DNA from: Oscillospiraceae bacterium
Lineage (GTDB): Bacteria; Bacillota; Clostridia; Saccharofermentanales; Saccharofermentanaceae
Length of the DNA: 64,000 nt
Direction: 5' to 3'
Assembly (NCBI GenBank): GCA_902788505.1
Contig: CADAKH010000008.1
Location: 1 to 64,000 of the forward strand
In this document: piece after piece, positions 1-64,000 of the stretch
Layout: every line of letters starts with the position of its first letter
Position numbering within the stretch: the stretch's first letter is position 1
Translations under genes and position numbers: made by a program
The notes under the pieces: model-generated
The model's database searches: none
Told to the model about the DNA's origin: nothing
What the model saw: only the letters and a program-made list of their open reading frames with translations

Positions 1-59
1 CTCGAACCTGTGACCCTCTGCTTGTAAGGCAGATGCTCTCCCAGCTGAGCTAAGCTTCC
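1..59 (-). tRNA. tRNA-Val (anticodon TAC), 3' end cut by the window edge
   Basis: Read on the minus strand, base 59 begins an acceptor strand GGAAGCT followed by TA and the D-stem GCTC. The anticodon arm has a CTTACAA loop closed by CTGC/GCAG-type pairs, giving anticodon TAC (valine). The T-arm GGTTCGA is visible at the very edge. The last part of the T-stem, the acceptor 3' strand and any CCA lie before base 1. Confidence 0.93.
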
Positions 60-159
60 GTTAGCCACACCTTTATTCAAAGCGCGAATGAATTATAAAA
101 CAAATACCGAAGTTCTGTCAACAACAAATTTCGAGTTTTGGAAAATTCCTTCAAAAGCC

Positions 160-633
160 TTATCTTCTCGAGTAATACAGATATATGTAGGCGTCGCCTT
201 CGCCCTCGATCGAGACGATATAGACAATGTTTTCGGATGTGTTCGGATTAAGCGGCACTCCCAGAACCCAAATAAAAGAATCCGTGCGCGGATCGGGCTT
301 AAGTCCGACCTTAGTCAGAACATCCGCTTCATATTCCTTATACTGCGGATAATCAAACATTCTGCCCTCACCGCCATAGGTTTGAGCGATCTCAATGATG
401 TAATTATCTGCTCGGCCGTCCTTTATCTTTATTTTTGCTTCATATGCAGCACGCATATAAAGGAAACCGGCCTTGTTCATCTTAACGACTTCAAGATTCT
501 GGTCTTCACTTATAGGAAAATAATTCGTTCTGGACAGAAGCGCACTGTCCCTGTCATATATGAATCCTCCGATAAGAACTCCGACGAGAATTACCGTAAT
601 GACTACTAAAATAAGATCCTTCTTACTCTGCAT
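160..633 (-). CDS. Small membrane-anchored protein of unknown function
   Basis: 157 residues. I do not recognise the family. Residues about 7-25 form one strongly hydrophobic segment after a short basic N-terminus (MQSKKD), so the protein is probably anchored in the membrane with a soluble domain of about 130 residues outside. No cysteine pair, lipobox or catalytic motif is evident. It starts 1 bp downstream of the tatD stop and is the last gene of a metG-tatD operon, with tRNA-Val after it. Several conserved-looking genes in the operon support it being real. Confidence 0.75.
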   Translation of the reverse strand: MQSKKDLILVVITVILVGVLIGGFIYDRDSALLSRTNYFPISEDQNLEVVKMNKAGFLYMRAAYEAKIKIKDGRADNYIIEIAQTYGGEGRMFDYPQYKEYEADVLTKVGLKPDPRTDSFIWVLGVPLNPNTSENIVYIVSIEGEGDAYIYLYYSRR

Positions 634-634
634 A

Positions 635-1480
635 CTAATTCACTCCATATAGTTTATTGCCGTTATCATAGGTTATTTGAGCTGCTTCATCAATAGTCAC
701 GCCCTTTATGGCTGCAAGCTTTTCGCATACATAGGCAACGTGACATGGTTCATTTATCAGTCCTCTGTTGGGTTCCGGTGTTAGATACGGGCTGTCAGTC
801 TCAATGACTATCCTGTTCCACGGCGTATTAAGAGCCACATCAGGCGTCTTTTTATTGTTCTTAAAAGTCAGCGGTCCGTCAAAGCCAAGATAGAAACCCA
901 TCTTAATTAGCTCCTGAGAAGCCTCTAACGAGCACGAGCAGCAGTGGCATACTCCGGGAAGGCTTCTCAGTCTTCCCTCCTTGTAAAAACGTCTCAGGAT
1001 ATCAAGGCAGTCGCCTGTAGCATCCCTCTCGTGAAGTATGAACGGCACATCGTATTCTTTTGCGAGAATAAGCTGCCTCTCGAAAACTTCACGCTGAACG
1101 CTTCTCTCGGAAAGATCATAGTAATAATCAAGACCTATCTCACCTAATGCCCTGATCTTGTTTTCCGTGCGGTTTTCGAGACATTCCCTTAGATAATTTT
1201 CCGTAACATCCGTATAAGTCTTTGCCTCATGCGGATGAACGCCGCACGAAGAATACAGCTTCATGCCTTCAAAACCGTCGTACTTAACAGCCAGTTCTAT
1301 AGCAAGTCTTGAAGTCTCTTCACTGTCAGCGGGAATAAGCATACTTGTAACACCGGAAGCCCTGCATCTTTGCAGGATATCTTCCACAGAGGTGTTACAG
1401 TCTGCATATTTTCTGTCATAGATATGCGCGTGAGTATCAAAGAACTCGGCGCTTCCGCTGTAATAGACGGGCTCTCTCAC
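635..1480 (-). CDS. tatD: TatD-family metal-dependent hydrolase (DNase)
   Basis: 281 residues, close to the usual 255-265 of the family plus a short N-terminal extension. The TIM-barrel amidohydrolase metal motif is clear: FFDTHAHIYD near residue 14 (HxH), ALGEIGLDYYYD (metal-binding Glu), ILHERDA, GVCHCC, and the C-terminal VIETDSPYLTPEP. TatD enzymes are cytosolic Mg2+-dependent 3'-5' exonucleases implicated in DNA repair. The gene lies 6 bp downstream of metG, a very common pairing in Bacillota (metG-tatD-rnmV), so co-transcription with metG is expected. The next conserved members, rnmV and rsmA, are not here. Confidence 0.93.
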   Translation of the reverse strand: MREPVYYSGSAEFFDTHAHIYDRKYADCNTSVEDILQRCRASGVTSMLIPADSEETSRLAIELAVKYDGFEGMKLYSSCGVHPHEAKTYTDVTENYLRECLENRTENKIRALGEIGLDYYYDLSERSVQREVFERQLILAKEYDVPFILHERDATGDCLDILRRFYKEGRLRSLPGVCHCCSCSLEASQELIKMGFYLGFDGPLTFKNNKKTPDVALNTPWNRIVIETDSPYLTPEPNRGLINEPCHVAYVCEKLAAIKGVTIDEAAQITYDNGNKLYGVN

Positions 1481-1486
1481 GGCTCG

Positions 1487-3424
1487 TTATGAAATATCAG
1501 AACCGGGCAATACAGTATCGTCGAATTCGACAACACGGTAGCCGTCACCGTACTTAACGGAGAGGATCATGCCGTTGCTCTCATATCCCATCATCTTTCT
1601 GGGCTCTAAATTAACGATCATCGCAAGTGTCTTGCCGATAAGATCTTCAGGCTTGTAGTACTTGGCAATACCCGAAAGGACCTGTCTCTCACCGAAACCG
1701 TCATCAACCTTGAACTTTAAGAGCTTATCTGACTTGGGTACTTTTTCACACTCGAGTACCTTTACGGCTCTCAGATCCAAAGCAGCGAAATTATCGAACT
1801 TTGTAAGCGGCTTCAAAGGCTCAAGATCTTTGCCCTTCTCTTCTTCAGCAGGGAAAAGCTTGTTAAGCTCATCGATCTCCTTATCGATATCGATTCTCGG
1901 GAAGAGAACATCACCCTTTTTTACTGTTACGTTAGCAGCAAGAGCATGTCTTACCTTTGTTGAATCCCATGTCGTATTGGAAGCATCAGCGCCGATCTGC
2001 TCATAGATCTTGGGTGATGTATGAGGCATTACGGGCTCTAAAAGGATTGCAACACGTCTGATGCAGTCAAGGAGATTGTAAAGAACTGCAGCAAGTCTCG
2101 GCTTAGCTGAATCGTCCTTGGCGAGCTTCCAGGGTTCGTTCTCGTCAATATACTTGTTTGCTCTTGCGATAACGCTAAAGATCTTAGCAAGACCTTCAGA
2201 GAAGCGCATCGTCTCAAAAGTCTCCGAAACAAAATCAGGAAGGGCATCAAGCTGCTCTAAAAGCTCGTTATCAGCATCTGTAAATTCCTTCTCTTCAGGA
2301 AGTGTGCCGTCAAAATACTTGATAGCCATTGCGACTGTTCTTGATACAAGGTTACCGAGATCGTTTGCAAGGTCTGAGTTGATCCTTGAGAACATCTGCT
2401 CATTTGAATAAGGGCAGTCAGAACCAAATACCATCTCTCTTAAGAGGTGATATCTCAGAGCATCAACGCCATATCTTTCGCAAAGTACGAAAGGATCTAT
2501 TACGTTGCCCTTTGACTTACTCATCTTGCCGCCGTCAAATGTGATCCAGCCGTGACCATAGATTTTCTTAGGAAGTGGCTCGCCCAATGCCATAAGGAAT
2601 GCAGGCCAGATAAGTGAGTGGAATCTTACGATCTCCTTAGCCATTACATGTGCATCAGCAGGCCAGTACTTCTCATAATCGTTGTAAGTATCATTCATGA
2701 AGCCCAGGAGCGAGATATAGTTTGTAAGTGCATCCATCCAGACATAAACGTAGTGACCTTCATCAATGGTAACGGGGATTCCCCACTTTACGCTCGTTCT
2801 GGATACGCAGAGATCCTGAAGACCGGGTTCAATGAAGTTATTGATCATCTCGTTAACTCTGGACTTGGGCTCGAGGAAATTCTTCTCGGGATCAAGGAGC
2901 AGTTCCTTAAGCCTGGGGCCGAATTCTGAAAGCTTGAAGAAGTAAGCTTCCTCTGAAGCCTCTGTTACTTCTCTTCCGCAGTCAGGGCACTTGCCGTCAA
3001 CAAGCTGGCTCTCTGTCCAGAAAGACTCACAGGGTGTGCAATACTTGCCCCTGTACTCGCCCTTGTAGATATAGCCGTCATTGTAGAGCTTTTCGAACAT
3101 GTTCTGTACGGTCTTGATATGGTAATCATCAGTAGTTCTGACGAATCTGTCATACTTGATTCCGAGTGTTGCCCAAAGCTTTTTGAAGTTAGCAACGATC
3201 CCGTCAACATAGGCCTTGGGAGTGATGCCCATTTCCTGAGCCTTCTTCTCGATCTTCTGGCCGTGCTCATCTGTACCTGTGGAGAACATTACATCATAGC
3301 CCTGCATTCGCTTCATTCTTGCGATTGCATCGCATGCAAGAGTCGAATAGCAGTGTCCGATATGCGGATTGCCCGACGGATAGTAGATCGGTGTCGTGAT
3401 GTAGAATGTCTTTTTATCAGCCAT
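1487..3424 (-). CDS. metG: Methionyl-tRNA synthetase
   Basis: 645 residues. It charges tRNA-Met with methionine. The class I signatures are present: HIGH at residues 21-24 and GGKMSKSKG in the middle of the protein. A zinc knuckle of four cysteines (CTPC...CPDC) sits in the connective peptide, typical of the one-knuckle form of Bacillota. After the anticodon-binding helical domain there is a C-terminal tRNA-binding (EMAP/OB-fold) domain starting near FDNFAALDLRAVKV, which is used for dimerisation. ATG is preceded by GAGGAGGAAC. It is the first gene of metG-tatD-hypothetical and has its own promoter at 3471-3499. Confidence 0.98.
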   Translation of the reverse strand: MADKKTFYITTPIYYPSGNPHIGHCYSTLACDAIARMKRMQGYDVMFSTGTDEHGQKIEKKAQEMGITPKAYVDGIVANFKKLWATLGIKYDRFVRTTDDYHIKTVQNMFEKLYNDGYIYKGEYRGKYCTPCESFWTESQLVDGKCPDCGREVTEASEEAYFFKLSEFGPRLKELLLDPEKNFLEPKSRVNEMINNFIEPGLQDLCVSRTSVKWGIPVTIDEGHYVYVWMDALTNYISLLGFMNDTYNDYEKYWPADAHVMAKEIVRFHSLIWPAFLMALGEPLPKKIYGHGWITFDGGKMSKSKGNVIDPFVLCERYGVDALRYHLLREMVFGSDCPYSNEQMFSRINSDLANDLGNLVSRTVAMAIKYFDGTLPEEKEFTDADNELLEQLDALPDFVSETFETMRFSEGLAKIFSVIARANKYIDENEPWKLAKDDSAKPRLAAVLYNLLDCIRRVAILLEPVMPHTSPKIYEQIGADASNTTWDSTKVRHALAANVTVKKGDVLFPRIDIDKEIDELNKLFPAEEEKGKDLEPLKPLTKFDNFAALDLRAVKVLECEKVPKSDKLLKFKVDDGFGERQVLSGIAKYYKPEDLIGKTLAMIVNLEPRKMMGYESNGMILSVKYGDGYRVVEFDDTVLPGSDIS

Positions 3425-3470
3425 GATGTTCCTCCTCGCGCGTATATTAATAAGTGCGCGTAACTAAATG

Positions 3471-3499
3471 ATTATAGTTATTTAACCGCGAGTTTTCAA
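3471..3499 (-). promoter_or_regulatory. Sigma-A promoter of metG
   Basis: On the minus strand TTGAAA (3494-3499) is followed after exactly 17 bases by TATAAT (3471-3476), 47 bases upstream of the metG start. A short GC-rich inverted repeat (CGCGC at 3437-3441, GCGCG at 3456-3460) lies in the 5' leader next to the ribosome binding site. The leader is too short for a T-box and shows no T-box sequence. Confidence 0.8.
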
Positions 3500-3587
3500 G
3501 AATAGGGCTGAATGCCCAACTTCCTGACACGCAAAATATGCCAAAATTCTCTTTTTTTCGCAAAATAGACTATAAAACCGCGAAAAA

Positions 3588-3625
3588 GTATACCAATTTC
3601 CTTGAAAAACAGAAAAATGGTATAC
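3588..3625. repeat. Intergenic palindrome with A-rich loop (site 1)
   Basis: The 339-bp gap between the metG start and the next gene holds GTATACCA (3588-3595) and its exact complement TGGTATAC (3618-3625). The loop of 22 bases contains GAAAAACAG and AAAAA just before the right arm. The same layout, with other arm sequences, recurs at 26557-26595, 26738-26776, 36841-36875 and 36892-36927. An 80-codon open frame overlaps it but shows no gene-like features. The rest of the gap carries only AT-rich sequence and the ribosome binding site of the downstream gene. Confidence 0.55.
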
Positions 3626-3763
3626 CACAGTATTTCAAACAAAACCCAGTCTCAATTTTTGCCCAAAAGTCTCAAATACAGGCCCCTTTTTTCATTTTCA
3701 GTGAATTCATGCGCACAAACCGCAAACTACTTCATATGATGTTACTAAAGGAGGCAACTGAAT

Positions 3764-4540
3764 ATGCGGGATGCTATTAAAAGTCGAAAAGAACTGCTTT
3801 CCAGAACGATTGACAGACTTGCCGAAAAGATTGCCTCCCTGCCTGAAGGAAGCATTTTGGTTAAACACCATAATGGGACATCACATTTCATATATTACAA
3901 AGGCAATCAGAAAACCAAATACCTGAGCAAGAAAGACCAGAGTCTAATTAAAAGCCTGGTTCAGAAAAAGTATCTGAAGTTGGTCCAAAAAGCCGCAAAG
4001 CAAGAGACTGAAGCACTAAGCAAGACAATTAAACTCTATCCCAGGACAAGAATGGAAAATGTTTATGATGATCTTCCTTCAGAACTTAAGAAACACGCCA
4101 TACCCATTGTTCCGGATGACGAACAGTATGCAGCTAAATGGCAGGCAGAGCCCTTCAAACCCAAACCTTTCAAAAAGGGTGCGCCTGAATACTATACGCT
4201 TAAGGGCGAACGCGTCAGGTCAAAATCTGAAGTCATAATAGCGGACAGACTATATGCCAAGGGAATTCCCTACAAATACGAATGCCCACTCAAGGTAGGA
4301 AAAGAAATCATTCACCCGGATTTCACTATTCTCAGGATAAGTGACCGTAAAGTACTCTACCATGAGCATTGCGGGAAAATGTCTGATCCTGAATACACCA
4401 AAGAAATACCCGAACGAGCTATCAAATATACGCGAAGCGGAATATTTCAAGGGGACAAGCTTTTCTACACCTTTGAGTCAGCAGAATGTCCTCTAGATGT
4501 GAAAGTCCTTGATGACTTCATCGAAAAGAACTACAGATAG
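3764..4540 (+). CDS. PD-(D/E)XK-nuclease-like protein of unknown role
   Basis: 258 residues. The N-terminal 100 residues are basic and helical. The C-terminal half resembles a divergent endonuclease-fold domain seen in many gut Clostridia: RSKSEVIIA (Glu156), then HPDFT (Pro185-Asp186), then YHEHCGKM (Glu201) and DPEY. This matches the PD...(D/E)x(K) order, but the usual Lys two residues after the Glu is replaced (EHC), as is common in this subfamily. AAAGGAGG lies about ten bases before the ATG. The gene stands alone on the plus strand, convergent with rsmI, and no partner is visible. Nuclease activity is inferred, not shown. Confidence 0.8.
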   Translation: MRDAIKSRKELLSRTIDRLAEKIASLPEGSILVKHHNGTSHFIYYKGNQKTKYLSKKDQSLIKSLVQKKYLKLVQKAAKQETEALSKTIKLYPRTRMENVYDDLPSELKKHAIPIVPDDEQYAAKWQAEPFKPKPFKKGAPEYYTLKGERVRSKSEVIIADRLYAKGIPYKYECPLKVGKEIIHPDFTILRISDRKVLYHEHCGKMSDPEYTKEIPERAIKYTRSGIFQGDKLFYTFESAECPLDVKVLDDFIEKNYR

Positions 4541-4556
4541 GCCTGATATCTTTGAT

Positions 4557-4580
4557 AAAAGGCGGGCTTAAACCCGCCTT
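4557..4580 (-). terminator. Rho-independent terminator of the rsmI operon
   Basis: Stem GGCGGG (4561-4566) / CCCGCC (4573-4578) with a 6-base loop. On the minus strand it is followed by TTTTAT (4555-4560). It sits between two convergent genes. On the plus strand the run after the stem is weak (TT only), so it works best for the minus-strand operon. Confidence 0.75.
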
Positions 4581-4592
4581 GAACACAAATAA

Positions 4593-4661
4593 GCACCTGC
4601 AAGCATGCAGTCAAGGGTTCAAGCGCCAGCGTCCCTTGACGGCTAATTGCGCAGCAGGTGC
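4593..4661. repeat. Nested inverted repeat downstream of rsmI
   Basis: An outer 8-bp perfect stem GCACCTGC (4593-4600) / GCAGGTGC (4654-4661) encloses an inner 8-bp perfect stem GTCAAGGG (4610-4617) / CCCTTGAC (4633-4640). The side loops carry GCATGC and TTGCGC. It lies 8 bases after the rsmI stop and just before the terminator, so it would be in the 3' end of that mRNA. No uridine tract follows it. Function unknown. Confidence 0.55.
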
Positions 4662-4668
4662 TATAAAC

Positions 4669-5487
4669 TCAGCTTTCAGATGCGATCTTATAAGCCTCTT
4701 TCTTGTTCATTCCCGTGTATTCCGATACAACAGAAGCAATATCCTTGGAAGACATGCCCTTCTCTTTCAGTAATGCAATTAGCTTTTCAGGGTCACCTGC
4801 AGCAGCAGCCGGTTTTTGTTCCTTGGGTTCAAGGCAGATGCAGAACTCTCCGCGCGGCTCGGTGCTCTTATAGTACTCAACCGCTTCAGAGACAGTCATT
4901 CTGAGGACTTCTTCGTACTTCTTTGTAAGTTCGCGGCAGATGGCAAGTTTATTTGCCCCGAACCCGTTCTCGTTAAGTTCGTCCAATAGTTTTCTTAAGC
5001 GGTGCGGAGCTTCATAAAGAACAATGGTCTCCCCTATTAAAGACAATGCGCCCAAACGGTCACGGCGCTTGGAACCTTCTGACGGCAGGAACCCTTCGAA
5101 GTGGAAATATCTTGTATCAAGTCCTGAAATGCTCAAAGCAGCTGTAACAGCTGACGGCCCCGGGATAACTGATACCTCAATACCATTTAAAGCAGCAAGT
5201 GATGCCAGATCTGCACCGGGATCGCTGATCGCGGGCATACCGGCATCGGACACTTCGGCGACATTGAGTCCCTGCTTCAAAAGATCCAGAATGCCGTTGC
5301 CGCTGGCAGCCTTGTTGTGCTCGTGGTAAGCGATCAGGCGCTTGCCGTTTATCCCCAGCTGTGAGAGCAGAATGCCCGTAACTCTTGTATCCTCGCACGC
5401 AATAACATCAACGCTCTTAAGCACTTCGCATGCTCTGGGCGACATATCATCAAGGTTTCCTATAGGTGTTCCGACTAGATAAAGCAA
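4669..5487 (-). CDS. rsmI: 16S rRNA (cytidine-1402-2'-O)-methyltransferase RsmI
   Basis: 272 residues, the normal length. Family motifs are plain: LVGTPIGNLDD at the N-terminus, ACEDTRVTG, AYHEHN, VSDAGMPAISDPGADL (SAM/substrate loop), VIPGPSAVTAALS, FEGFLP and the YEAPHRL segment. It adds the 2'-O-methyl of m4Cm1402 in the ribosomal P site, using SAM. The start ATG overlaps the end of the upstream methyltransferase gene by 13 bp. In Bacillota rsmI commonly follows a TrmN6-like gene, as here. Confidence 0.95.
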   Translation of the reverse strand: MLYLVGTPIGNLDDMSPRACEVLKSVDVIACEDTRVTGILLSQLGINGKRLIAYHEHNKAASGNGILDLLKQGLNVAEVSDAGMPAISDPGADLASLAALNGIEVSVIPGPSAVTAALSISGLDTRYFHFEGFLPSEGSKRRDRLGALSLIGETIVLYEAPHRLRKLLDELNENGFGANKLAICRELTKKYEEVLRMTVSEAVEYYKSTEPRGEFCICLEPKEQKPAAAAGDPEKLIALLKEKGMSSKDIASVVSEYTGMNKKEAYKIASES

Positions 5488-6281
5488 TCTGAGTGTTCCT
5501 CCTCATATATTTGTGCCGCTCTTGAAGTCAGGGCCGAAGAGCCTTCCTCATTGATAAACAGAGGCGGCAGGACTTTAAATTCAGCGTTGGGTGACCCTTT
5601 CTTCCCTGCTATCAAGGCAAGGAAAGCATCTTTTGATGCATTTGCATGAACTGTTAAAAGACGCACGGGCGTGATCTTATATTTTGAATACAGCGTAAAG
5701 CATTCCGGCACCCGCTCGGGATTGATGCACATAACCGCAAAACCTCCGCTCGTCCTCGTCCTCAAAGACTGAACACGGATAAAATCCTCCAGTACTCCCT
5801 GTTCTGCAAAGCGCGCCGTTGCCTCATGCAATGATTTAACACTACCGTCTGTTACAGAGCCTTTGGTCCCGTCATAAAATGGCGGATTCATGAAGACCAC
5901 ATCATAAGCCTTATTCTTGATCTCAGCAGGAAGGTCGCGGAGATCACAGTTGAATGCGTTAATGCGGTCTTCCAGATGATTGAGCTTAATGTTTTCGCAA
6001 AAGACCTTATAAGCCAGAGGAACGAGTTCAACACCGTCGATGCTGGCATTTGTGCAGCGCGCAGATGCAAGAAGAGATACACCACCCGTGCCGCTGCCCA
6101 GTTCAAGCATCTCGCAAGGCTTTCCATGACGCACAAATGAAGCTGCAAACCACGCAAGAAGAACGCTTGCGGTATCAAGCTTGTAGCAGTCTTTATGCTG
6201 AAGGAGTTTTAATCCGTCACGTCCCAGATCTTCAGAGATGATCAGATCACCTTCAATATTCACAGCAGCAGGATCAGACAA
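5475..6281 (-). CDS. TrmN6-like tRNA1(Val) adenine-37 N6-methyltransferase
   Basis: 268 residues. Rossmann-fold SAM-dependent methyltransferase: motif I LELGSGTGGVSLLAS, an acidic residue after strand 2 (DGVEL), and motif IV FMNPPFYDG, the NPPF signature of N6-adenine/N-methyltransferases. The N-terminus (EDLGRDGLKLLQHKDCYKLDTASVLLA) is typical of the YfiC/TrmN6/YabB family, which methylates A37 of tRNA-Val. Coupling with rsmI by a 13-bp overlap matches the yabB-rsmI order of many Bacillota. The exact substrate here is inferred from the family. Confidence 0.87.
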   Translation of the reverse strand: MSDPAAVNIEGDLIISEDLGRDGLKLLQHKDCYKLDTASVLLAWFAASFVRHGKPCEMLELGSGTGGVSLLASARCTNASIDGVELVPLAYKVFCENIKLNHLEDRINAFNCDLRDLPAEIKNKAYDVVFMNPPFYDGTKGSVTDGSVKSLHEATARFAEQGVLEDFIRVQSLRTRTSGGFAVMCINPERVPECFTLYSKYKITPVRLLTVHANASKDAFLALIAGKKGSPNAEFKVLPPLFINEEGSSALTSRAAQIYEEEHSDCFI

Positions 6282-6362
6282 TTACGTCACACCATCCGTT
6301 ATAAGATTTACGAGAAGATAATAACAGAAGTATTCCTATTTCTCTATTATGCATTAAGAAGC

Positions 6363-7913
6363 TTAAGATGCTGATACACGGGCGGCATGATGTTCCTTTT
6401 CTTTAAGCAGTGATCCCTTTAACGGTCCAAACCGCTTAAGCAAGTCATACTTAATCAGGCTGTATTCTTCGAGCTGCGCGTATATTTCTTTTTTTCTTTC
6501 AATAAGTTCTCTGGAATTCTTACCGCCTGCTATATGGATCTCACTCATGTTTGCAGCATTGAGTTCATTCTGACACTTCCTGATTTTCTGTTCATTACAT
6601 GCATTCTTTTCGAGAACATCAGCAAGATCAGCCATAGTCACAAAAAACATTCTGTCTTCAGCTGCCGCGTGATCAACAGCTTCGCCGATCCTGTCTTTGA
6701 GTTTCTTATATACCGCTGGGAGAAAGGTATCAGACAAATCAATGTCATCAATGATCTTCCATTTTCCGACACAGAAGATCCTTCCGAGCAGAGCATCGAA
6801 ATCATGGGGATCGACCATGAGCATATGGGAAAACCTTTGATCCGCCTCAGTATAATCATCTCTTTTTACGGCCTCTTTTGCCTTCCGGAGAGTATTATTG
6901 AAGAAAAGCGACATGCCGTAAGCCACGCCGCAAAACTTGCATTCAAAAAGGCCCTTCTCTTTATTGGGATGTAGCTGGCCGCCGCACTTTGCGCAAGTTA
7001 CGGTCTTTGTAATGTTGATGAACGGATCGTTGGCAGAAGACTTCTTTTTCATCTTGGGAGGCATATAGCCTTTTGAAGCAGGATCCTCCTTTTTCAGAAG
7101 CTCTAACTCTTCAATGTATCTTTTTCTTATCTCAACAGCTTCTTCAGACAGGAAATCCTGTATTACGTGACCTGACGTAATATACTCTGAGGACTTGGGG
7201 ATATTAAGAGCAGTTCTTACCTTATGACGGTGGATCAGGAAACCGGCCAATACTATCAGTGCAATTACTCCAAATGCGGTTAATGAAGCAGGAACAAGCC
7301 TTGTTATATTTAACCCGGTAGCTAATAAAAATACAAAAATAAGTACACCAAATATCATAGTCAAAACTATGCCTATATAGTTACCGGCATAATTCAGTCT
7401 TTCACGGCTTTTCTTCTCACCTTCAGCAGCTGCTCTGTACTTTTCCCTTGCTTCTTCTGATCTGTCAAGCGCGTCTGCTGTCTTGTCACGGAACTCTTTG
7501 CCAAGTTCCAGTAATTTTGTGAGTCTCTCGAAATATTGGATTTCAGAAGAGCCGTCCATAATCTTTCCGGCATCATCAGCTGCAATGACCGCTGCTTCCA
7601 GATCACAGTATCTGATGTTATCAGGCGAATCAATTGCCTCAAGCGAACTGATCCTGCCCTGAACAAGGACAATCCCTCGCAAAGCCTCAAAATCCTTAGG
7701 ATTATTGGATAACAGCGTATCGTATTTTTCCTTTGCCGTTTCGTATCTCAATTCCTTAAGAGACTTGGCTGCCTGATTCAGCAATTCATCCCTATGGAAA
7801 TCCGTGAAGTTGAATTCCTGTCCGCAGAAAGGGCACTCAAATATTTCCTGATCTTCATCGAAATTCAGGACTCCGCCGCAATTGGTACATGTATAGCTCT
7901 TAAGTAAAGCCAC
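6363..7913 (-). CDS. Membrane protein with duplicated zinc-ribbon/TPR-like units
   Basis: 516 residues, GTG start. The protein is an internal duplication separated by membrane segments. Unit 1 has a zinc ribbon CTNC (9-12) / CPFC (27-30), then a helical stretch at 48-88 with a TPR-like NPKDFEALRG. Two hydrophobic segments follow (about 178-198 and 207-228). Unit 2 has CAKC (307-310) / CKFC (325-328) and a matching stretch at 345-385 with DPHDFDALLG. A charged coiled segment closes the protein. I know of no assigned function. The zinc ribbons and TPR-like helices suggest protein-protein contacts at the cytosolic membrane face. It is monocistronic or weakly linked to its neighbours (81-bp and 33-bp gaps). 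Confidence 0.85.
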   Translation of the reverse strand: MALLKSYTCTNCGGVLNFDEDQEIFECPFCGQEFNFTDFHRDELLNQAAKSLKELRYETAKEKYDTLLSNNPKDFEALRGIVLVQGRISSLEAIDSPDNIRYCDLEAAVIAADDAGKIMDGSSEIQYFERLTKLLELGKEFRDKTADALDRSEEAREKYRAAAEGEKKSRERLNYAGNYIGIVLTMIFGVLIFVFLLATGLNITRLVPASLTAFGVIALIVLAGFLIHRHKVRTALNIPKSSEYITSGHVIQDFLSEEAVEIRKRYIEELELLKKEDPASKGYMPPKMKKKSSANDPFINITKTVTCAKCGGQLHPNKEKGLFECKFCGVAYGMSLFFNNTLRKAKEAVKRDDYTEADQRFSHMLMVDPHDFDALLGRIFCVGKWKIIDDIDLSDTFLPAVYKKLKDRIGEAVDHAAAEDRMFFVTMADLADVLEKNACNEQKIRKCQNELNAANMSEIHIAGGKNSRELIERKKEIYAQLEEYSLIKYDLLKRFGPLKGSLLKEKEHHAARVSAS

Positions 7914-7946
7914 TTTTCCGCCTTTATCTTTTTAATCAGCCTGCAA

Positions 7947-8411
7947 TTACTTGTTAAACCGCTTTAGCGCTTCCTGCATCTTTTTGTTCTCGGCGTTTTC
8001 TTCGAGGCGCATGAGGAACGCACTGACAGTGGCACATATAGTAAATGATACAATAAAGCCGATCCAGGCTGCCACATTATCCAGAGGGAACCAGCCGAAC
8101 ACAACGGCAAAAGCGGTTATTGCGATCAGTATCGTTGCAAAGAACAGGATATTTCTGACAATAAGCGCCAGGTTTTTAATAAGAATATCCGTAAGGAAAA
8201 TATTCTGTGCAGCCGTAACGATCAGGACGAGCAGAAACAGTTCCAGCAAAGTGGCTGTTGACAAACCGGCAGAGCCCAAAGAGAACAATGTAGATACGCT
8301 TCCGGCCTCATTTCCGATGATCAGGTTGATGACTATGAAGATCATGATCATTACTCCGTATATCGAAAACATCTGTCCTATATAGTTAAAAACAGTCTTT
8401 TTATCGTCCAT
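7947..8411 (-). CDS. DUF3021-type four-helix membrane protein
   Basis: 154 residues with four hydrophobic helices (roughly 16-36, 50-70, 80-100 and 112-135) and a charged C-terminal tail (RLEENAENKKMQEALKRF). Small four-TM proteins encoded directly after a LytTR DNA-binding gene are typical DUF3021 proteins, thought to control the LytTR partner. The start overlaps the LytTR stop by one base (TAATG), so the two are translationally coupled. The signal sensed is unknown. Confidence 0.8.
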   Translation of the reverse strand: MDDKKTVFNYIGQMFSIYGVMIMIFIVINLIIGNEAGSVSTLFSLGSAGLSTATLLELFLLVLIVTAAQNIFLTDILIKNLALIVRNILFFATILIAITAFAVVFGWFPLDNVAAWIGFIVSFTICATVSAFLMRLEENAENKKMQEALKRFNK

Positions 8412-8851
8412 TATCTTAACCCCAGCTTCTTTCTAAGTTCATCAGAATACATGCGCGACACTACGATCTGCTCGCCGTTTTGCAAAGTTATCCTGATCTT
8501 GCGGTTAACGTCAGTCTTTAAGCTCTTTATCTTGCGCAGATTGACTATGCTGTTCTTACTGATCCTCAGGAAGTCACGCTCTATGAGTTCCTGTTCGATC
8601 TCATAGAGCTTTAATTCTGACTCGTAGTTTTCGGAATTCGTATAAACGAACGTCTTCCTGTCGACTGCTTCGATATAAAGGATCTTCTCAGTCTCAAGCA
8701 GATAAGTCTCGTTATCCTTACGGACAGCTATCTGCATGTCGATCATGCGCATCATCGCGACCATTCTCTCAATGTCGTTGTTCAGATGCGGTGCTCTTAT
8801 GATGACCTCTGTGTCGTCATATTTGCCGTCAATGTCCAGATTGATCTTCAT
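8411..8851 (-). CDS. LytTR-family DNA-binding response protein
   Basis: 146 residues. The C-terminal LytTR domain is recognisable: ILYIEAVDRKTFVYT, YEIEQELIERDFLRISKNSIVNLRKIKSL and RKIRITLQNGEQIVVSRMYSDELRKKLG. The N-terminal 45 residues are not a receiver domain, so this is the stand-alone type that pairs with a DUF3021 membrane protein. One-base overlaps (TAATG) with both the ABC permease before it and the DUF3021 gene after it point to one transcript, so it probably controls this ABC transporter operon. Confidence 0.92.
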   Translation of the reverse strand: MKINLDIDGKYDDTEVIIRAPHLNNDIERMVAMMRMIDMQIAVRKDNETYLLETEKILYIEAVDRKTFVYTNSENYESELKLYEIEQELIERDFLRISKNSIVNLRKIKSLKTDVNRKIRITLQNGEQIVVSRMYSDELRKKLGLR

Positions 8852-9537
8852 TATTCAAGTCCTTTTCTTTTGAAGGCTGCGAAGAAGAGCGAGAGTGCCA
8901 GAAGCGCATTTACTGCAACAACAAGCATGGTCTCAGTCTTTATCCCGTCAAAAGTCATATTGCCGAGAAGTTCACGGATCTGCTGCGTGTAAAAGATCCC
9001 GGCTATCTTTTCTATTTTATCATTGAACATTGCAAGCATAGGCATAAATGAAAATATGAGCATTACCGGTAGTGACAAAGATGTTGCGGCCATCTGGTTA
9101 GATGCGATGATACCGATGCACGCGCCGATCGCGATCGAGATTATAAATCCTGCTGCCATTACGCCGAGATAGAAAGGAATGTCTCCTGAAGAAAGCGTAG
9201 TTGCCATCACTCCCGCACCTGCCATGCAGATCGTCCAGACATAGATCCCGATTCCAGCAAGATATTCCCAGGCTTTTACATTCGCCATCGTAAGAACCCG
9301 CAGCGTATTCTTCTCCTTCTCTTCTGCAATGACCGATGCGACTGCCACGAGCGGCGCCATGCCCATATACATTACCGAGAAGAGTTTTGTAAAGAACAAT
9401 TCAGGCATATCGGGAATGTTTATCGCATTTTCGAAAATTAGTGTCAGCACAGGAAACATCACAAACTGGATAAGTACGGTTTTGTTCTTCAATGTATCCT
9501 TTAGCTGCTTTTTGATTATCACACTGATGTTATGCAT
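8851..9537 (-). CDS. ABC-2 type transporter permease
   Basis: 228 residues from the chosen ATG. The open frame extends upstream, but AGGAGG sits immediately before residue 1 of MHNISVIIKK, which also overlaps the ATPase gene by 8 bp as expected for a coupled pair. Six hydrophobic helices and an N-terminal KKQLKDTLKNKTVLIQ segment resemble ABC-2 permeases (ABC2_membrane). In the loop after helix 2 the motif EEKEKNTLRVL is characteristic of the family (EREKGTL). With the ATPase upstream it forms an exporter of unknown substrate. Confidence 0.9.
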   Translation of the reverse strand: MHNISVIIKKQLKDTLKNKTVLIQFVMFPVLTLIFENAINIPDMPELFFTKLFSVMYMGMAPLVAVASVIAEEKEKNTLRVLTMANVKAWEYLAGIGIYVWTICMAGAGVMATTLSSGDIPFYLGVMAAGFIISIAIGACIGIIASNQMAATSLSLPVMLIFSFMPMLAMFNDKIEKIAGIFYTQQIRELLGNMTFDGIKTETMLVVAVNALLALSLFFAAFKRKGLE

Positions 9538-10393
9538 ACCTGACCTCCTCATCTGACTCAAGTCTTCTGCCGGTAAGTTCGAGAAATACACTCTCCAAAG
9601 TCGGCTCTGATGAATGGATCGTCTCGATCCTGCCCTGAGACATAAGACTCATTATCTTTGCAGCCGATTCATCACAATGAGGAAGCTCAATGTCCTCACC
9701 CGACGTAAGATGGATATTTATCGTCTTCTGGTGGTTATATCTTCTGCAGAGTTCTTCCGGCGCGCCTCTGTCAACGATCTTTCCTTCATTAAGCAGCGCG
9801 ACTTCATCACAAAGAACAGCTGCTTCTTCCATGTTGTGTGTCGTAAGGAATATAGTGCATCCGGAAGCTTTGCAGTCCGAGATCAGCTTATGGATGTATT
9901 TCATCGTCATAGGATCCAGGCCGCTCGTGGGTTCATCAAGAAACAATAACTTCGGAGAGATCATGAGGACCCTTGCAAGCTGGAGTCTTGCCCTCATGCC
10001 CTTGGATAATTTCATCGCAGGCTTTTTAGCGCTGTCGCCAAGTCCGACCTGTGTCAGAGTCGTCATTGCTTTTGACTTATCAATCTGATAGATATCTGCA
10101 AATATCCTGAGGTTATCGATGCATGACATACGCTCATAGACTCCGTGGTTATCCATCATGATACCAATCTGCTTTTTGTCGGCTCCGGTAAGTGTCCTGA
10201 CATCTTTGCCGAGAACACTGACATCACCGCTGTCAAACGCTAACTGGTCAGTAAGGATCTTAATTAGTGTCGTCTTGCCTGCTCCGGAAGGTCCGAGCAG
10301 TCCGAAAATAGTACCCGGCTTTATATCGAGATCTATGCCGGAAAGGACCCGCCTCCCTGCAAAGCTCTTGCATATTCCATTTGATCTGATCAT
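9530..10393 (-). CDS. ABC transporter ATP-binding protein
   Basis: 287 residues. Walker A GPSGAGKTT near residue 37, Q-loop region KKQIGIMMDN, signature KLSKGMRARL (LSKGM variant of LSGGQ, usual in ABC-2 exporters), Walker B LLFLDEPTSGLDP, and H-loop TTHNMEE. A C-terminal extension (GEDIELPHCDESAAKIMSL...LESVFLELTGRRL) is typical of drug- or lantibiotic-type ABC-2 ATPases. AAGGAG precedes the ATG. A palindrome at 10410-10436 lies directly upstream. It is first of the ATPase-permease-LytTR-DUF3021 unit. Confidence 0.95.
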   Translation of the reverse strand: MIRSNGICKSFAGRRVLSGIDLDIKPGTIFGLLGPSGAGKTTLIKILTDQLAFDSGDVSVLGKDVRTLTGADKKQIGIMMDNHGVYERMSCIDNLRIFADIYQIDKSKAMTTLTQVGLGDSAKKPAMKLSKGMRARLQLARVLMISPKLLFLDEPTSGLDPMTMKYIHKLISDCKASGCTIFLTTHNMEEAAVLCDEVALLNEGKIVDRGAPEELCRRYNHQKTINIHLTSGEDIELPHCDESAAKIMSLMSQGRIETIHSSEPTLESVFLELTGRRLESDEEVRYA

Positions 10394-10409
10394 AACTAAA
10401 CTCCTTTGA

Positions 10410-10436
10410 ACTTTGTTGGCACAAAACTAACAAAGT
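10410..10436. promoter_or_regulatory. Inverted repeat upstream of the ABC/LytTR operon, possible operator
   Basis: ACTTTGTT (10410-10417) and AACAAAGT (10429-10436) form perfect 8-bp arms around 11 bases. It ends 17 bp upstream of the ATPase start. On the minus strand a weak promoter (TTGAAT, 17-base spacer, TAGTTT) overlaps it. A regulator such as the LytTR protein of the operon could bind here. That is inference from position. Confidence 0.4.
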
Positions 10437-10459
10437 CCAAAAGAGCATTCAATACATCA

Positions 10460-11725
10460 TTACATGAGTTGCCGTTTGCATGTGCTAAGTTGCCAAAAAA
10501 GGCACTTTACTGCATATCCGATTCTCTTACGATCTTCCAACACATGATGCGTAACGATCATCTTATCGTTAACGGTAATGATACCTATAAGATTCTTACC
10601 GTATGATACTACAGGAGGAACAAATGCAATATCTGAAATCCTGAGATTGCCGAATTCTGTCCTTATATCGGACCTCATGAGATTAGTAATACTCAGATCT
10701 TTTTTCTTTACGTTCTGACCGTAATTCATTATGTCAGCAAATCTTGCCGTATCGCGTGTATGATATGCACCGACCGCCTCAAGACTTAACGTGTCGATAA
10801 GTGCCGGATCTATCTCTCCGATAAAATGAAGAACGCTGTACTTCACCCTGGGATCTGCAAGCTTTTTCTTCATCAGCTTATTAATCTTTACTGCATTTTT
10901 TCCAACGCTTAACTTACCGTTATATCTGTAACTGATGTGAATGCCGGTCGCAAAGTTTCCCATGCTGCGGTTAGCGGTTAATCTGCCGTCGACTGCAAAT
11001 CCCACATCCGCTCTATAAGGCATGTCTTTTATCCATAAAGCAACCAGATAGGATGTAAGTGAACACCCCGCTTCTTTTGACTTCACAAGAAGATCCGTTA
11101 ATGCATCTTTGGAATATTCTTCAACAACGGTTTTCGTCGTGTGATCCTTCCAGAAAACACGATACGCTTTATCCATGTCAGCATAATTAAATACCCGCCT
11201 CTGACGCGCCCAGCGTTTATTCCAAAGCTTTACAAACTGCCTGTAAAGATAAGGCAGTTTACTTTCTTTTGAAAGAGCCGATACGGGAAGGTTTTCAAAC
11301 GCAACGTAACTAACATCTTCACCTGCAAGAAGTCTCATGAATGTCTCAATAAAATACAGAAGCGACTTACCGTCACCACCCAGGTGATGCATAAGAAAAA
11401 CTATCCCGTCGGGCGATAAGAAACCTCTTATGTACTCCCCTTCTTCTATACGGAAGCGAAGGCCTTCATTTGCATTTATCAGTTCTTCAAAACCTAACGG
11501 AGATTCGCTAAAGCTGCTCAAGGGTCTTTCGCAGTCAACATAGAAAGCATCGCCATTTTCTTCAATGACAACTTTGGAATTTAAGATCTCATATGATGCG
11601 ACTGCTTTATAAAATGCTTTTTCGAGCTCTTCGAAAAGCAATTTACCTTCAACACGTACGCGCATGGCAATAACCATGTTCACATCGAACAGGTTCTCGC
11701 GTTCTGTTTCTATCTTGTATCTCAT
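10460..11725 (-). CDS. Stand-alone condensation/acyltransferase-domain protein
   Basis: 421 residues. The fold family is that of NRPS condensation domains and wax-ester/alcohol acyltransferases: the active-site motif appears as MHHLGGDGKS (HHxxxDG-type) near residue 112, and the C-terminal half carries MGNFATGIHISY and FGNLRISDIAF-like segments seen in such enzymes. It has no carrier or adenylation domain, so it is a free enzyme that may join an acyl group to an amine or alcohol. It overlaps the upstream SDR gene by 4 bp (ATGA), which in turn follows a TetR gene by one base. The substrate is unknown. Confidence 0.75.
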   Translation of the reverse strand: MRYKIETERENLFDVNMVIAMRVRVEGKLLFEELEKAFYKAVASYEILNSKVVIEENGDAFYVDCERPLSSFSESPLGFEELINANEGLRFRIEEGEYIRGFLSPDGIVFLMHHLGGDGKSLLYFIETFMRLLAGEDVSYVAFENLPVSALSKESKLPYLYRQFVKLWNKRWARQRRVFNYADMDKAYRVFWKDHTTKTVVEEYSKDALTDLLVKSKEAGCSLTSYLVALWIKDMPYRADVGFAVDGRLTANRSMGNFATGIHISYRYNGKLSVGKNAVKINKLMKKKLADPRVKYSVLHFIGEIDPALIDTLSLEAVGAYHTRDTARFADIMNYGQNVKKKDLSITNLMRSDIRTEFGNLRISDIAFVPPVVSYGKNLIGIITVNDKMIVTHHVLEDRKRIGYAVKCLFWQLSTCKRQLM

Positions 11726-12468
11726 ATGTATTGTCTGATAGCTTTAACCCACATCTTCATTGCGATGCTGTGCGGTGTAACTTTACTTAAGAATCTCATG
11801 TATCTGAAATAGAATGAACAGACGGATACGTCTTTGCCCTTATGACAGTCCTTTAGCGCAACTTCAACCACTTTTGAAGCAGGTGTCATTCCGGGATACC
11901 TGATGTCTTTCCCGTCACGCTGTTTCGGAAGCATCTTAGTATCGACCCATCCGGGACAAACTGCCGTACATGTGATGCTCTCGTTCTCGACATTAAGGCT
12001 TCTCGTAAACGAGAGAAGATATGCTTTGCTCGCTGAATAGAGCGCAATGTATGGATTGGGCTGGAATGCAGAAGCTGATGCAACATTCAGTATATAGGAA
12101 CCTTTAACCATATAAGGAATGCATGCCCTGCAGATCAGAGTTGCGGCCTTGTCATTGATGTCAAGCATGTCGCTGATCTCTTCCAAAGTAAAATCTGATA
12201 CAGGCTTCATCCTTGCGACGCCTGCGTTATTTACCAGATACCTGATCTCAGGCTTCTCTGATTCTATTTTTTCACAGAAAGAAAATATGTCGTTCCTGTC
12301 AGAAAGATCGACCCTTACAGGAACGATCTTGTCACCGTATTTTTCCTTCAATGAAGTAAGTTTATTCTCACTTCTTCCGACAGCCCACACCTGATCTGTT
12401 TCAGAAAGAAGGCTCTTAACGAATTCTTCTCCGATATCACCCGTGGCACCCGTTACGATTGCGATCAT
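11722..12468 (-). CDS. Short-chain dehydrogenase/reductase (SDR)
   Basis: 248 residues. Classical SDR layout: N-terminal nucleotide motif TGATGDIG (TGxxxGxG), NNAG at LVNNAGVARM, catalytic Ser in NVASASA and the YxxxK pair in LYSASKAYLLSF, then CPGWVDTKM. An NAD(P)-dependent oxidoreductase in the cytosol. The length and the C-terminal FYFRYMRFLSKVTPHSIAMKMW resemble the membrane-associated subgroup acting on lipid-like or keto substrates. It lies between a TetR regulator (1-bp gap) and the condensation-type enzyme (4-bp overlap), suggesting a dedicated small pathway. Confidence 0.9.
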   Translation of the reverse strand: MIAIVTGATGDIGEEFVKSLLSETDQVWAVGRSENKLTSLKEKYGDKIVPVRVDLSDRNDIFSFCEKIESEKPEIRYLVNNAGVARMKPVSDFTLEEISDMLDINDKAATLICRACIPYMVKGSYILNVASASAFQPNPYIALYSASKAYLLSFTRSLNVENESITCTAVCPGWVDTKMLPKQRDGKDIRYPGMTPASKVVEVALKDCHKGKDVSVCSFYFRYMRFLSKVTPHSIAMKMWVKAIRQYI

Positions 12469-12469
12469 G

Positions 12470-13039
12470 TCAGTCCTCCAAGAGGATCCTGGAAAGATCT
12501 TGGGAATTGATCATCGCGCAATCCGCGGTATAAAGACTCTTTACAGCATAAAGATAAACAACGCCCCAATAGAACTCTGATAACTTACGGGCATTGCCGG
12601 ATACGACTGTTCCTTCTTTCTGGCCCTGCCTGATGATCTTTTCAGTTGTCTTATAGAAAGTCTGGTCAGCTTCGCCTTCGAGAAGTCTTTGTGTAAAAAG
12701 CGCGATGCCTGCAGCGAACATATCGTCCTTAAGATTCTTGATGACGTAATCAGACATCTTCTTAATCTTCTGGTCTGCAGGCAGAGGCAGTTTGGCAAGC
12801 ATTGTAAGCTTGTCATTGCTTGCAATCTTATCTGATATTGCAAAGATCTCATCATAGAGTTCTTCTTTAGATTTGAAATAGATATAGATCGTGCCCTGTG
12901 CGATGCCGATATGCTTGGACAGATCACTTATCTTTGTACCGGCAAAACCGTTCCTTGCAAAATACAGAATTGATTTCCTGATAATGAGATTCCTGGTCTC
13001 TTCCCTTATTTCCTGACAGCGTTCCTGTGACTTTGGCAT
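12470..13039 (-). CDS. TetR/AcrR-family transcriptional regulator
   Basis: 189 residues. The N-terminal helix-turn-helix is standard for TetR: ILYFARNGFAGTKISDLSKHIGIAQGTIYIYFKSKEELYDEIF. The C-terminal ligand domain is variable, as usual. It heads the SDR/condensation operon. A near-perfect 24-bp palindrome 12 bp upstream (13052-13075) is the likely operator, so autorepression of the whole operon is expected. Confidence 0.94.
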   Translation of the reverse strand: MPKSQERCQEIREETRNLIIRKSILYFARNGFAGTKISDLSKHIGIAQGTIYIYFKSKEELYDEIFAISDKIASNDKLTMLAKLPLPADQKIKKMSDYVIKNLKDDMFAAGIALFTQRLLEGEADQTFYKTTEKIIRQGQKEGTVVSGNARKLSEFYWGVVYLYAVKSLYTADCAMINSQDLSRILLED

Positions 13040-13051
13040 GACAACCTCTTT

Positions 13052-13075
13052 ATGAATGAATTTTTATTCATCCAT
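13052..13075. promoter_or_regulatory. Likely TetR operator
   Basis: Palindrome of two 10-bp arms around TTTT with a single mismatched pair. The inner half-sites are ATGAAT (13056-13061) and ATTCAT (13066-13071). It sits 12 bp in front of the TetR gene and would block transcription when bound. Binding by this TetR protein is inferred from position and symmetry. Confidence 0.65.
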
Positions 13076-13121
13076 AAATTAGCACAGGGGAATCTCGCTG
13101 TCAACGTGGTATTGGAAAAAC

Positions 13122-13295
13122 TTACATCTGATGCCTTACCGTCTTATACTCATCTCCGTCTTTATAGAACGGACATTCTTTTGTCTGACGCTGTGAAAAC
13201 CTTATAACTTCATCTTCGTCAAGATCAAGATCACAGACAGCTTCACCGGTCTCTTCATCTATATATGCGTATTGACATGTTTCACAGCTTGCCAT
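13122..13295 (-). CDS. Small four-cysteine protein, DUF6472-like
   Basis: 57 residues. It begins MASCETCQYAYID and continues with ETGEAVCDLDLDEDE, a single CPFYK and the ending GDEYKTVRHQM. The Cys pattern (CETC near 4-7, Cys21, Cys41) and the GDEYK(I/T)VR ending match the small DUF6472 proteins common in Lachnospiraceae and relatives. It may bind a metal. Function is unknown. An AGAGGA ribosome binding site precedes the ATG. The downstream operator and TetR gene on the same strand follow after about 80 bp. Confidence 0.82.
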   Translation of the reverse strand: MASCETCQYAYIDEETGEAVCDLDLDEDEVIRFSQRQTKECPFYKDGDEYKTVRHQM

Positions 13296-13348
13296 GATCA
13301 GTCCTCTGTTTACTCTTCGTTATCTCCGCGTATTCTTCCATCATATTA

Positions 13349-13438
13349 TCATGTTCCGTCGGATGAGAAGTCTGCAACAACTTTTCTGACGACTTTTCCC
13401 GTGGAATCGAAAACCGGGCTGTAGGCGTGGAAAGTCTG
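13349..13438 (-). pseudogene. Short remnant of a sensor (cache-like) domain, tentative
   Basis: In the stretch between the DUF6472 gene and the ferredoxin terminator, a 29-codon frame bounded by TAA upstream and TGA downstream reads QTFHAYSPVFDSTGKVV and on to ADFSSDGT. The YSPVFDSTGKVV words look like the end of a cache-type extracellular sensor domain. It has no start codon. The match is short, so it may be chance. Confidence 0.25.
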
Positions 13439-13535
13439 TTACCTGAATTCACTGATAAAAACCTCCCCCATATTCATTTTTTAATTTAATAATAGTATCT
13501 TAAAGATTTTTCCTTATCAATGCATAACGCCATAT

Positions 13536-13568
13536 AAAACAAAGAACTGTCCCCAAAAGAGACAGTTC
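13536..13568 (-). terminator. Rho-independent terminator of the ferredoxin gene
   Basis: GAACTGTC (13544-13551) pairs with GACAGTTC (13561-13568) around a 9-base loop. On the minus strand the stem is followed by TTTGTTTTATA. The CTGTC/GACAG core resembles other terminators of this window. Confidence 0.8.
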
Positions 13569-13603
13569 CTTAGTTTGCTAATCGATTAATAACTTACGTT
13601 CTA

Positions 13604-13774
13604 TCAGCCTTCAGTGATAGCGCCTGTAGGGCAAGCAGCTTCGCAAGCACCGCATGAAACACAAACATCAGCATCGATGTTGTACTGTGTATCACCCTGA
13701 GAAATAGCTCCAACAGGGCAACCATCTGCGCATGTTCCGCAAGAAACGCAAGCATCAGAAATTACATATGCCAT
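13604..13774 (-). CDS. 2[4Fe-4S] ferredoxin
   Basis: 56 residues, the classic clostridial length. Two CxxCxxCxxxCP motifs are visible: CVSCGTCADGCP near residues 9-20 and CVSCGACEAACP near 38-49, each ending PxGAI. It carries electrons at low potential between oxidoreductases in the cytosol of an anaerobe. AGGAGG lies upstream with good spacing. It is monocistronic, with a terminator behind it. Confidence 0.97.
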   Translation of the reverse strand: MAYVISDACVSCGTCADGCPVGAISQGDTQYNIDADVCVSCGACEAACPTGAITEG

Positions 13775-13871
13775 AAAAAATCATTCCTCCTATTCATGTA
13801 GTGATTTGATTATTTCACAAAATCGCTATCTCAACAAGTAGCAAAATGAGTAAGCGACTTATGTCGTTTTA

Positions 13872-14759
13872 TTAACCGTTATCACCTTCATCGTAAGCGC
13901 CGTTCATGTCAGGATAATCCTTGAATCCAGTATCACCGGAGTTCTTACGCTTAGCCATATCCTGATTGAGATCTTCGAGATCTGCCCATGAGAACTTCTC
14001 TATCTCAGTCTCGCTCTCTGAAACAAACTTAACGCTTAATGTCTCTTCGATGTAGTTAACATCCGTTACCTGACCCATTCCGTGCGGTGTCCTTACACGT
14101 GCACCCGGCTCGGGAAGTCTTCTGTGGGCATCGTCATATGCCTCCTTCTCGAACTGCAGGCAGCACATAAGTCTTCCACAGGCACCGTTGAGTTTGCCGG
14201 GATTAAGGGATAAGCCCTGTGATCTCGCAAGTTTTAAGTTGACAGGAGCAAATTTGTTAAGGAAACTGCAGCAGCAAAGCTCTCTGCCGCACATTCCGAT
14301 ACCGCCTACAAGCTTTGCCTGGTCTCTTGAACCGATCTGCCTTAATTCGATCCTAGTGCGGAAAGTATAAGCAAGGTCCTTTACGAGTTCCCTGAAATCG
14401 ACTCTGCCGTCTGCCGTAAAGAAGAAAGTGAGTTTCTTCATGTCGAAAGTGTATTCGCAGTCAACAAGATTCATCTCGATATTGCGCGCTGCGATGAGTT
14501 CCTTGCACTTGAAAAAGGCATCCTTCTCTTTTGAACAGATATCGTAATACTTATCAAGTTCCTTTTCGCTTGCCATACGTTTAACAGAAGGCATCTTCTC
14601 CTGGGAATCTTCGGTGTACGGTTCCTGTGCGACAAATGCTATCTCCTCGCCTGTCTCGGTATCGATCATTACCGCATCACCGAGTTTGAGTGATAAGCCG
14701 TCACAACTGTATCTCAACGTTACGCCGGCGTCTCTTGTCCTTAAATTTACGATCTTCAT
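13872..14759 (-). CDS. ricT: RicT/PSP1-domain protein (YaaT)
   Basis: 295 residues. The PSP1 domain carries the conserved cysteines CGRELCCCSF and CGRLMCCLQF around GGIGM and LNPGKLNGACG. In Bacillus RicT forms a complex with RicA and RicF, binds Fe-S clusters and helps RNase Y maturation cleavages. The gene overlaps holB by 4 bp, the standard tmk-holB-ricT order of Bacillota (tmk-yaaQ-yaaR-holB-yaaT in Bacillus). The C-terminal 35 residues are acidic and poorly ordered. Confidence 0.94.
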   Translation of the reverse strand: MKIVNLRTRDAGVTLRYSCDGLSLKLGDAVMIDTETGEEIAFVAQEPYTEDSQEKMPSVKRMASEKELDKYYDICSKEKDAFFKCKELIAARNIEMNLVDCEYTFDMKKLTFFFTADGRVDFRELVKDLAYTFRTRIELRQIGSRDQAKLVGGIGMCGRELCCCSFLNKFAPVNLKLARSQGLSLNPGKLNGACGRLMCCLQFEKEAYDDAHRRLPEPGARVRTPHGMGQVTDVNYIEETLSVKFVSESETEIEKFSWADLEDLNQDMAKRKNSGDTGFKDYPDMNGAYDEGDNG

Positions 14760-15766
14760 TTCTTGAGCTCCTCATGTATCCGGAGAAGCATGGCGGAAGC
14801 TGAGGAATCAAAATTCGAATTGACATCCAGAGCCTTGATGAACTTATTCACCGCCTCACTGCATCTTCCGAGTTTAAGTGTTGTTATATGTTTATTTGCG
14901 GCAACGAAATTCTCGATTGCCTCTCTTTCATTCTCATTGTTGATCTTACGGCAGTCAGGATAGTTGATAAGCCTTGCCGCATCATCGAGGAATAAAAGGA
15001 TCGAGGATGCGATTATCTTCGAATCGTCCTTAAATCCCGTCAGCACTTCGCAAAAGTCCTCAAGAACATCGATGTATGAACTTGCAGGCATTGCGATCAT
15101 AATCTTGTTTATCTCATGTCTTATGCTTACACCGGAGTCCTCCATCGCAAGGCTTATGGCTTTGCCCGGAATCCTTCCGCTGTTATAGACTGCCGACTTG
15201 ACCTTTGAATCTTCAAGATCGGGGCAGTTTGCTCTTACGATCTGCTCTAACTCCTCTTCACTGTATGGATCAAGCTTGATCTCAGTCACTCTGGACATAA
15301 CAGTATCAAGGACCGTGTCGGTATTGGAACTTGTAAGGATAAAAACTACGTCTTTCTTAGGTTCTTCCAGAGATTTGAGAAGAGCATTCTGGCTCTCCAC
15401 CCCCAGATAATCGAAGTCGATAATGAATGTCTTTGTTCTGGCGAACTGGGGTTTCAGATAAGACTCTGCTACAACGCTGTCCTTAATGAAATCCACCTTT
15501 ACCATCTTGGTATCGGCAGGCTCATATACTCTTGTAACGTCAGGTGTCGTAAAGTTATCGAAATACTTGCAGTTGGAACATACTCCGCAGGCACCGTCAG
15601 GACCGCAGTCAGGACACATAAGCGCCTTTGCAAACTCTTCGGCTATAAGTCTTTTGCCGGTTCCTTCAGGACCTGTGAGCATATAAGCACCGCTGCCACG
15701 CCTTTTAGCTTCGGCAGCAAGTCTAATCTTAATCTGCTTCTGTCCTGTAATCTTTGAAAAGGCCAT
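14756..15766 (-). CDS. holB: DNA polymerase III delta' subunit
   Basis: 336 residues. AAA+ clamp-loader subunit: Walker A-like TGPEGTGKRLIAEEFAKALMC, a zinc module of four cysteines (CPDC...CGVCSNC), FIIDFDYLGVESQNALLKSLEEPKKDVVFIL and LDTVMSRVTEI (SRV where SRC is usual). It acts with DnaX and HolA to load the sliding clamp. It overlaps tmk by one base and ricT by four. The sequence cannot fully exclude that it was annotated as dnaX-like, but the length and context favour delta'. Confidence 0.93.
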   Translation of the reverse strand: MAFSKITGQKQIKIRLAAEAKRRGSGAYMLTGPEGTGKRLIAEEFAKALMCPDCGPDGACGVCSNCKYFDNFTTPDVTRVYEPADTKMVKVDFIKDSVVAESYLKPQFARTKTFIIDFDYLGVESQNALLKSLEEPKKDVVFILTSSNTDTVLDTVMSRVTEIKLDPYSEEELEQIVRANCPDLEDSKVKSAVYNSGRIPGKAISLAMEDSGVSIRHEINKIMIAMPASSYIDVLEDFCEVLTGFKDDSKIIASSILLFLDDAARLINYPDCRKINNENEREAIENFVAANKHITTLKLGRCSEAVNKFIKALDVNSNFDSSASAMLLRIHEELKK

Positions 15767-16389
15767 CAGATCTTCCCTTCGAGTGTTTGCTTTACCTCTT
15801 CGAATATCTCATCTATATTCTTCGTTGCATCGATCGTTACTATCCGTCCGCCGGATTTTTTAGCAAGTTCCAGATAACCCTTACGGACATCTTCCTGAAA
15901 CTTTACTCCCGCAAGTTCGATCCTGTCGGAAGCTTCGCCTCTCTTGCCGCGCCTTGCCAGAGCTTCTTCAACTGTGATATCAAAAAAGAACGTGATATCA
16001 GGTTTAAGGCCGCCTGTTGCCGCCATATTAAGGCCCGCAACAAAGTCCATGCCCATACCTCTGGCCATTCCCTGATAAGCAGAAGAAGAATCAAAGAACC
16101 TGTCACAGATAACGATCCTGCCGTCATCTAATGCAGGTTTGATGACCTCTTCGGTGATCTGGGCTCTTGCTGCCTCGAATAAAAGCAGCTCGGTCCGGGG
16201 ATTCATCTGGGTATTCTTCTTGTCCAAAAGGATCTCCCTGATGCGTTCGCCTATAACGGTTCCGCCGGGTTCCCTGACGAAGATAAAATCCCTGCCGTTA
16301 TCCTTAAGGTAATCCTTAAGCAGCTCGCATTGCGTGCTCTTGCCGCACCCGTCAATGCCTTCAAAAGTAATGAATATCCCTCTCATCAT
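15766..16389 (-). CDS. tmk: Thymidylate kinase
   Basis: 207 residues. P-loop EGIDGCGKSTQ, FVREPGGTVIGERIR, DR(Y/F) motif CDRFFDSSSAYQG, and the LID region TVEEALARRGKRGEASDRIE. It phosphorylates dTMP to dTDP for DNA synthesis. One-base overlaps on both sides couple it to holB downstream and to the disordered-protein gene upstream. Confidence 0.96.
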   Translation of the reverse strand: MMRGIFITFEGIDGCGKSTQCELLKDYLKDNGRDFIFVREPGGTVIGERIREILLDKKNTQMNPRTELLLFEAARAQITEEVIKPALDDGRIVICDRFFDSSSAYQGMARGMGMDFVAGLNMAATGGLKPDITFFFDITVEEALARRGKRGEASDRIELAGVKFQEDVRKGYLELAKKSGGRIVTIDATKNIDEIFEEVKQTLEGKI

Positions 16390-16877
16390 CAGTTGAGATT
16401 AATATTCTTGAGAGATGCGATCTCAAGATATATTTCCTTGGTTATTCTTGCATTGTCACTTCTGATGTCATCGATGGTCTCTACCTTCTTGACATTCTTG
16501 GCAACTTCATCGCCGAACTCTCTTGGACGTTTGTTCTTCGGCTTGGGGGATCTGGAAGGATCGTACTGCTTCTTCTCATTACCCTGATTATTCTGTTCGC
16601 GTTTGAACTTGTTATTCCTGTCACGGCCGTTCTGCCTGTCGGAATTACGTTCGCGGTTTTTACCCTCAGTCTGGACCTCAGGGTTATTCTGCTTCTTATT
16701 GTCATTACCGCCCTGTCTCTGACCGTTATTTCTTCTTCTGTGGTTCTGGTTGCGGGATCTGGGTCTGCCGCCTTCCTGCTTTGAAGGATCAAATCTCTGG
16801 CGCCTGTTATCCCTGTTCTGTTCGTTGTTGCGGTTCTCTGACTGCTGAACCAGTGCGCCCGAATTATTCTCTGACAT
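16389..16877 (-). CDS. Arg/Asn-rich, largely disordered basic protein
   Basis: 162 residues from the ATG that has GGAGG six bases before it. An upstream in-frame ATG four codons earlier overlaps that ribosome binding site. Residues about 10-125 are low-complexity, dominated by Asn, Arg, Gln, Lys and Gly with no hydrophobic core. The last 40 residues (from FGDEVAKNVKKVETIDD) look like a short conserved helical tail. RG/RN-rich composition suggests nucleic-acid binding, but no known domain is seen. The one-base overlap with tmk places it in the tmk-holB-ricT operon. Confidence 0.85.
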   Translation of the reverse strand: MSENNSGALVQQSENRNNEQNRDNRRQRFDPSKQEGGRPRSRNQNHRRRNNGQRQGGNDNKKQNNPEVQTEGKNRERNSDRQNGRDRNNKFKREQNNQGNEKKQYDPSRSPKPKNKRPREFGDEVAKNVKKVETIDDIRSDNARITKEIYLEIASLKNINLN

Positions 16878-16938
16878 AAATTCCTCCATCTTCTCTTATG
16901 TGACGCTTAATTATAAACTCTGGTACCCGATAACTCAA

Positions 16939-17775
16939 TTATTCTCTCTTCCGATATAGGGACACTTCTTTGTCATCAGGATGTTCTAAGTCCACATCTT
17001 TGATATCTCTGAGCGGCACCGTAACAAAAGATCTCAGATGCCATCTCGGATGAGGTATTGTCAGCTCAGGCTTCATTATCACCTCATCACCGTAAAAAAT
17101 AATGTCGATATCGATCGTCCTGGGTCCCCAGTGGATATCCCTTGTCCTCAAAAGATCATTCTCTATAACATGGATCTTATCTAGCAGTTCAAAAGGCTCA
17201 ATATCCGTGTAGAATCCGACACAGGTATTGAGGAAATACGGCTGGTCCTCAAGTCCTACCGGCTCTGTCTCATAGAGTGAGGCATATTTGAAGCCTTCGG
17301 TACCTGGAAGCTTTCTGAGAGCTTCTTCCGCTGCCGTGATATTGGCTTCCCTATCACCCAGATTGCTTCCGAGAGAAAGGATAACGAACTCTTTGCGGCG
17401 TCTTTCTATTGTTACCTTCATCGTTTCGAAAATGCCTTTCACCGGTGCTTCAGGCTTTGATACGGTAACAATGACCTTACCGATCTTTTTGTCAGCACTA
17501 AGAACCCCGTCAGAGATCTTCTGCGCAAGGCACTCAATAAGATTGCCGCAGTCTTCGTTAACTATCTGTTTCGTGATATCGTAGATCTTCGAATAATCAA
17601 CGGTATCTTCCAATTCATCAGTGTAACAGCCCCTGATCCTGTCAACGAAAATATCAAGAGATACGACAAATATCTGGCCGTCAGCCTTTTCGAAATCGAA
17701 ACAGCCGGTATGCCCTTCAAATTCCATGTTTGACAGAGTTATCTTATCCAATCCTAATATCCTCTCGAAAATCAA
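16939..17775 (-). CDS. Bifunctional dihydroneopterin aldolase / HPPK
   Basis: 278 residues, a FolB-FolK fusion. Residues 1-120 are dihydroneopterin aldolase: MEFEGHTGCFDFEK (YGYHG-like site), VDYSKIYD and LIECLAQKISDGVL. From about residue 130 it is 6-hydroxymethyl-7,8-dihydropterin pyrophosphokinase: ILSLGSNLGDREANI, ETEPVGLEDQPYFLNTCV, ENDLLRTRDIHWGPRTIDIDIIFYG and IPHPRWHLRSFVTVPL. The two catalyse successive steps of folate synthesis. The start overlaps folP by 4 bp. Confidence 0.96.
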   Translation of the reverse strand: MIFERILGLDKITLSNMEFEGHTGCFDFEKADGQIFVVSLDIFVDRIRGCYTDELEDTVDYSKIYDITKQIVNEDCGNLIECLAQKISDGVLSADKKIGKVIVTVSKPEAPVKGIFETMKVTIERRRKEFVILSLGSNLGDREANITAAEEALRKLPGTEGFKYASLYETEPVGLEDQPYFLNTCVGFYTDIEPFELLDKIHVIENDLLRTRDIHWGPRTIDIDIIFYGDEVIMKPELTIPHPRWHLRSFVTVPLRDIKDVDLEHPDDKEVSLYRKRE

Positions 17776-18653
17776 AGATTTGCAAATGCGTAGAACGAGC
17801 TGTCGAACAGATCAAGTATCTGTCTTGAAGCAGCGACGTTGTGAACTCTTACCATAGCAGCTCCTAAAGAAGCCGCAGTCATTGAAAGGCCAGCCGTAGC
17901 ATAATCGAGCGATGCTTCAGTTGCCTGATCTCCGCCCGCGAAAACCCTTGCGTAACGTTTTCTGGATGCAGCATAAAGAACCGGATATTTGCCCTGAAGT
18001 CCCATGGACAACGTAGCTGCCGTAAGTTCGGCATCTTCTGCTCTGTTGGTGCCGAATCCGATTCCAGGATCTGTCATGATCATGTCGTCCGGAATGCCTG
18101 CCTTTTTTGCTATCTCAACGCTCTCTGTAAGTTCTTTTACGGCACGTCTGCTGATCGGCTCAAAAGCTATCGGGTTCTCACCGTTGGTTCTCTTGTTGAA
18201 CATCAGGATGGCACCTGTGCCGTTATCTGCAACTAACCTGGCCATCTCAGGATCACCCATGAAACCCGTGATGTCGTTGATGATGTCGCATCCTGCGGTG
18301 ATAGCCTCTTTCGCAGTCTGTGACTTAAAAGTATCGACTGAAAGCGGAATATCGAATCTGCTTCTGACTGCCTCAAGAACAGGGATGAGCCTTGCAAGCT
18401 CTTCTTCAGATGAGACCGGAACAGCGTTCGGACCTGTTGCTTCCGCGCCGAGATCGATACAGTCAGCGCCTTCCCTGATCATGAGCGCACACCTGTCAAC
18501 GGCAGCATCAACGCTGTTGAATCTTCCGCCGTCTGAGAAAGAATCGGGAGTGACATTGAGAATACCCATTATGAGAGTTTTCTTTCCTATCTCAAGCCGG
18601 TGGTTGCCGCACCTGTAAATACCGCAATATCTTCCGTCAGTTGCTGCGTTCAT
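17772..18653 (-). CDS. folP: Dihydropteroate synthase, divergent
   Basis: 293 residues. TIM-barrel pterin enzyme with the hallmark MGILNVTPDSFSDGG, SVDTFKSQTA, INDITGF, MTDPGIGFG, ASRKR and RVHN. It joins p-aminobenzoate to dihydropterin pyrophosphate. Three family motifs depart from the usual form: the loop normally read GGESTRPGA is GAEATGPNA (its Arg is lost), the MHMQG-type motif is MFNKR, and RVHD is RVHN. Position between folE and folB-folK makes the assignment firm. Altered substrate loop handling or sulfonamide response is possible but unproven. Confidence 0.9.
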   Translation of the reverse strand: MNAATDGRYCGIYRCGNHRLEIGKKTLIMGILNVTPDSFSDGGRFNSVDAAVDRCALMIREGADCIDLGAEATGPNAVPVSSEEELARLIPVLEAVRSRFDIPLSVDTFKSQTAKEAITAGCDIINDITGFMGDPEMARLVADNGTGAILMFNKRTNGENPIAFEPISRRAVKELTESVEIAKKAGIPDDMIMTDPGIGFGTNRAEDAELTAATLSMGLQGKYPVLYAASRKRYARVFAGGDQATEASLDYATAGLSMTAASLGAAMVRVHNVAASRQILDLFDSSFYAFANL

Positions 18654-18668
18654 ATTCCTTTATCTCCT

Positions 18669-19289
18669 TTATACGGAGCGCTGTCTGTTGATCAGAGCGA
18701 GCGCTTCGTTTCTGGTCCTGATATCAGATCTGCATCCGCCGCGCATAGCAGATGTAACAGTCTTTGAACCGGGCTTTCTGATACCTCTCATCGTCATGCA
18801 TAGGTGCTCTGCTTCAAGAACGACACATACGGATCTTGCATCAACTGCCTTTTCGATTGCATCGGCAATCTCAGACGTGAGCTTCTCCTGAAGCTGCGGC
18901 TTTCTTGAGAGCGTATCAACGATCCTTGCAACCTTTGAAAGGCCGAAGATCTTACCGTCCTTGGGGATGTATACAACATGAGCTTTTCCGTGGAAAGGAA
19001 GAAGGTGATGTTCACACATCGAATAGAACGGAATGTCACCAATCAGGATCATCTCGTCATTGCCTTCACCGTGGAAAGTCTTGATATCCTTGCTGATATC
19101 TCTGTGAAGTCCGGCAAAGACTTCCGCATACATTCTTGCAACTCTCTGGGGAGTCTCCTGAAGACCTTCTCTGTCAGGATCTTCGCCTATTGCCTCAAGG
19201 ATCTCTCTTACCGCATGCTCGATCTTGGGAAGATCCATGTTCCGGCGGCTTTCCTCAGGTATAGAGTTATCATTATCATAATCGTACAT
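18669..19289 (-). CDS. folE: GTP cyclohydrolase I
   Basis: 206 residues. It forms dihydroneopterin triphosphate from GTP, the first folate step. Zinc and active-site motifs: [41 protein letters not shown], and [22 protein letters not shown] gap of 15 bp separates it from folP. The AraC-type gene ends 19 bp upstream, so all may lie on one transcript. Confidence 0.96.
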
Positions 19290-19308
19290 TTATCTGTTCA
19301 TCCCCTTC

Positions 19309-20304
19309 TCAAAGGTATTTCTTTCTGTATTCCATGGGTGTCATGCCCATCTGTTTTCTGAAAGCCACGTTAAATCTCTGCGGAGAAGAGAAACCTGACT
19401 GCAGAGAAATAGCGGATACCTTGATCTCGTTATTCTGAAGAAGTTTGCATGCCTTCTCGATCCTCTTCTTCATCAGGTAGTTCATCGGGCTTATTCCCGT
19501 ATCGTCTCTGAAAGCACGTGTGAAATAACCCTGACTTAAGAAAACATAAGAAGCAGCTTCGGATACCGTGATCCCCTGATCGAAATTCTCATCCATATAC
19601 TGCTTTGCGATAGCCACAAGTTCCTTTGCCTTGCCGTTCTTAACCCTGAGATTCTCTTCCCATTCGCCTCTGATGGCTCTTGAGAGGATGATCATGAGTT
19701 CAACGGTAAGTGTGTGGACCATGAGATCTTTTGCATAGCGGTTCTCGGCTTCCTCGATCACTATGCGCTCTGCAAGCTGGTTGATCTCCTTCTTCTCGTT
19801 GCCCTTGATAACAAAGAAAGGCTGTCTTGTTATGTCGTTATCTTCCGTGATACCGAGATCTGCGAACTTGAGAAAGCTTTCAAGGGAGATCTTGGCAAGC
19901 GAACCCGGGATAGATACGCTCGGGCCTGCGCTGTTGCTCTTTGTCTGAGCATTTTTGTTGGTCTTTCTTGACTCCTTTGTAAGTTCAAGATCTGATGTGT
20001 CATGAACAAAGCCGAAATAGAGATTGAGCATATCGGCTTTGCCGCTCTTTATCAGTATCTTGTGTCTTACCAGAGGTCTGATAACAACTACAGCGCCTTT
20101 GGTGAGCGTGACTGTCTCACTGCCCAGCACAAGGTCGATCTTGCCTTCTCTCAGATACAGAAGCTCATGAGAGTTGTGCATGCTGTCATCAGGAAGAGAA
20201 TCCTTGGTATCGTAAGAATGCTCAAGGCCTTCAATTACGATTGGCACCGAACCTTCCGATAAAAAGACATCATCTTCGATTGCAGAAAGAAGCTTGTTGC
20301 TCAT
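19309..20304 (-). CDS. AraC-family regulator with cupin sensor domain
   Basis: 331 residues. The N-terminal cupin-like domain has HNSHELLYLREGKIDLVLGSE and VVIRPLVRHKILIKSGKADMLNLYF. The C-terminal AraC tandem helix-turn-helix is clear: ITVSEAASYVFLSQGYFTRAFRDDTGISPMNYLMKKRIEKA and VSAISLQSGFSSPQRFNVAFRKQMGMTPMEYRKKYL. Probably senses a sugar or related ligand. It begins 15 bp after the SGNH-like gene, so the two are likely co-transcribed and may work together. Confidence 0.94.
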   Translation of the reverse strand: MSNKLLSAIEDDVFLSEGSVPIVIEGLEHSYDTKDSLPDDSMHNSHELLYLREGKIDLVLGSETVTLTKGAVVVIRPLVRHKILIKSGKADMLNLYFGFVHDTSDLELTKESRKTNKNAQTKSNSAGPSVSIPGSLAKISLESFLKFADLGITEDNDITRQPFFVIKGNEKKEINQLAERIVIEEAENRYAKDLMVHTLTVELMIILSRAIRGEWEENLRVKNGKAKELVAIAKQYMDENFDQGITVSEAASYVFLSQGYFTRAFRDDTGISPMNYLMKKRIEKACKLLQNNEIKVSAISLQSGFSSPQRFNVAFRKQMGMTPMEYRKKYL

Positions 20305-20319
20305 TTAGTTTGTCCTCTT

Positions 20320-22575
20320 TCAGATAAAATTGATCGCGTCGATATAGATCTCGCCGTTACGTTCTTTGTCCTCGATATAGATCCTCAGGCTGTTGAGTCT
20401 GATGGGTCCGTCTTCGGAATAATCAAGCGTTATCGTCTGCCATGTCAGCTGCTGCTTGATCTCGGCTTCACCGAAGTCCTCAACGATGAGTTTCTTTTTC
20501 TTCTGATCAGGATTGAAGATAGAAAGCTGGATCCTTGATCTTCCATAGATCTCGATCGGTGAGAAGAGCGAAGCATATTCAAGGCAGGGCTCAAATCCGT
20601 AAAGCGACTTGTCTGTCTCATAACGGATCCTGAGAGAAGCACTGCCGGTGAGCTTGTGGATATTATCCTGGGAGATGATTCCCTTGCCCTTGAAAGTTCT
20701 GTACATCTCGAGAGTCTCAAACTCGGAATCAGGTGTTCTCTTACCTACGAATTCAAGGCTGTCGCAATGCGTAAAGCTGAGATCGGGTGCAAAATATGCA
20801 GGATCCCTGTCGAATCTGAAAGGCAGGATCGGAAGATCCTCACCGTTCTTCAGAGTTGCATCATGCGGGAAAGGTGTGAAGCCGTAAGTGATGGACTGCG
20901 GCTCTTCAACATCATCTCTCCAGACCATAACGCACATTCCGTATAGGCTCTTTGCATGTGCCGGATAGAAGATCCTGTCTTCACCTGCTACGGCAAAGCC
21001 TGTGATCTCACCGGATGCATCATTGTAGTTAAGACCGGACCCCAGGTTGCTGAACTTGATGATCCTCTTGTTGCCTGCGATCTCGATATCATTCGGCTCA
21101 GGAGATGATTTGCTCATCTTCGGCGAGAAGTGTGTGCCCAAAGCGATGGTCGCAAGTCTCATGCCGAGAATAAAGCTGATAGTCTTATCCGGAAGCAGCA
21201 TATCGTGCATGCTTACGATTCCGGAAGGCATGCTGAGCATCTTGGTAAATGCCGTGAAATTCTCGTTGAACTCAAGCACACTGTACGGATTGTCAAAATC
21301 GACATCATCCGGATGCATGGTTACGAAAAGGATCGAAGGCATGACTGAATCGTCATAGACTTCCTTGGGTTCGAATACTTCTGCAAGAGTCGTAAGAAGA
21401 CCCATGAGGAAAAGATCGTATCTTTCGAAAAGGAGTTCACCCCTGTCAGGCGAGAAACAGAATCCTCTGACAGCGAGATTCTTCAAAGGCGCAAGCTTGG
21501 TCCTGTAAAGGATGGACATTCTGTACTTGAGCTTGATGAACTTCTTCTCATCGTCACGTGTGAGCTTGTCGTCATCCTTCTTGTCGGGAACCATATTGAA
21601 ATCGAGCTGGCTCGCGGTTGAGAACGAGATATTCTCTTTATGTCCTTTTGCCGAATTAAGAGAACTGTCACCTGACGTCGGGAAGTCAATATCAAGCGGC
21701 TTGATATCGTCAGGATCCTGACCTTCAAGTCTCTTGATCTCATCCTGCATAGATATATCGATATCTCCGGATTCGATAGTCTCCTTGTACTCTTCCTTGA
21801 GTTCGACGGCCTTCTTCTTTTTCTCGTCGATCTTGAGAAGCTTCTTATAGCCTTCGTCATCAAGATAAAGGCCTGACTGGATAAGCACGTCCTTCAGTGC
21901 TTCTACCCTGTCTAATGCAAAAGGTGCGATCCAGTTAAGAATAGTCGAATCCTTGTAGGAAAGATCAACGATACCGACAGGATATGAAATCTGGTCACTC
22001 AGGCGGTATGCGAATGCAAATGCGGAAGATGAGACTTCCGAAAGCTTCTGTGTCTCAGTGACTTTGATCCACTCTTCATTCTTGTAGTATTTCTTCTCTT
22101 CTGCCGGATAAACTTCTTCGCCCTCTTCAAGACCTGATCTGACGGGTGAGAAGAATCTCAGATAGTTCATTACCTTGCGCTTCAAAGGTGCCTTTGTAGC
22201 ATTAGCTTCCTTCATCGGGATCGATAGGAAGTCGGAACCTAAGAAGATCCAAACATCGCCGCATCTGATATCTGTCAGCGTAGTCTGATCCGTAAGGCAC
22301 TTGAACGTGAATGTATAGGCATCGCCTGATGCCTTGTATGGCGGGATAACGAAACTGAACTTACCCTTAGCCGTTGTCGTAGCCTCACGGCTCAGGATGA
22401 CACCGTAATCAGTATCCAGCTTACTGACCTTTCGGCCGTCTGTAGGGTCTTTGACTATTTCGAGCGTGACAGTAGCACTCGGTGCCGCAACGCCTTCGAT
22501 CTTAAGTTCTACACCCTGCTGGAATACACATTTGCTCGTGAGCCAGCTGGGCAAAATAATCGGATTAATCTGCAT
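20320..22575 (-). CDS. Sialate O-acetylesterase-like protein lacking the SGNH nucleophile
   Basis: 751 residues with no signal peptide. The N-terminus follows the sialate O-acetylesterase plan (LPSWLTSKCVFQQGVELKIEG, then a beta domain, then RCGDVWIFLGSDFLSIPM). In active enzymes that last motif is GDVWLCSGQSNMEM with the nucleophilic Ser in GQSN. Here the aligned residue is Asp, so catalysis seems lost. A charged helical insert (about residues 250-340) and a C-terminal carbohydrate-binding-like beta domain (ending GEIYIDAINF) follow. A cytosolic binding or structural role is possible. It is followed by the AraC gene. Confidence 0.65.
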   Translation of the reverse strand: MQINPIILPSWLTSKCVFQQGVELKIEGVAAPSATVTLEIVKDPTDGRKVSKLDTDYGVILSREATTTAKGKFSFVIPPYKASGDAYTFTFKCLTDQTTLTDIRCGDVWIFLGSDFLSIPMKEANATKAPLKRKVMNYLRFFSPVRSGLEEGEEVYPAEEKKYYKNEEWIKVTETQKLSEVSSSAFAFAYRLSDQISYPVGIVDLSYKDSTILNWIAPFALDRVEALKDVLIQSGLYLDDEGYKKLLKIDEKKKKAVELKEEYKETIESGDIDISMQDEIKRLEGQDPDDIKPLDIDFPTSGDSSLNSAKGHKENISFSTASQLDFNMVPDKKDDDKLTRDDEKKFIKLKYRMSILYRTKLAPLKNLAVRGFCFSPDRGELLFERYDLFLMGLLTTLAEVFEPKEVYDDSVMPSILFVTMHPDDVDFDNPYSVLEFNENFTAFTKMLSMPSGIVSMHDMLLPDKTISFILGMRLATIALGTHFSPKMSKSSPEPNDIEIAGNKRIIKFSNLGSGLNYNDASGEITGFAVAGEDRIFYPAHAKSLYGMCVMVWRDDVEEPQSITYGFTPFPHDATLKNGEDLPILPFRFDRDPAYFAPDLSFTHCDSLEFVGKRTPDSEFETLEMYRTFKGKGIISQDNIHKLTGSASLRIRYETDKSLYGFEPCLEYASLFSPIEIYGRSRIQLSIFNPDQKKKKLIVEDFGEAEIKQQLTWQTITLDYSEDGPIRLNSLRIYIEDKERNGEIYIDAINFI

Positions 22576-22665
22576 CTTCTAAAACCTCATAAAAAGCGAA
22601 AATGACTCTATCCGAATATTATAACATTAAAAGAAAAATAAATAGAAATTTTGAACGCTTGCTGA

Positions 22666-23442
22666 TCAGACGTCGGCAATAAGGACTTCAATACCTTTTG
22701 CACGGCATAATTCAACGATCTCAGGGGATGCTCCCGAATCCGTAACAAGATAATCGATCCTGTCGGCTGGAATGAAGGATGATGCTGAATCGGCACCGAG
22801 CTTAGTGGAGTCGATAAGCGCAACTATCTTTTTCGCGCGGTCGGCACAAAGTCTCTTGAGCTCAAGTTCAAAGAAATTATCACCTGAAAGGCCTGCATCC
22901 GCAGAAAAACCGTTTCCGGAAACGAAATAAAACTCTGCTGAAAGCCTGCCGATCATCTCCTTCGACGAAAGCCCTTCAATAGCACCTGAATGGGGTCTTA
23001 ACATTCCGCCGAGAATAATGATCGACTTGAAATTGCTGTTGCGCTGAAGCTCCATAGCAGTATGGATACCGTTGGTGATGACCGTTACGTCCTTAACCTT
23101 CTTGAGATAAGGGATCATGTGAAAAGTTGTCGAACTCGCATCCATAAAAATGGAGTTGCCGCTTCCTACGAGCGTTGCAGCCTTAGCACCTATGGCATTC
23201 TTAAGATCCACATGTGTGACGGCTCTGACCATATAGTTCTCGCCGCTGTAGGAAGGCATCTTGTGAGGAAGCTTTATTCCGCCGTGAAATCTCACGATCG
23301 CGCCCTCACGCTCAAGTGCTCTGATATCAGTTCTGATGGTTGCGCCGGTAACGCCAAGCCTTGTAGAAAGGACGGTCGTATTGATCTCGCCCTCTTCTTC
23401 CAAAATATCCAGGATCTGTTTTCGTCTGTCAGGAATTATCAT
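22666..23442 (-). CDS. DeoR-family transcriptional regulator
   Basis: 258 residues. N-terminal DeoR helix-turn-helix: IIPDRRKQILDILEEEGEIN, VLSTRLGVTGATIRTDIRALEREG and RFHGG. The C-terminal sugar-phosphate-sensing domain has SGNSIFMDASSTTFHMIPYL (phosphate-binding loop) and GGMLRPHSGAIEG. Likely represses sugar-use genes in response to a phosphorylated sugar. In the 90-bp gap before the next gene, a TATAAT (22618-22623 on the minus strand) suggests that gene has its own promoter. Confidence 0.94.
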   Translation of the reverse strand: MIIPDRRKQILDILEEEGEINTTVLSTRLGVTGATIRTDIRALEREGAIVRFHGGIKLPHKMPSYSGENYMVRAVTHVDLKNAIGAKAATLVGSGNSIFMDASSTTFHMIPYLKKVKDVTVITNGIHTAMELQRNSNFKSIIILGGMLRPHSGAIEGLSSKEMIGRLSAEFYFVSGNGFSADAGLSGDNFFELELKRLCADRAKKIVALIDSTKLGADSASSFIPADRIDYLVTDSGASPEIVELCRAKGIEVLIADV

Positions 23443-23495
23443 TCCAAGATATTATCAAGTGAAAATCAGTTAGTCAAATCCTTTTCACTTCAGGC

Positions 23496-24485
23496 TTACA
23501 TTTGAAAGTGCTGATAGTCCTTCGGGCTCGACCAGCTCCCGCCCCAAGTCCATCCGTAATCGATGAAAAGTTCGTATGCCCTGTCGGATGTGGTTATCAT
23601 GTGATCGCCGTCATATCTGTCGTAAACATAATCAGATGCATTGTCATGAGAATAGTGGGCATCACCGTCAGAATCGTATGTTACATAAGGATTCTGCTGC
23701 GGGTTGATGTCTATCGCCCTGCCAAGAGCATGCTTTGAAAGATTACCTGAACCTGTTGCAGTCCTGTAGCAGAAACACGAAGTGTTATTGGCTTCAATCG
23801 AATACCAGTCCGAATCATCGGGATCTCCTGACCAGTAGTCATCGATAAGGCGCATAGAATATATCTCGTATCCCTCTTCACAAAGGGTCTGGAATATATC
23901 CAGAACATCTGAAACGACAAGTTCATTTACTATCATTTCACCAACCTGGTAATCCCCGTCAAAATTGATATGAAGCATTTTGAGATATCTGAGATCACTC
24001 AGATCTATATTATCGTTATCGACAAAAGACTGTCCGTATATGCGGTCATATACGCTGTCGCCTTCTTCTATCTCCTCTGAAGTGAAATACTGTGAAAGAT
24101 TATCTTCATCGATCTCATCCCTGTTCAAAACTGTTCCCGCACTGTATCCTCTGATACTAGTCAGCTTCTCGGGTTCAGGCTCAGGTGTCGGTGAAGGCTC
24201 TTCTGTCGGTGTGGGTTCAGGCGTAGTCTCTGTTGTTTCTTCAGTTGTCTCAGAAGTCTCGAGAGCCGTTGTCTCTGAAGTAACAGAAGTAGTACTTACA
24301 ACATCCGTCATGCTTTCAAGTGAAATGTCAGTTGCTTCTGTCATTCCTGCCGACAACAGTTTATTCTCGTCACCGCTCCGCGAAAACTTAATGACAAAGA
24401 TTATCGTTCCGCCTACAACTATGCACATTCCTGCAATAAGAAGTGCCGTGATAATATTTTCTCTGCGCTTTCGTTTCTCCGACAA
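23496..24485 (-). CDS. M15-family D-alanyl-D-alanine carboxypeptidase-like protein
   Basis: 329 residues from a TTG start chosen because GAGGAG lies seven bases before it and no ATG is available. The open frame continues 11 codons upstream. After a basic N-terminus comes one membrane helix (ITALLIAGMCIVVGGTIIFVIKF), a Thr/Glu/Pro-rich linker and an extracellular M15 domain with zinc ligands in KHALGRAIDINPQQNPYV (HxxxxxxD) and YQHFQM. VanY/endolysin-like enzymes of this type trim peptidoglycan stem peptides or cross-links. It is divergent from tRNA-Leu. Confidence 0.9.
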   Translation of the reverse strand: MSEKRKRRENIITALLIAGMCIVVGGTIIFVIKFSRSGDENKLLSAGMTEATDISLESMTDVVSTTSVTSETTALETSETTEETTETTPEPTPTEEPSPTPEPEPEKLTSIRGYSAGTVLNRDEIDEDNLSQYFTSEEIEEGDSVYDRIYGQSFVDNDNIDLSDLRYLKMLHINFDGDYQVGEMIVNELVVSDVLDIFQTLCEEGYEIYSMRLIDDYWSGDPDDSDWYSIEANNTSCFCYRTATGSGNLSKHALGRAIDINPQQNPYVTYDSDGDAHYSHDNASDYVYDRYDGDHMITTSDRAYELFIDYGWTWGGSWSSPKDYQHFQM

Positions 24486-24615
24486 TTTTCTGCTCCTCAA
24501 TGAAAATGAAGATTTCAAAACTTACCGCTCAATATTAACACACGTTTCCGATTTTGCTATTATCTGTCTCTCATTATGATATTTGTTGCCAAAGTGTTAT
24601 AATGGTCGCCGATAA

Positions 24616-24700
<85 letters not shown>

Positions 24701-24712
24701 ATTCAAATGAAT

Positions 24713-24749
24713 AGAGGCTGTCCCATCAGAGACAGCCTCTATTTAATTT
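24713..24749. terminator. Bidirectional terminator between tRNA-Leu and the surface-protein gene
   Basis: AGAGGCTGTC (24713-24722) and GACAGCCTCT (24731-24740) form a perfect 10-bp stem with an 8-base loop. ATTTAATTT follows on the plus strand and ATTCATTTG on the minus strand, serving the tRNA and the convergent surface-protein gene. Confidence 0.85.
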
Positions 24750-24764
24750 CAGTTAAAATCCCGA

Positions 24765-26351
24765 TTACTTAACTGAGTCAACAATGTGCTTTCTCAGTGT
24801 CAGTACAGCACCTGCGAGGAGGACTGCTGATATCCCGAGGATAACATAATGGCTTACGGACTCACCTGATGCGGGAACAGAAGCAGCAGGCTTGATAGTA
24901 AATTTGGAAGTAACAGTTACATCGTTATCAAACAATACTGTAATCGTGTGCTCACCTGTAGAAAGAGTCTTAAGGAACTCAGGCATGATGGTAATGATTA
25001 CACTTCCCTCTTCTGCCGTAATGAACTTGCTGTCAGTAAGTTCACCGTCAATATAGATCTTGCTTCCGGCACATTCAAAACTATAGAAAGTGTTATCGAA
25101 AGTCTTATCCTTGATACCGGCCTGAAGGATCCTGATTACGATTGAATCAGTACTGCCGGCAGTCCATACTGCGTCAGCACCTCCAATTACTTTATAAATA
25201 TCGTAAAGTTCGAAACTTGCATAGAAAACAGGCCACAGCAATTCTTCAAATTCATCATAAGAAGGCATCTTACCAGCTTCAACCATTGCAGCAGCTGCAT
25301 CAACTACTTTCTTAAGTTCATTGTACGTTTCTTCTTCTAAATCAGCACCATAATCTGAAAGCAATTGCTCGCCTGCTTCCAACGCCAATGAATACATGGC
25401 TTTTACTGCTTCATCAAGCTTTTTCTTAGCAGTAGTATCGAAACCAGCCTGCTCTTTTTCTGTTAAGATTTCATTGAATTCATATGCAGCATCGTAAACG
25501 TCATAATAATTTGCTATGGTGAGTTTATCTGCAGCAGGAAGAGCATTGATCTTGTCTGTAACTTCCTTAATGAGTTTGTCTCTTATCAAGCCAATGTATT
25601 TTTCTTCAGCTGCTGTCATATCATTAAAGTTAGTTACATATCTACTCTGATTTTCTGTCAATTCATTATATGCTTCTCTTGCAGCATGGATCCTGTCACG
25701 GCACTCATCAGAATCATCAACTTCACCGATTGCATCTATAAGATCAATTACCTCAGCCGCTTTGTTTTTATCAATCTGTTCCTCAACCTCAAGCAAATGG
25801 TTAATGTACATATCTTCTTTCTGTTCATCGGTTAACGCTTCATACGCTTCTCTGGCAGCCTCGATATCAGCTCTGTCTTCTTCAGTGACCTCATCAACAC
25901 CGGGAAGGGCATCGATCATATCCTGAACAGCCTTCTGTTCGTCATCAAGAGTGCTGTGAGATGCAAACTCAAACGGATATTCATCAGAACCATTACCGTT
26001 TATCAGAATTAATCCATCCGTCTGGAAAGAGCATTTTGCTGACTCAAGCTCGATAAACTCTGTACCTCTGGTAAAGCCATAGTGACCAAAACCTTGCTCA
26101 TCAACTTCTTTACTTACAACAAGCACATCGCTGTTATGAACATATATCTTCGTAGTGGAAGCAGTACGAATGGCAAGTTCTTGTGCAGTGATCGTAATCT
26201 CATCACCCTCTTGATAAATACCGTCGTACTCAAAGTCGTGGATCGATTTTGTTTCTACAGCAACCGATGTCATACCGATACCGATCAGGCATGAGATTGC
26301 AATGGTAAATGACAGCAGTACTTTGAGCACACTTTTTCCTGCAGTTTTCAT
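24765..26351 (-). CDS. Secreted surface protein with repeats and a sortase-like tail
   Basis: 528 residues. Signal peptide: MKTAGKSVLKVLLSFTIAISC and onward to about residue 33. A beta-type N-terminal domain of about 115 residues follows, then three related helical repeats of 50-70 residues with words such as AAREAYEALTDEQKE and AAREAYNELTENQSRYVTN, common in clostridial surface proteins. A second beta domain precedes the tail VPASGES, a hydrophobic helix and RKHIVDSVK. The tail resembles a sortase cell-wall signal (VPxSGE in place of LPxTG). AAAGGGG precedes the ATG. Ligand unknown. Confidence 0.85.
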   Translation of the reverse strand: MKTAGKSVLKVLLSFTIAISCLIGIGMTSVAVETKSIHDFEYDGIYQEGDEITITAQELAIRTASTTKIYVHNSDVLVVSKEVDEQGFGHYGFTRGTEFIELESAKCSFQTDGLILINGNGSDEYPFEFASHSTLDDEQKAVQDMIDALPGVDEVTEEDRADIEAAREAYEALTDEQKEDMYINHLLEVEEQIDKNKAAEVIDLIDAIGEVDDSDECRDRIHAAREAYNELTENQSRYVTNFNDMTAAEEKYIGLIRDKLIKEVTDKINALPAADKLTIANYYDVYDAAYEFNEILTEKEQAGFDTTAKKKLDEAVKAMYSLALEAGEQLLSDYGADLEEETYNELKKVVDAAAAMVEAGKMPSYDEFEELLWPVFYASFELYDIYKVIGGADAVWTAGSTDSIVIRILQAGIKDKTFDNTFYSFECAGSKIYIDGELTDSKFITAEEGSVIITIMPEFLKTLSTGEHTITVLFDNDVTVTSKFTIKPAASVPASGESVSHYVILGISAVLLAGAVLTLRKHIVDSVK

Positions 26352-26513
26352 AATAAAACCCCTTTCTTTTTTTAACGCTCATTGAGAATTTCCCATAATG
26401 TTTCATTATACATTAATATCGGAAATGTCAAAAAGAAATTATTTATTTTAATGCAACAAAACAATATTGAGGTGTCTCAGATCTCGGGTTTAGAAAGGTG
26501 GCATGCCGGAATC

Positions 26514-26595
26514 CATATACCCCCAGGGGGTATGCAGTTGCTTTCGAAACCGATATTTACCTACTAAATTACAAAAAATGGTTTTTAGTAGGTAA
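26514..26595. repeat. Composite palindromic element, copy 1
   Basis: CATATACCCCCA (26514-26525) is part of a near-perfect hairpin ATACCCCC/GGGGGTAT (26517-26533). It is followed by TTACCTACTAAA (26557-26568) and its exact complement TTTAGTAGGTAA (26584-26595) around a 15-base loop with AAAAAATGG. The element lies in a 586-bp stretch (26352-26937) without any gene-like frame. Confidence 0.6.
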
Positions 26596-26720
26596 TTTCT
26601 ATCTGAATATCCGCTTGAATGACGCCTTATAGAACTCCTATACCCGTTAAGACTTCGAAAAACACGGCAAAATCAGCTTCAAACACCACATTCAACATTC
26701 AAAACGGGCTGATTATGGGT

Positions 26721-26776
26721 CATATACCCCCACCCCCTTACCTACCATATTCGAAAAATCGGATTTTAGTAGGTAA
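26721..26776. repeat. Composite palindromic element, copy 2
   Basis: The same two words return: CATATACCCCCA (26721-26732), then TTACCTAC (26738-26745) and GTAGGTAA (26769-26776) around a loop with GAAAAATCGG. The spacing between the two words is 26 bases shorter than in copy 1 and the C-rich hairpin is lost. This is a diverged duplicate. Confidence 0.6.
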
Positions 26777-26813
26777 ATTCGAATTTAAAGGGCTATTCAA
26801 ATTAGGTAGAACA

Positions 26814-26855
26814 TATTGGGCTGATCGTATTGGGCTACCCCTATTGGGACAGCCC
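26814..26855. repeat. Three 14-bp spaced TATTGGG repeats
   Basis: TATTGGG occurs at 26814, 26828 and 26842, exactly 14 bases apart. The intervening bases are partly similar (CTGATCG, CTACCCC, ACAGCCC). The stretch ends with a GGGCT/AGCCC inverted pair. It lies just downstream (minus strand sense) of the ABC exporter gene. Confidence 0.5.
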
Positions 26856-26937
26856 CTTCTGTTTGAAGTTAACCCTTGAAGATCATATTGAATTAGACCC
26901 CTGAAGTCAGACAAACTCCAAGTGGTCACTTAAAACT

Positions 26938-28668
26938 TCAGGCGTTAAACTTATAGAGCGAAGCGTAAACACCATTCTTACGCATCAATTCATCGTGGGT
27001 TCCGCTCTCTTCGATGCCGTTCTCGGTAAGGACTAAGATCCTCTCGGCATTTCTAATAGTCGAAAGCCTGTGAGCAATAACGAGCGTAGTCCTGTTCTTT
27101 GCTAGTCTTTCAAGAGACTCTTTGACGATATTCTCACTCTCGTTATCGAGCGCGCTCGTAGCTTCATCGAAGATCAGTATCGGCGGGTTCTTAAGGAAGA
27201 CTCTGGCAATGGATATGCGCTGTTTCTGTCCGCCGGAGAGCTTTACGCCGCGCTGGCCTATATCAGTTGCATAACCGTGAGGCAGAGACATAATGAAATC
27301 ATGAGCATTGGCGAGCTTTGCCGCCTCGATGATCTCTTCTTCAGTCGCACCCGGTCTTCCGTAGCTGATGTTGTCGTAGATAGTACCGGCAAACATGTAA
27401 ACATCCTGCTGAACGATTCCGATGTTGTCACGAAGGCTCTTCAGAGTAACATCCCTTATGTCTTTGCCGTCGATCTTAATAGATCCGTCAGTAACATCAT
27501 AAAATCTCGGTATAAGGCTGCAAAGCGTTGTTTTGCCGCCGCCGGAAGATCCGACAAGAGCAACATATGAACCAGCGGGAACCTCCAGATTGATATGCCT
27601 TAAGACTCTGTGGGCACCGTCTTTGTATTTGAACGACACATCCTCGAATCTGATATCGCCCTTAACATCAGAGAGTTCAGCCGCGCCTTCCTTATTCTGG
27701 ATATCAGGCACGATCCTGATCATCTCAACGAAACGCTCAAAACCCGTATATCCGTTCTGAAACTGTTCCGTGAAGTCTATAAGGGTCCTTACAGGTTCAG
27801 TAAAGACATTGATATAAAGAAGGAAAGCAACAAAGTCAGGTACCGCAACAAGTCCCCTGGTCATGAGAACGCCGCCTGCGACAATAACGATTATGTTGAT
27901 AAGAAGCGTAAATGCCGTCATTCCGGAATGGAAGATCCCCATGTTTAGATAGCTTGCCTTTTTTGCTTTGAGGAAGCCGTCATTACCGATCTTAAACTTC
28001 TCATTCTCTATCGCTTCATTTGCAAAAGACTTAACAACTCTGATTCCGGAGAGATTATCTTCGATCTGCGTATTGATCTCTGCAATCTTTACTCTGTTCA
28101 TCTTAAAAGCCTTGCGCATCCGCTTGTTGAGAATAAACGCGAAAACAAACATGAGCGGAAGCATTATAAATGCCGCCAGCGTAAGATAACCGCTTATTCC
28201 CGCAAGGATAACGAAGGCACCGATGATCTTTATAAGAGAGATGACTATATTCTCAGGTCCGTGATGCAGGAGTTCTGTTATCTCGAAAAGATCGTTCGTG
28301 ATCCTGCTCATGAGCTGTCCCACCTTCTGATCATCGTAGAACGAGAAGGAAAGCTTCTGATAATGCGAGAAGATCTCGGCTCTCATGTCGTATTCCATCT
28401 TCGCACCCATGACATGACCGACATAACTTATATAGTAATTAGCAAAGAACTGGACTATGAGAAGCGCCAAAAGGATGCCGCCGATAATCAGGATCTTCCT
28501 CATACCCTCATCTGCAGTAAGATTCGGTATTTCTGATGTGATGCTTCTTACAGCGAGCGGTATAACAAGCGCGATTCCGGATGCAATGACCGCGAAAAAC
28601 ATATCCAGGAAGAATACTCCCAGATAGGGCTTGTAGTAGCTTAGCATCCTTTTAAGATTATCCCTCAT
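26938..28668 (-). CDS. ABC exporter, fused membrane and ATPase domains (MsbA/LmrA type)
   Basis: 576 residues from the chosen ATG (MRDNLKRMLSYYKPY). The frame stays open 33 codons upstream, but that part is not protein-like and GGGGTG precedes the chosen start. Six membrane helices occupy residues 1-310. The ATPase domain has Walker A GSSGGGKTT, Q-loop IGIVQQDVYMFAGTI, signature KLSGGQKQR, Walker B ILIFDEATSALD and H-loop IAHRLST. No peptidase C39 domain. It works as a homodimer or with an unseen partner. The substrate (lipid, drug or peptide) cannot be told. Confidence 0.95.
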   Translation of the reverse strand: MRDNLKRMLSYYKPYLGVFFLDMFFAVIASGIALVIPLAVRSITSEIPNLTADEGMRKILIIGGILLALLIVQFFANYYISYVGHVMGAKMEYDMRAEIFSHYQKLSFSFYDDQKVGQLMSRITNDLFEITELLHHGPENIVISLIKIIGAFVILAGISGYLTLAAFIMLPLMFVFAFILNKRMRKAFKMNRVKIAEINTQIEDNLSGIRVVKSFANEAIENEKFKIGNDGFLKAKKASYLNMGIFHSGMTAFTLLINIIVIVAGGVLMTRGLVAVPDFVAFLLYINVFTEPVRTLIDFTEQFQNGYTGFERFVEMIRIVPDIQNKEGAAELSDVKGDIRFEDVSFKYKDGAHRVLRHINLEVPAGSYVALVGSSGGGKTTLCSLIPRFYDVTDGSIKIDGKDIRDVTLKSLRDNIGIVQQDVYMFAGTIYDNISYGRPGATEEEIIEAAKLANAHDFIMSLPHGYATDIGQRGVKLSGGQKQRISIARVFLKNPPILIFDEATSALDNESENIVKESLERLAKNRTTLVIAHRLSTIRNAERILVLTENGIEESGTHDELMRKNGVYASLYKFNA

Positions 28669-28840
28669 ATTTATCACCCCATTTCCTTCATAAAGGTCAG
28701 GCAGAAAAATATTATTATAATCATAGTGTGGTTTGTGCGCCATACATGATACTGCCTGAAATCCCAATTAAGACACCCGGAACATAAAAATTGCCGGAAA
28801 ACTCATCCGGCCATGCTGATCACCAAAACAAAACAGATAA

Positions 28841-29229
28841 TTATCTGTACTTCTTTTCGGGATGCAAATCGTAATATGCCTTCTTGTCGGCATACATTCT
28901 TTCATCGGCAACACGCATTGCGCTACGGTAAACATCAGCATCGAAGAATACTCCGCTCAGGATATTCGCAGCTTTCTTGAGTATCTTATCGCCTTCGTTA
29001 TGGCCGCTTTCGTCGTTTACCCGCTTAAGACCGTTAAGGTCCGTAAATATAACGGAATAAGGATACCTGATCTCCGTCTTGCCTGACAGGATATCGCTTA
29101 CATCATTATTCATGGCATTACGGTTTTTAACTCCGGTACGGATATTTCCGTATCTTCCGTCGGGCAGTTTATCGACCGACATAATACAGGTTTTACCTTA
29201 TAATCAGAGAGCAGTTTTTCAAAATCCAT
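28841..29229 (-). pseudogene. Decayed GGDEF-domain gene
   Basis: A 113-codon frame (28841-29182) matches a diguanylate cyclase domain up to GVKNRNAMN, YSVIFTDLNGLKRVNDESGHNEGDKIL and FDADVYR. It then jumps to AMRVADERMYADKKAYY. The central segment with the GGDEF signature, some 50-60 residues, is missing. Upstream, another frame (from the ATG at 29229: MDFEKLLSDYK) runs into it with a frameshift. The start used in the 113-codon frame is therefore not a true one. No enzyme activity is possible, and it reads as a relic. Confidence 0.7.
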
Positions 29230-29439
29230 GCCGGTATTACCCCATTAACTTGATAGGTACAAAATATCACACACATTTTCCATGTGTATAGCGAAACGGC
29301 AACCGTTAAACAATCTTTACAAAAACGATTATTTCTGGACATTGTTATACGATTCTGCCCAAAGTCAATTATAATTGACAACGATTTATTTCTTATTGTA
29401 TATTTATTGAGGAATAAGAAAGTTAAAGGGGTAGTTATT

Positions 29440-31026
29440 ATGGCTATTTGGGACAATCCTGTCGGCAACGCAGGTAGGTTTGGCGCATCCAAGATTAGGA
29501 CATTCTCTGCAGATTCGGTCAAGTGCCCGAACTGCGCTTCAAATCTGGTTTTTGACCTTCAGCACGGTGCCTGTATATGCAGGAACTGCGGCGGTCTTTT
29601 CGATCCTGAGACTCTGGAGAAAGTCGGATCTTTCGGGCTTATAGATCCCGAGAAGAATTACGATGGCACGATCGAAGTCAGCAAGGAAGATGCCGACCGC
29701 ATCGAGATCGTATGCAACTCATGCGGCGCCGAGATCGTAACCGATAAGAACACCGCATCGACATTCTGTGCATTCTGCGGCTCGCCCGCGCTTATCACAA
29801 GAAGACTTACCCGTGAGTTCAAACCGGATTACATCATTCCGTTTAAGATCGATAAAGAGAAAGCTATCAGCATTTTTGAGGAACACTGCGCAGGAATCTC
29901 ACATCTTCCTAAGGATTTTAAATCTAAAAAAGTCCTGGCGAAGATGACCGGTCTTTATGTTCCTACCTGGATCATCTCAACGGAAGTAGAAGTCGATGTT
30001 GTCGGTCAGGGTAAAATGGGAAAGATGGTCGATTCCGTTTATTCCGAGAACTATAATTCTTCAAGTGGTAACTATGCCCAGCTTACTTATGGCAAAGTTA
30101 AGTTCAGACTCAAGGATGTTCCTTTTGACGGAGAGCTCAAAATCGCCAACAATCTGATGGCGGCAGCAGAACCGTTTGATTATTCGGAACTCGTAAGATT
30201 CAGACCTGAATATCTCCAGGGTTTCTTCGCAGAAAAATACGACGAACAGCCTCTTGATATGATGGACAGGATCTACAAGCGTTTAGACAGATATGCTTTG
30301 AAGGTATGCGATGAAGTAACTTTCGGATACGATGATTTTGTTCCGAACTCTGACAGCAGTTTTACAAGATATAACAATCAGGACATCAAGTACGCACTTC
30401 TTCCCTGCTGGTTCCTGAGCCTTGATTACAACGGTGATAACTATCAGTACATCGTTAACGGCCAAACAGGTAAAGTATCCGGCGAGTTCCCTTATGCCAA
30501 AGGCTGGGAAACGATCGAGCGCACCGGCAGAAAAGCCAGGATGGAAGCGATCAGCTGGAACACGAGTATCCGCGGACTGTTATATCTGACACCTGTTATC
30601 GTTCTGGGAATACTCCGTGTATTTGCATCTTTCAGCAGATCTTCGGCATTCATGATGTTCATCTTTAATCACCCTTTTGAGTTGCTTCTCCTGCTTCTTG
30701 CAGCAGGCGGCGGTGCATATGTTTGCGCAGAGATCCTTCCGAAAATTCTGCGCGGACGCGAAAAGCATGACCTGGATATGCTCTCGCAGTCAAGCAGCCA
30801 CGAACTGGCACCTGAACAGGGCGTTGAGGCTTATTACGATTCTTCCTTCCCTATCACGGCTTACGAGACCACCAAAGACTTTATATCTCTTGAAACCGGC
30901 TGGAAATATGGCGAAGAAGAAAGATTCGACTTTAAGTCCGCAATGCCTGATGCTGATGAAACAGAGCTCGACGAGAATGCTACTGAATTCCAGAAACATG
31001 GCTTTGACAGAAAGATGATGCAATAA
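29440..31026 (+). CDS. Zinc-ribbon membrane protein of unknown function
   Basis: 528 residues from the ATG preceded by AAAGGGG (the open frame extends 52 codons upstream). Two zinc ribbons at the N-terminus: CPNC...CRNC and CNSC...CAFC. A middle domain of about 250 residues begins at FKPDYIIPFKID, with VPTWIISTEVEVDV, and is typical of TFIIB-zinc-ribbon proteins of Clostridia. Two hydrophobic helices follow (near LLYLTPVIVLGILRVF and FELLLLLLAAGGGAYV), then an acidic tail. I do not know its role. It is alone on the plus strand, with a strong terminator behind it. Confidence 0.85.
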   Translation: MAIWDNPVGNAGRFGASKIRTFSADSVKCPNCASNLVFDLQHGACICRNCGGLFDPETLEKVGSFGLIDPEKNYDGTIEVSKEDADRIEIVCNSCGAEIVTDKNTASTFCAFCGSPALITRRLTREFKPDYIIPFKIDKEKAISIFEEHCAGISHLPKDFKSKKVLAKMTGLYVPTWIISTEVEVDVVGQGKMGKMVDSVYSENYNSSSGNYAQLTYGKVKFRLKDVPFDGELKIANNLMAAAEPFDYSELVRFRPEYLQGFFAEKYDEQPLDMMDRIYKRLDRYALKVCDEVTFGYDDFVPNSDSSFTRYNNQDIKYALLPCWFLSLDYNGDNYQYIVNGQTGKVSGEFPYAKGWETIERTGRKARMEAISWNTSIRGLLYLTPVIVLGILRVFASFSRSSAFMMFIFNHPFELLLLLLAAGGGAYVCAEILPKILRGREKHDLDMLSQSSSHELAPEQGVEAYYDSSFPITAYETTKDFISLETGWKYGEEERFDFKSAMPDADETELDENATEFQKHGFDRKMMQ

Positions 31027-31034
31027 AAACTAAG

Positions 31035-31070
31035 AGGGCTGTCTCATTTGTTTTGAGACAGCCCTTATTC
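31035..31070. terminator. Bidirectional terminator between the zinc-ribbon gene and lepA
   Basis: AGGGCTGTCTCA (31035-31046) and TGAGACAGCCCT (31054-31065) make a perfect 12-bp stem with a 7-base loop. TATTCTT follows on the plus strand. On the minus strand CTTAGTTTTT follows. The genes on both sides converge here. Confidence 0.9.
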
Positions 31071-31129
31071 TTCAATTATATTAATAACCGGACTTGTATT
31101 GTGTAAGCAATGCTCTCCGCCTCTTCATA

Positions 31130-32944
31130 TTACTCGTCATCCAATTTGAGAACACTCATGAAGGCTTCCTGCGGAACTTCGACAGAACCTACCTGTCTCA
31201 TACGCTTCTTACCTTCCTTCTGCTTCTCGAGGAGCTTCTTCTTACGTGAGATATCACCGCCGTAACACTTGGAAGTAACGTCTTTGCGGTAAGCTTTGAT
31301 CGTCTCTCTTGCAATTATCTTGCCTCCGATAGCAGCCTGTACGGGGATTTCGAACTGCTGCCTCGGGATGTTCTCCTTGAGCTTCTCGCACATTCTTCTT
31401 CCTCTGGCATAGGCCTTGTCCGTATGTACGATGAATGACAATGCATCGACGGGGTCTCCGTTAAGGAGGATATCGAGCTTAACGAGCTTGGATCTCTGGT
31501 ATCCTGCAGGCTCGTAGTCAAGTGAAGCATAACCTCTCGTGCGTGATTTGAGCGCATCGAAAAAGTCATAGATTATCTCATTCAAAGGCATCTTGTAGTG
31601 AAGCATTACACGCTTTTCATCAAGATACTTCATGTCTGTATATTCACCGCGGCGCTCCTGGCAGAGTTCCATGATGTTTCCGACATATTCTTTAGGAAGC
31701 ATTATCGTTGCCTTAACGATAGGCTCTTCCATGTAATCGATGGATGCCGGATCAGGCATGTTCGTAGGGTTGGAGCAATCAACGACAGAGCCGTCCGTAA
31801 GATAGATCTTATAGATAACGGAAGGTGCTGTGCTGATAAGATCGAGATTGAACTCTCTCTCAAGTCTTTCCTGGATTACTTCATAGTGCAGTAGTCCTAA
31901 GAATCCGCATCTGAAACCGAAGCCCAAAGCTGCTGATGTCTCTGCATCAAAGGAGAGCGCCGCATCGTTAAGCCTGAGTTTTTCTAGTGCATCCTTAAGG
32001 TCGCCGTATCTTGCACCGTCAACGGGATAGATTCCGCAGAATACCATCTGCTGGATACCCTTATATCCGATGAGCGGTTCTTCTGCAGGATTCTCTGCAA
32101 GCGTAACAGTATCGCCCGGCGCAGTATCTCTTACATTCTTGATCGAAGCACAGATATAGCCTACCTCTCCTGCCTTAAGGCTCTCGGTAGGAACAAGTTC
32201 GCCCGGATGGAACATACCTAATTCGGTTACGGTGAACTCTTTGCCGGAGTGCATCATCCTGATACGGTCGCCGGTCTTTACCGTGCCGTCCTTGACTCTT
32301 ACGCTGACGATAACACCTTTGTATGAATCGTATTTGGAATCGAATACAAGAGCCTTTAAAGGCGCATTCTCGTCACCTTCAGGCGCCGGAAGATACTCGA
32401 CAACCTTTTCGAGCACCTCATCGATATTGATATCGCTTTTCGCAGAGATAAGAGGCGCATAGGAAGCATCCAGACCGATATCGTCTTCTATCTCCTGACG
32501 GACCTCTTCAGGCCTTGCAGAAGGAAGATCGATCTTGTTGATAACGGGAAGGACTTCCAGATCTGCATCAACTGCAAGATAAACATTTGCGAGAGTCTGC
32601 GCTTCGACACCCTGGGAACTGTCAACGACAAGGATAGCTCCGTCGCACGCGGCAAGTGACCTTGAAACCTCATAGTTGAAGTCAACGTGGCCAGGAGTAT
32701 CAATAAGGTTAAGCAGATATGTATTGCCGTCAGAAGCCTCGTAAGGTAGTCTTACGGCCTGTGATTTGATCGTGATTCCACGCTCACGCTCAATGTCCAT
32801 GTTATCCAGGATCTGGTCCTGCATCTCACGCTTTTCCCTTACATGTGTATGCTCGATCAGACGGTCAGCCAAAGTAGACTTACCGTGGTCGATGTGCGCG
32901 ATAATGCAGAAATTTCTTATGTACTTACGATAGTTGTCACTCAT
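31130..32944 (-). CDS. lepA: Elongation factor 4 (back-translocase LepA)
   Basis: 604 residues, full length. GTPase motifs: [14 protein letters not shown] (G1), RGITIKSQ (G2), DTPGHVDF (G3), NKIDLPSA (G4). The LepA-specific C-terminal domain ends [24 protein letters not shown]. It binds ribosomes and affects translocation and assembly. It lies 19 bp after lepB on the same strand, in a lepA-lepB-aspS run. Confidence 0.97.
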
Positions 32945-32963
32945 TGAAAATCTAATCCTTTTG

Positions 32964-33629
32964 TCAGAGTATCTTTACCTCATTGAGCGGGAACACTCTG
33001 ATAACTGCGACAGCTTTGATCCTGTCTACAGTAAAAGGTCCGAGATTACGTGAATCGTTACTTACAGGTCTGTTATCACCCATGCAGAAGTATTCGTTAT
33101 CAGCAAGAGTAATCTCATTGTTGCCCCTCTTTATTGCATCATCCATCATGGTAGTCTTTGTTCCTTCAGGAAGATAATTCTCCTGAAGCATATAGAACTC
33201 CGATGAATCGGCAGGCTTGATATATACGTTGCCGTCTTCGATCCTGATAGTCTCTCCCGGAAGAGCAATGATCCTCTTGATCAGGTACTCCTTCGAGTTA
33301 TAACCTTCCATGTCCTTTCCGTCGAGAACAACTATGTCGCCTCTCTTATATGTATGGAAATAATTGGAAAGCTTCTGCGTAAAGATAACGTCGCCGGAAG
33401 ATAATGTCGGTGACATCGAACTGCCGTAAACATTATCTTTCTGGACAAGGAATACCACAATGAATACTCCCGCAAGAATACCTATGCAGATAGTGCGAAG
33501 CCAGTCGAAGACTTCGTAAGCAGGACTTCCCTTTTCGAACTTCCTTGACTTACCTGAAACCTTCTTGTCAGAAAGATCCGTATCTTCCTTCAAAACCTCT
33601 TCAGCTGCCTTATTCTCGTCGTTGATCAT
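32964..33629 (-). CDS. lepB: Signal peptidase I
   Basis: 221 residues. One N-terminal membrane helix (about 46-63), then the catalytic Ser in YGSSMSPTL (Ser71) and the catalytic Lys in [12 protein letters not shown] (Lys118). The late motif [19 protein letters not shown] is conserved. It removes signal peptides from secreted proteins at the outer face of the membrane. It overlaps aspS by one base. Confidence 0.96.
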
Positions 33630-35425
33630 TAATTATCTCCGCTTTCTTCATCAGTTGTTTCGGGCTTTGTGATACTGATATGCAATTCTTCAAGCTGCTT
33701 GTCTGTTACATATCCCGGAGCATCCATCATGATGTCCTGTGCATTCTTGTTCATCGGGAAAGGGATAACCTCACGGATAGTATCCTCTCCTGATAGGAGC
33801 ATTACCATACGGTCAACGCCGGGAGCGATACCTGCATGCGGTGGAGCGCCGTAGCAGAATGCGTTATACATAGCCGGGAACTTCTTCTTAACGTCTTCCT
33901 CGCCAAGTCTTACAAGCTCAAATGCCTTGATCATGATTTCCGGATCGTGATTACGTACAGCACCTGAAGAGAGCTCGATTCCGTTAACTACGAGGTCGTA
34001 CTGGTCTGCCATGATGGATAGAGGATCGATCTCACCTTTCTCAGCCTTGAGAAGAACATCAAGACCGCCAGAAGGCATTGAGAAAGGATTGTGGCAGAAC
34101 TCCAATTCGCCTGACTCCTCACCGATCTCATACATCGGGAAATCAACGATCCAGCAGAATGCATACTGTTCCTTATCCATGTGGCCAGGAACTGCAGCGC
34201 CGAATGTCTTTACGAGAACGCCTGCCATCTTCTGTGCCTGGCCCTTAGTGCCTGCTGACAATACAACGAGTGTATCGGGCTTAAGGCCGAGCTTAGCGAC
34301 AACTTCATCTTTCTTCGGAGCTACGAACTTGGAGATTCCTCCGACGATCTCGCCGTTCTCATCCATTCTGAACCAGTAGCCCTTGCTACCTGACTGGATC
34401 TCGCAGTCAGCCATTGTCTTATCGATGAACTTACGGCTCTCGTGGAAATCAGAGATAACGACTGCCTTGATCTCGCCTTCTGCGAAAGGTACGAACTCCT
34501 CTGTTCTCATGAGGTCTGTTACGTCTGTAACCGTAAGGTCGATACGGAGATCCGGCTTATCTGTACCGTACTTCTCCATTGCCTCAAGATAAGGAATGCG
34601 TACAAAAGGAGAACCTGATGCCCTGTTGTACTTACCATACTTTGCAAATACAGGAGGCAGTACGTCTTCAATGATCTCGAATACATCTTCCTGGCTTGCG
34701 AAAGCCATTTCCATATCGAGCTGGTAGAACTCACCCGGGCATCTGTCGCCTCTTGCATCTTCATCTCTGAAGCAGGGTGCGATCTGGAAATATCTGTCGA
34801 TGCCAGAAACCATCAGGAGCTGCTTGAACTGCTGGGGTGCCTGGGGCAATGCATAGAACTTGCCGGGATGCTTTCTTGCAGGAACGAGATAGTCTCTTGC
34901 ACCCTCAGGTGAAGAAACCGTAAGGATAGGTGTTGTGATCTCCATGAAGTTGTGGTCTATCATCGACTGTCTCAAGGCAGCGATAACGTTGCTTCTCAAA
35001 ATGAGATTCTTCTTAACTTCAGGATTACGGATATCAAGATATCTGTACTTAAGTCTTGTAGCTTCATCAGCTTCACGGCTGTGGTTGATCTCGAAAGGAA
35101 GCTCGTTATAACGGCATCTGCCGAGTACTGTAACCTTCTCGGGTACTACTTCGATATCGCCTGTTGCCTGCTTATCGTTCTTGGAACTTCTTTCTCTTAC
35201 CGTTCCCTCAACCTTGATCGTGGACTCCTTTGTGATAGCCTTGAATGTCTTCATCATCTCGGCTGTCTCGATAACGATCTGTGTTGTGCCGTAGAAATCG
35301 CGGATTACGACGAAGCCGAGCTCCGCACCGACTTCACGGAAATTCTCGAGCCATCCTGAAAGCATAACTTTCTTGCCCGCATCTCCGAGTCTTAATTCTC
35401 CACATGTATGTGTACGTGACTGCAT
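33629..35425 (-). CDS. aspS: Aspartyl-tRNA synthetase
   Basis: 598 residues, the bacterial long form. N-terminal OB-fold anticodon domain (GWLENFREVGAELGFVVIRDFYGTTQIV), class II motif 2 (CFRDEDARGDRCPGEFYQLDMEM), a GAD insert (residues about 285-400), and motif 3 (GVDRMVMLLSGEDTIREVIPFP). It charges tRNA-Asp. Whether it also charges tRNA-Asn cannot be decided here. A 34-bp gap to hisS places it in a hisS-aspS operon, the usual Bacillota order. Confidence 0.97.
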   Translation of the reverse strand: MQSRTHTCGELRLGDAGKKVMLSGWLENFREVGAELGFVVIRDFYGTTQIVIETAEMMKTFKAITKESTIKVEGTVRERSSKNDKQATGDIEVVPEKVTVLGRCRYNELPFEINHSREADEATRLKYRYLDIRNPEVKKNLILRSNVIAALRQSMIDHNFMEITTPILTVSSPEGARDYLVPARKHPGKFYALPQAPQQFKQLLMVSGIDRYFQIAPCFRDEDARGDRCPGEFYQLDMEMAFASQEDVFEIIEDVLPPVFAKYGKYNRASGSPFVRIPYLEAMEKYGTDKPDLRIDLTVTDVTDLMRTEEFVPFAEGEIKAVVISDFHESRKFIDKTMADCEIQSGSKGYWFRMDENGEIVGGISKFVAPKKDEVVAKLGLKPDTLVVLSAGTKGQAQKMAGVLVKTFGAAVPGHMDKEQYAFCWIVDFPMYEIGEESGELEFCHNPFSMPSGGLDVLLKAEKGEIDPLSIMADQYDLVVNGIELSSGAVRNHDPEIMIKAFELVRLGEEDVKKKFPAMYNAFCYGAPPHAGIAPGVDRMVMLLSGEDTIREVIPFPMNKNAQDIMMDAPGYVTDKQLEELHISITKPETTDEESGDN

Positions 35426-35459
35426 TATATTACCTCCAGCAAATGCTTACTTTTTCTAA

Positions 35460-36719
35460 TTATTTTCCAGTCATGAAATCAACAAGACCGTCAAGCTTAA
35501 CAGGCGTTTCCGTACCGTCAGCCATGCACTTGACCTTTACTTCGCCTGAAGCAAGCTCATCGTCTCCGATGACAGCAAGGAAAGGAATTCCCTGCTTACC
35601 CGCATACTTCATCTGTGCCTTAAAAGACCTTCCTGCCATATCTGTCTCGCAGCCGATGTCAGCAAGTCTTAATGCATAGCAAAGCTTCAGTGCTTCGATT
35701 TTCGCTGCGTCAGACATGGAAGCGATGTAGATCCTCGTGTAAGAAGGTGCTTCCTTCAATACGCCCTGAGCCTCAGCTTCGAGAAGGAGTCTTTCAACGC
35801 CCATGGCGAAGCCGATACCGGGTGTGGATGTACCGCCGCAGTCTTCTACGAGACCGTCATATCTTCCACCGCCGCAGATAGTTCCCTGTGTACCGACGTT
35901 CTCAGATACGAACTCGAAAACCGTTCTTGTATAGTAATCCAAACCTCTTACGATATTCGGGTCGATAGTGTAAGAAATGCCGATCGCCTCAAGTCTTGTC
36001 TTGAGGGATTCGAAGTGAGCCTTGCAGTCATCGCAAAGGTGATCGATGAGTCTCGGCGCATTCTTGACGATGTCCTTGCCGCCGTCGACCTTGCAGTCGA
36101 TCATTCTCAAAGGGTTCTTCTCGAATCTTGCCTGGCAGTCCTCACACATTGTTCCGACGTGAGGTCTGAAATAATCCTTCAAAAGTGTGTTGTATTCTTT
36201 GCGGCATGTGGGGCAGCCGATCGAATTGATGTGGAGCGCGATGTTCTTAAGTCCCATCTTCTTGAAGAAAACATCGACAACAGAAATGATCTCAGCATCG
36301 ATATCAGGACCTGCCGAACCGAATGACTCGAGGCCGAACTGGTGGAACTCACGCATTCTGCCCTTCTGCATCTTCTCATAACGGAATGCCGTGATGTTGT
36401 AGAAAAGTCTTACCGGCGAAGGCAGGCTTGTCATGCCGTTCTCGATAAAGCTTCTTACCACACCTGCTGTACCTTCAGGTCTGAGAGTAATGCTTCTTCC
36501 GCCCTTGTCCTCAAAGGTATACATCTCTTTTGTAACAACATCGGTGGTATCACCGACACCTCTCTGGAACAGATCTGTCTGCTCGAATGTCGGGATCCTG
36601 ATCTCTTCATAGCCGAAGGAATGGCATACATTAGCAAAAGTCTTCTCTGCAAGCTGCCAATTGTAGATCTCTGAAGGAAGAATGTCCCTCGTACCCTTCT
36701 GTGCCGCGTATCTCATCAT
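35460..36719 (-). CDS. hisS: Histidyl-tRNA synthetase
   Basis: 419 residues. Class II synthetase: motif 1 region GTRDILPSEI, motif 2 FRYEKMQKGRMREFHQFGLE, HisA motif RGLDYYTRTVFEF, and motif 3 GIGFAMGVERLLL. The C-terminal anticodon domain is present. AGGAG precedes two successive ATG codons, either of which could start. A strong promoter lies 32 bp upstream. It leads the hisS-aspS-lepB-lepA run. Confidence 0.97.
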   Translation of the reverse strand: MMRYAAQKGTRDILPSEIYNWQLAEKTFANVCHSFGYEEIRIPTFEQTDLFQRGVGDTTDVVTKEMYTFEDKGGRSITLRPEGTAGVVRSFIENGMTSLPSPVRLFYNITAFRYEKMQKGRMREFHQFGLESFGSAGPDIDAEIISVVDVFFKKMGLKNIALHINSIGCPTCRKEYNTLLKDYFRPHVGTMCEDCQARFEKNPLRMIDCKVDGGKDIVKNAPRLIDHLCDDCKAHFESLKTRLEAIGISYTIDPNIVRGLDYYTRTVFEFVSENVGTQGTICGGGRYDGLVEDCGGTSTPGIGFAMGVERLLLEAEAQGVLKEAPSYTRIYIASMSDAAKIEALKLCYALRLADIGCETDMAGRSFKAQMKYAGKQGIPFLAVIGDDELASGEVKVKCMADGTETPVKLDGLVDFMTGK

Positions 36720-36750
36720 AGTTCTCCTAGTCTAATAAATAACACGCGCT

Positions 36751-36779
36751 ATTATAATATTAAAAAGGGCAATAAACAA
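36751..36779 (-). promoter_or_regulatory. Sigma-A promoter of hisS
   Basis: On the minus strand TTGTTT (36774-36779), a 17-base spacer, and TATAAT (36751-36756). The leader of about 25 bases leaves no room for a T-box. Confidence 0.75.
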
Positions 36780-36840
36780 CCTGAAAGCAGGGGTTTGGAC
36801 AATCTGCAACACGAACAGCCTTTGGGCAAGTGATTCGAGA

Positions 36841-36875
36841 TGCAATTGTTTGCTCAAAAAAAGCCAACAATTGCA
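36841..36875. repeat. Intergenic palindrome with A-rich loop, first of a pair
   Basis: TGCAATTGTT (36841-36850) and AACAATTGCA (36866-36875) form perfect 10-bp arms around a loop with seven A. It lies in the 497-bp gap between prmA and hisS (36720-37216), which also holds the hisS promoter, the partner palindrome, a terminator and a gene remnant. Confidence 0.6.
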
Positions 36876-36891
36876 TAAATCAGCCTTTTTG

Positions 36892-36927
36892 TGCAACTGT
36901 TGCCGTAAAAACCGGTCAACAATTGCA
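36892..36927. repeat. Intergenic palindrome with A-rich loop, second of a pair
   Basis: TGCAACTGTTG (36892-36902) and CAACAATTGCA (36917-36927) pair with one mismatch. The loop CCGTAAAAACCGGT can extend the stem by CCG/CGG. Arms are nearly the same as in the first copy 51 bp before, so the element is duplicated. Confidence 0.6.
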
Positions 36928-36986
36928 CACGCGTCCCATTTTCGAAGCTTTACACCGCTTTGCTTTTTTCCCGTACACCACACACT

Positions 36987-37013
36987 AAAAGGCCGCCTCT
37001 ATAAGAGACAGCC
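36987..37013 (-). terminator. Terminator downstream of prmA and the gene remnant
   Basis: On the minus strand GGCTGTCTC (37005-37013), TTATA, GAGGCGGCC (36991-36999), then TTTTAG. All nine pairs form if two G-U pairs are allowed. It belongs to the recurrent GGCTGTCTC type of this window. Confidence 0.7.
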
Positions 37014-37043
37014 TCGCCATTGATCAGTTCTGATATTCGAAAA

Positions 37044-37198
37044 TCATGGCTTTGGCATTGTGTCGCCGGATACCTTCTCGAGAACGACTGTATTTGAGAT
37101 CAAGCCCATTTTGAGGTGAGCCTTAATATAGGTGAACCCATACAGTAGATCTGGATCATACCTTCTTCAGGAAGGTTTAAAGCATTGCCGCATAACAT
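37044..37198 (-). pseudogene. Frameshifted gene remnant between prmA and hisS
   Basis: An ATG at 37198 opens MLCGNALNLPEEGMIQIYC and MGSPI, which ends at a stop after 33 codons. In a second frame the text continues sensibly: KAHLKMGLISNTVVLEK and VSGDTMPKP, then TGA. The protein-like quality in both frames and the shift between them point to a broken gene, of which only the end is left. I do not recognise the family. It lies 18 bp downstream of prmA. Confidence 0.5.
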
Positions 37199-37216
37199 TG
37201 ATTATTCCGAGAAAGA

Positions 37217-38248
37217 TCAAATCTTCTTAGCTATATACGCCATCCAGTCGTTCTTGGACTGCTCGGCAATGATCTCCATTCCGGCAGCCTTCAAAGCCTC
37301 GATCACACGCTCTTTCTTGTTATTGATGATTCCGGAGCATACGAAGATTCCGTCATCTGCAAGATCTGCGGGAATATCAGTTGCGATCTCTGCGATAACG
37401 TCAGCTATTATGTTAGCTACAATAAGGTCATAAGGCGCATTCTTAACGCTCTTAAGCTCGCCTGTATAGCATTGAACATTGGAACACTCATTGATCGCGC
37501 AGTTCTCTTCAGCGACCTTTACTGCCAGAGAATCAATATCTACAGCATCTACGCTCTTTGCACCGAGCTTGCTTGCGATTATCGCAAGGATACCCGAACC
37601 GGTACCGAGATCAAGAACTGTGGTGTCAGGCTTGATCACACGGTCAAGGATCTCGGCGCACATTGAAGTCGTCTCGTGGGTACCCGTACCGAAAGCAGAA
37701 CCGGGATCGAGGATAACCTTTATGGCATCCTTTTCGAGAGCAGCATCGCCTTCTTCGATCCAAGAAGGACAGATAACGATCCTGTCAGAGAGCTTGAACT
37801 CTTCATAGTACTTCTTCCAGTTGTTAGCCCAGTCTTCATCGTCAACATAGCGGAAGCCTTCAAAGCCCTTACCTACATCAAGGAATTCGCCTATGGAAGC
37901 GATCCTCTGCTTAATGAAGTCCATTGCTTCGTTTGTGGGCAGTTCCTTGTCGGTGATCGAACCGTATATCATGCCGACACCTTCAGGATTTGCGAACTCC
38001 TCGCTCTTGGCACCCATGCGGATAACGCCTTCATCGGTCTCTGCAAAATATGCCTTAATAACGACATCCTGGCCATAGCTCTCGATAGTGCCGTCATCGC
38101 AATAGCTTAACGGGTCGTTGTCTATGGTATTTCTGAACTCCTGGGGATCCTGTGATGCAATGCCGTCAGCACCGACCTGTGCAAGCATCTCACTGATCGC
38201 TTCAGCAGCTTCTTCAGTTGTTCTGATCGTTATTTCTGCCCATCTCAT
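37217..38248 (-). CDS. prmA: Ribosomal protein L11 methyltransferase
   Basis: 343 residues. N-terminal L11-recognition domain (MRWAEITIRTTEEAAEAISEML) and a SAM domain with GTGTHETTSMCAEIL, LDLGTGSGILAIIASKLGA, DAVDID and the DLIVANIIADVI motif (NxxA). It trimethylates L11. PrmA directly behind dnaJ is the standard Bacillota order. A terminator-like hairpin between dnaJ and prmA may reduce or tune its expression. Confidence 0.95.
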   Translation of the reverse strand: MRWAEITIRTTEEAAEAISEMLAQVGADGIASQDPQEFRNTIDNDPLSYCDDGTIESYGQDVVIKAYFAETDEGVIRMGAKSEEFANPEGVGMIYGSITDKELPTNEAMDFIKQRIASIGEFLDVGKGFEGFRYVDDEDWANNWKKYYEEFKLSDRIVICPSWIEEGDAALEKDAIKVILDPGSAFGTGTHETTSMCAEILDRVIKPDTTVLDLGTGSGILAIIASKLGAKSVDAVDIDSLAVKVAEENCAINECSNVQCYTGELKSVKNAPYDLIVANIIADVIAEIATDIPADLADDGIFVCSGIINNKKERVIEALKAAGMEIIAEQSKNDWMAYIAKKI

Positions 38249-38263
38249 AGTCTTGTCCTCTTC

Positions 38264-38299
38264 AATAAAAATGCGGGAACCCGTATACAGAATTCCCGC
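38264..38299 (-). terminator. Terminator-like hairpin between dnaJ and prmA
   Basis: On the minus strand GCGGGAA (38293-38299), a 13-base loop, TTCCCGC (38273-38279), then ATTTTTATT. It would end most heat-shock transcripts after dnaJ, leaving prmA to readthrough or its own promoter. Confidence 0.7.
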
Positions 38300-38318
38300 G
38301 TTAATACATCAATCCGTT

Positions 38319-39461
38319 TTACTTAAAAAGATTCTTGATCTTCTGGAAGAACAGGCTTCTCTTTGCATAGTTGCGGTCAGTAAGAGAGTTGTTAAACTGG
38401 GTAAGCAACTGCTTCTGCTCGCGTGTAAGTCCTGTCGGAACCTCCAGAACAAATTTGACGACATGATCGCCTCTCATGTTCGGATTCGGGTTGTTCTTGT
38501 TCGGAATACCCTTGTTCCTGAGTGTGATCGTGTCACCCGGCTGAGTACCTTCTTTGAGATTGTACTTCTCCTTGCCGTGAATAGTCGGAACTTCGATCTC
38601 ACCGCCCAAAGCCGCCTGTGCAAATGTTATCGGCACGTTGCAGTATGTTGTATTGCCGTTTCGTTCGAAAACATCATGCTTCTTGACCTTGAACTCGATA
38701 TAAAGATCGCCGTAAGGACCGCCGTTGGTACCGGGCTCACCTTCGCCTCTTATCGGGAGAAGATCGCCTGTATCAACACCTGCGGGAATATTAACGGAAA
38801 TATTCTTGACCGTCTTAAGCCTTCCCTTACCTCTGCACTGAGAACAGGGTGTCTTAATAACAGTACCCCTGCCGTTACATGTGGGGCATGCCTTGGTAAC
38901 CATGGTCATACCGAAAAGCGTCTGTGTCTGCTGCTGTACTCTTCCGGCACCTCTACATGTAGGACATGTCTCAGGTGTTGTTCCGGGCTGTGCACCGGAT
39001 CCGTTACATGACTTGCAGAGATCTTCTTTTGTCAGCTGGAAAGACTTGGTGCAGCCGAATGCCGCCTCCATGAATTCAAGCGCCATGTGATACTTAAGGT
39101 CAGCGCCCTTCTGCGGACCGGTACGTCTTCTGGAAGAACCTCCGAAGCCGCCGCCGAAGAATGAATTGAAGATATCTCCAAGGTCAACATCGTAGGCGCC
39201 GCCGCCGTATCCGCCGCCACCGCCGCCGAATCCGTTGGGATCGACACCTGCATGACCGAATCTGTCGTATTTAGCTTTCTTATCGGGGTCAGAAAGGATG
39301 GAATAAGCTTCGTTGACTTCCTTGAATTTAGCCTCAGCCTCCTTGTCACCAGGATGCAGATCCGGGTGATATTTCTTGGCCTGCTGTCTGAAAGCCTTCT
39401 TTATCTCATCATCGGAAGCACTTTTGGTGACTCCCAATACCTCATAATAATCTCTAGCCAA
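38319..39461 (-). CDS. dnaJ: Chaperone DnaJ
   Basis: 380 residues. J-domain with the HPD motif ([15 protein letters not shown]), a Gly-rich linker ([12 protein letters not shown]), four zinc-finger repeats ([32 protein letters not shown]), and the C-terminal substrate-binding domains. It delivers substrates to DnaK and stimulates its ATPase. Last core gene of the heat-shock operon. Confidence 0.97.
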
Positions 39462-39484
39462 AGAGGAACCCCTCCGATCTTATT

Positions 39485-39554
39485 TCAGCGCTCTAATAAG
39501 CGCTGATTCATTAACATACATGTGTCCGGCACATCCATATCGGACATGCCGGAC
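39485..39554 (-). other. Two hairpins in the dnaK-dnaJ intergenic space
   Basis: GTCCGGCA / TGCCGGAC (39524-39531 and 39547-39554) and TCAGCGC / GCGCTGA (39485-39491 and 39500-39506) fill the 116-bp gap. Neither has a T-run, so they look like mRNA processing or stability elements rather than terminators. The second one sits just upstream of the dnaJ ribosome binding site. Confidence 0.5.
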
Positions 39555-39577
39555 TATTGTATCAGATTTTGTTTTAA

Positions 39578-41467
<1,890 letters not shown>

Positions 41468-41469
41468 CT

Positions 41470-41488
41470 AAAGTCCTTTACGGACTTT
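41470..41488 (-). other. Short hairpin in front of dnaK
   Basis: AAAGTCC (41470-41476) and GGACTTT (41482-41488) with a 5-base loop, directly upstream of the dnaK AGGAGG. It could set dnaK translation or protect the 5' end after processing between clpP and dnaK. The role is inferred. Confidence 0.4.
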
Positions 41489-41505
41489 CAAATTATCTAT
41501 CTCTT

Positions 41506-42108
41506 TTATGCTTTCTTGCTGTCAAGGATCTTGTCTACGATGCCGTAATCAAGTGCTTCCTGAGCTGTCATCCAGTGGTCTCTGTCTGTATCCTTCATCA
41601 AGGTCTCAAGGTCCTTGCCGCAGTTGTCTGCGAGGATCTGGTTGAGTCTCACTCTTGTATCCTTGATGTGGTCAGCAGCGATAAGGATCTCTGTTGCCTG
41701 GCCCTGAGCGCCGCCCAAAGGCTGGTGGATCATGACTTCTGCGTTAGGAAGGATACATCTCTTACCCTTTGTACCTGCTGAGAGAAGTACTGAACCCATT
41801 GAAGCTGCCATGCCCATGCAGATCGTCTGGATGTCAGGCTTGATCAGACGCATTGTGTCGTAGATCATGAGACCGTCAGATACGGATCCTCCGGGGCTAT
41901 TGATGTAGAACTGAATATCCTTATCGGGATCCTCTGCCTCGAGGAAGAGGAGCTGTGCCGTAATAAGGCTTGCTGTTACTGAGTTAACTTCTTCTGAAAG
42001 GATAACGATTCTTTCCTTTAGAAGTCTTGAATAAATGTCATAGGCACGCTCGCCGCGGCCTGTAGTCTCGATTACTGTAGGAACCAAGCTTGATCTGATT
42101 AAATCCAT
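41506..42108 (-). CDS. clpP: ATP-dependent Clp protease proteolytic subunit
   Basis: 200 residues from the ATG with AGGAG seven bases before it. An ATG two codons earlier is too close to that site. Catalytic triad: Ser in [12 protein letters not shown], His in [14 protein letters not shown], and Asp in [11 protein letters not shown]. ClpP forms a barrel-shaped serine protease with ClpX or ClpC. Its place between grpE and dnaK is unusual, since clpP normally lies with tig/clpX. Heat-shock control through HrcA is therefore likely. Confidence 0.96.
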
Positions 42109-42141
42109 TGTCATTCTCCTTTAGCTTCAAATTGTTTTTAC

Positions 42142-42765
42142 TTAGTTGGCTACCTGGACCTGAGCATGTCTGATGACTCTGTCCTTGTACTTATATCCCT
42201 TAGCGAAAACCATCGCTATCTCCTGCTCTCCCAGCTCTTCATCGTCGATGTGCATCATCGCATCGTGAAGATTTGGATCGAATTTTGTTCCGCGTTCTGC
42301 GGGTATTTCTTCAACACCGATCTTAGAAAGAGTATCCTGTGCCTGTCTTCCGACGAGCTCCATTCCCTGGATGACTTTATCAAGCGATGTCTCGTCAGCT
42401 TTCTTAGCACCTTCTGTTGCTCTGTCAAGATTATCGATAAGTGTTAAGAACTCTTTTGTTACGCTTGCGACAGCGTCTGCGTAAAGGTTGTCCTTTTCCT
42501 TCTGTGTACGTCTTCTGTAGTTGTCGTACTCTGCGTAAAGGCTCATGTATCTTGCTTCAAGTTCGCTTGACTGATCGTCGGCTTTCGCCTCTTCCTTTAC
42601 CTCAGTTTTTTCTTCAGAAGGAGCTTCCTCTGCCTTTGCATTCTCTTTCTCGGAGCCTTCTGCCGAAGCCTTGTCGGAAGCTGCAGCATCTTCTACTGCG
42701 CTGCCCTCTGCTTCGTCCTTTACAGGCTCATCATCAGCCCCGAAAAATAACTCTTCATCTGCCAT
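42142..42765 (-). CDS. grpE: Nucleotide exchange factor GrpE
   Basis: 207 residues. An acidic, Ala/Glu-rich disordered N-terminus (about 70 residues) precedes the helical dimerisation region (YMSLYAEYDNYRRRTQKEKD) and the beta domain with DPNLHDAMMHIDDEELGE and MVFAKGYKYKDRVIRHAQVQVAN. It releases ADP from DnaK. It lies 38 bp after hrcA. Confidence 0.96.
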   Translation of the reverse strand: MADEELFFGADDEPVKDEAEGSAVEDAAASDKASAEGSEKENAKAEEAPSEEKTEVKEEAKADDQSSELEARYMSLYAEYDNYRRRTQKEKDNLYADAVASVTKEFLTLIDNLDRATEGAKKADETSLDKVIQGMELVGRQAQDTLSKIGVEEIPAERGTKFDPNLHDAMMHIDDEELGEQEIAMVFAKGYKYKDRVIRHAQVQVAN

Positions 42766-42803
42766 TTTTATCTTCCTTTCCCTTTTGTAATCTATGTTAT
42801 GTA

Positions 42804-43853
42804 TCAGGTAAATCTCTGCATCTCTTTGTTAAGCTTTTTCTTAACAAAATCTATCTGGGATATTACCTTCGAATAAAGCATTCTCTTAGGTCCAATGACT
42901 CCGATGTTGCCGGAGACTGAATCAGTAAGATTGTATGTAGCCGTAATGAAGCTGCAGTCATCAAGACCTTCAAGTGTTATCTCCTGTCCGATCCTGATCA
43001 TGAAAGAATCATCAGCACTGTGCTCTCTGGCATTCTCCATCTCGTTTACGTATCCGGCGACCATGCCTGAATCGGAAAGCGTTCCAAGAAGATCTCTTGC
43101 ACGTCCCAGAGAACTGAAGTCAGGGAGTTCCAAGATCCTGTGCTCACCGTCAAGATAGATATTGAGCTCGTCAGCCTGCTTGATGGCAGCATACGCTTCG
43201 TACAAAACTTGTTTGAGTAGAGGTTCGGGCACTTCAGTTCCCTTGCCTGCTGTCTCTACTGTAACGAGAGTGATCTCATCTAACGGCTTGCCTGTAAGGT
43301 TCTTCTCGATGGCGCCTGAGATCTTCATGATCTGCTCGTCACTTAAGAAATTAGGGATCCTTACAACCTTATCCTTAACAACGCCTGCTGAAAGCACCAT
43401 AACCACAAGAGCTTTGCCGGGTTCGATCATTAAGATCTTGAGCTGCTTCAAAAAGCTCTTCTTAAGTCTCGGGCTCATAGCAAGGGATACAAATCCCGTT
43501 GTCTCCGAGAGCGTATGTGTAGCATTCTTTATGAGATCTGTTACCTCATCTACGCTTGAATCGATCCTCTTCTCGATCTCGAGCTGTTCCTTGGGAGACA
43601 GCTCCTCGATCGTCATGAGTGAATTGACGTATTCGCGGTAACCTTTATCTGAAGGAATACGACCGGCAGATGTGTGCGGCTTCTCGATAAGTCCGAGATG
43701 CTCTAATTCTGCCATGTCGTTACGGAGAGTAGCGGAGCTGACCTGGAAATTGTGACGCTCGATCAATGACTTCGAACCGACAGGCTCGTTAGTAGATACG
43801 TAGTCATCTACGATAGCATGCAGAACTTCTTTTTTACGGTTGTCTAAAAGCAT
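42804..43853 (-). CDS. hrcA: Heat-inducible transcription repressor HrcA
   Basis: 349 residues. N-terminal winged helix (VLHAIVDDYVSTNEPVGSKSL and FQVSSATLRNDMAELEHLGLIEKPHTSAGRIPSDKGYR), then the GAF-like and insertion domains ending NIGVIGPKRMLYSKVISQIDFV. It represses the operon by binding CIRCE and depends on GroE for folding. A CIRCE element and a strong promoter lie directly upstream. Confidence 0.97.
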   Translation of the reverse strand: MLLDNRKKEVLHAIVDDYVSTNEPVGSKSLIERHNFQVSSATLRNDMAELEHLGLIEKPHTSAGRIPSDKGYREYVNSLMTIEELSPKEQLEIEKRIDSSVDEVTDLIKNATHTLSETTGFVSLAMSPRLKKSFLKQLKILMIEPGKALVVMVLSAGVVKDKVVRIPNFLSDEQIMKISGAIEKNLTGKPLDEITLVTVETAGKGTEVPEPLLKQVLYEAYAAIKQADELNIYLDGEHRILELPDFSSLGRARDLLGTLSDSGMVAGYVNEMENAREHSADDSFMIRIGQEITLEGLDDCSFITATYNLTDSVSGNIGVIGPKRMLYSKVISQIDFVKKKLNKEMQRFT

Positions 43854-43875
43854 TTCAAGTTTCTCCCTTCTCCGA

Positions 43876-43902
43876 TTAGCACTCTATCCCTTCGAGTGCC
43901 AA
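43876..43902. promoter_or_regulatory. CIRCE operator
   Basis: TTAGCACTC (43876-43884), nine bases, GAGTGCCAA (43894-43902). This matches the consensus TTAGCACTC-N9-GAGTGCTAA with one change. It lies 22 bp upstream of hrcA and just downstream of the promoter, the standard place for HrcA repression. Confidence 0.97.
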
Positions 43903-43906
43903 CAAC

Positions 43907-43935
43907 AATATACTCTTAAAGTCAAAAATAGTCAA
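43907..43935 (-). promoter_or_regulatory. Sigma-A promoter of the hrcA operon
   Basis: On the minus strand TTGACT (43930-43935), a 17-base spacer, TATATT (43907-43912). Transcription would start within or next to CIRCE. Confidence 0.85.
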
Positions 43936-44093
43936 ATGAATATTTGAGTGAAATCTGAGGTACTGCGAAAAGCCCTAATTCTGGGCATTTCACGGACATT
44001 TACCGCCCTGACATTTCTGACCTTATTCCAAAAATCCCACGTGATTCATTATAATACGAAGAATCTTAACCTAACCTTAAACCGGAGTTCTTG

Positions 44094-44798
44094 ATGAGGG
44101 GAATCGTTTTCGACATAGATGACACGCTCTACTGTAGACAGGATATGCTCGTTCAGGCGGCAGAGAGCGTTATTGGAGTTAAAGTCAGAGACTGGCGTGA
44201 ATTCATAAGCATTTTCTACGAGAAGAGCGACATCAACATGGCAGCGCTCGAATCAGGAGAGATCTCCACCAGGGACATAAACGGCTGGCGCTACAATGAG
44301 ACATTCAGAATACTGGGTCTCCCCTTTAAGCCCGAAGACGGGTGCCTCTCGGCTGATGCATATCTTGAGCTTCAGAGCCACATGTTCTTAAGTGATGACA
44401 TGAAGAAGGCATTGGACAGATTTGCTTCAGATCCTGAATTCAAGCTCGCGATACTTACAGCAGGCGAATCAAAGCACCAGTGGCACAAAGTAGACATGCT
44501 CGGCCTTGATAAATGGTTCGACCGCGCAAATATTCTCGTTACCGGCGACACGGGCTTCTCGAAGCCTGACATAAGATTATGCAGGATAATAGAAGACAAT
44601 CTTGATCTTAAGCCCGGAGAACTTTGGATGATCGGTGACAATTACGACAAGGACATCACGGGAGCATTGGATTCAGGCTGGCATTCCATATGGATCAACA
44701 GAAGAAATCTTCCAAAGCCGGAAAGACTTCCCGACTATGAGGTCCTTACGGATAAAGAACTAACGGATCTTCTGCTTACGGATTTTTATAAGAATTAG
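44094..44798 (+). CDS. HAD-superfamily hydrolase
   Basis: 234 residues. HAD motifs: GIVFDIDDTLYCR (motif I, DxDxT), LAILTAGES (motif II, Thr), Lys in FSKPDIRL, and IGDNYDKDITGA (motif IV). Helical cap type. Probably a small-molecule phosphatase, substrate unknown. ATG follows GGAG, and a TTG lies one codon earlier. A TATAAT at 44050-44055 is a possible -10. Its last four bases overlap the end of the convergent radical SAM gene. Confidence 0.9.
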   Translation: MRGIVFDIDDTLYCRQDMLVQAAESVIGVKVRDWREFISIFYEKSDINMAALESGEISTRDINGWRYNETFRILGLPFKPEDGCLSADAYLELQSHMFLSDDMKKALDRFASDPEFKLAILTAGESKHQWHKVDMLGLDKWFDRANILVTGDTGFSKPDIRLCRIIEDNLDLKPGELWMIGDNYDKDITGALDSGWHSIWINRRNLPKPERLPDYEVLTDKELTDLLLTDFYKN

Positions 44799-45865
44799 GC
44801 TTTTACTGCAAAGAAATCAGCGAATTCCTTGGCATTATACTCGTAGAGCTCGTCGCCGAGTCTGTCGGCAACTTCAATTATCGTGCGTTCATACGTGCAC
44901 TGTAGAGGAGATACTTTATCCGCGCTGCCGGTATTCATGCGGTTAGCACATCCGCAGGAATTCGTGCATCTGCTCTTAAGGTCACATTCCTTGCATGTCT
45001 CAGGAGTATTGCTCTTAGCTGCGATCTTAGCCATGCGTTCTTTATCGAGTCCCTCGAAAACATTACCCATGTAATACTCTTCGTCGTTTATAAAAGATGT
45101 GCACGGATAGATGTTGCCGTCGGGAGTTACAGAAAGCTGTCTTACGCCAAGATGGCAGTGCTCTGCAGGATTCTTACCGTTAACACACTCTCTTATCTTG
45201 TTGACAAGCGGAGTGACATAATGCTTTCTTCCTGCCTTGAATTCATCTCTTAAGAAATCAGCTACCTTATTGATCTCAACTTTATATACTTCAAGATCTT
45301 CGTCAGTCCATGAGACATTCTTGCCGTATGCCATGACAGTCGACACATCCCTGAAACCCAACGAAAGAAGATACTTTACGGAGTCGCATAAAACGCCGCA
45401 TGCCTTGGGGTCGAGCGTCAGCATAGCCATAGTGTTCGGAAGATAGGACAGGATGAGTTTTGCCTTCTTCTCAAGAATTTCTGCAGTTGAACTTCCGTCA
45501 GGAAAACGTCTTGAAATGTCCTGACCTTTGCCGTCAAAAGAAAGTCCGATCTTCATGTTGACTGCCTTGGCTCTTTTTAAGAATTCCTCATCAATGAGAG
45601 TTCCGTTCGTGGTCATCTTGCAGGCGAAAGGAATGCCTGTCTCAGAAGTCTTCTTTTCGCAATAATCGAGAGCCTCATAGATGAGGTCTTTCTTTAACAG
45701 AGGCTCGCCTCCGAAAAAGCAAAAGCCCGCTTTGTTTCCTTTGGAATAAGCGAGGTCTATAGTCTTATATAATGTCTCCAAAGACATGTCCCGGGGAGTC
45801 TTTTCTCTAAGGCAGTAACTGCATGCCATGTTGCAGTTCTCTGTAAGATGGACCGTAAAATTCAT
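44795..45865 (-). CDS. Radical SAM/SPASM peptide-modifying enzyme
   Basis: 356 residues. The CxxxCxxC cluster motif is at the N-terminus (CNMACSYC), with GFCFFGGEPLL and KMTTNGTLI following. The C-terminal SPASM domain carries the cysteines of two extra Fe-S clusters: CHLGVRQLSVTPDGNIYPC, then CKEC, CTNSC and a final QC. Enzymes of this build modify ribosomal peptides or sulfatases. A small lipoprotein-like gene ends 6 bp upstream and a paralogue precedes it. They are the obvious candidate substrates, so this may be a maturase of a ribosomally made peptide. Confidence 0.9.
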   Translation of the reverse strand: MNFTVHLTENCNMACSYCLREKTPRDMSLETLYKTIDLAYSKGNKAGFCFFGGEPLLKKDLIYEALDYCEKKTSETGIPFACKMTTNGTLIDEEFLKRAKAVNMKIGLSFDGKGQDISRRFPDGSSTAEILEKKAKLILSYLPNTMAMLTLDPKACGVLCDSVKYLLSLGFRDVSTVMAYGKNVSWTDEDLEVYKVEINKVADFLRDEFKAGRKHYVTPLVNKIRECVNGKNPAEHCHLGVRQLSVTPDGNIYPCTSFINDEEYYMGNVFEGLDKERMAKIAAKSNTPETCKECDLKSRCTNSCGCANRMNTGSADKVSPLQCTYERTIIEVADRLGDELYEYNAKEFADFFAVKA

Positions 45866-45871
45866 GTCAGA

Positions 45872-46078
45872 TCATTCCTCTGCTTCAGTTTCTTCAACCG
45901 CTTCGGTCTCAGCTGTCTGTGCAGCGCCTCCAAGCTGTACTTCGGTCTCGACAATATCCATACCGCCTGCAATCTGAGGTCCGCATGCAGTACCGAACAA
46001 AGCAGTTGCTCCAATAAGAGTTGCAATGCCGACAGCATACAAAGGCTTCTTATAATCATGTTTAGGATTTATCTTCAT
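45872..46078 (-). CDS. Small lipoprotein-like candidate substrate peptide 1
   Basis: 68 residues. N-terminus KINPKHDYKKPLYAVG, a hydrophobic stretch, then ALFGTAC at residue 32, which fits the general lipoprotein lipobox pattern, followed by GPQIAGG. The tail is acidic with EVQLGGAA and then Glu/Ala/Thr-rich. Thirty of the first 34 residues match the neighbouring gene at 46115-46405. It lies directly upstream of the radical SAM enzyme (6-bp gap). Family not recognised. It is either a substrate of that enzyme or an unrelated surface lipoprotein. Confidence 0.75.
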   Translation of the reverse strand: MKINPKHDYKKPLYAVGIATLIGATALFGTACGPQIAGGMDIVETEVQLGGAAQTAETEAVEETEAEE

Positions 46079-46114
46079 ACTCTTCTCCCCCCTATTAAAT
46101 AAATCAGATATGGA

Positions 46115-46405
46115 TCAAGTCTCCGGCTCACATACTGTTTCACCGCCGGCAAGCTCAACATCTGTAGGATCTGTCTCAACAACTGCCACATCACCGTCAA
46201 GCTCAACATAACCGGGATCTATCGTCTCTTCACCCGCAAGCTCGATCTCTGGTTCTGAAGGCTTTGAGTCTCTGTTGCTCTTTGTTCTTCCGGCAGAATC
46301 TTTCGGACCGCAGGCCGTACCGAATAAAGCTGTTGCACCGATAAGAGTTACAACGCCGATAGCATATAAAGGTTTTTTATAATCGTGCTTAGGATCGATC
46401 TTCAT
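46115..46405 (-). CDS. Small lipoprotein-like candidate substrate peptide 2
   Basis: 96 residues from the ATG behind AAAGGAGAC. The open frame begins 7 codons earlier without a ribosome binding site. Same N-terminus as the next gene (KIDPKHDYKKPLYAIG, ALFGTACGP), then a different tail: a short basic-polar linker and an acidic part with three related words IELAGEE, VELDGDV and VELAGGE, plus one Cys near the end. The VELxG repeats recall EVQLGGAA of the paralogue and could be modification sites. First of the three-gene unit. Confidence 0.75.
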   Translation of the reverse strand: MKIDPKHDYKKPLYAIGVVTLIGATALFGTACGPKDSAGRTKSNRDSKPSEPEIELAGEETIDPGYVELDGDVAVVETDPTDVELAGGETVCEPET

Positions 46406-46532
46406 TTTTATGTCTCCTTTAATCAATCATAACATCTTTGGTTTTTCACCGGAAATCCGGCACCTTTTAATCTATATACAGATAAGGAAAAAGAATTGTT
46501 GCATCGGATTTTATTTTTTTTATGGAAGTTAC

Positions 46533-47399
46533 TTACCTGGAACCATTATATCCGACTCCATATGTGTCCGTGTAATAATCGATCCTTTTAGAAGCATTGA
46601 AAACGGGCTCATATATGTTCTTGTCAGGATCGATACCAACGAGTGAACATACTGCCCGGTTTGCTCTTACCGTAAGGTCTTTCTCGCGTTCTTTAGGCTT
46701 GAGATCCATATCGGGATATATCGGCTCACCCACATGAAGTGTGAAAACCGCGATCTGACGGAATATGTTTTTACGAATCCAGTTTGGTTCACGGTAAGAG
46801 AAGCCCAAAGGAATAACAGGCTTGTTGTTGCTTACGGCGATCATTGACGCGCCGCGCTTAAAAGGACGGATGGGCTGATAGTATTCCCACATTGAACCTT
46901 CAGCATAGATGTGAAGCCAGCCGTGATCTTCACAAAGAAGACCGCTGAGCGTTTTCAGAAATGCTTTCTGGCCGGCAACGTTTTTTTCAGGGATAGGAAT
47001 ACCTCCGACAAGACGTATCAGCGTACCGTTCTCACCGTTGATGTTTTTGTCCCATGCAAGAAGATTGGATCTATAAGGTCGTATGGCTTTCATCACGGCA
47101 AGATAATCCCACATGTGAACATGGTTACAGACCGAGATAATGCCGTCATCAAGAACGTCTTTATATTTCTTGATGTTTTCGCGGCCTTCGATCTTAAGGC
47201 CAAGACGTATCGTCGCAACCGGAAAAACAAACACATTTAGAATGATGCGGACCATCTTCTGCTTGAATCTGAACCAGCCTGACTTATCGATATAAGGATA
47301 CGAGGAATCAAAAACATACCCGCGGTCCTTATGGATCTTCAGGTAATGTTTGTCTGTTATCTCTGTATACGGAAATCGGTTTGTCTTCGGATCAAACAT
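46533..47399 (-). CDS. PlsC-type 1-acylglycerol-3-phosphate acyltransferase-like protein
   Basis: 288 residues from the ATG with AAAGAG in front. A GTG lies two codons earlier. One hydrophobic segment near residue 52-68, then the acyltransferase motifs NHVHMWDYL (HxxxxD) and LHIYAEGSMWEY (EGS), with PFKRGASMIAV. It likely acylates lysophospholipids at the membrane. It lies 127 bp before the lipoprotein-like genes on the same strand. Any link to them is speculative. Confidence 0.88.
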   Translation of the reverse strand: MFDPKTNRFPYTEITDKHYLKIHKDRGYVFDSSYPYIDKSGWFRFKQKMVRIILNVFVFPVATIRLGLKIEGRENIKKYKDVLDDGIISVCNHVHMWDYLAVMKAIRPYRSNLLAWDKNINGENGTLIRLVGGIPIPEKNVAGQKAFLKTLSGLLCEDHGWLHIYAEGSMWEYYQPIRPFKRGASMIAVSNNKPVIPLGFSYREPNWIRKNIFRQIAVFTLHVGEPIYPDMDLKPKEREKDLTVRANRAVCSLVGIDPDKNIYEPVFNASKRIDYYTDTYGVGYNGSR

Positions 47400-47473
47400 A
47401 GTCACTCTTTCAGGTTCAGATCATAGTCTGTTTATAAAATTGATTATATCATTTGTTTCCGAAGTGCCCTAAA

Positions 47474-47513
47474 ACAAACAACGGCAGATCACTCAAGCGT
47501 CTGATCTGCCGTT
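47474..47513 (-). terminator. Terminator of the double-glycine peptide gene
   Basis: AACGGCAGATC (47480-47490) and GATCTGCCGTT (47503-47513) make an 11-bp perfect stem with a 12-base loop. TGTTTGTTTT follows on the minus strand. Confidence 0.85.
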
Positions 47514-47531
47514 GAATTGAAGTTACTGCTG

Positions 47532-47864
47532 TCACGGAAGAGGGATAGCGATCTTTGGTCCTTTAATCAATTTCTGTTTGGCAATCTCTCTTGCCTCATC
47601 ATATGTAATGGGATGGCCATTATAAAAATATTCATTGTCGCTGACAGGATGAGTGACGCAGGTAATGCCGATCGTTTCCCATGCTTTGCTCACTTTATCA
47701 GAACAGTCATTCCAGTTGAACGTAGCCTCAAAGCTGTTAAAATCTCCGTCCATAAGTCCATTCTTATGAAGAAATTCACTGTCATTTACGACCTCACCGA
47801 TAACTCCGCCGCTTACGATTTCGAGATCTTTCATATCGAGATCTTTCATTTTTTTGTTTTTCAT
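47532..47864 (-). CDS. Small protein with a double-glycine leader
   Basis: 110 residues. The first 20 (MKNKKMKDLDMKDLEIVSGG) form a short charged leader ending in the Gly-Gly processing signal seen in bacteriocins and quorum peptides exported by C39-peptidase ABC transporters (LExVSGG). The remaining 90 residues are mixed, with two Cys (NDCSDK, ITCVTHP), which is long for a bacteriocin. AAGGAGG precedes the ATG and a terminator follows, so the gene is monocistronic. No peptidase-containing exporter is present in the window. Role unknown: peptide toxin, signal or RiPP precursor. Confidence 0.75.
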   Translation of the reverse strand: MKNKKMKDLDMKDLEIVSGGVIGEVVNDSEFLHKNGLMDGDFNSFEATFNWNDCSDKVSKAWETIGITCVTHPVSDNEYFYNGHPITYDEAREIAKQKLIKGPKIAIPLP

Positions 47865-47996
47865 GTTGAAGCCTCCTTGTTTGATGTTTTTATGTTATAG
47901 CTTCATTATCACGGTCCGCGGAAAGCCGGACAATCAGTAATGTCCGGCCTTTTTGTCGGTTAAGCAACAAATACAGGGTTTACTGTTGCAGAACAT

Positions 47997-48024
47997 AAAA
48001 AAGGACCCGGTTTGATCCGGGTCC
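47997..48024 (-). terminator. Terminator of glnA
   Basis: GGACCCGG (48003-48010) and CCGGGTCC (48017-48024) with a 6-base loop, followed on the minus strand by TTTTTTATG. Confidence 0.92.
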
Positions 48025-48049
48025 CGAGTGTGTTTTTGTTGTGATCAGT

Positions 48050-49474
48050 TTAGAGATCGTAATACATCTCATACTCCATAGGTGTAGGCATCGAGATGTG
48101 ACGGCCCAAGTCCTTTCTTCTGTTTGCGATCCAGAGATTTATAAGTTCGATCGGGAAAACGCCGCCTGCTGTAAGGAAGTCGTGATCCTTTTCGAGTGCT
48201 TTAAGAGCAGAACCCAGTGACTTGGGAAGACCCTTGATCTTTTTCTTGTCTTCTTCGGAAAGATTGAAAAGGTTAAAGTCATAAGGGCCATAGCCTTCAG
48301 CTTCGGGGTCGATCTTATTCTTAATACCGTCCAGACCTGCCATGAGGATTGCAGCATAGCAATAGTAAGGATTGCATGTGGCATCAGGATTTCGAAGTTC
48401 GAACCTTTTCTTGTCAGGAGTCTTGGCGTATGCGGGGATACGGATCACAGCGCTTCTGTTAGCGGTAGCATAACCGATCGTGACAGGCGCTTCAAAGCCA
48501 GGAAGAAGTCTCTTGTAAGAGTTGGTTGAAGGATTTGAGAATGCACAGATCGCAGAAACATGCTTTAAGACTCCGCCAATGAAATAAAGAGCAGTCTGTG
48601 ACAGGCCCGAGTATCCGTTCTCATCGTAGAAAACAGGCTTTCCGTCCTTGAACATAAGCATGTGGACATGCATGCCTGAACCAGCTTCACCATAAACGGG
48701 CTTCGGCATGAATGTAGCGGTCTTTCCTTCTGCTACAGCCTCATTCTTGACGATGTACTTGGTAAGCATCGTCTTATCTGCCATCTCAGTCATGGTACCG
48801 AATTCAACTTCGATCTCCATCTGCGCGGAACCTACTTCGTGATGGTGATACTTGACCTTGATGCCCTGGTTCTCCATGAGCATTGCAACACGGCTTCTGA
48901 AGTCATAAGCGACATCCTGAGGAGGAGCGATATGGTATCCGCCCTGATGAGGAGTCTGGAAACCTAAACTTCCGATCTCGCCTGAATTCCAGAACGCTTC
49001 ATCACCGTCAATGGTAAAGCCGGAACTGTTTGGTTTGTTGGCGAATGTGACCTCATCGAAAACATAGAACTCGAATTCAGGTCCCAAAAGGAACTGGTCA
49101 GCAACGCCCGTTTCCTTCATGTATTCTTCTGCTCGCTTACTGACGTTTCTGGGTTCCTGGTTAAAAGGAATGTTCCCGTCTTTTCCGATGATGCGTACGT
49201 CACCGATCATGGAGAGAGTCTTGATCTCGCAGAAATCATCGATAGCGGCACTTGAGAGATCAGGAATAAATACCATGTCACTCTTCTCGACGGGTGCAAA
49301 ACCATAATTGCTGCCGTCAAAACCTATGCCTTCTGTCATGATAGATTCAGTGAATCTTTCTGCCGGGATCGTCAGATGATGCCATCTTCCGTTGAGATCT
49401 ATCATCCTGAAATCGATCATCTTGATGTCATTCTCGTCGATGTAGATCCTCGCTTCCTCAAAGTTACTCAGCAT
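48050..49474 (-). CDS. glnA: Glutamine synthetase (type I)
   Basis: 474 residues from the ATG eight bases after GGAGG. A GTG three codons earlier is the alternative. It makes glutamine from glutamate, ammonia and ATP. Motifs: DLNGRWHHLTIP, EGIGFDGSNYGF, GPEFEFYVFD, HHHEVGSAQMEIE, GSGMHVHMLM, NPSTNSYKRLLPGFEAP and NRSAVIRIP. No adenylylation-site Tyr pattern of the enteric type was identified, so it fits the GSI-alpha type of Bacillota. A structured leader and an extended -10 lie upstream. Confidence 0.96.
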   Translation of the reverse strand: MLSNFEEARIYIDENDIKMIDFRMIDLNGRWHHLTIPAERFTESIMTEGIGFDGSNYGFAPVEKSDMVFIPDLSSAAIDDFCEIKTLSMIGDVRIIGKDGNIPFNQEPRNVSKRAEEYMKETGVADQFLLGPEFEFYVFDEVTFANKPNSSGFTIDGDEAFWNSGEIGSLGFQTPHQGGYHIAPPQDVAYDFRSRVAMLMENQGIKVKYHHHEVGSAQMEIEVEFGTMTEMADKTMLTKYIVKNEAVAEGKTATFMPKPVYGEAGSGMHVHMLMFKDGKPVFYDENGYSGLSQTALYFIGGVLKHVSAICAFSNPSTNSYKRLLPGFEAPVTIGYATANRSAVIRIPAYAKTPDKKRFELRNPDATCNPYYCYAAILMAGLDGIKNKIDPEAEGYGPYDFNLFNLSEEDKKKIKGLPKSLGSALKALEKDHDFLTAGGVFPIELINLWIANRRKDLGRHISMPTPMEYEMYYDL

Positions 49475-49501
49475 ATATTCCACCTCCGCAAAAGTAAGAT
49501 A

Positions 49502-49560
49502 AGCGCTGACCTGAAGTAATATTGCACGTCCAGGTCAACGCTTAACTAATAAAATCATAG
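49502..49560 (-). promoter_or_regulatory. glnA promoter and hairpin leader
   Basis: On the minus strand an extended -10 (TGCTATGAT; TATGAT at 49555-49560) is followed about 11 bases later by a hairpin: AAGCGTTGACCTG (49532-49544) pairs with CAGGTCAGCGCTT (49502-49514), twelve pairs and one mismatch. ATCTTACTTTT follows, then the glnA ribosome binding site. The hairpin may be an attenuator or the site of an RNA-binding regulator. No -35 consensus is clear. Confidence 0.5.
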
Positions 49561-49654
49561 CACAGGGAATATCAAATAAAATTGTTAAAACTGGGGCAAA
49601 ACGCCCTTTTTTCCATATCAAAAGGGACAATCTGCACAAGCGGGATAGTTATCT

Positions 49655-49966
49655 TTACTTCCTCTTGAAGACCATCTTCATACTGTCTTTGCCTTCGCCG
49701 ACTGTATAAGTCATTTTATTGCCGTGGACCTCCGGCGATACCAAAACAAAATCTCCCAACATATTGAAATCATATGTATTGTCACCTGTCTGCTCCACAG
49801 TAAAAGTCATCGTTACCGGCTTTTTCATTAACGATGCTTCGCATGTATATTCAGCTGTAGTTCCGTTCACCACATACTGCTCGGATACTCCCAGATCCTT
49901 AAGTTCAGAAGAGGAAACCTTCGTTCCGTCACTCTCATATTCTTCAACGAGGACCCATGGAAGAGC
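49655..49966 (-). pseudogene. 5'-truncated gene for a lipocalin-like secreted protein
   Basis: The frame is open for 103 codons from an upstream TGA but holds no suitable ATG; the first possible start is a GTG 31 codons in, inside the domain. It begins ALPWVLVEEYESDGTKVSSS and ends DSMKMVFKRK. The text (WVLVEEY, SELKDLGV, YDFNMLGDFVLV) resembles the C-terminal beta domain of small clostridial lipoproteins whose signal peptide and lipobox would precede it. The lost 5' part and an inverted repeat at the break (49978-50007) suggest a deletion end point. A GTG-started 72-residue product is the alternative. Confidence 0.5.
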
Positions 49967-49977
49967 TCAAAAGTTCA

Positions 49978-50007
49978 CCGAAAATCAGTAAAATTAACGA
50001 TTTTCGG
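49978..50007. terminator. Hairpin between the truncated gene and the LarA-family gene
   Basis: CCGAAAATC (49978-49986) and GATTTTCGG (49999-50007), nine perfect pairs with a 12-base loop. On the plus strand CTTTTAGG follows, on the minus strand TGAACTTTTG. It could be a weak bidirectional terminator, or a scar of the event that removed the start of the truncated gene. Confidence 0.45.
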
Positions 50008-50086
50008 CTTTTAGGCATATATCTCCTTGTGAATAGCGGTTATCAAGGTAAAATAGAAAAATCTTATATTTATTTTGGAGCGGCAT

Positions 50087-51340
50087 ATGAAGGTAGAATT
50101 CGGCTACGGCAAAGGCGTACAGACAGTAGATATCCCCGATAAGAATCTCGATCAGATCCTTGTAGCAAATGAGATCGAGCATGAAAGACGCGGCCCTGAT
50201 GCCGTTGTTTATGCGCTCGAAAACCCTATCGGATCTCCCCGTCTCAAAGACCTTGTAAAACCGGGTCAGAAGATCTGCATCATCACAAGTGACATCTCAA
50301 GACCGATACCGAGTTTTGACGTAATCCCCTCCATACTTGATGAGCTCTATCTAGCCGGATGCAAAAAAGAAGATATCTTTGTCGTTTTCGCATTGGGCTC
50401 ACACAGACCCCACACCGAAGAAGAAAAGAAAAAGCTTGTCGGCGAGCGTGTATACAGCGAAGTAAGATGCATCGATTCAGATCCTTCCGACTGCATTCAT
50501 ATGGGAGATACTTCAAGAGGAACTCCCGTTGATATTACAAGAAGCGTTGCAGAAGCTGATTTCAGGATCGGCGTAGGCAACATCGAGTTCCACTATTTTG
50601 CAGGTTACTCAGGCGGTGCCAAGGCCCTCATGCCCGGCGTATCAACACCTTCCGCCATCCAGGCAAACCACCGCATGATGATCGATGAGAAAGCATGCGC
50701 AGGCAATCTCAACGGCAACCCGATCAGAGCAGACATCGAAGAGTCAGAGACATTCTGCCATCTCTCGTTCATCGTTAATCCTATCCTTGACGAACATAAA
50801 CACATCGTTTACTGCGTTGCAGGCGACGTTACAAAGGCTCACAGAGCAGGGTGCAGCTATCTCGATAAGATGTACAGAAAGCCGCTCAAGAGAAGAGCCG
50901 ATATAGTATTGGTCTCTCAAGGAGGCGCGCCCAAGGATGCTAACCTTTATCAGACACAGAAAGCTTTGGACAACTCCAAGTATGCAGTAGCTGACGGCGG
51001 TACGATAATCGTTATCGGCGCTTGCAACGAAGGTTTGGGAAGTGCCAAGTTCGAGGAATGGCTCACTACTGCCAATACACCGGACGAACTCATCGAGAGA
51101 GTCGGAAGGGATTTCCAGCTGGGCGGACATAAAGCTGCAGCCATCGCAATGGTATTAAAGCATGCGAAGATCGTTCTCATCTCCGAGATGGATGACGACT
51201 TCGTAAGAAGCATCTTCCTTGAGCCCATGCATTCTGCACAGGAAGCATTCGATGAAGCATACGCAAGATATGGAGAAGACTGCTCTGTCATCTGCATGCC
51301 TTTTGGCGGTGCCACACTTCCGATGCCGCCTGTAGACTGA
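50087..51340 (+). CDS. larA: LarA-family nickel-dependent racemase
   Basis: 417 residues from the ATG six bases after GGAG (a TTG four codons earlier is open too). Family motifs: DISRPIPS, ALGSHRPHT (catalytic His), NIEFHYFAGYSGGAKALMPG (His and the pincer-cofactor Lys), GNPIRADIEE. LarA enzymes use the nickel-pincer nucleotide to racemise lactate or other 2-hydroxy acids. The cofactor genes larB, larC and larE are not in the window, so the substrate is open. It is followed by the PAP2 gene 80 bp on, with an AT-rich gap. Confidence 0.88.
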   Translation: MKVEFGYGKGVQTVDIPDKNLDQILVANEIEHERRGPDAVVYALENPIGSPRLKDLVKPGQKICIITSDISRPIPSFDVIPSILDELYLAGCKKEDIFVVFALGSHRPHTEEEKKKLVGERVYSEVRCIDSDPSDCIHMGDTSRGTPVDITRSVAEADFRIGVGNIEFHYFAGYSGGAKALMPGVSTPSAIQANHRMMIDEKACAGNLNGNPIRADIEESETFCHLSFIVNPILDEHKHIVYCVAGDVTKAHRAGCSYLDKMYRKPLKRRADIVLVSQGGAPKDANLYQTQKALDNSKYAVADGGTIIVIGACNEGLGSAKFEEWLTTANTPDELIERVGRDFQLGGHKAAAIAMVLKHAKIVLISEMDDDFVRSIFLEPMHSAQEAFDEAYARYGEDCSVICMPFGGATLPMPPVD

Positions 51341-51420
51341 GAATTCACTAATTTATAACTAAATTCTTTTCAGGTTTAGTTATAAAATCCGTAATAGAGA
51401 TATTTGAATAGGGGATAAAT

Positions 51421-52032
51421 ATGGATTGGGAAGCGTCGTTTCTTCTTTATATTCAGGAACACATAAGAACGGATTTTATGAATCCGTTCATGACTGCTCT
51501 GACTCATACAGGTGATTACGGTATATTTCTGATCGCGCTGGCAGTTCTTCTGCTCATCATCCCGAAGACCAGAAGGATCGGACTTATTGCAGGGATCAGC
51601 ATTGCGATAGAAGCACTTCTAACCAATGTTTTCATAAAGAATGCCGTTGCAAGAACAAGACCTTACGAAGCCATTGACGGACTTGTAAACCTCATAGAAA
51701 AGCAGAAGGACTACTCCTTCCCTTCCGGACACAGCGGCGCGGCATTTGCAGTAATGGGAGCTATACTTGTAATAGCAATATTAGGACTTCCCGTAGCAGA
51801 AAAAACAGGTAAGATCACAAGATCAAAGATGAGCACTGCATATAAGATCGTTGCAGTCATAGCAATCATCTATGCAACAGCACTGGCGTTCTCAAGACTT
51901 TATGTAGGCGTTCACTATCCGACCGATGTTCTCGGAGGAATACTCCTGGGAATCGCAACTAGTTTTGCATCATATTTTATCTACCACGCAATACTCAAGG
52001 TCTATACTCAGAAAAAAGCAAATGCAAACTAA
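51421..52032 (+). CDS. PAP2-family membrane phosphatase
   Basis: 203 residues with five to six membrane helices. All three PAP2 signature parts are intact: KNAVARTRP (KxxxxxxRP), PSGHSGAAFA (PSGH) and SRLYVGVHYPTDV (SRxxxxxHxxxD). It probably dephosphorylates phosphatidate, undecaprenyl pyrophosphate or a related lipid at the outer face of the membrane. GGGGAT precedes the ATG. Confidence 0.94.
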   Translation: MDWEASFLLYIQEHIRTDFMNPFMTALTHTGDYGIFLIALAVLLLIIPKTRRIGLIAGISIAIEALLTNVFIKNAVARTRPYEAIDGLVNLIEKQKDYSFPSGHSGAAFAVMGAILVIAILGLPVAEKTGKITRSKMSTAYKIVAVIAIIYATALAFSRLYVGVHYPTDVLGGILLGIATSFASYFIYHAILKVYTQKKANAN

Positions 52033-52066
52033 ACAGGGCTTTCTCATTATGAGCAAGCCCTGTTCT
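52032..52066. terminator. Terminator between PAP2 and the diguanylate cyclase gene
   Basis: AACAGGGCTT (52032-52041) and AAGCCCTGTT (52055-52064), a 10-bp perfect stem; CTCAT/ATGAG pairs could extend it inside the loop. Both flanking genes converge on it. T-runs are weak (CTGATTACT on plus, TAGTTTGC on minus). Confidence 0.7.
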
Positions 52067-52068
52067 GA

Positions 52069-54372
52069 TTACTGGTTAAACTGTCTGCCTTTCTTCTTCC
52101 TTATCTTCTCATCATAAAGCAGTCTGTCAGCATTGTTCATCGCTTCGTAGATATCAACTTTACCGGCGATCTTGAACTTATAAATACCTGTACTCATCTC
52201 AATGGGATAAGGCTTTCCGACGATCTGATTGTGTCTCTTTGTTACCTTCTCGATCCTCTCTTTCATTGAATCGACATCACAGTCAGAACCTGTAACTGCC
52301 AGAGAAATGAATTCATCGCCTCCGATACGTCCTATGATATCCATGTCTCTGAATGATTCCTGAAGGACATGGGCGATAGTCTTAAGTGCAAAGTCTCCGT
52401 CATCGTGGCCATACTTGTCATTGATCGTTTTAAGATTATCCATATCGGCATAACAGATGATCGCAACCTTTCCCTGATTGGAAGGCTCTTCCAATTCACG
52501 CTCAGCGTTTGTGATGAATCCTCTTCTGTTATAAAGACCCGTGAGCTCGTCTTTCTGGGCGATCTCTTCAAGTTTTGTATTGTCTCTTATAAATCTCTCA
52601 AGAGACATCTGCAAAGACTGCTTGACCTTGTTCTGTTCTTCTATCATGAACAAAGATCTGAGAGTGACTGAGAGCTGCGATGCAGCAGATGACACGCTGT
52701 ATGAGCTCGTAATATCAAGTTCGTTCACAAGAAGACCGTATATATCCGCGCCTACGAACAAAGGTGCAACGATCATAGTGCGGCGCCCGTCACCTTTAAT
52801 GAATTCATTTTGGAAGATGCTCTCCGTGCGCAGGAGCTGCTTAGCTTCAGGCAAAGCTCTGAGGCCTTCATCATCAAGAACAGCTTTAAGCAGGATCGAT
52901 GCCGGCGGCATCCAGTCAGATGTTCCGTAATTCTTGATATTACCCTGGAACAGATACAGCAATGATTTCTTAAATCCGATTCCTTTAAGGCTTCCCAAAA
53001 GCTGTTCATAAGGAATCTCTCTTTCGTTCTCGATCAGGAAGACTTCACCAACCTGACGGTTGATAACACCCTGCATCCTCTCATTCCTTCTTCTTGCAAC
53101 ATCTGCGGGAAGAGTACTCGAGAATGTCATGCGCCTGAAGTATTTTGAGAAAACATCATTTACGATTACACGGTCATGATCGTTAGTGAATAATCCAAGA
53201 GCCTTACTCTGCATCGCCTGAAAGGAATTGAAGCATTTCTCACGCGATGAAAGCAGGAAAAGATCTGTTCTTAAAAGCTCGTTAAAGCATTCATTCATAG
53301 CAGGTATCTTCGAAAACTTATCATCAGCTTTTAAGAAATCAACATAAGCCTCAACAAATCTGCCGAGACATTCTGATATCGGTTCATTATCAACAAAATC
53401 AGTGAAAAGATATTCCTCAAGGCCATTAAAGAAAGCGTTGCTGTCTTCTAAAACGCCTTCGAGTTTTATACGCCTGCAGATTGCGCTTATATCGAACTCA
53501 TCACATCCGCAAGAGCTTCTCTGCACAAGGTGCGTATCAACGGTCATATCCCTTAATGCGGTTCCTTCCAGGTAATTTCCGGCATTAAGAACAGCTTTAT
53601 AGGCCAGCGAAGCAGAGCTTGCTTCAACTGTGGTAAGAGGTGGCTCGAGCGAGATTGCAAAAGCATCATCATCAAAGCCTCCGATCAGAATATCCTTGCC
53701 CGGAACAAGTCCTCTTTTTCTAAGTGCTGTATAACCGCCGGCAGCCATGGAATCGTTGGCGAAAACGATTGCATCAAGATGATCGTTATTGTTTAAAAGC
53801 TCCTTGATCTGTTCTTCACAGTTCATCGAGAAGTCGCCATATACGACCTTATGCGCATCAAAAGGAATGCCGTTCTTCTTAATCACTTCTTTATATATGC
53901 CAAGTCTTTCAAGTGCATCCCGGTTGGTTACGGGACCTGATACAAAGCCGATATCTTTTGCGTTGTGCTTTTCGATAAAATGTGTCAAAAGCTCTGTCAG
54001 ACCTGAACGGTTATTGAATGTAACCGACGGATAGCCTTCAAAATCAGAGAACAGGCAGACGACCGGAACATTCGGCATCTTTTTAAGAAATCTCTGCTGG
54101 GTTTCCAAATCAGCTCTCGAGCAGATCATTCCCTGAAGGATATAGATGATATCAACATTTCTTTCTGTCGGAAGGCTGAAGATAGAATTATACTGATACT
54201 CATATTTCTTATCCGCATATCTGCTGTCGGTCTTCCCGATATAGTGGCCTGGAAAGATAAACAGATTTGCATCAAGAGCTTTGGCTGCCTGTTCGGCGCC
54301 AATCGCTGCCTGATTGGTAAAGTAATTATCTATATCATCAACGATCAAACCTATATTGATCCTGCGGTCCAT
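52069..54372 (-). CDS. Cytosolic diguanylate cyclase with LacI-type ligand-binding domain
   Basis: 767 residues with no membrane segment or signal peptide. Residues 1-285 form a periplasmic-binding-protein fold of the LacI type (IGLIVDDIDNYFTNQAAIGAEQAAKAL, VFANDSMAAGGYTALRKRG, GGFDDDAFA, PPLTTVEAS), ending in the family word SSCGCDEF. A helical/GAF-like middle follows. The C-terminal GGDEF domain is complete: DELTGLYNRRGF, DMDNLKTINDKYGHDDGD, RIGGDEF, with an RDMD inhibitory site (RxxD). It probably makes c-di-GMP in response to a sugar. It lies 24 bp after a related gene. Confidence 0.92.
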   Translation of the reverse strand: MDRRINIGLIVDDIDNYFTNQAAIGAEQAAKALDANLFIFPGHYIGKTDSRYADKKYEYQYNSIFSLPTERNVDIIYILQGMICSRADLETQQRFLKKMPNVPVVCLFSDFEGYPSVTFNNRSGLTELLTHFIEKHNAKDIGFVSGPVTNRDALERLGIYKEVIKKNGIPFDAHKVVYGDFSMNCEEQIKELLNNNDHLDAIVFANDSMAAGGYTALRKRGLVPGKDILIGGFDDDAFAISLEPPLTTVEASSASLAYKAVLNAGNYLEGTALRDMTVDTHLVQRSSCGCDEFDISAICRRIKLEGVLEDSNAFFNGLEEYLFTDFVDNEPISECLGRFVEAYVDFLKADDKFSKIPAMNECFNELLRTDLFLLSSREKCFNSFQAMQSKALGLFTNDHDRVIVNDVFSKYFRRMTFSSTLPADVARRRNERMQGVINRQVGEVFLIENEREIPYEQLLGSLKGIGFKKSLLYLFQGNIKNYGTSDWMPPASILLKAVLDDEGLRALPEAKQLLRTESIFQNEFIKGDGRRTMIVAPLFVGADIYGLLVNELDITSSYSVSSAASQLSVTLRSLFMIEEQNKVKQSLQMSLERFIRDNTKLEEIAQKDELTGLYNRRGFITNAERELEEPSNQGKVAIICYADMDNLKTINDKYGHDDGDFALKTIAHVLQESFRDMDIIGRIGGDEFISLAVTGSDCDVDSMKERIEKVTKRHNQIVGKPYPIEMSTGIYKFKIAGKVDIYEAMNNADRLLYDEKIRKKKGRQFNQ

Positions 54373-54396
54373 ATAAAGATGCTCCCTTCAAAATAA

Positions 54397-57300
54397 TCAG
54401 ATGCCGCGTTCTTTTTTTCTTTCCATCTTGTCGGCATACATCCCGGAATCGGCTTCCGTGATCATATCTTCAATATTTATGCGGCTGTCAATCGTTCTTT
54501 CAGAGACACCGAGACTTGCATAAACTTTAAAAGGCTTGCCGGTCATAGCAGGGTCACTGTCTGCAGCTTCCTCTATCTCATTTCTGATCTTCCCTATCTC
54601 GCCTTCAAGATTCTTATCGCCGATGATCGCAAAAGCAAATTCATCACCGCCGTATCTGGCTGCAATACCGTTATCTCTTACATACTTCATGATCGCTCTT
54701 GCAAGAGTCTGGATAGCGATATCCCCGTTCTCATGTCCGTATGTATCGTTTATTGCCTTAAGCTTATCCATATCGATCGAGAACAGAGATAATATCCTGC
54801 CTGAATTGGAAGACTCATTAAGAAGTTTTTTAATAACTGCGAAAAATCCTCTTCTGTTGTACAGTCCTGTAAGGAAATCCTGCTCCGACAGCAGCTCGTT
54901 TGTACGGCTTGTTGATATGAGTTTGCGATTGTTGTTGACCGCATTTACGGCAGCGTTAATGAAGTGGCCGAACTCCTCAAATCTCTGCTCGGATCTCATA
55001 GTTACGGAATCATAACCGTTAATGACATAACCGAAAGACTCGGTATTGGATCTTATCTGTTTGAACAGAAGAACATTGATATTACTGCTTCTTGATAAGA
55101 TGATGTCGTAATCCGGGATCGGATATATCATGCGGTAGAATTTCTGTGCAAAGGTGTACTTGTTCTCCCTGCCATGGAAAATGGCATGGCAGCATTCATC
55201 CAGTTCCGTTACACCGACAAAATAATACTGGCTGCGCCACATCCAGATGGAATTCTGAAGATTGTCGGCAGCTTCATCGAGATTATCGGATGAAGTCATA
55301 CGCGAAACGAAACGGCCCATCTCAAGCATGTGTCTGAACGAATCCTGATTCTCTGCCGCGAGTTCATCAACGATCCGTGACCACGGGAATTCGGAACTCT
55401 TTCTGCATCCGCAGGACTGCATGAACATCGACCTGTAAGGAATAAAGAATGAATCTTCTTTTTTGTTTTTGATCTTATCCCATTCGCGTATCCTCGACAG
55501 GATGTTAGCTGAGATCTGCTCATAATCAAGTTCGCATGTGGTCAATACCGGATCGTTATACTGTCCCTGCCAGATGCCGTCAAAGCCTGTAACAATAACG
55601 TCTCCGGGAATGCTTATCTCATGTTTTCTGAGCGCATCGATTACACCTAAAGCCATGGAATCGTTAGCACAGATGATCGCATCGGGGAGTTCGTACTCAC
55701 TGCTCTCCAAAAGCTCGTTCATAACATTGAACGCTGGTGCTTCCCAGAAATCACCGTAATAAATATGCGCTTCCGAAGGATCTATATCGTGTTCTTTAAG
55801 AACTCTCTTGAATATCATGATCCTCTCTTCCGAGAAGGGATTATCACGGAATCCGCCGAACATATCGAGCTTCTTTGCACCGTGAACCTCTATGACATGT
55901 TTTACAATAGTCTCGAATGCAGTACCGTATTCGAAATCAGCATTTATGCAGCCCTCAACAGGATGCTGGAAAGTAATTACCGGAATGTCCTTCTCATGTC
56001 CTATCCCGGCAAGTCTGTCGATTACATCTTTGGACTTGATCATCTCACCGAAAATAATGATCGCGGCAAGATCCATCCTCAAAAGAAGGTTTGCAAAATT
56101 CAGTTCAAGTTCAGTCTGGACCGGATCCGGATTATCAACGTTAAATGTAAAGCTTGAGACTATATAATCCCTGTTGATCTCTTCGGTCTGAAGAGCTCTT
56201 AAGAACAGACTGTAGTTATCCGAATCATCCCACACACCGCATACGGCAATGAGTTTGCGGGTCTCTTTTATTCCTTCCCTTCTTCTGAGAATGATATTTC
56301 TTATGTGGATAGAAGCCTTTGAGACAGCATTTATTGCAAAGATAATGGATGCGCTCTCATAATCTTTCGGCGCTTCGAATACCATACGGTGCTTCTGCCA
56401 GTTGCAGTCAAGCGAGATAACATACGGTTCGGTGATCTGTTCGCTATTCCCATCATCAGACTTGAAGATGCATCTGATAGAGCGAGCTTCGTCAGCTCTT
56501 CCCTCAAACGCGAATTCATAGAATTCGCCTTCCCTGAAAGTGAATCCGCCCTGCAAAAGTCTTGTCTCACCCGAGACACCTGATATATAAGACGGGGTGA
56601 TGATGAGCTCGTCTTCCATAAAGCTCACATTTGTGCTCAGATCGCCTTCCGCAATATAAAAAGCATTATTCCTGTTAACTTTGCCGGAACCATCCGTATC
56701 GAGATCAAGGACTCTTGCAGGTCTCGTGACCTGTCTGTTATAGATAGGCTTCTGATAAAGTCTTACATAATCGATAAGGAGTTTTGAATCGTTATCTTCC
56801 GTTCCTGCCTCCGGACCTGACTTATCTTCAGGGAAAGCAACACCTATTACCAGGTGGAACGACTTGTTGAAAGGCGCCGGATAAGGCTCTTCTGTTTCAC
56901 CGGTTCTTGAGAACCAGTATGAAGTCCTGTAATACTCTTTTCCGTCACATGAGAATATTATCTCATCCTGATCCCACTCACATGCAAATATATGGAAATC
57001 CTTTGCAAAGTCGGTATTTAGTCTGTGGAAATTACCTGAGCGCTGTGTATAAGGATAACCGAATGCAATACCGGAGAATGCCTCATCAGTCTTAGAACCG
57101 GAAACCTCGCAAACATTGATCTGACCGTGAAGCGGGAATTCCTTATATTCATCCTTTTCGCTGTCATAGCCTTCAGTGGGCATAAGCCTGATATAGCTTA
57201 AGGCTCCATTTGCTTTGGGGAATCTGACTCTGATTATCAGCTTGCCGTATGTGAAGTCCTTTTTGAAAAGCGTGGAGATGCGTCCGGAAAGATATCTCAT

Positions 57301-57516
57301 CTCCCCGTTACTGTCAGTTGTTATCTTTGGACTTATGGAAATGCAGCCGTCTTTTATTCCAAGACATTTAAAGCCGCAGTATTCCTGACGCTCGCCTTTA
57401 TACCATCCGGGCGCACGCGTTTCAGCGCTCCAGACTGATTCGTTGATAGCATTACTGTTAAACTCTTCGGACCAGACAATGTGGTATCCGTCCGGCAGCG
57501 AAACTTTGTCACTCAT
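54397..57516 (-). CDS. GH16-like / LacI-type / GGDEF fusion sensor
   Basis: 1039 residues, no signal peptide or membrane helix. Residues 1-255 are a GH16 (laminarinase-type) fold: WSEEFNSNAIN, YLSGRISTLFKKDFTYGKL, FHIFACEWDQDEIIFSCDGKEYYR. The catalytic box GEIDxxE reads HGQINVCEV, so nucleophile Glu is Gln132 and Asp is Asn134; only Glu137 stays. A carbohydrate-binding-like beta domain (about 270-410), a LacI-type domain (about 415-690, ending MQSCGC) and a GGDEF domain with YGGDEFAF follow. The inhibitory site is RDNG, not RxxD. Likely a glucan-sensing c-di-GMP synthase. No good ribosome binding site before the ATG. Confidence 0.88.
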   Translation of the reverse strand: MSDKVSLPDGYHIVWSEEFNSNAINESVWSAETRAPGWYKGERQEYCGFKCLGIKDGCISISPKITTDSNGEMRYLSGRISTLFKKDFTYGKLIIRVRFPKANGALSYIRLMPTEGYDSEKDEYKEFPLHGQINVCEVSGSKTDEAFSGIAFGYPYTQRSGNFHRLNTDFAKDFHIFACEWDQDEIIFSCDGKEYYRTSYWFSRTGETEEPYPAPFNKSFHLVIGVAFPEDKSGPEAGTEDNDSKLLIDYVRLYQKPIYNRQVTRPARVLDLDTDGSGKVNRNNAFYIAEGDLSTNVSFMEDELIITPSYISGVSGETRLLQGGFTFREGEFYEFAFEGRADEARSIRCIFKSDDGNSEQITEPYVISLDCNWQKHRMVFEAPKDYESASIIFAINAVSKASIHIRNIILRRREGIKETRKLIAVCGVWDDSDNYSLFLRALQTEEINRDYIVSSFTFNVDNPDPVQTELELNFANLLLRMDLAAIIIFGEMIKSKDVIDRLAGIGHEKDIPVITFQHPVEGCINADFEYGTAFETIVKHVIEVHGAKKLDMFGGFRDNPFSEERIMIFKRVLKEHDIDPSEAHIYYGDFWEAPAFNVMNELLESSEYELPDAIICANDSMALGVIDALRKHEISIPGDVIVTGFDGIWQGQYNDPVLTTCELDYEQISANILSRIREWDKIKNKKEDSFFIPYRSMFMQSCGCRKSSEFPWSRIVDELAAENQDSFRHMLEMGRFVSRMTSSDNLDEAADNLQNSIWMWRSQYYFVGVTELDECCHAIFHGRENKYTFAQKFYRMIYPIPDYDIILSRSSNINVLLFKQIRSNTESFGYVINGYDSVTMRSEQRFEEFGHFINAAVNAVNNNRKLISTSRTNELLSEQDFLTGLYNRRGFFAVIKKLLNESSNSGRILSLFSIDMDKLKAINDTYGHENGDIAIQTLARAIMKYVRDNGIAARYGGDEFAFAIIGDKNLEGEIGKIRNEIEEAADSDPAMTGKPFKVYASLGVSERTIDSRINIEDMITEADSGMYADKMERKKERGI

Positions 57517-57540
57517 TTAAATAGATAAAACAACTGATCT

Positions 57541-58194
57541 TTAATCAGCAGCGAAAACATCCTCTGGGCTGTTATCGCGCGCCATAACGTACTTGTAACA
57601 ATCGTCGGCACTGACTTCAAATGCCTTGAAGATATCCTTGACCGCATCATAGATTGCCTTGCATCTGATGATGTCGACAGTATCGTGAGCCTGTGAGAAA
57701 AGGCCGAAGATAAGCATGTCATACATCTTATAGAAGTCTACCTTGAAAGCATCAAATTCATTGATGGCTCTTAAGAACAATTCCTTATTCTCCGGAGAGT
57801 ATGTGCGCAGGAGATTGAGAAGATGAGCTTCTTTCTTGCCGCATCCTGCTATCGCATTGACACTTGCCTTGATTCCCGGATTAACAGTCCTGGTGTTGTA
57901 TCTTACGATCGTCATGGAAAGCTCGTCGATCATGTCAACACACTCTTCAATATGTCTTGCCATCTGGAAGATGCTCATTCTCTTCTCAGGATCCTGCTCT
58001 ACTGCGTGAAGCCTGTCAGCAAAAGCGTGGAAAACATGATCGGCATCATCTTCCAGTTTATTGATACGTCTTGAGATCGCAACTCTGTCCTCGATCTTCT
58101 CGAGCATGCCCAAAAGCTCAACACATTCTTCGTTAAGAAGCTCAGACAGCTTCTGAGCCTGATCAAATAAAAACTCGCGATCTTCGTTGTTCAT
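57541..58194 (-). CDS. DUF47/PhoU-like protein
   Basis: 217 residues from the ATG eight bases after GGAGG. A TTG one codon earlier and another at the frame start are alternatives. All-helical PhoU-like fold typical of DUF47: KLEDDADHVFHAFADRLH, RMSIFQMARHIEECVDMIDELSMTIVRYN and FDAFKVDFYKMYDM. Such proteins often pair with a Pit-type phosphate transporter, but none is adjacent. The next gene down is the GH16-LacI-GGDEF fusion, 24 bp away. Confidence 0.85.
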   Translation of the reverse strand: MNNEDREFLFDQAQKLSELLNEECVELLGMLEKIEDRVAISRRINKLEDDADHVFHAFADRLHAVEQDPEKRMSIFQMARHIEECVDMIDELSMTIVRYNTRTVNPGIKASVNAIAGCGKKEAHLLNLLRTYSPENKELFLRAINEFDAFKVDFYKMYDMLIFGLFSQAHDTVDIIRCKAIYDAVKDIFKAFEVSADDCYKYVMARDNSPEDVFAAD

Positions 58195-58298
58195 CAATCT
58201 ATCCTCCAAGGGTATTCCCTTATAATTTACAGCTTATTATATCTTAACAAATATATTTTATTCAATAGAACACATTAGTCCGGAAAAGTGTATGAAAA

Positions 58299-58335
58299 CA
58301 AAAAAATGCTGTCCCGTGATCCGTGAGACAGCATT
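58299..58335 (-). terminator. Terminator of sepF
   Basis: AATGCTGTC (58305-58313) and GACAGCATT (58327-58335) with a 13-base loop. On the minus strand TTTTTGTTTTC follows. Another member of the GCTGTC/GACAGC group. Confidence 0.88.
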
Positions 58336-58362
58336 TTGATTTTGTTTTGTATTCGTATCGGA

Positions 58363-58842
58363 TTAAAGTGCGGAAACCTTAGTACCCATCTGCTCTGAGT
58401 CCTGATTCTCAACAACGAGATTAACAGACTTAGGTGTGCAAACGAATGTTGTCTTAACAGGTGTAGGTTCAACTCTTCCGCCCAATGCATAAACACCGCC
58501 GGAGATGTAGTCAACTACTCTCTGATTCTTATCAGTATTTGTGAGATTGCAGATAACGATGTGGCCTTCACGGATGTGATCACAAACGATCTGGCTTGTT
58601 CTGATGTCATAAGGTGTAAGCATTATGACTGTTGCGTTCTGCTGCATTACAGGTGTTGTAACTGCGGGTTCCTGAACGAAGGTGCGGGGTTCTTCAACGT
58701 AAGACTCCTCTGCGATAGGCTCCTGCTCGTATGCATCTTCTTCAATGTAGCCCTCTTCCTCACCGTAATAGTTTTCTTCCACATCATCTTCTACAGGTGT
58801 GAACATGCTTCCGAAGAAATTCTTAACGTTAAAAGTGCCCAT
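58363..58842 (-). CDS. sepF: Cell division protein SepF
   Basis: 159 residues from MGTFNVKNFFGSMF, whose ATG follows AAGGAGG. The frame is open 17 codons upstream without support. N-terminal amphipathic membrane-targeting helix, an acidic linker rich in Glu and Tyr, then the SepF core (ATVIMLTPYDIRTSQIVCDHIREG, ICNLTNTDKNQRVVDYISGGVYALGG). It bundles FtsZ filaments and ties them to the membrane. It follows yggS after 177 bp that contain no gene, as in the ylm division cluster. Confidence 0.96.
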   Translation of the reverse strand: MGTFNVKNFFGSMFTPVEDDVEENYYGEEEGYIEEDAYEQEPIAEESYVEEPRTFVQEPAVTTPVMQQNATVIMLTPYDIRTSQIVCDHIREGHIVICNLTNTDKNQRVVDYISGGVYALGGRVEPTPVKTTFVCTPKSVNLVVENQDSEQMGTKVSAL

Positions 58843-59019
58843 TTGTTTTTTCCTCCTTAAAAATTCGCCCGACCAAGGACATTCATATAACATAATCGGA
58901 TATTAACGAATTTTGATTTTCGCCTCAATAGTTTTGGGCGATATGACACAAGAAGGTAACTTAAAACGGGGTTTTATTACAAAATGTAACAAAAATTAAC
59001 GTTTTTTGATTGAACAATG

Positions 59020-59757
59020 TTACACAGGCTTATATTCGGCCCTGTTTCCGAATATTGCCGTACCGATCCTGATATGCGTGGAACCCTCGTAAATAGCGCT
59101 CTTATAGTCCTGGCTCATACCCATCGACAGGACCTTCCAGCTTTCAAGACCCGTATAAGACTTAAGATCTTCGAATATTACTCTTGTCTTTGCGAAAACT
59201 TCCCTTGCCTGTCCCTCATATGTCTCAATAGGAGCCATTGTCATAAGACCGCAGATCTCAACAGAAGGCAGATCCATTATCTTATCTATGGCAGGTTTAA
59301 GTTCATGCGGCGCAAAGCCGTGCTTGCTCTCCTCACCTGATACATTTGCCTGCAACAGGATCCTCGAAATAACATTGTTACTTAATGACCTTTTCGATAT
59401 CTCTTCTGCAAGTTCAACACTGTTTACAGAATGGATAAGATGAGTCTTTCCTATAATGTACTTTACTTTATTCTTTTGAAGAGTACCTATAAGATGCCAG
59501 TTAACATCAAGATCCAGACTTGAGAATCTCTCGACCTTGGGGACAAGTTCCTGCACCCTGTTCTCACCTAAGTCCTTAAGTCCTGATACGGCCGCAGCTT
59601 CCGCATATTCAACAGGGAAGACTTTTGTGACACCTATAAGGGTTACACTTCCCTTCGCTCTGCCTGAAGCAGCCTCTGCCTCTTCTATGGATCGTTTAAC
59701 GGATAAGATATTATCTGAGATCTTCTTCTTTAAATCTTCAGTGTAATCGTATTCCAT
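59020..59757 (-). CDS. yggS: YggS/PLPBP-type pyridoxal-phosphate-binding protein
   Basis: 245 residues. Type III PLP fold: VTLIGVTKVFPVEYAEAA (PLP Lys), LGENRVQELVPKVE, WHLIGTLQKNKVKYI, LLQANVSGEESKHGF, CGLMTMAPIET and LSMGMSQDYKSAIYEGSTHIRIGTAIFG. It buffers vitamin B6 and keeps amino-acid pools in balance. It starts 1 bp after the HlyD-like gene and is upstream of sepF, a frequent arrangement in Bacillota. Confidence 0.96.
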   Translation of the reverse strand: MEYDYTEDLKKKISDNILSVKRSIEEAEAASGRAKGSVTLIGVTKVFPVEYAEAAAVSGLKDLGENRVQELVPKVERFSSLDLDVNWHLIGTLQKNKVKYIIGKTHLIHSVNSVELAEEISKRSLSNNVISRILLQANVSGEESKHGFAPHELKPAIDKIMDLPSVEICGLMTMAPIETYEGQAREVFAKTRVIFEDLKSYTGLESWKVLSMGMSQDYKSAIYEGSTHIRIGTAIFGNRAEYKPV

Positions 59758-59758
59758 A

Positions 59759-61939
59759 TCAGTCGACCTTATCTCCCGGCTTTACAGTCTTCGGGTTAGT
59801 AATGATTACAGTATTGAGATTCGGAACGGATGACTTGCCTACCTGGTCAATGATCGCAAACTCTCTGTCGTTATCGAGAACGATTACCCTGACTTCTTCC
59901 ACGAAGCCCTGGTTGTTCGTATAGACAGATGCAATTCCGGAATAATCCGTTACAACGATCTTGTCGGCCGTCATGCCGAGTCCCGTAGCAGTATCGACAA
60001 AGGATGCCATATAGCCTTCGGTATAGAGCCTGTCGAGTCTCTTAAGATTTGCAAATTCGTTAGGTGTCGAGAAAGCTACGAGATAACCGCCGTCTGCAAG
60101 TGTTTCGGTGTAGATTACGGAGCATCCGCCGACAGAAGTATTCTGCTGCTCAACCGGATTACCCTCTTCATCTGTCTTGGCATTAGGAATTATCGTTACA
60201 TTGAAGATAGCATCCTGGGCAAATGTGTCAGGACCGACGTTTGCACCCGGAGCAAGATATACGCAGAAAGCAGGATTGCCCTTAGGAGCATATGTGTCGT
60301 TTACAAGGCTCGATACGGAGACTCTCATACCGTCTGTCTCTGTGATAACGATCTCGATATCAACAGTTCTTAAATCGAGCAGTGCCTCCACACATCTTGA
60401 AGTCTCAAATGTAATAAGCATACCCGAAGAATCGCTCTCGCAGCGTACAACCCGGCAGTTGTCTATCGCAATACCTTCTGTACGGATATTGATGTCATGT
60501 ACCGTACCGACAGCGAAGTCAGATACACCCGCATCATTCGAAGAAAGATAAACAGAAAGGTACTGGCTCTCGTTCTGGGCGATCCTTACTACAGGCGTAT
60601 CTGCTTCAACAGTCAGGTCGGAAGAGATCGCGCCGACTGAATTGTTGATATATCCCTTAACTTCAGATGCTGGCATCGTAAGGAATGTTTCATAGTCAAG
60701 CAGTTCCTCATTGCCGTCAAGTCTGAAAGAGACGATGCCCGGTCTGTGAGCAGTTACGACGGAAGCATATTTCTCGACCTGAGCCTCATATACTGCTTCG
60801 TCATTTCTTAAGACAGCTATCCTCTCATCATCGAAATTGATCTTACTCATCTCGTCTTCACGCTCATCAAGGATAACGTTGACAGATGACGAGTAAGAAG
60901 ACATATTGCTCAGATTACCGCCCATTGAATCGAATCTTACAGAGTCAAGGATCGCAGAAAGATTCTTGTTGTAGTTTCTGTAAATTACATCTGCTTCAAT
61001 TACGCCGCCCGACAGGATGATCTCCTGCTGAACATCGGATATCTGTGACTGAACGTTTCTCAAGTCCTGTACGACAGACTTCATTTCTTCAGGAACAACG
61101 ATAGCGAGCTCCTGTCCTTTTGCGACTCTGGAACCTTCTGTGATCTGTGTGACAAGCTCACCCGAATTGACACACGGAATAACATCCTCATCTCTTACGA
61201 CAAGTGCTCTTGCACCGATCGTATGCTCAACAGAACCTGTAGTAACAAATGAGAAATTAGGTTTCTCTGCGATATAGTCATATAAGTGATGCACAACGAA
61301 AACGAGAACGAACAGAGCAGCTGCCACAGCTATAGCGCCCAGAAGGCCGTTTCTTATTGCACGGCCTTCCGCACTCTTCTGTGAAGGGTTCTTTCGCTTA
61401 TACTCGTTCTTTTCGATCTTTTCCTGTTCCCTGATCTTGGCTTCCTCTTTGCGCTTAGCCTGCTCAAGGATCTTCTGCTGCTCTCTTGCTCTAGCCATCT
61501 CTCTGGCTTTTGCCTTTTCGGCAGGAGTCATCGGTCTCTTGGAAACAGGCTTGGAAGAAGGCCTGGTCCCGTGTCCGCGCTTAACAGGAACGGAATTCTT
61601 AGCTCCGCCCATCTTCTGAGCTTCTTTCTTAACATCACTCATCTGCGGAATGATGCTCTTACCGGAATCCGTGTCATTTAAAGGCTTGCCGGGAGCTTTG
61701 TGAACCTGGTTATTTCCATGCTTTACTGTGGGCCTGGCACCTGAAGACTGCTTTCTGCCCTGCTTAAATGAGCCGGACTTCTTGCCCATAGGCTTGCCTG
61801 AATGTGAAACAGGTCTGTTTCCTGACTTTTGAGCAGAGGAATTTCCGGGCTTTTTAACAGAGCCTGCCGGCTTTCCGGCGGGTTTCTTCCTGGCAGGTTC
61901 TCCCTGAGGCTGGTTGTACCACTGCTTACCGTCTGCCAT
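59759..61939 (-). CDS. HlyD-like membrane adaptor with long basic N-terminus
   Basis: 726 residues. Residues 1-190 are basic and low in complexity (Lys/Gly/Pro/Arg/Gln-rich, ending in a coiled KAREMARAREQQKILEQAKR stretch) and should be cytosolic. One membrane helix follows (GAIAVAAALFVLVFVVHHLY), then an extracellular part with an HlyD-type lipoyl/barrel start (ALVVRDEDVIPCVNSGELV, EGSRVAKGQELAIV) and long beta repeats. HlyD-like proteins near sepF and yggS are common in Clostridia, but no ABC exporter accompanies them. A role in the division machinery or cell wall is a guess. Confidence 0.85.
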   Translation of the reverse strand: MADGKQWYNQPQGEPARKKPAGKPAGSVKKPGNSSAQKSGNRPVSHSGKPMGKKSGSFKQGRKQSSGARPTVKHGNNQVHKAPGKPLNDTDSGKSIIPQMSDVKKEAQKMGGAKNSVPVKRGHGTRPSSKPVSKRPMTPAEKAKAREMARAREQQKILEQAKRKEEAKIREQEKIEKNEYKRKNPSQKSAEGRAIRNGLLGAIAVAAALFVLVFVVHHLYDYIAEKPNFSFVTTGSVEHTIGARALVVRDEDVIPCVNSGELVTQITEGSRVAKGQELAIVVPEEMKSVVQDLRNVQSQISDVQQEIILSGGVIEADVIYRNYNKNLSAILDSVRFDSMGGNLSNMSSYSSSVNVILDEREDEMSKINFDDERIAVLRNDEAVYEAQVEKYASVVTAHRPGIVSFRLDGNEELLDYETFLTMPASEVKGYINNSVGAISSDLTVEADTPVVRIAQNESQYLSVYLSSNDAGVSDFAVGTVHDINIRTEGIAIDNCRVVRCESDSSGMLITFETSRCVEALLDLRTVDIEIVITETDGMRVSVSSLVNDTYAPKGNPAFCVYLAPGANVGPDTFAQDAIFNVTIIPNAKTDEEGNPVEQQNTSVGGCSVIYTETLADGGYLVAFSTPNEFANLKRLDRLYTEGYMASFVDTATGLGMTADKIVVTDYSGIASVYTNNQGFVEEVRVIVLDNDREFAIIDQVGKSSVPNLNTVIITNPKTVKPGDKVD

Positions 61940-61945
61940 ATCCCT

Positions 61946-63220
61946 TTAGCTCCCTATCGCGAGCATGCAGGCAAGCTTAGCCTGCTCTTTTGCAAGGCTT
62001 CCCTGCATATATGCAATATATGGCGGTTTCATAGGACCGTCACAGGAAAGTTCCGTGGTCGCACCCTGAACGAATGCACCTGCGGCCATTATTACCTGAT
62101 CATCGTAACCGGGCATATCCCACGGCACGGGTGTAACAAATGAATCAACGGGAGAGCAGGACTGAATAGCTGCGCAGAATCCTGACATCTTCTCGGGATC
62201 GCCGAATTCAACAGTCTGAACGATATCTCCTCTTTCTTCCGTTGAAGAAGGGCTTGTCTTATATCCTTCGCTGCCCAATATCTCAGCAGCAAACACTGCG
62301 CCTTTAAGGCACTCGCCAACACATGCGGGAGCGGTAAAAAGGCCTCTGGCGATCATGGAATTGGCACCCATAGTAGGACCTACCTCGCTTCCGAGACCTG
62401 GTGTCGTAAGATGCCTTGCGGCATTCTCGACAAGATCTGCTCTTCCTGCAATATAACCGCCTGTCTTAGCGATTCCGCCGCCCGGATTCTTTATGAGCGA
62501 ACCGGCAATAACGTCAGCGCCGACTTCCAAAGGCTCTCTCTTTTCCGTGAATTCACCATAGCAGTTATCTACTGCCACGATTATATCTTCTCTTACAGAG
62601 TGAACGAGTTCGGCGATCTTCTTTATGTCTTCACAAAGCAGTGCTCTTCTTCCCGTATATCCTCTGGATTTCTGGATAAATACCATCTTTGTCTGGGGCT
62701 TGATAGCTGCCCAGATAGCATTGAGATCGGGCGTACCGTCGTCTTTAAGCTCAACTTCCTCATATTTAATGCCGTAAGACATAAGTGACATATCATTGTT
62801 CTCCGAAGAGAGTCCGATCGTAGCCATGAGCGTGTCATAAGGTCTTCCCGTAACCGAGAGCATGATATCTCCCGGTCTTAAAGCACCGTAGAGCATCGCG
62901 GAAATAGCCTGGGAACCGGTGCTGATCTGCCATCTTACATATGCCTTCTCGGCTTTGAATACCTTGGCAAAAATATTCTCGATCTTCTCACGGCCGACAT
63001 CATCGTAGCCGTAGCCTGAGGTTGAACCCATATGAGTATCTGAGAATTTCTCGCTTCTGAAAGCATCAAGTACCTTGAGCTCATTGAAAGTCACAATATC
63101 GTCAATGCGTGCGTAAACATCTGCAAGCGCTTCTTCAGCCTTAACTGCGGCCTCGATCGCCTTATCGCTTACACCGTATTTTCTGTAATTTTCTATACTG
63201 TTCTTAGTTATGCTTTCCAT
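61946..63220 (-). CDS. PLP-dependent methionine gamma-lyase-like protein (aluminium-resistance family)
   Basis: 424 residues. Fold type I PLP enzyme of the Met_gamma_lyase/YnbB family: FSDTHMGSTSGYGYDDVGREK, STGSQAISAMLYGALRPGD, QKSRGYTGRRAL, VDNCYGEF and the PLP-lysine region GSLIKNPGGGIAKTGGYI. It probably cleaves a sulfur amino acid or related C-S compound. The family is often annotated as aluminium resistance without proof. It lies 6 bp before the HlyD-like gene and 24 bp after the lipid-kinase gene. Confidence 0.92.
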   Translation of the reverse strand: MESITKNSIENYRKYGVSDKAIEAAVKAEEALADVYARIDDIVTFNELKVLDAFRSEKFSDTHMGSTSGYGYDDVGREKIENIFAKVFKAEKAYVRWQISTGSQAISAMLYGALRPGDIMLSVTGRPYDTLMATIGLSSENNDMSLMSYGIKYEEVELKDDGTPDLNAIWAAIKPQTKMVFIQKSRGYTGRRALLCEDIKKIAELVHSVREDIIVAVDNCYGEFTEKREPLEVGADVIAGSLIKNPGGGIAKTGGYIAGRADLVENAARHLTTPGLGSEVGPTMGANSMIARGLFTAPACVGECLKGAVFAAEILGSEGYKTSPSSTEERGDIVQTVEFGDPEKMSGFCAAIQSCSPVDSFVTPVPWDMPGYDDQVIMAAGAFVQGATTELSCDGPMKPPYIAYMQGSLAKEQAKLACMLAIGS

Positions 63221-63244
63221 AACTTTTGATTATAACATATTTAA

Positions 63245-64000
63245 TTAAATATAAAGAGCCAGTCTGATGGCACCCGGATAGCATTCAAAAACGACCTTAT
63301 GTCCGGAGAAGTCCTCTCCGTCGTAATTACCGTTAAGATCTCTTGTTCCGGTTGCCTCAACGGTCAGTTTTGTAGTAACAAAAGTGTCAGCTTCCTTATA
63401 TCCTTCGTGTTTTCCGTTTTTGTACTTCAGGAGAAGGAAAAGAGACTTCGGAAGGTTTACAGCATCGATCGCGCAGCAGTTTATGAGACCGTCATCTATC
63501 AAGGCATGTGGGGCCGGGCAAAAACCGTCACCGTAGTAAGATGCATTACAGACTGCAAGCAGTGTGAAACTGCTCTTAACTGATTCAGAGGGCTTACCGT
63601 CTCCTCTTAAGGCCTTATATTTGAAATCGAACTTTCTGTTGCCGAAAATACATTCCAGAGCAGAACTCAGATATGCAGTACTCCTTATAAAGCTTGAATT
63701 CGGGTGAGCAAGAACCTTACCCTTTGCCCTGAGCTGAACTTCTGTATCAAGACCTATCGATGCGACATTGTTGCACCATGCAGAACTCGCGTCTATCCTG
63801 TTGCCGTCTGCATCAAAGGATGTGACCTTGATCAGATCCGTATTCTTGATCTTAAAACTGTCATTAAAGATCTCGCTGACACAGATCTCACAGTTGCTTC
63901 TGTGGTTTTCGTCCATTATGGACCTGGTGAAATCATTGCCGGTACCGAGCGGGATCACAGCCATAGGTGTCTTGGATTCGGCAAGTGAATTAGTGACTTC
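63245..64000 (-). CDS. Diacylglycerol/lipid kinase, N-terminus cut by the window edge
   Basis: 251 codons are visible in frame up to base 64000. The upstream part with the GGDGT motif is outside the window. Family words: MAVIPLGTGNDFTRSI (PLGTGND), WCNNVASIGLDTEV, FTLLAVCNASYYGDGFCPAPHALIDDGLINCCAI. YegS/DgkB-like kinases phosphorylate diacylglycerol or related lipids. An ATG at 63964 is internal to the domain, not the start. The open frame runs on through it. Confidence 0.9.
   Translation of the reverse strand, partial: EVTNSLAESKTPMAVIPLGTGNDFTRSIMDENHRSNCEICVSEIFNDSFKIKNTDLIKVTSFDADGNRIDASSAWCNNVASIGLDTEVQLRAKGKVLAHPNSSFIRSTAYLSSALECIFGNRKFDFKYKALRGDGKPSESVKSSFTLLAVCNASYYGDGFCPAPHALIDDGLINCCAIDAVNLPKSLFLLLKYKNGKHEGYKEADTFVTTKLTVEATGTRDLNGNYDGEDFSGHKVVFECYPGAIRLALYI

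Follow-up and report, generated by a model that had tools for sequence, protein, structure and literature searches.

What do a short-chain dehydrogenase and a stand-alone enzyme of condensation fold accomplish together behind a single TetR-family regulator, and does the exporter that follows them belong to the same system? The question is posed by three adjacent minus-strand genes in the 64,000-nucleotide stretch of DNA analyzed here (the window), which encode a TetR-family repressor (12470-13039; 189 aa; PF00440, 2.4e-12), a classical short-chain dehydrogenase/reductase (SDR) with a C-terminal helical extension (11722-12468; 248 aa; PF00106, 3e-41) and a stand-alone condensation-fold enzyme of the acyltransferase type (10460-11725; 421 aa), referred to below as the C-like protein. 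A gap of 1 bp separates the TetR and SDR genes and the SDR and C-like genes overlap by 4 bp, with order, strand and spacing exactly as described in an initial annotation of this DNA. The HHxxxDG motif reported there for the third gene is present as well, reading HHLGGDG at residues 113-119, and the annotation was also right that a carrier or adenylation partner is missing, since neither type of gene was found beside the cassette. From these features it had proposed a compact pathway that makes, and perhaps exports, an acylated small molecule or modified lipid. As detailed below, a conserved, operator-bearing cassette that plausibly produces an acylated small molecule survives comparison with related genomes; the export component of the proposal does not.

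A cassette shared by many rumen bacteria

Scanning a single genome for each species, we recovered 98 relatives of the C-like protein, from which 80 loci were kept. One of these, L031, derives from the same genome as L030 on a near-identical contig and was excluded from the alignment (A3) and from the trees, while the 80-locus gene-order counts include it. An SDR gene is found directly upstream of the C-like gene in 61 of the 80 named loci, with TetR present too in 45 and neither gene in 19, in counts that include some loci cut by contig ends. For C-like genes without the SDR a comparison of neighbors gave no common partner. The flanks of the cassette vary from locus to locus, and across all 80 no conserved lipid, carrier or assembly-line gene lies beside it. 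The same three-gene cassette is common to many rumen bacteria (rumen Clostridia) and is conserved as a unit; many of the loci are from rumen or herbivore gut, and a herbivore is named in the record titles of 23 of the 80, as counted by hand.

The spread of the cassette is patchy. In the genus of the window the C-like gene occurs in 37 of 85 genomes (E of 1e-40 or better) and, of 391 genomes drawn evenly from the class, 12 match the protein at 1e-30. In the C-like protein tree two Saccharofermentans rows (L040, L041) are nested among Lachnospiraceae rows, and a row from a Treponemataceae MAG (L106), without the SDR, falls inside the cassette clade. We read the TetR-SDR-C cassette from these sequence comparisons as an accessory unit that probably moves between lineages. 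Carriage on plasmids was considered and dropped, no tblastn match having been obtained in a plasmid collection. A literature search retrieved neither a description of function nor a paper on the cassette, the acyltransferase papers that it gave dealing with different enzymes, which does not prove it unpublished.

A number of individual loci merit mention. L076 is a single contig with a lone C-like gene and, farther along, a TetR-SDR-C copy, while L003/L023 (G032) and L030/L031 represent the same locus on two near-identical 254-kb contigs, probably an assembly duplicate. On contig C7 of genome G001 (L150:4435-7119) a distant C-like paralogue is found in the order TetR - alpha/beta-hydrolase - C, a cassette built on the same plan with the hydrolase replacing the SDR. 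A near copy in G017 is without both partners, and we therefore place no weight on this order.

An operator-like palindrome over the promoter

Upstream of the TetR gene lies an operator-like palindrome (13049-13078, minus strand) made up of two 13-nt arms (13049-13061 and 13066-13078) that pair with one mismatch and that are separated by a 4-nt spacer, TTTT, not palindromic itself. The palindrome had been noted originally as a 24-bp element with one mismatch; the element is real and the description slightly off. Within the 200 nt that precede TetR, the best palindrome with 13-nt arms pairs at 12 of 13 positions, a score reached by 2 of 1000 base shuffles. It overlaps the -10 element of a candidate cassette promoter (13076-13104, minus strand) consisting of TTGACA (13099-13104), 17 nt and TAATTT (13076-13081), the latter weak in that only 3 of 6 positions agree with the consensus. 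A pattern search recovered the same promoter arrangement in 41 of 45 relatives, and in 40 of these 45 the 60 nt preceding TetR contain an operator half-site, as compared with 61 of 20000 random 60-mers from the same loci. A generic promoter scan listed neither this candidate nor that of the exporter discussed below, and returned fewer promoter-like sites than in shuffles; both promoters are proposed purely on grounds of conservation.

In its own genome the palindrome pattern is found with fewer than three mismatches at the cassette alone, every other place having three, and this single near-perfect copy suggests that TetR is a single-operon regulator; we have accordingly discarded the idea of a wider TetR regulon. 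The protein combines a TetR_N HTH with a conserved palindrome near its own candidate promoter, as is characteristic of TetR regulators, and from the overlap of palindrome and promoter we infer a local autorepressor, with binding predicted at this site.

A stand-alone enzyme of condensation fold

An AlphaFold2 model of the C-like protein, built from 17 relatives, has a pLDDT of 87.3. The two-lobed C fold spans the whole protein, with Z scores of 21 to 33 over ∼310-350 residues against C-fold enzymes. The best solved match is AzeD of Pseudomonas aeruginosa (8s6l; Z 32.9, rmsd 2.8 over 350 residues, 16% identity), followed by the C domain of CDA synthetase (Z 26.9), other NRPS C domains, PapA5 (23.2) and the trichothecene acetyltransferase Tri3 (22.4), with the lower-ranked matches scoring close together. 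The HHxxxDG motif is found in 80 of 80 aligned relatives (alignment A3). PapA5 also carries this motif and is, like the window protein, a stand-alone C-fold enzyme (1q9j; Z 23.2 over 315 residues). The two differ in that the window protein scores only 14.4 bits against the NCBIfam model for PapA5 (NF006787), for which the cut-off is 396, and has no polyketide synthase partner beside it; we do not place it in the PapA5 subfamily.

The relation to NRPS condensation domains (PF00668) is similar. The C fold and the HHxxxDG motif are common to both, and 34 of the 80 relatives reach E ≤0.001 against PF00668, whereas the window protein gives no hit and has no adenylation or carrier domain. The distant homologues L151, L152 and L154 lie above the PF00668 cut-off and L150 just below. 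Searching the window protein against Pfam as a whole gave no hit, and searches of PDB sequences with either the sequence or the family profile yielded nothing convincing (best E about 0.04-0.05). No PF00668 match was obtained in the protein's own genome, with a model that is also blind to the window protein and would miss remote C domains. We do not adopt membership in an NRPS module, as the protein is single-domain, has no adenylation or carrier neighbor and is accompanied, in that search, by no PF00668 match elsewhere in the genome. Given the fold matches and the HHxxxDG motif in the absence of a PF00668 hit, we assign the third protein, as modeled, to the stand-alone C-fold enzymes, its specific family being absent from the curated libraries searched. 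That it might turn out to belong to a known unrelated family, a prospect raised in the initial annotation, is not borne out; its structure places it alongside AzeD, the C domains of NRPSs and PapA5.

Residues 399-421 of the protein, its last 23, are disordered in the model (pLDDT <50) and the last ∼20 residues are absent in close relatives, forming a lineage-specific tail. At the level of DNA (10460-10520) the frame extends ∼20 codons beyond its usual end, across the direct repeats of LytTR type that belong to the exporter promoter.

The SDR and its probable substrate

Across 14 of 14 sequences the catalytic residues S131-Y144-K148 of the SDR and its glycine motif do not vary, and the TGxxxGxG and S-Y-K patterns that define a classical SDR occur together in 56 of the 61 SDRs of relatives; four of the remaining five begin short of the motif in the extracted sequence and the fifth, L065, has a variant. 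The nearest structures to the model (pLDDT 84) are the 7beta-hydroxysteroid dehydrogenases 5fyd and 5gt9 (Z 27.2 and 26.6), which share the SDR fold, inclusive of the C-terminal extension, at 17% identity. The alignment reaches residue 246 and thus includes the C-terminal helices. Further matches, with Z ≤25.9, are to bulky-ketone dehydrogenases, 17beta-HSD13 and many others, and since many unrelated SDRs are found at Z 24-25 structural proximity is weak evidence for the substrate. By profile, the best matches are FabG-like and 3-hydroxyacyl dehydrogenases. We consider a bulky, lipophilic substrate likely and would go no further than that.

Apparent exchange of the C-like gene beneath a constant TetR-SDR pair

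The three genes do not all tell the same history. At eight discordant loci (L038, L042, L045, L049, L055, L057, L059 and L061) the median identities to the clade of the window are 81% for TetR and 74% for the SDR and only 52% for the C-like protein, while relative to the Lachnospiraceae-type loci the C-like protein is the closest of the three, with medians of 56% for the C-like protein, 49% for TetR and 47% for the SDR. In the SDR tree (45 loci) the window clade and the eight loci together split from the rest with support of 100/100. The C tree does not group them, and a forced single clade is rejected, if mildly, with a p-AU of 0.024, in a test where the groups were named after the C tree had already been seen and where the set contained a long branch, L100_C. 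The simplest reading is that the C-like gene appears to have been exchanged beneath a constant TetR-SDR pair, which suggests in turn that what varies in the cassette is the step of acyl transfer. Accelerated change in one lineage, rather than exchange, would be a less probable source of the discordance, though a conceivable one.

What the cassette may do

We tentatively favor, while placing it somewhat below an even chance, a self-contained, ligand-inducible cassette in which an SDR and an acyltransferase modify a lipophilic small molecule. Drawing for the chemistry on what is known of the families, TetR would bind the palindrome over the promoter and shut the operon, to be released by a small molecule that enters or accumulates in the cell. 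Acting on a substrate that is bulky and lipophilic, the SDR would then interconvert carbonyl and alcohol, after which the stand-alone C-fold enzyme, by means of the HHxxxDG histidine, would move an acyl group from acyl-CoA or acyl-ACP onto the resulting hydroxyl (or amine). Its purpose is most likely to tailor or neutralize one compound, for which an exogenous, lipophilic molecule from the herbivore gut is a more probable candidate than one of core metabolism. Counting against an acyltransferase is the fact that the closest fold match, the AzeD entry, is titled a dehydratase. A more specific version, which we consider unlikely in its full form, is an as yet unrecognized means of detoxification in the herbivore gut, spread laterally and working by reduction followed by acylation. 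In it TetR would sense a lipophilic compound from plants or fungi, of the kind of a terpenoid, a sterol or a mycotoxin, the SDR, resembling an HSDH, would set the oxygen function of this compound, and a C-fold acyltransferase would cap it, the acyltransferase being the exchangeable component, swapped between lineages as sensor and reductase stayed constant.

The cassette could instead serve the biosynthesis of a product native to the cell, an acylated small molecule or lipid, with the SDR reducing an oxo-acyl or similar intermediate, the C-type enzyme esterifying or amidating it and TetR sensing the product or a fatty-acyl ligand. PapA5, one of the fold matches of the C-like protein, esterifies lipids, the SDR profile matches FabG and 3-hydroxyacyl dehydrogenases well, and carrier proteins are available in the genome (8 PF00550 matches). 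However, the 80 loci have no conserved lipid or carrier gene adjoining the cassette, and with 37 of 85 genomes of the genus positive it is missing from most close relatives, which would be odd for a structural lipid. We regard an endogenous product as possible, if doubtful. Elsewhere in the same genome (L132; G000 C32, ∼9081-10937) an AMP-ligase-like protein that ends in a carrier-domain match is followed by what appears by eye to be a protein resembling two PlsC-type acyltransferases and then by a second carrier match, possibly a small lipid pathway.

Still less probable, in our estimation, is that the C-type protein acts on a carrier-bound substrate in the manner of AzeD, by dehydration or condensation in trans, rather than as a free acyltransferase. 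AzeD is the clear top match to the fold (Z 32.9 versus 26.9 for the next) and its gene, PA3329, adjoins by gene number azeE (PA3330), listed as a probable short-chain dehydrogenase in PMC9040856, so that here, as in the window, a stand-alone C-fold protein has an SDR gene for a neighbor. This neighborhood supports the pairing of a C-fold enzyme with an SDR, but it also raises the prospect of a dehydratase. AzeD, however, is part of a large NRPS cluster under quorum-sensing control, whereas the window enzyme has no NRPS and a local TetR, and at 16% identity the likeness to an entry titled a dehydratase is one of fold. Moreover, no assembly-line gene adjoins the cassette in the 80 loci, and no NRPS condensation domain was found in the genome by a search that would overlook remote ones.

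The neighboring exporter is a separate unit

Directly downstream of the cassette, as the initial annotation had it, is an operon (7947-10393, minus strand) for an ABC ATPase, an ABC-2 permease, a LytTR regulator and a DUF3021-like membrane protein, although the last of these assignments is weaker than had been stated, with a DUF3021 match of 18.5 bits that is below the cut-off of 24.7. The LytTR regulator (146 aa) has PF04397 as its sole match over cut-off and no receiver domain. Upstream of the ATPase gene a direct repeat, GGCAACTYR-12 bp-GGCAACTYR, is followed by a TTGAA-type -35 and then a -10-like element. In the window the repeat, GGCAACTTA-12 bp-GGCAACTCA (10465-10494, minus strand), falls within the 3'-terminal part of the C-like gene; the candidate promoter, TTGAAT, 17 nt, TAGTTT (10424-10452, minus strand), is assigned by conservation to the exporter and not to the cassette. 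Scoring by the best 9-mer places the repeats in 12 of 13 loci, and in the thirteenth (L035) they were recognized by eye; repeats and promoter occur also at two loci without the cassette, with variants in L087 and L037. LytTR regulatory systems include ABC-linked ones, and those presented in PMC6193735 resemble the exporter in joining a LytTR protein to a membrane protein, with ABC genes and a direct repeat of 12-bp spacing just upstream of the -35; the repeat itself differs, GGCAACTYR here versus ACCxCTTAY in that work. Nothing resembling a terminator was detected in the interval from the C-like gene to the exporter, so that read-through into the exporter is possible.

The distributions of the two units are largely independent. 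Among the 85 genomes of the genus the cassette is found in 37, the exporter permease in 34 and both in 18, versus 14.8 expected by chance; in 16 of the 34 exporter genomes there is no cassette. Where both occur they are adjacent in 10 genomes, by contig coordinates, ∼1 Mb apart on one contig in G005, and on different contigs in the remaining 7, for which the assembly gives no distance. The holB-PSP1 site that flanks the cassette in the window carries in G005 the exporter, with no cassette there. Over the broader set a LytTR gene is located downstream in 11 of the 80 named loci, ten from the clade of the window plus one outlier, Eubacterium L087. The cassette thus occurs largely apart from the exporter in relatives, with 69 of the 80 loci showing no LytTR gene within 6 kb downstream (some of them ending at contig ends), which runs against the link between the two that had been suggested originally.

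We judge the exporter, from its independent distribution and from a promoter and repeats of its own that are present also where the cassette is not, to be an independent, LytTR-controlled neighbor that is separate from the cassette, and reject it as part of the cassette pathway. That the two form one make-and-export system, as adjacency in 10 of 11 genus genomes with a C protein at least 65% identical and one independent adjacency in Eubacterium would favor, is very improbable in light of their co-occurrence in the genus, the exporter's own promoter, the arrangement in G005 and the small number of loci with LytTR downstream.

Two further observations concern this region. In Eubacterium sp. RGIG4867 (L087) an SDR-C pair is followed by an ABC/LytTR/DUF3021 operon, an independent second case outside the clade of the window. 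At L004:786-863 and L056:7829-7906 the exporter is missing and a DUF3021 remnant of 26 residues follows the cassette, reflecting either loss of the exporter or an effect of assembly; L056 belongs to the clade of the window, yet keeps just this remnant.

Implications

The link to the exporter, natural when only one genome is considered, vanishes on comparison. If the favored reading is right, the cassette would amount to a small, portable module in which two modifying enzymes come with a sensor of their own, found across many bacteria of the rumen, and its third protein would provide a case of a C-fold enzyme that works without an assembly line.

Follow-up and report, generated by a model that had tools for sequence, protein, structure and literature searches.

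Are the two small lipoprotein-type proteins encoded directly upstream of a radical SAM/SPASM gene the substrates of this enzyme and, if so, which part of them is recognized and which part is modified? The genes form a three-gene unit on the minus strand (46405-44795), in which two small lipoprotein-type genes are followed by the radical SAM/SPASM gene. "The window" is the whole stretch of DNA that was analyzed, 64,000 nucleotides in length, located on contig C8 of a draft genome of 2.57 Mb (G000). The nearest named relatives of this genome are rumen Oscillospiraceae/Saccharofermentans-type assemblies. On balance, and with moderate confidence, the comparative evidence favors a system in which a radical SAM enzyme modifies lipoproteins under the guidance of a leader; this is an inference, and no modification was observed.

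All features described here are on the minus strand. The first gene, pepA (46115..46405), encodes a leader-tagged lipoprotein-type protein of 96 aa, candidate substrate 1, with orthologues in the closest genomes. Its start was taken as the ATG at 46405; the TTG start at 46426 in the list of open reading frames, leading to 103 aa, was not the conserved one. Residues 1 to 31 (46313..46405; leader profile, 64.6 bits) comprise the leader MKIDPKHDYKKPLYA plus a hydrophobic stretch and overlap the lipoprotein signal peptide, followed by Cys32 (46310..46312) as predicted lipid-carrying cysteine. According to the motif statistics, the tail contains three motifs, EIELAGEETI (46220..46249), YVELDGDVAV (46181..46210), and DVELAGGETV (46133..46162). 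The second gene, pepB (45872..46078), encodes candidate substrate 2, a leader-tagged lipoprotein-type protein that is, with 68 aa, shorter than its orthologues of 109 to 112 aa in three close genomes. It starts with the leader MKINPKHDYKKPLYA plus hydrophobic stretch (residues 1 to 31, 45986..46078; 67.7 bits) and the predicted lipid-carrying Cys32 (45983..45985), and carries the motifs PQIAGGMDIV (45950..45979) and TEVQLGGAAQT (45914..45946), again assigned by motif statistics. The gap between pepA and pepB is 36 bp, and that between pepB and the gene of the 356-aa enzyme (44795..45865) is 6 bp.

The initial annotation, made from the sequence alone, had claimed that the two small genes share 30 of the first 34 N-terminal residues up to ALFGTACGP, that the tails contain the related words EVQLGGA, IELAGEE, VELDGDV, and VELAGGE, and that a radical SAM enzyme with a full SPASM cysteine set follows after 6 bp. 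All of this held (with IELAGEE, VELDGDV, and VELAGGE in pepA and VQLGGAA in pepB), and pepB additionally contains QIAGGMD. The claim that the tails are unrelated had to be corrected, since a single degenerate motif, rearranged, makes up both of them, beyond chance. Curated profile searches assigned neither pepA nor pepB to an NCBIfam or Pfam family above cut-off, and scans for promoters and terminators gave nothing beyond chance. The unit is flanked by a convergent gene for a HAD-type hydrolase and an upstream acyltransferase gene. Because the genes upstream of the leader/enzyme pair vary among related loci, the unit consists of the leader genes and the enzyme gene alone.

The enzyme meets the criteria for a radical SAM/SPASM protein. 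It possesses the CX3CX2C motif of the SAM-cleaving 4Fe-4S cluster (C11, C15, and C18; residues 11 to 18, 45812..45835; 96% conserved) and the seven SPASM cysteines C237, C255, C291, C294, C300, C304, and C323 for auxiliary clusters (44897..45157), and each of these ten cysteines is conserved in 96 to 100% of 81 homologues. Both Pfam domains, PF04055 (Radical_SAM) with 60.3 bits and PF13186 (SPASM) with 28 bits, scored above their gathering scores. The best curated NCBIfam match was the ranthipeptide maturase PapB (NF047865), but membership in this family was rejected at 186.3 bits versus a cut-off of 340. Also rejected were an assignment as anaerobic sulfatase maturase (TIGR03942, 73.4 bits versus 349.45, with the hydrolase and acyltransferase genes as neighbors) and as TIGR04133 ("rSAM_w_lipo," 47 bits versus 425). 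TIGR04134 ("lipo_with_rSAM") had no match in the genome, and control genomes likewise gave none. By sequence and fold, the best solved relatives are CteB (PDB 5wgg/5why) and anSMEcpe (4k36-4k39). The AlphaFold model was built from seven sequences, with a mean pLDDT of 65.9, 100 residues below 50, and a poor SPASM half, and was used for the fold match alone, so that no active-site claims were drawn. Neither an RRE domain nor a partner gene was seen. Since the enzyme itself carries no signal, it is inferred to act in the cytosol.

The pairing of leader genes with the enzyme is real. A profile covering the leader and the hydrophobic stretch, constructed from 32 diverse members and run on the 85 genomes of the genus, gave bimodal scores, with true matches at or above 42 bits and noise at or below 23 bits. 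Enzymes of the close clade and the leader were both present in 47 of these genomes, 37 possessed neither, none contained the enzyme only, and one the leader only (Fisher P = 2e-23; the genomes are related, and the counts hence not independent). This leader-only genome, G053, is a draft of 85% completeness, and many of the other genomes analyzed are also drafts. When enough upstream sequence was available, the distance from the end of a leader gene to the enzyme gene was −4 to 71 bp in 45 of 46 copies, with one to four tandem leader genes per enzyme and two to four in 18 of the 45. The sole enzyme gene without an adjoining leader gene is in G087, the leader gene of which sits on another contig. 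Some copies of the leader gene are located away from the enzyme gene, as additional leader genes in enzyme-bearing genomes. With leader genes adjoining the enzyme gene, a conserved leader, and a variable core, the architecture of a precursor-maturase pair is met. Enzyme matches at E ≤ 1e-60 were present in 71 of the 115 family genomes and four of the five genera, and, in an order-wide search (188 genomes, 30 genera), matches at E ≤ 1e-50 were confined to the same four genera. Outside the family, close homologues were rare: of 398 genomes sampled across the phylum, only five from elsewhere gave a match at E ≤ 1e-35. There was no sign of plasmid carriage because the single match in a plasmid search showed only 30% identity.

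Within the leader, M1, P12, and C32 are invariant in the alignment of the 32 diverse members, and the consensus of the first approximately 15 residues is MK[IV]xPxxxYKxPxY[A/P]. An invariant cysteine after a hydrophobic stretch, together with Lgt (256.7 bits) and LspA (128.5 bits) in the host, meets the sequence-level criterion for a RiPP-lipoprotein hybrid, although the FGTAC lipobox of pepA and pepB is less canonical than the LTGC or VTGC of most relatives. In other genera, homologous enzymes of 35 to 44% identity adjoin lipoprotein-type proteins, the leader of which looks different but can be aligned. A position-specific profile built from the first 15 residues of the "KKPLYA" clade alone was used to scan 166,091 windows of 20 distant loci, and 12 of the top 15 hits were N termini of enzyme-adjacent lipoproteins, among them MEVKPVKTYKKPGYP, MNLRPVKKYKAPTYP, and MKVLPQKNSKTPKYP. 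In the enzyme tree, the leader type tracks the enzyme clade and not the species: the enzymes of G049 and G050 of this genus group with genus g5 (support 100/100), the "YPT"-type leader of which is also present in G049 and G050. The cores differ by clade, with G-word stalks in the KKPLYA clade versus a domain of about 200 residues in the sister clade, which contains an HGDGRGSFGC stretch and a conserved C terminus. Homologous leaders with unrelated cores beside homologous enzymes fit the prediction for a leader-guided modifier, and the leader is older than the G-centered word.

The degenerate word in the tails reads [VPI]-x-[LYI]-x-G-[EDG]-x-x-[VI], with the fuller consensus [ED][VPI][EQ][LYI][ADE]G[EDG][VAT]x[IV]. 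This pattern was defined only after inspection of the sequences. Enrichment of the motif is nevertheless shown: positions −4, −2, −1, +1, +2, and +4 around the glycines of 74 non-redundant tails are biased, and hydrophobic-x-Gly-[DEAGTNS] occurs 193 times in these tails versus 63 ± 7 times in composition-preserving shuffles. The tails of the YPT group contain 54 words versus 19 ± 4 in shuffles. The small tails consist of 27% Asp plus Glu and mostly harbor one to six words, at a commonest spacing of 13 to 17 residues; seven of 62 are without a word. The tails evolve far faster than the leader or the enzyme. Between this genome and three close ones, dN was 0.001 to 0.004 for the enzyme, 0 to 0.04 for the leader, and up to 0.30, with indels, for the tails. 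Despite this divergence, the L and the G of the word persist in the pepB orthologues (VQLGGAA, VQLEGEA, and VALAGET).

Most members of the family are as short as expected for precursors, yet the leader also heads lipoproteins of 143 to about 410 aa. One of these (L107 to L109) contains a zinc-peptidase-type HELTH motif, but none of the large leader proteins examined belongs to a Pfam or NCBIfam family above cut-off. In all 14 non-redundant large leader proteins caught by the pattern search, the word follows the Cys within 60 residues and in most cases lies ahead of a folded domain, compared to seven among 31 other lipoproteins encoded at the same loci (P = 7e-7). This contrast is conservative because several of the 31 controls belong to the wider family. 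A 201-aa family (L098, L101, and L102) was missed by the pattern search and is without the strict word, leading to a total of 14 of 15 families.

These data bear on the interpretation in the initial annotation of a RiPP-like system with substrates that carry a lipoprotein signal. This reading is supported, while the modification itself and the VELxG words as its site remain inference. Of the two findings named there as refuting it, neither materialized. The leader is not widespread without a radical SAM neighbor (the enzyme was present in 47 of the 48 leader-bearing genomes of the genus), and the enzyme does not qualify as a sulfatase maturase beside a sulfatase (73 bits versus 349, and no adjoining sulfatase). 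Two amendments are required. The substrates are not just small peptides, since the same leader heads lipoproteins of 140 to 400 aa, and, with a recognizable form on lipoproteins beside homologous enzymes in other families, the leader is not exclusive to this class.

In the proposed mechanism, the SPASM enzyme would recognize in the cytosol the first approximately 15 residues of its substrates, and this docking leader would double as the n-region of the lipoprotein signal peptide. The enzyme would then modify the repeated G-centered word downstream of the lipid cysteine, and the modified substrate would take the ordinary lipoprotein route via Sec, Lgt, and LspA. Cleavage by LspA ahead of Cys32 would strip the leader, so a dedicated protease or exporter would not be needed, and none was seen. 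The end state would be a modified acidic stalk on the external side of the membrane. Small substrates would be nearly all stalk, with as many as six words, and larger ones would display one or two words between the lipid cysteine and the globular domain. That the enzyme acts on the leader proteins, with the leader as docking site and the G-centered word as target, is inferred without binding or mass data. A rigid, protease-resistant stalk displaying peptides or domains is possible as the surface role, but this is no more than a weakly held guess.

The closest published precedent is the DAG-RiPPs, RiPP-lipoprotein hybrids such as DybA/DybH and NedA/NedBC, in which small precursors with a lipoprotein signal are modified by a cytosolic metalloenzyme and subsequently lipidated by Lgt and LspA (PMC12636315). 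Modification that outruns lipoprotein export was demonstrated there for two lipoproteins modified by iron oxidases, and the enzyme subfamily also acts on proteins larger than 30 kDa (PMC12636315). The system proposed here would share the lipoprotein-signal precursor and the order of cytosolic modification followed by the ordinary Lgt/LspA route. Unlike the DAG-RiPPs, which use a multinuclear non-heme iron oxidase and a Cys-containing motif, it contains a radical SAM/SPASM enzyme and a leader fused to the signal peptide. While the authors of that study expect mainly leader-independent enzymes (PMC12636315), the logic proposed here is leader dependent, with substrates up to whole proteins. TIGR04133 and TIGR04134 are, by name, also a pair of a radical SAM/SPASM protein and a lipoprotein, which implies that such pairs have been proposed before, but no paper text on them was found in the open literature searched. 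PapB/PapA resembles the present pair in a whole-length SPASM enzyme, here without an extra N-terminal domain in the model, and in a repeated target motif in the substrate. It differs in that the substrates here are lipoproteins without CX3D/E repeats and often without a tail Cys. CteB and anSMEcpe share the radical SAM barrel and the SPASM domain, but CteB is longer and installs a thioether in a Cys-rich peptide, and anSME oxidizes a Cys or Ser of sulfatases, none of which is encoded next to this enzyme. An open-literature search for radical SAM enzymes, lipoproteins, and the motif yielded only the preprint on the iron oxidase (MNIO)-based DAG-RiPPs; subscription papers were mostly not covered, so this is weak evidence. 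Within the literature searched, the published RiPP-lipoprotein hybrids involve iron oxidases, and no description was found for this enzyme class.

Concerning the product, a thioether was rejected as general chemistry of the class, since 27 of the 62 small tails contain no Cys besides the lipidated one. Because the Gly is invariant, the −2 position a variable aliphatic residue or Tyr, and Cys frequently absent, a sulfur-free crosslink or an epimerization would be more likely, with the chemistry being inferred from the sequences alone. A bolder reading, compatible with the evidence but less likely than not, is that one enzyme modifies a whole set of surface lipoproteins by way of a leader embedded in the signal peptide and a Cys-independent word, with a chemistry new for SPASM enzymes. 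Its substrates would range from 60-aa stalks up to a 400-aa zinc-peptidase-like protein, with the word next to the lipid anchor.

Four alternatives need to be considered. In a classical RiPP system, the tails would be cores of a released bioactive or signaling peptide, lipidation would be transient, and an unlinked protease would shed the tail. Small tandem precursors, a conserved leader, and fast-evolving tails agree with this, and the repeated words might be cut into short peptides. However, genes for a protease, an exporter, immunity, or a regulator were not a recurrent feature around the pair in the related loci compared, and leader plus word on 140- to 400-aa lipoproteins with globular domains would be odd for a released peptide, which makes this alternative unlikely. 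A ranthipeptide-like thioether, in which a Cys would be joined to an Asp or Glu close by in the manner of PapB, is supported by PapB as best curated match and CteB as best solved relative, by a Cys five residues after the Gly in 12 of 172 small-tail motifs, and by the conserved HGDGRGSFGC of the sister-clade lipoproteins. Against it, the PapB score is far under the cut-off, and the Cys-X3-Asp/Glu repeats of PapB precursors (PMC9413430) are not met; no such array was seen, and 32 of the 62 small tails have one Cys in addition to the 27 with none. This possibility is improbable, too.

Alternatively, the Lys and Tyr residues of the leader/signal peptide may be modified and the peptide released by signal peptidase II in a pheromone-like manner, with the tails being incidental. 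Conservation is highest in the leader, and enterococci draw pheromones from lipoprotein signal peptides, but this very unlikely reading leaves the tail words and their same placement in the large leader proteins unexplained. Equally unlikely is a different link, for instance, lipoproteins that deliver or sense something while the true substrate is elsewhere; substrate status is without biochemical proof and the enzyme gene of G087 has no adjoining leader gene, but the leader type changes with the enzyme clade, leader genes remote from the enzyme are nearly confined to enzyme-bearing genomes, and the cores encoded beside the enzymes differ while the leaders are homologous.

The leader-guided modifier remains the preferred reading, and it is strengthened by a second pair in the same genome, since two independent radical SAM/lipoprotein pairs with one architecture exist in one lineage. 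A second SPASM enzyme (G000:C21, 256 bits to TIGR04133 but still below its cut-off) directly follows a 103-aa lipoprotein-type protein with an MKRSKKPLTF leader and four VYGPPP repeats, and all 30 homologous loci examined contained a lipoprotein-type protein with VYGPP words. The co-occurrence of this pair with the first one points to a broader class that is for the most part still without names. Because only two genes are needed, the system is directly testable, and, if the reading is true, it may provide a compact tool for placing modified stalks on membrane-anchored proteins. Radical SAM chemistry would then join the lipoprotein pathway, with leader and signal peptide fused and the leader removed by signal peptidase II, and a peptide-type modification would become a surface-protein modification that spans several lipoproteins per cell in these rumen bacteria.

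Lipoproteins of about 260 amino acids precede the enzymes of the sister clade, which are homologous enzymes outside the clade of the window's own enzyme, and carry a YKxPxYP leader (loci L161, L162, L112-L115, L077, and L079). Conserved among them were an HGDGRGSFGC...SEEEA stretch and the C-terminus LREQVRDFLxWLxxxGII, and the single member searched matched no Pfam or NCBIfam family above the cut-off. The 589-amino-acid protein of locus L116 (275-2044), which adjoins a homologous enzyme, starts with an IPTL-type leader and contains the sister-clade type of domain twice, flanking another segment, and was regarded as an unusual member. A zinc-peptidase-type HELTH motif is present in a leader-tagged lipoprotein of about 390 amino acids (L107, 2045-3265, -; L108, 2719-3933, +; L109, 2351-3580, -), which was without a match in a Pfam search and is adjoined in L107 and L108 by a second leader-tagged lipoprotein.

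The same genome encodes a second radical SAM/lipoprotein pair (G000:C21:15434-16504; locus L132, 1166-1477 and 1483-2556, +), with the lipoprotein-type gene immediately followed by that for a TIGR04133-like SPASM enzyme. The signal of this lipoprotein-type protein, MKRSKKPLTF, is conserved, and VYGPPP is repeated several times in the protein; VYGPP words occurred in all 30 homologous loci examined.

A 110-amino-acid ORF of the window (47532-47864, -) begins with MKNKKMKDLDMKDLEIVSGG, which resembles a double-glycine leader; by this resemblance only, it may be a bacteriocin-type precursor. A family search gave no match.

Compared to three near-identical loci, about 41 residues are missing in frame from the tail of the small leader-tagged protein PepB (45872-46078, -), and 18 from the end of its companion PepA (46115-46405, -). 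This shows that the tails, the parts beyond the predicted lipid cysteine, change fast.
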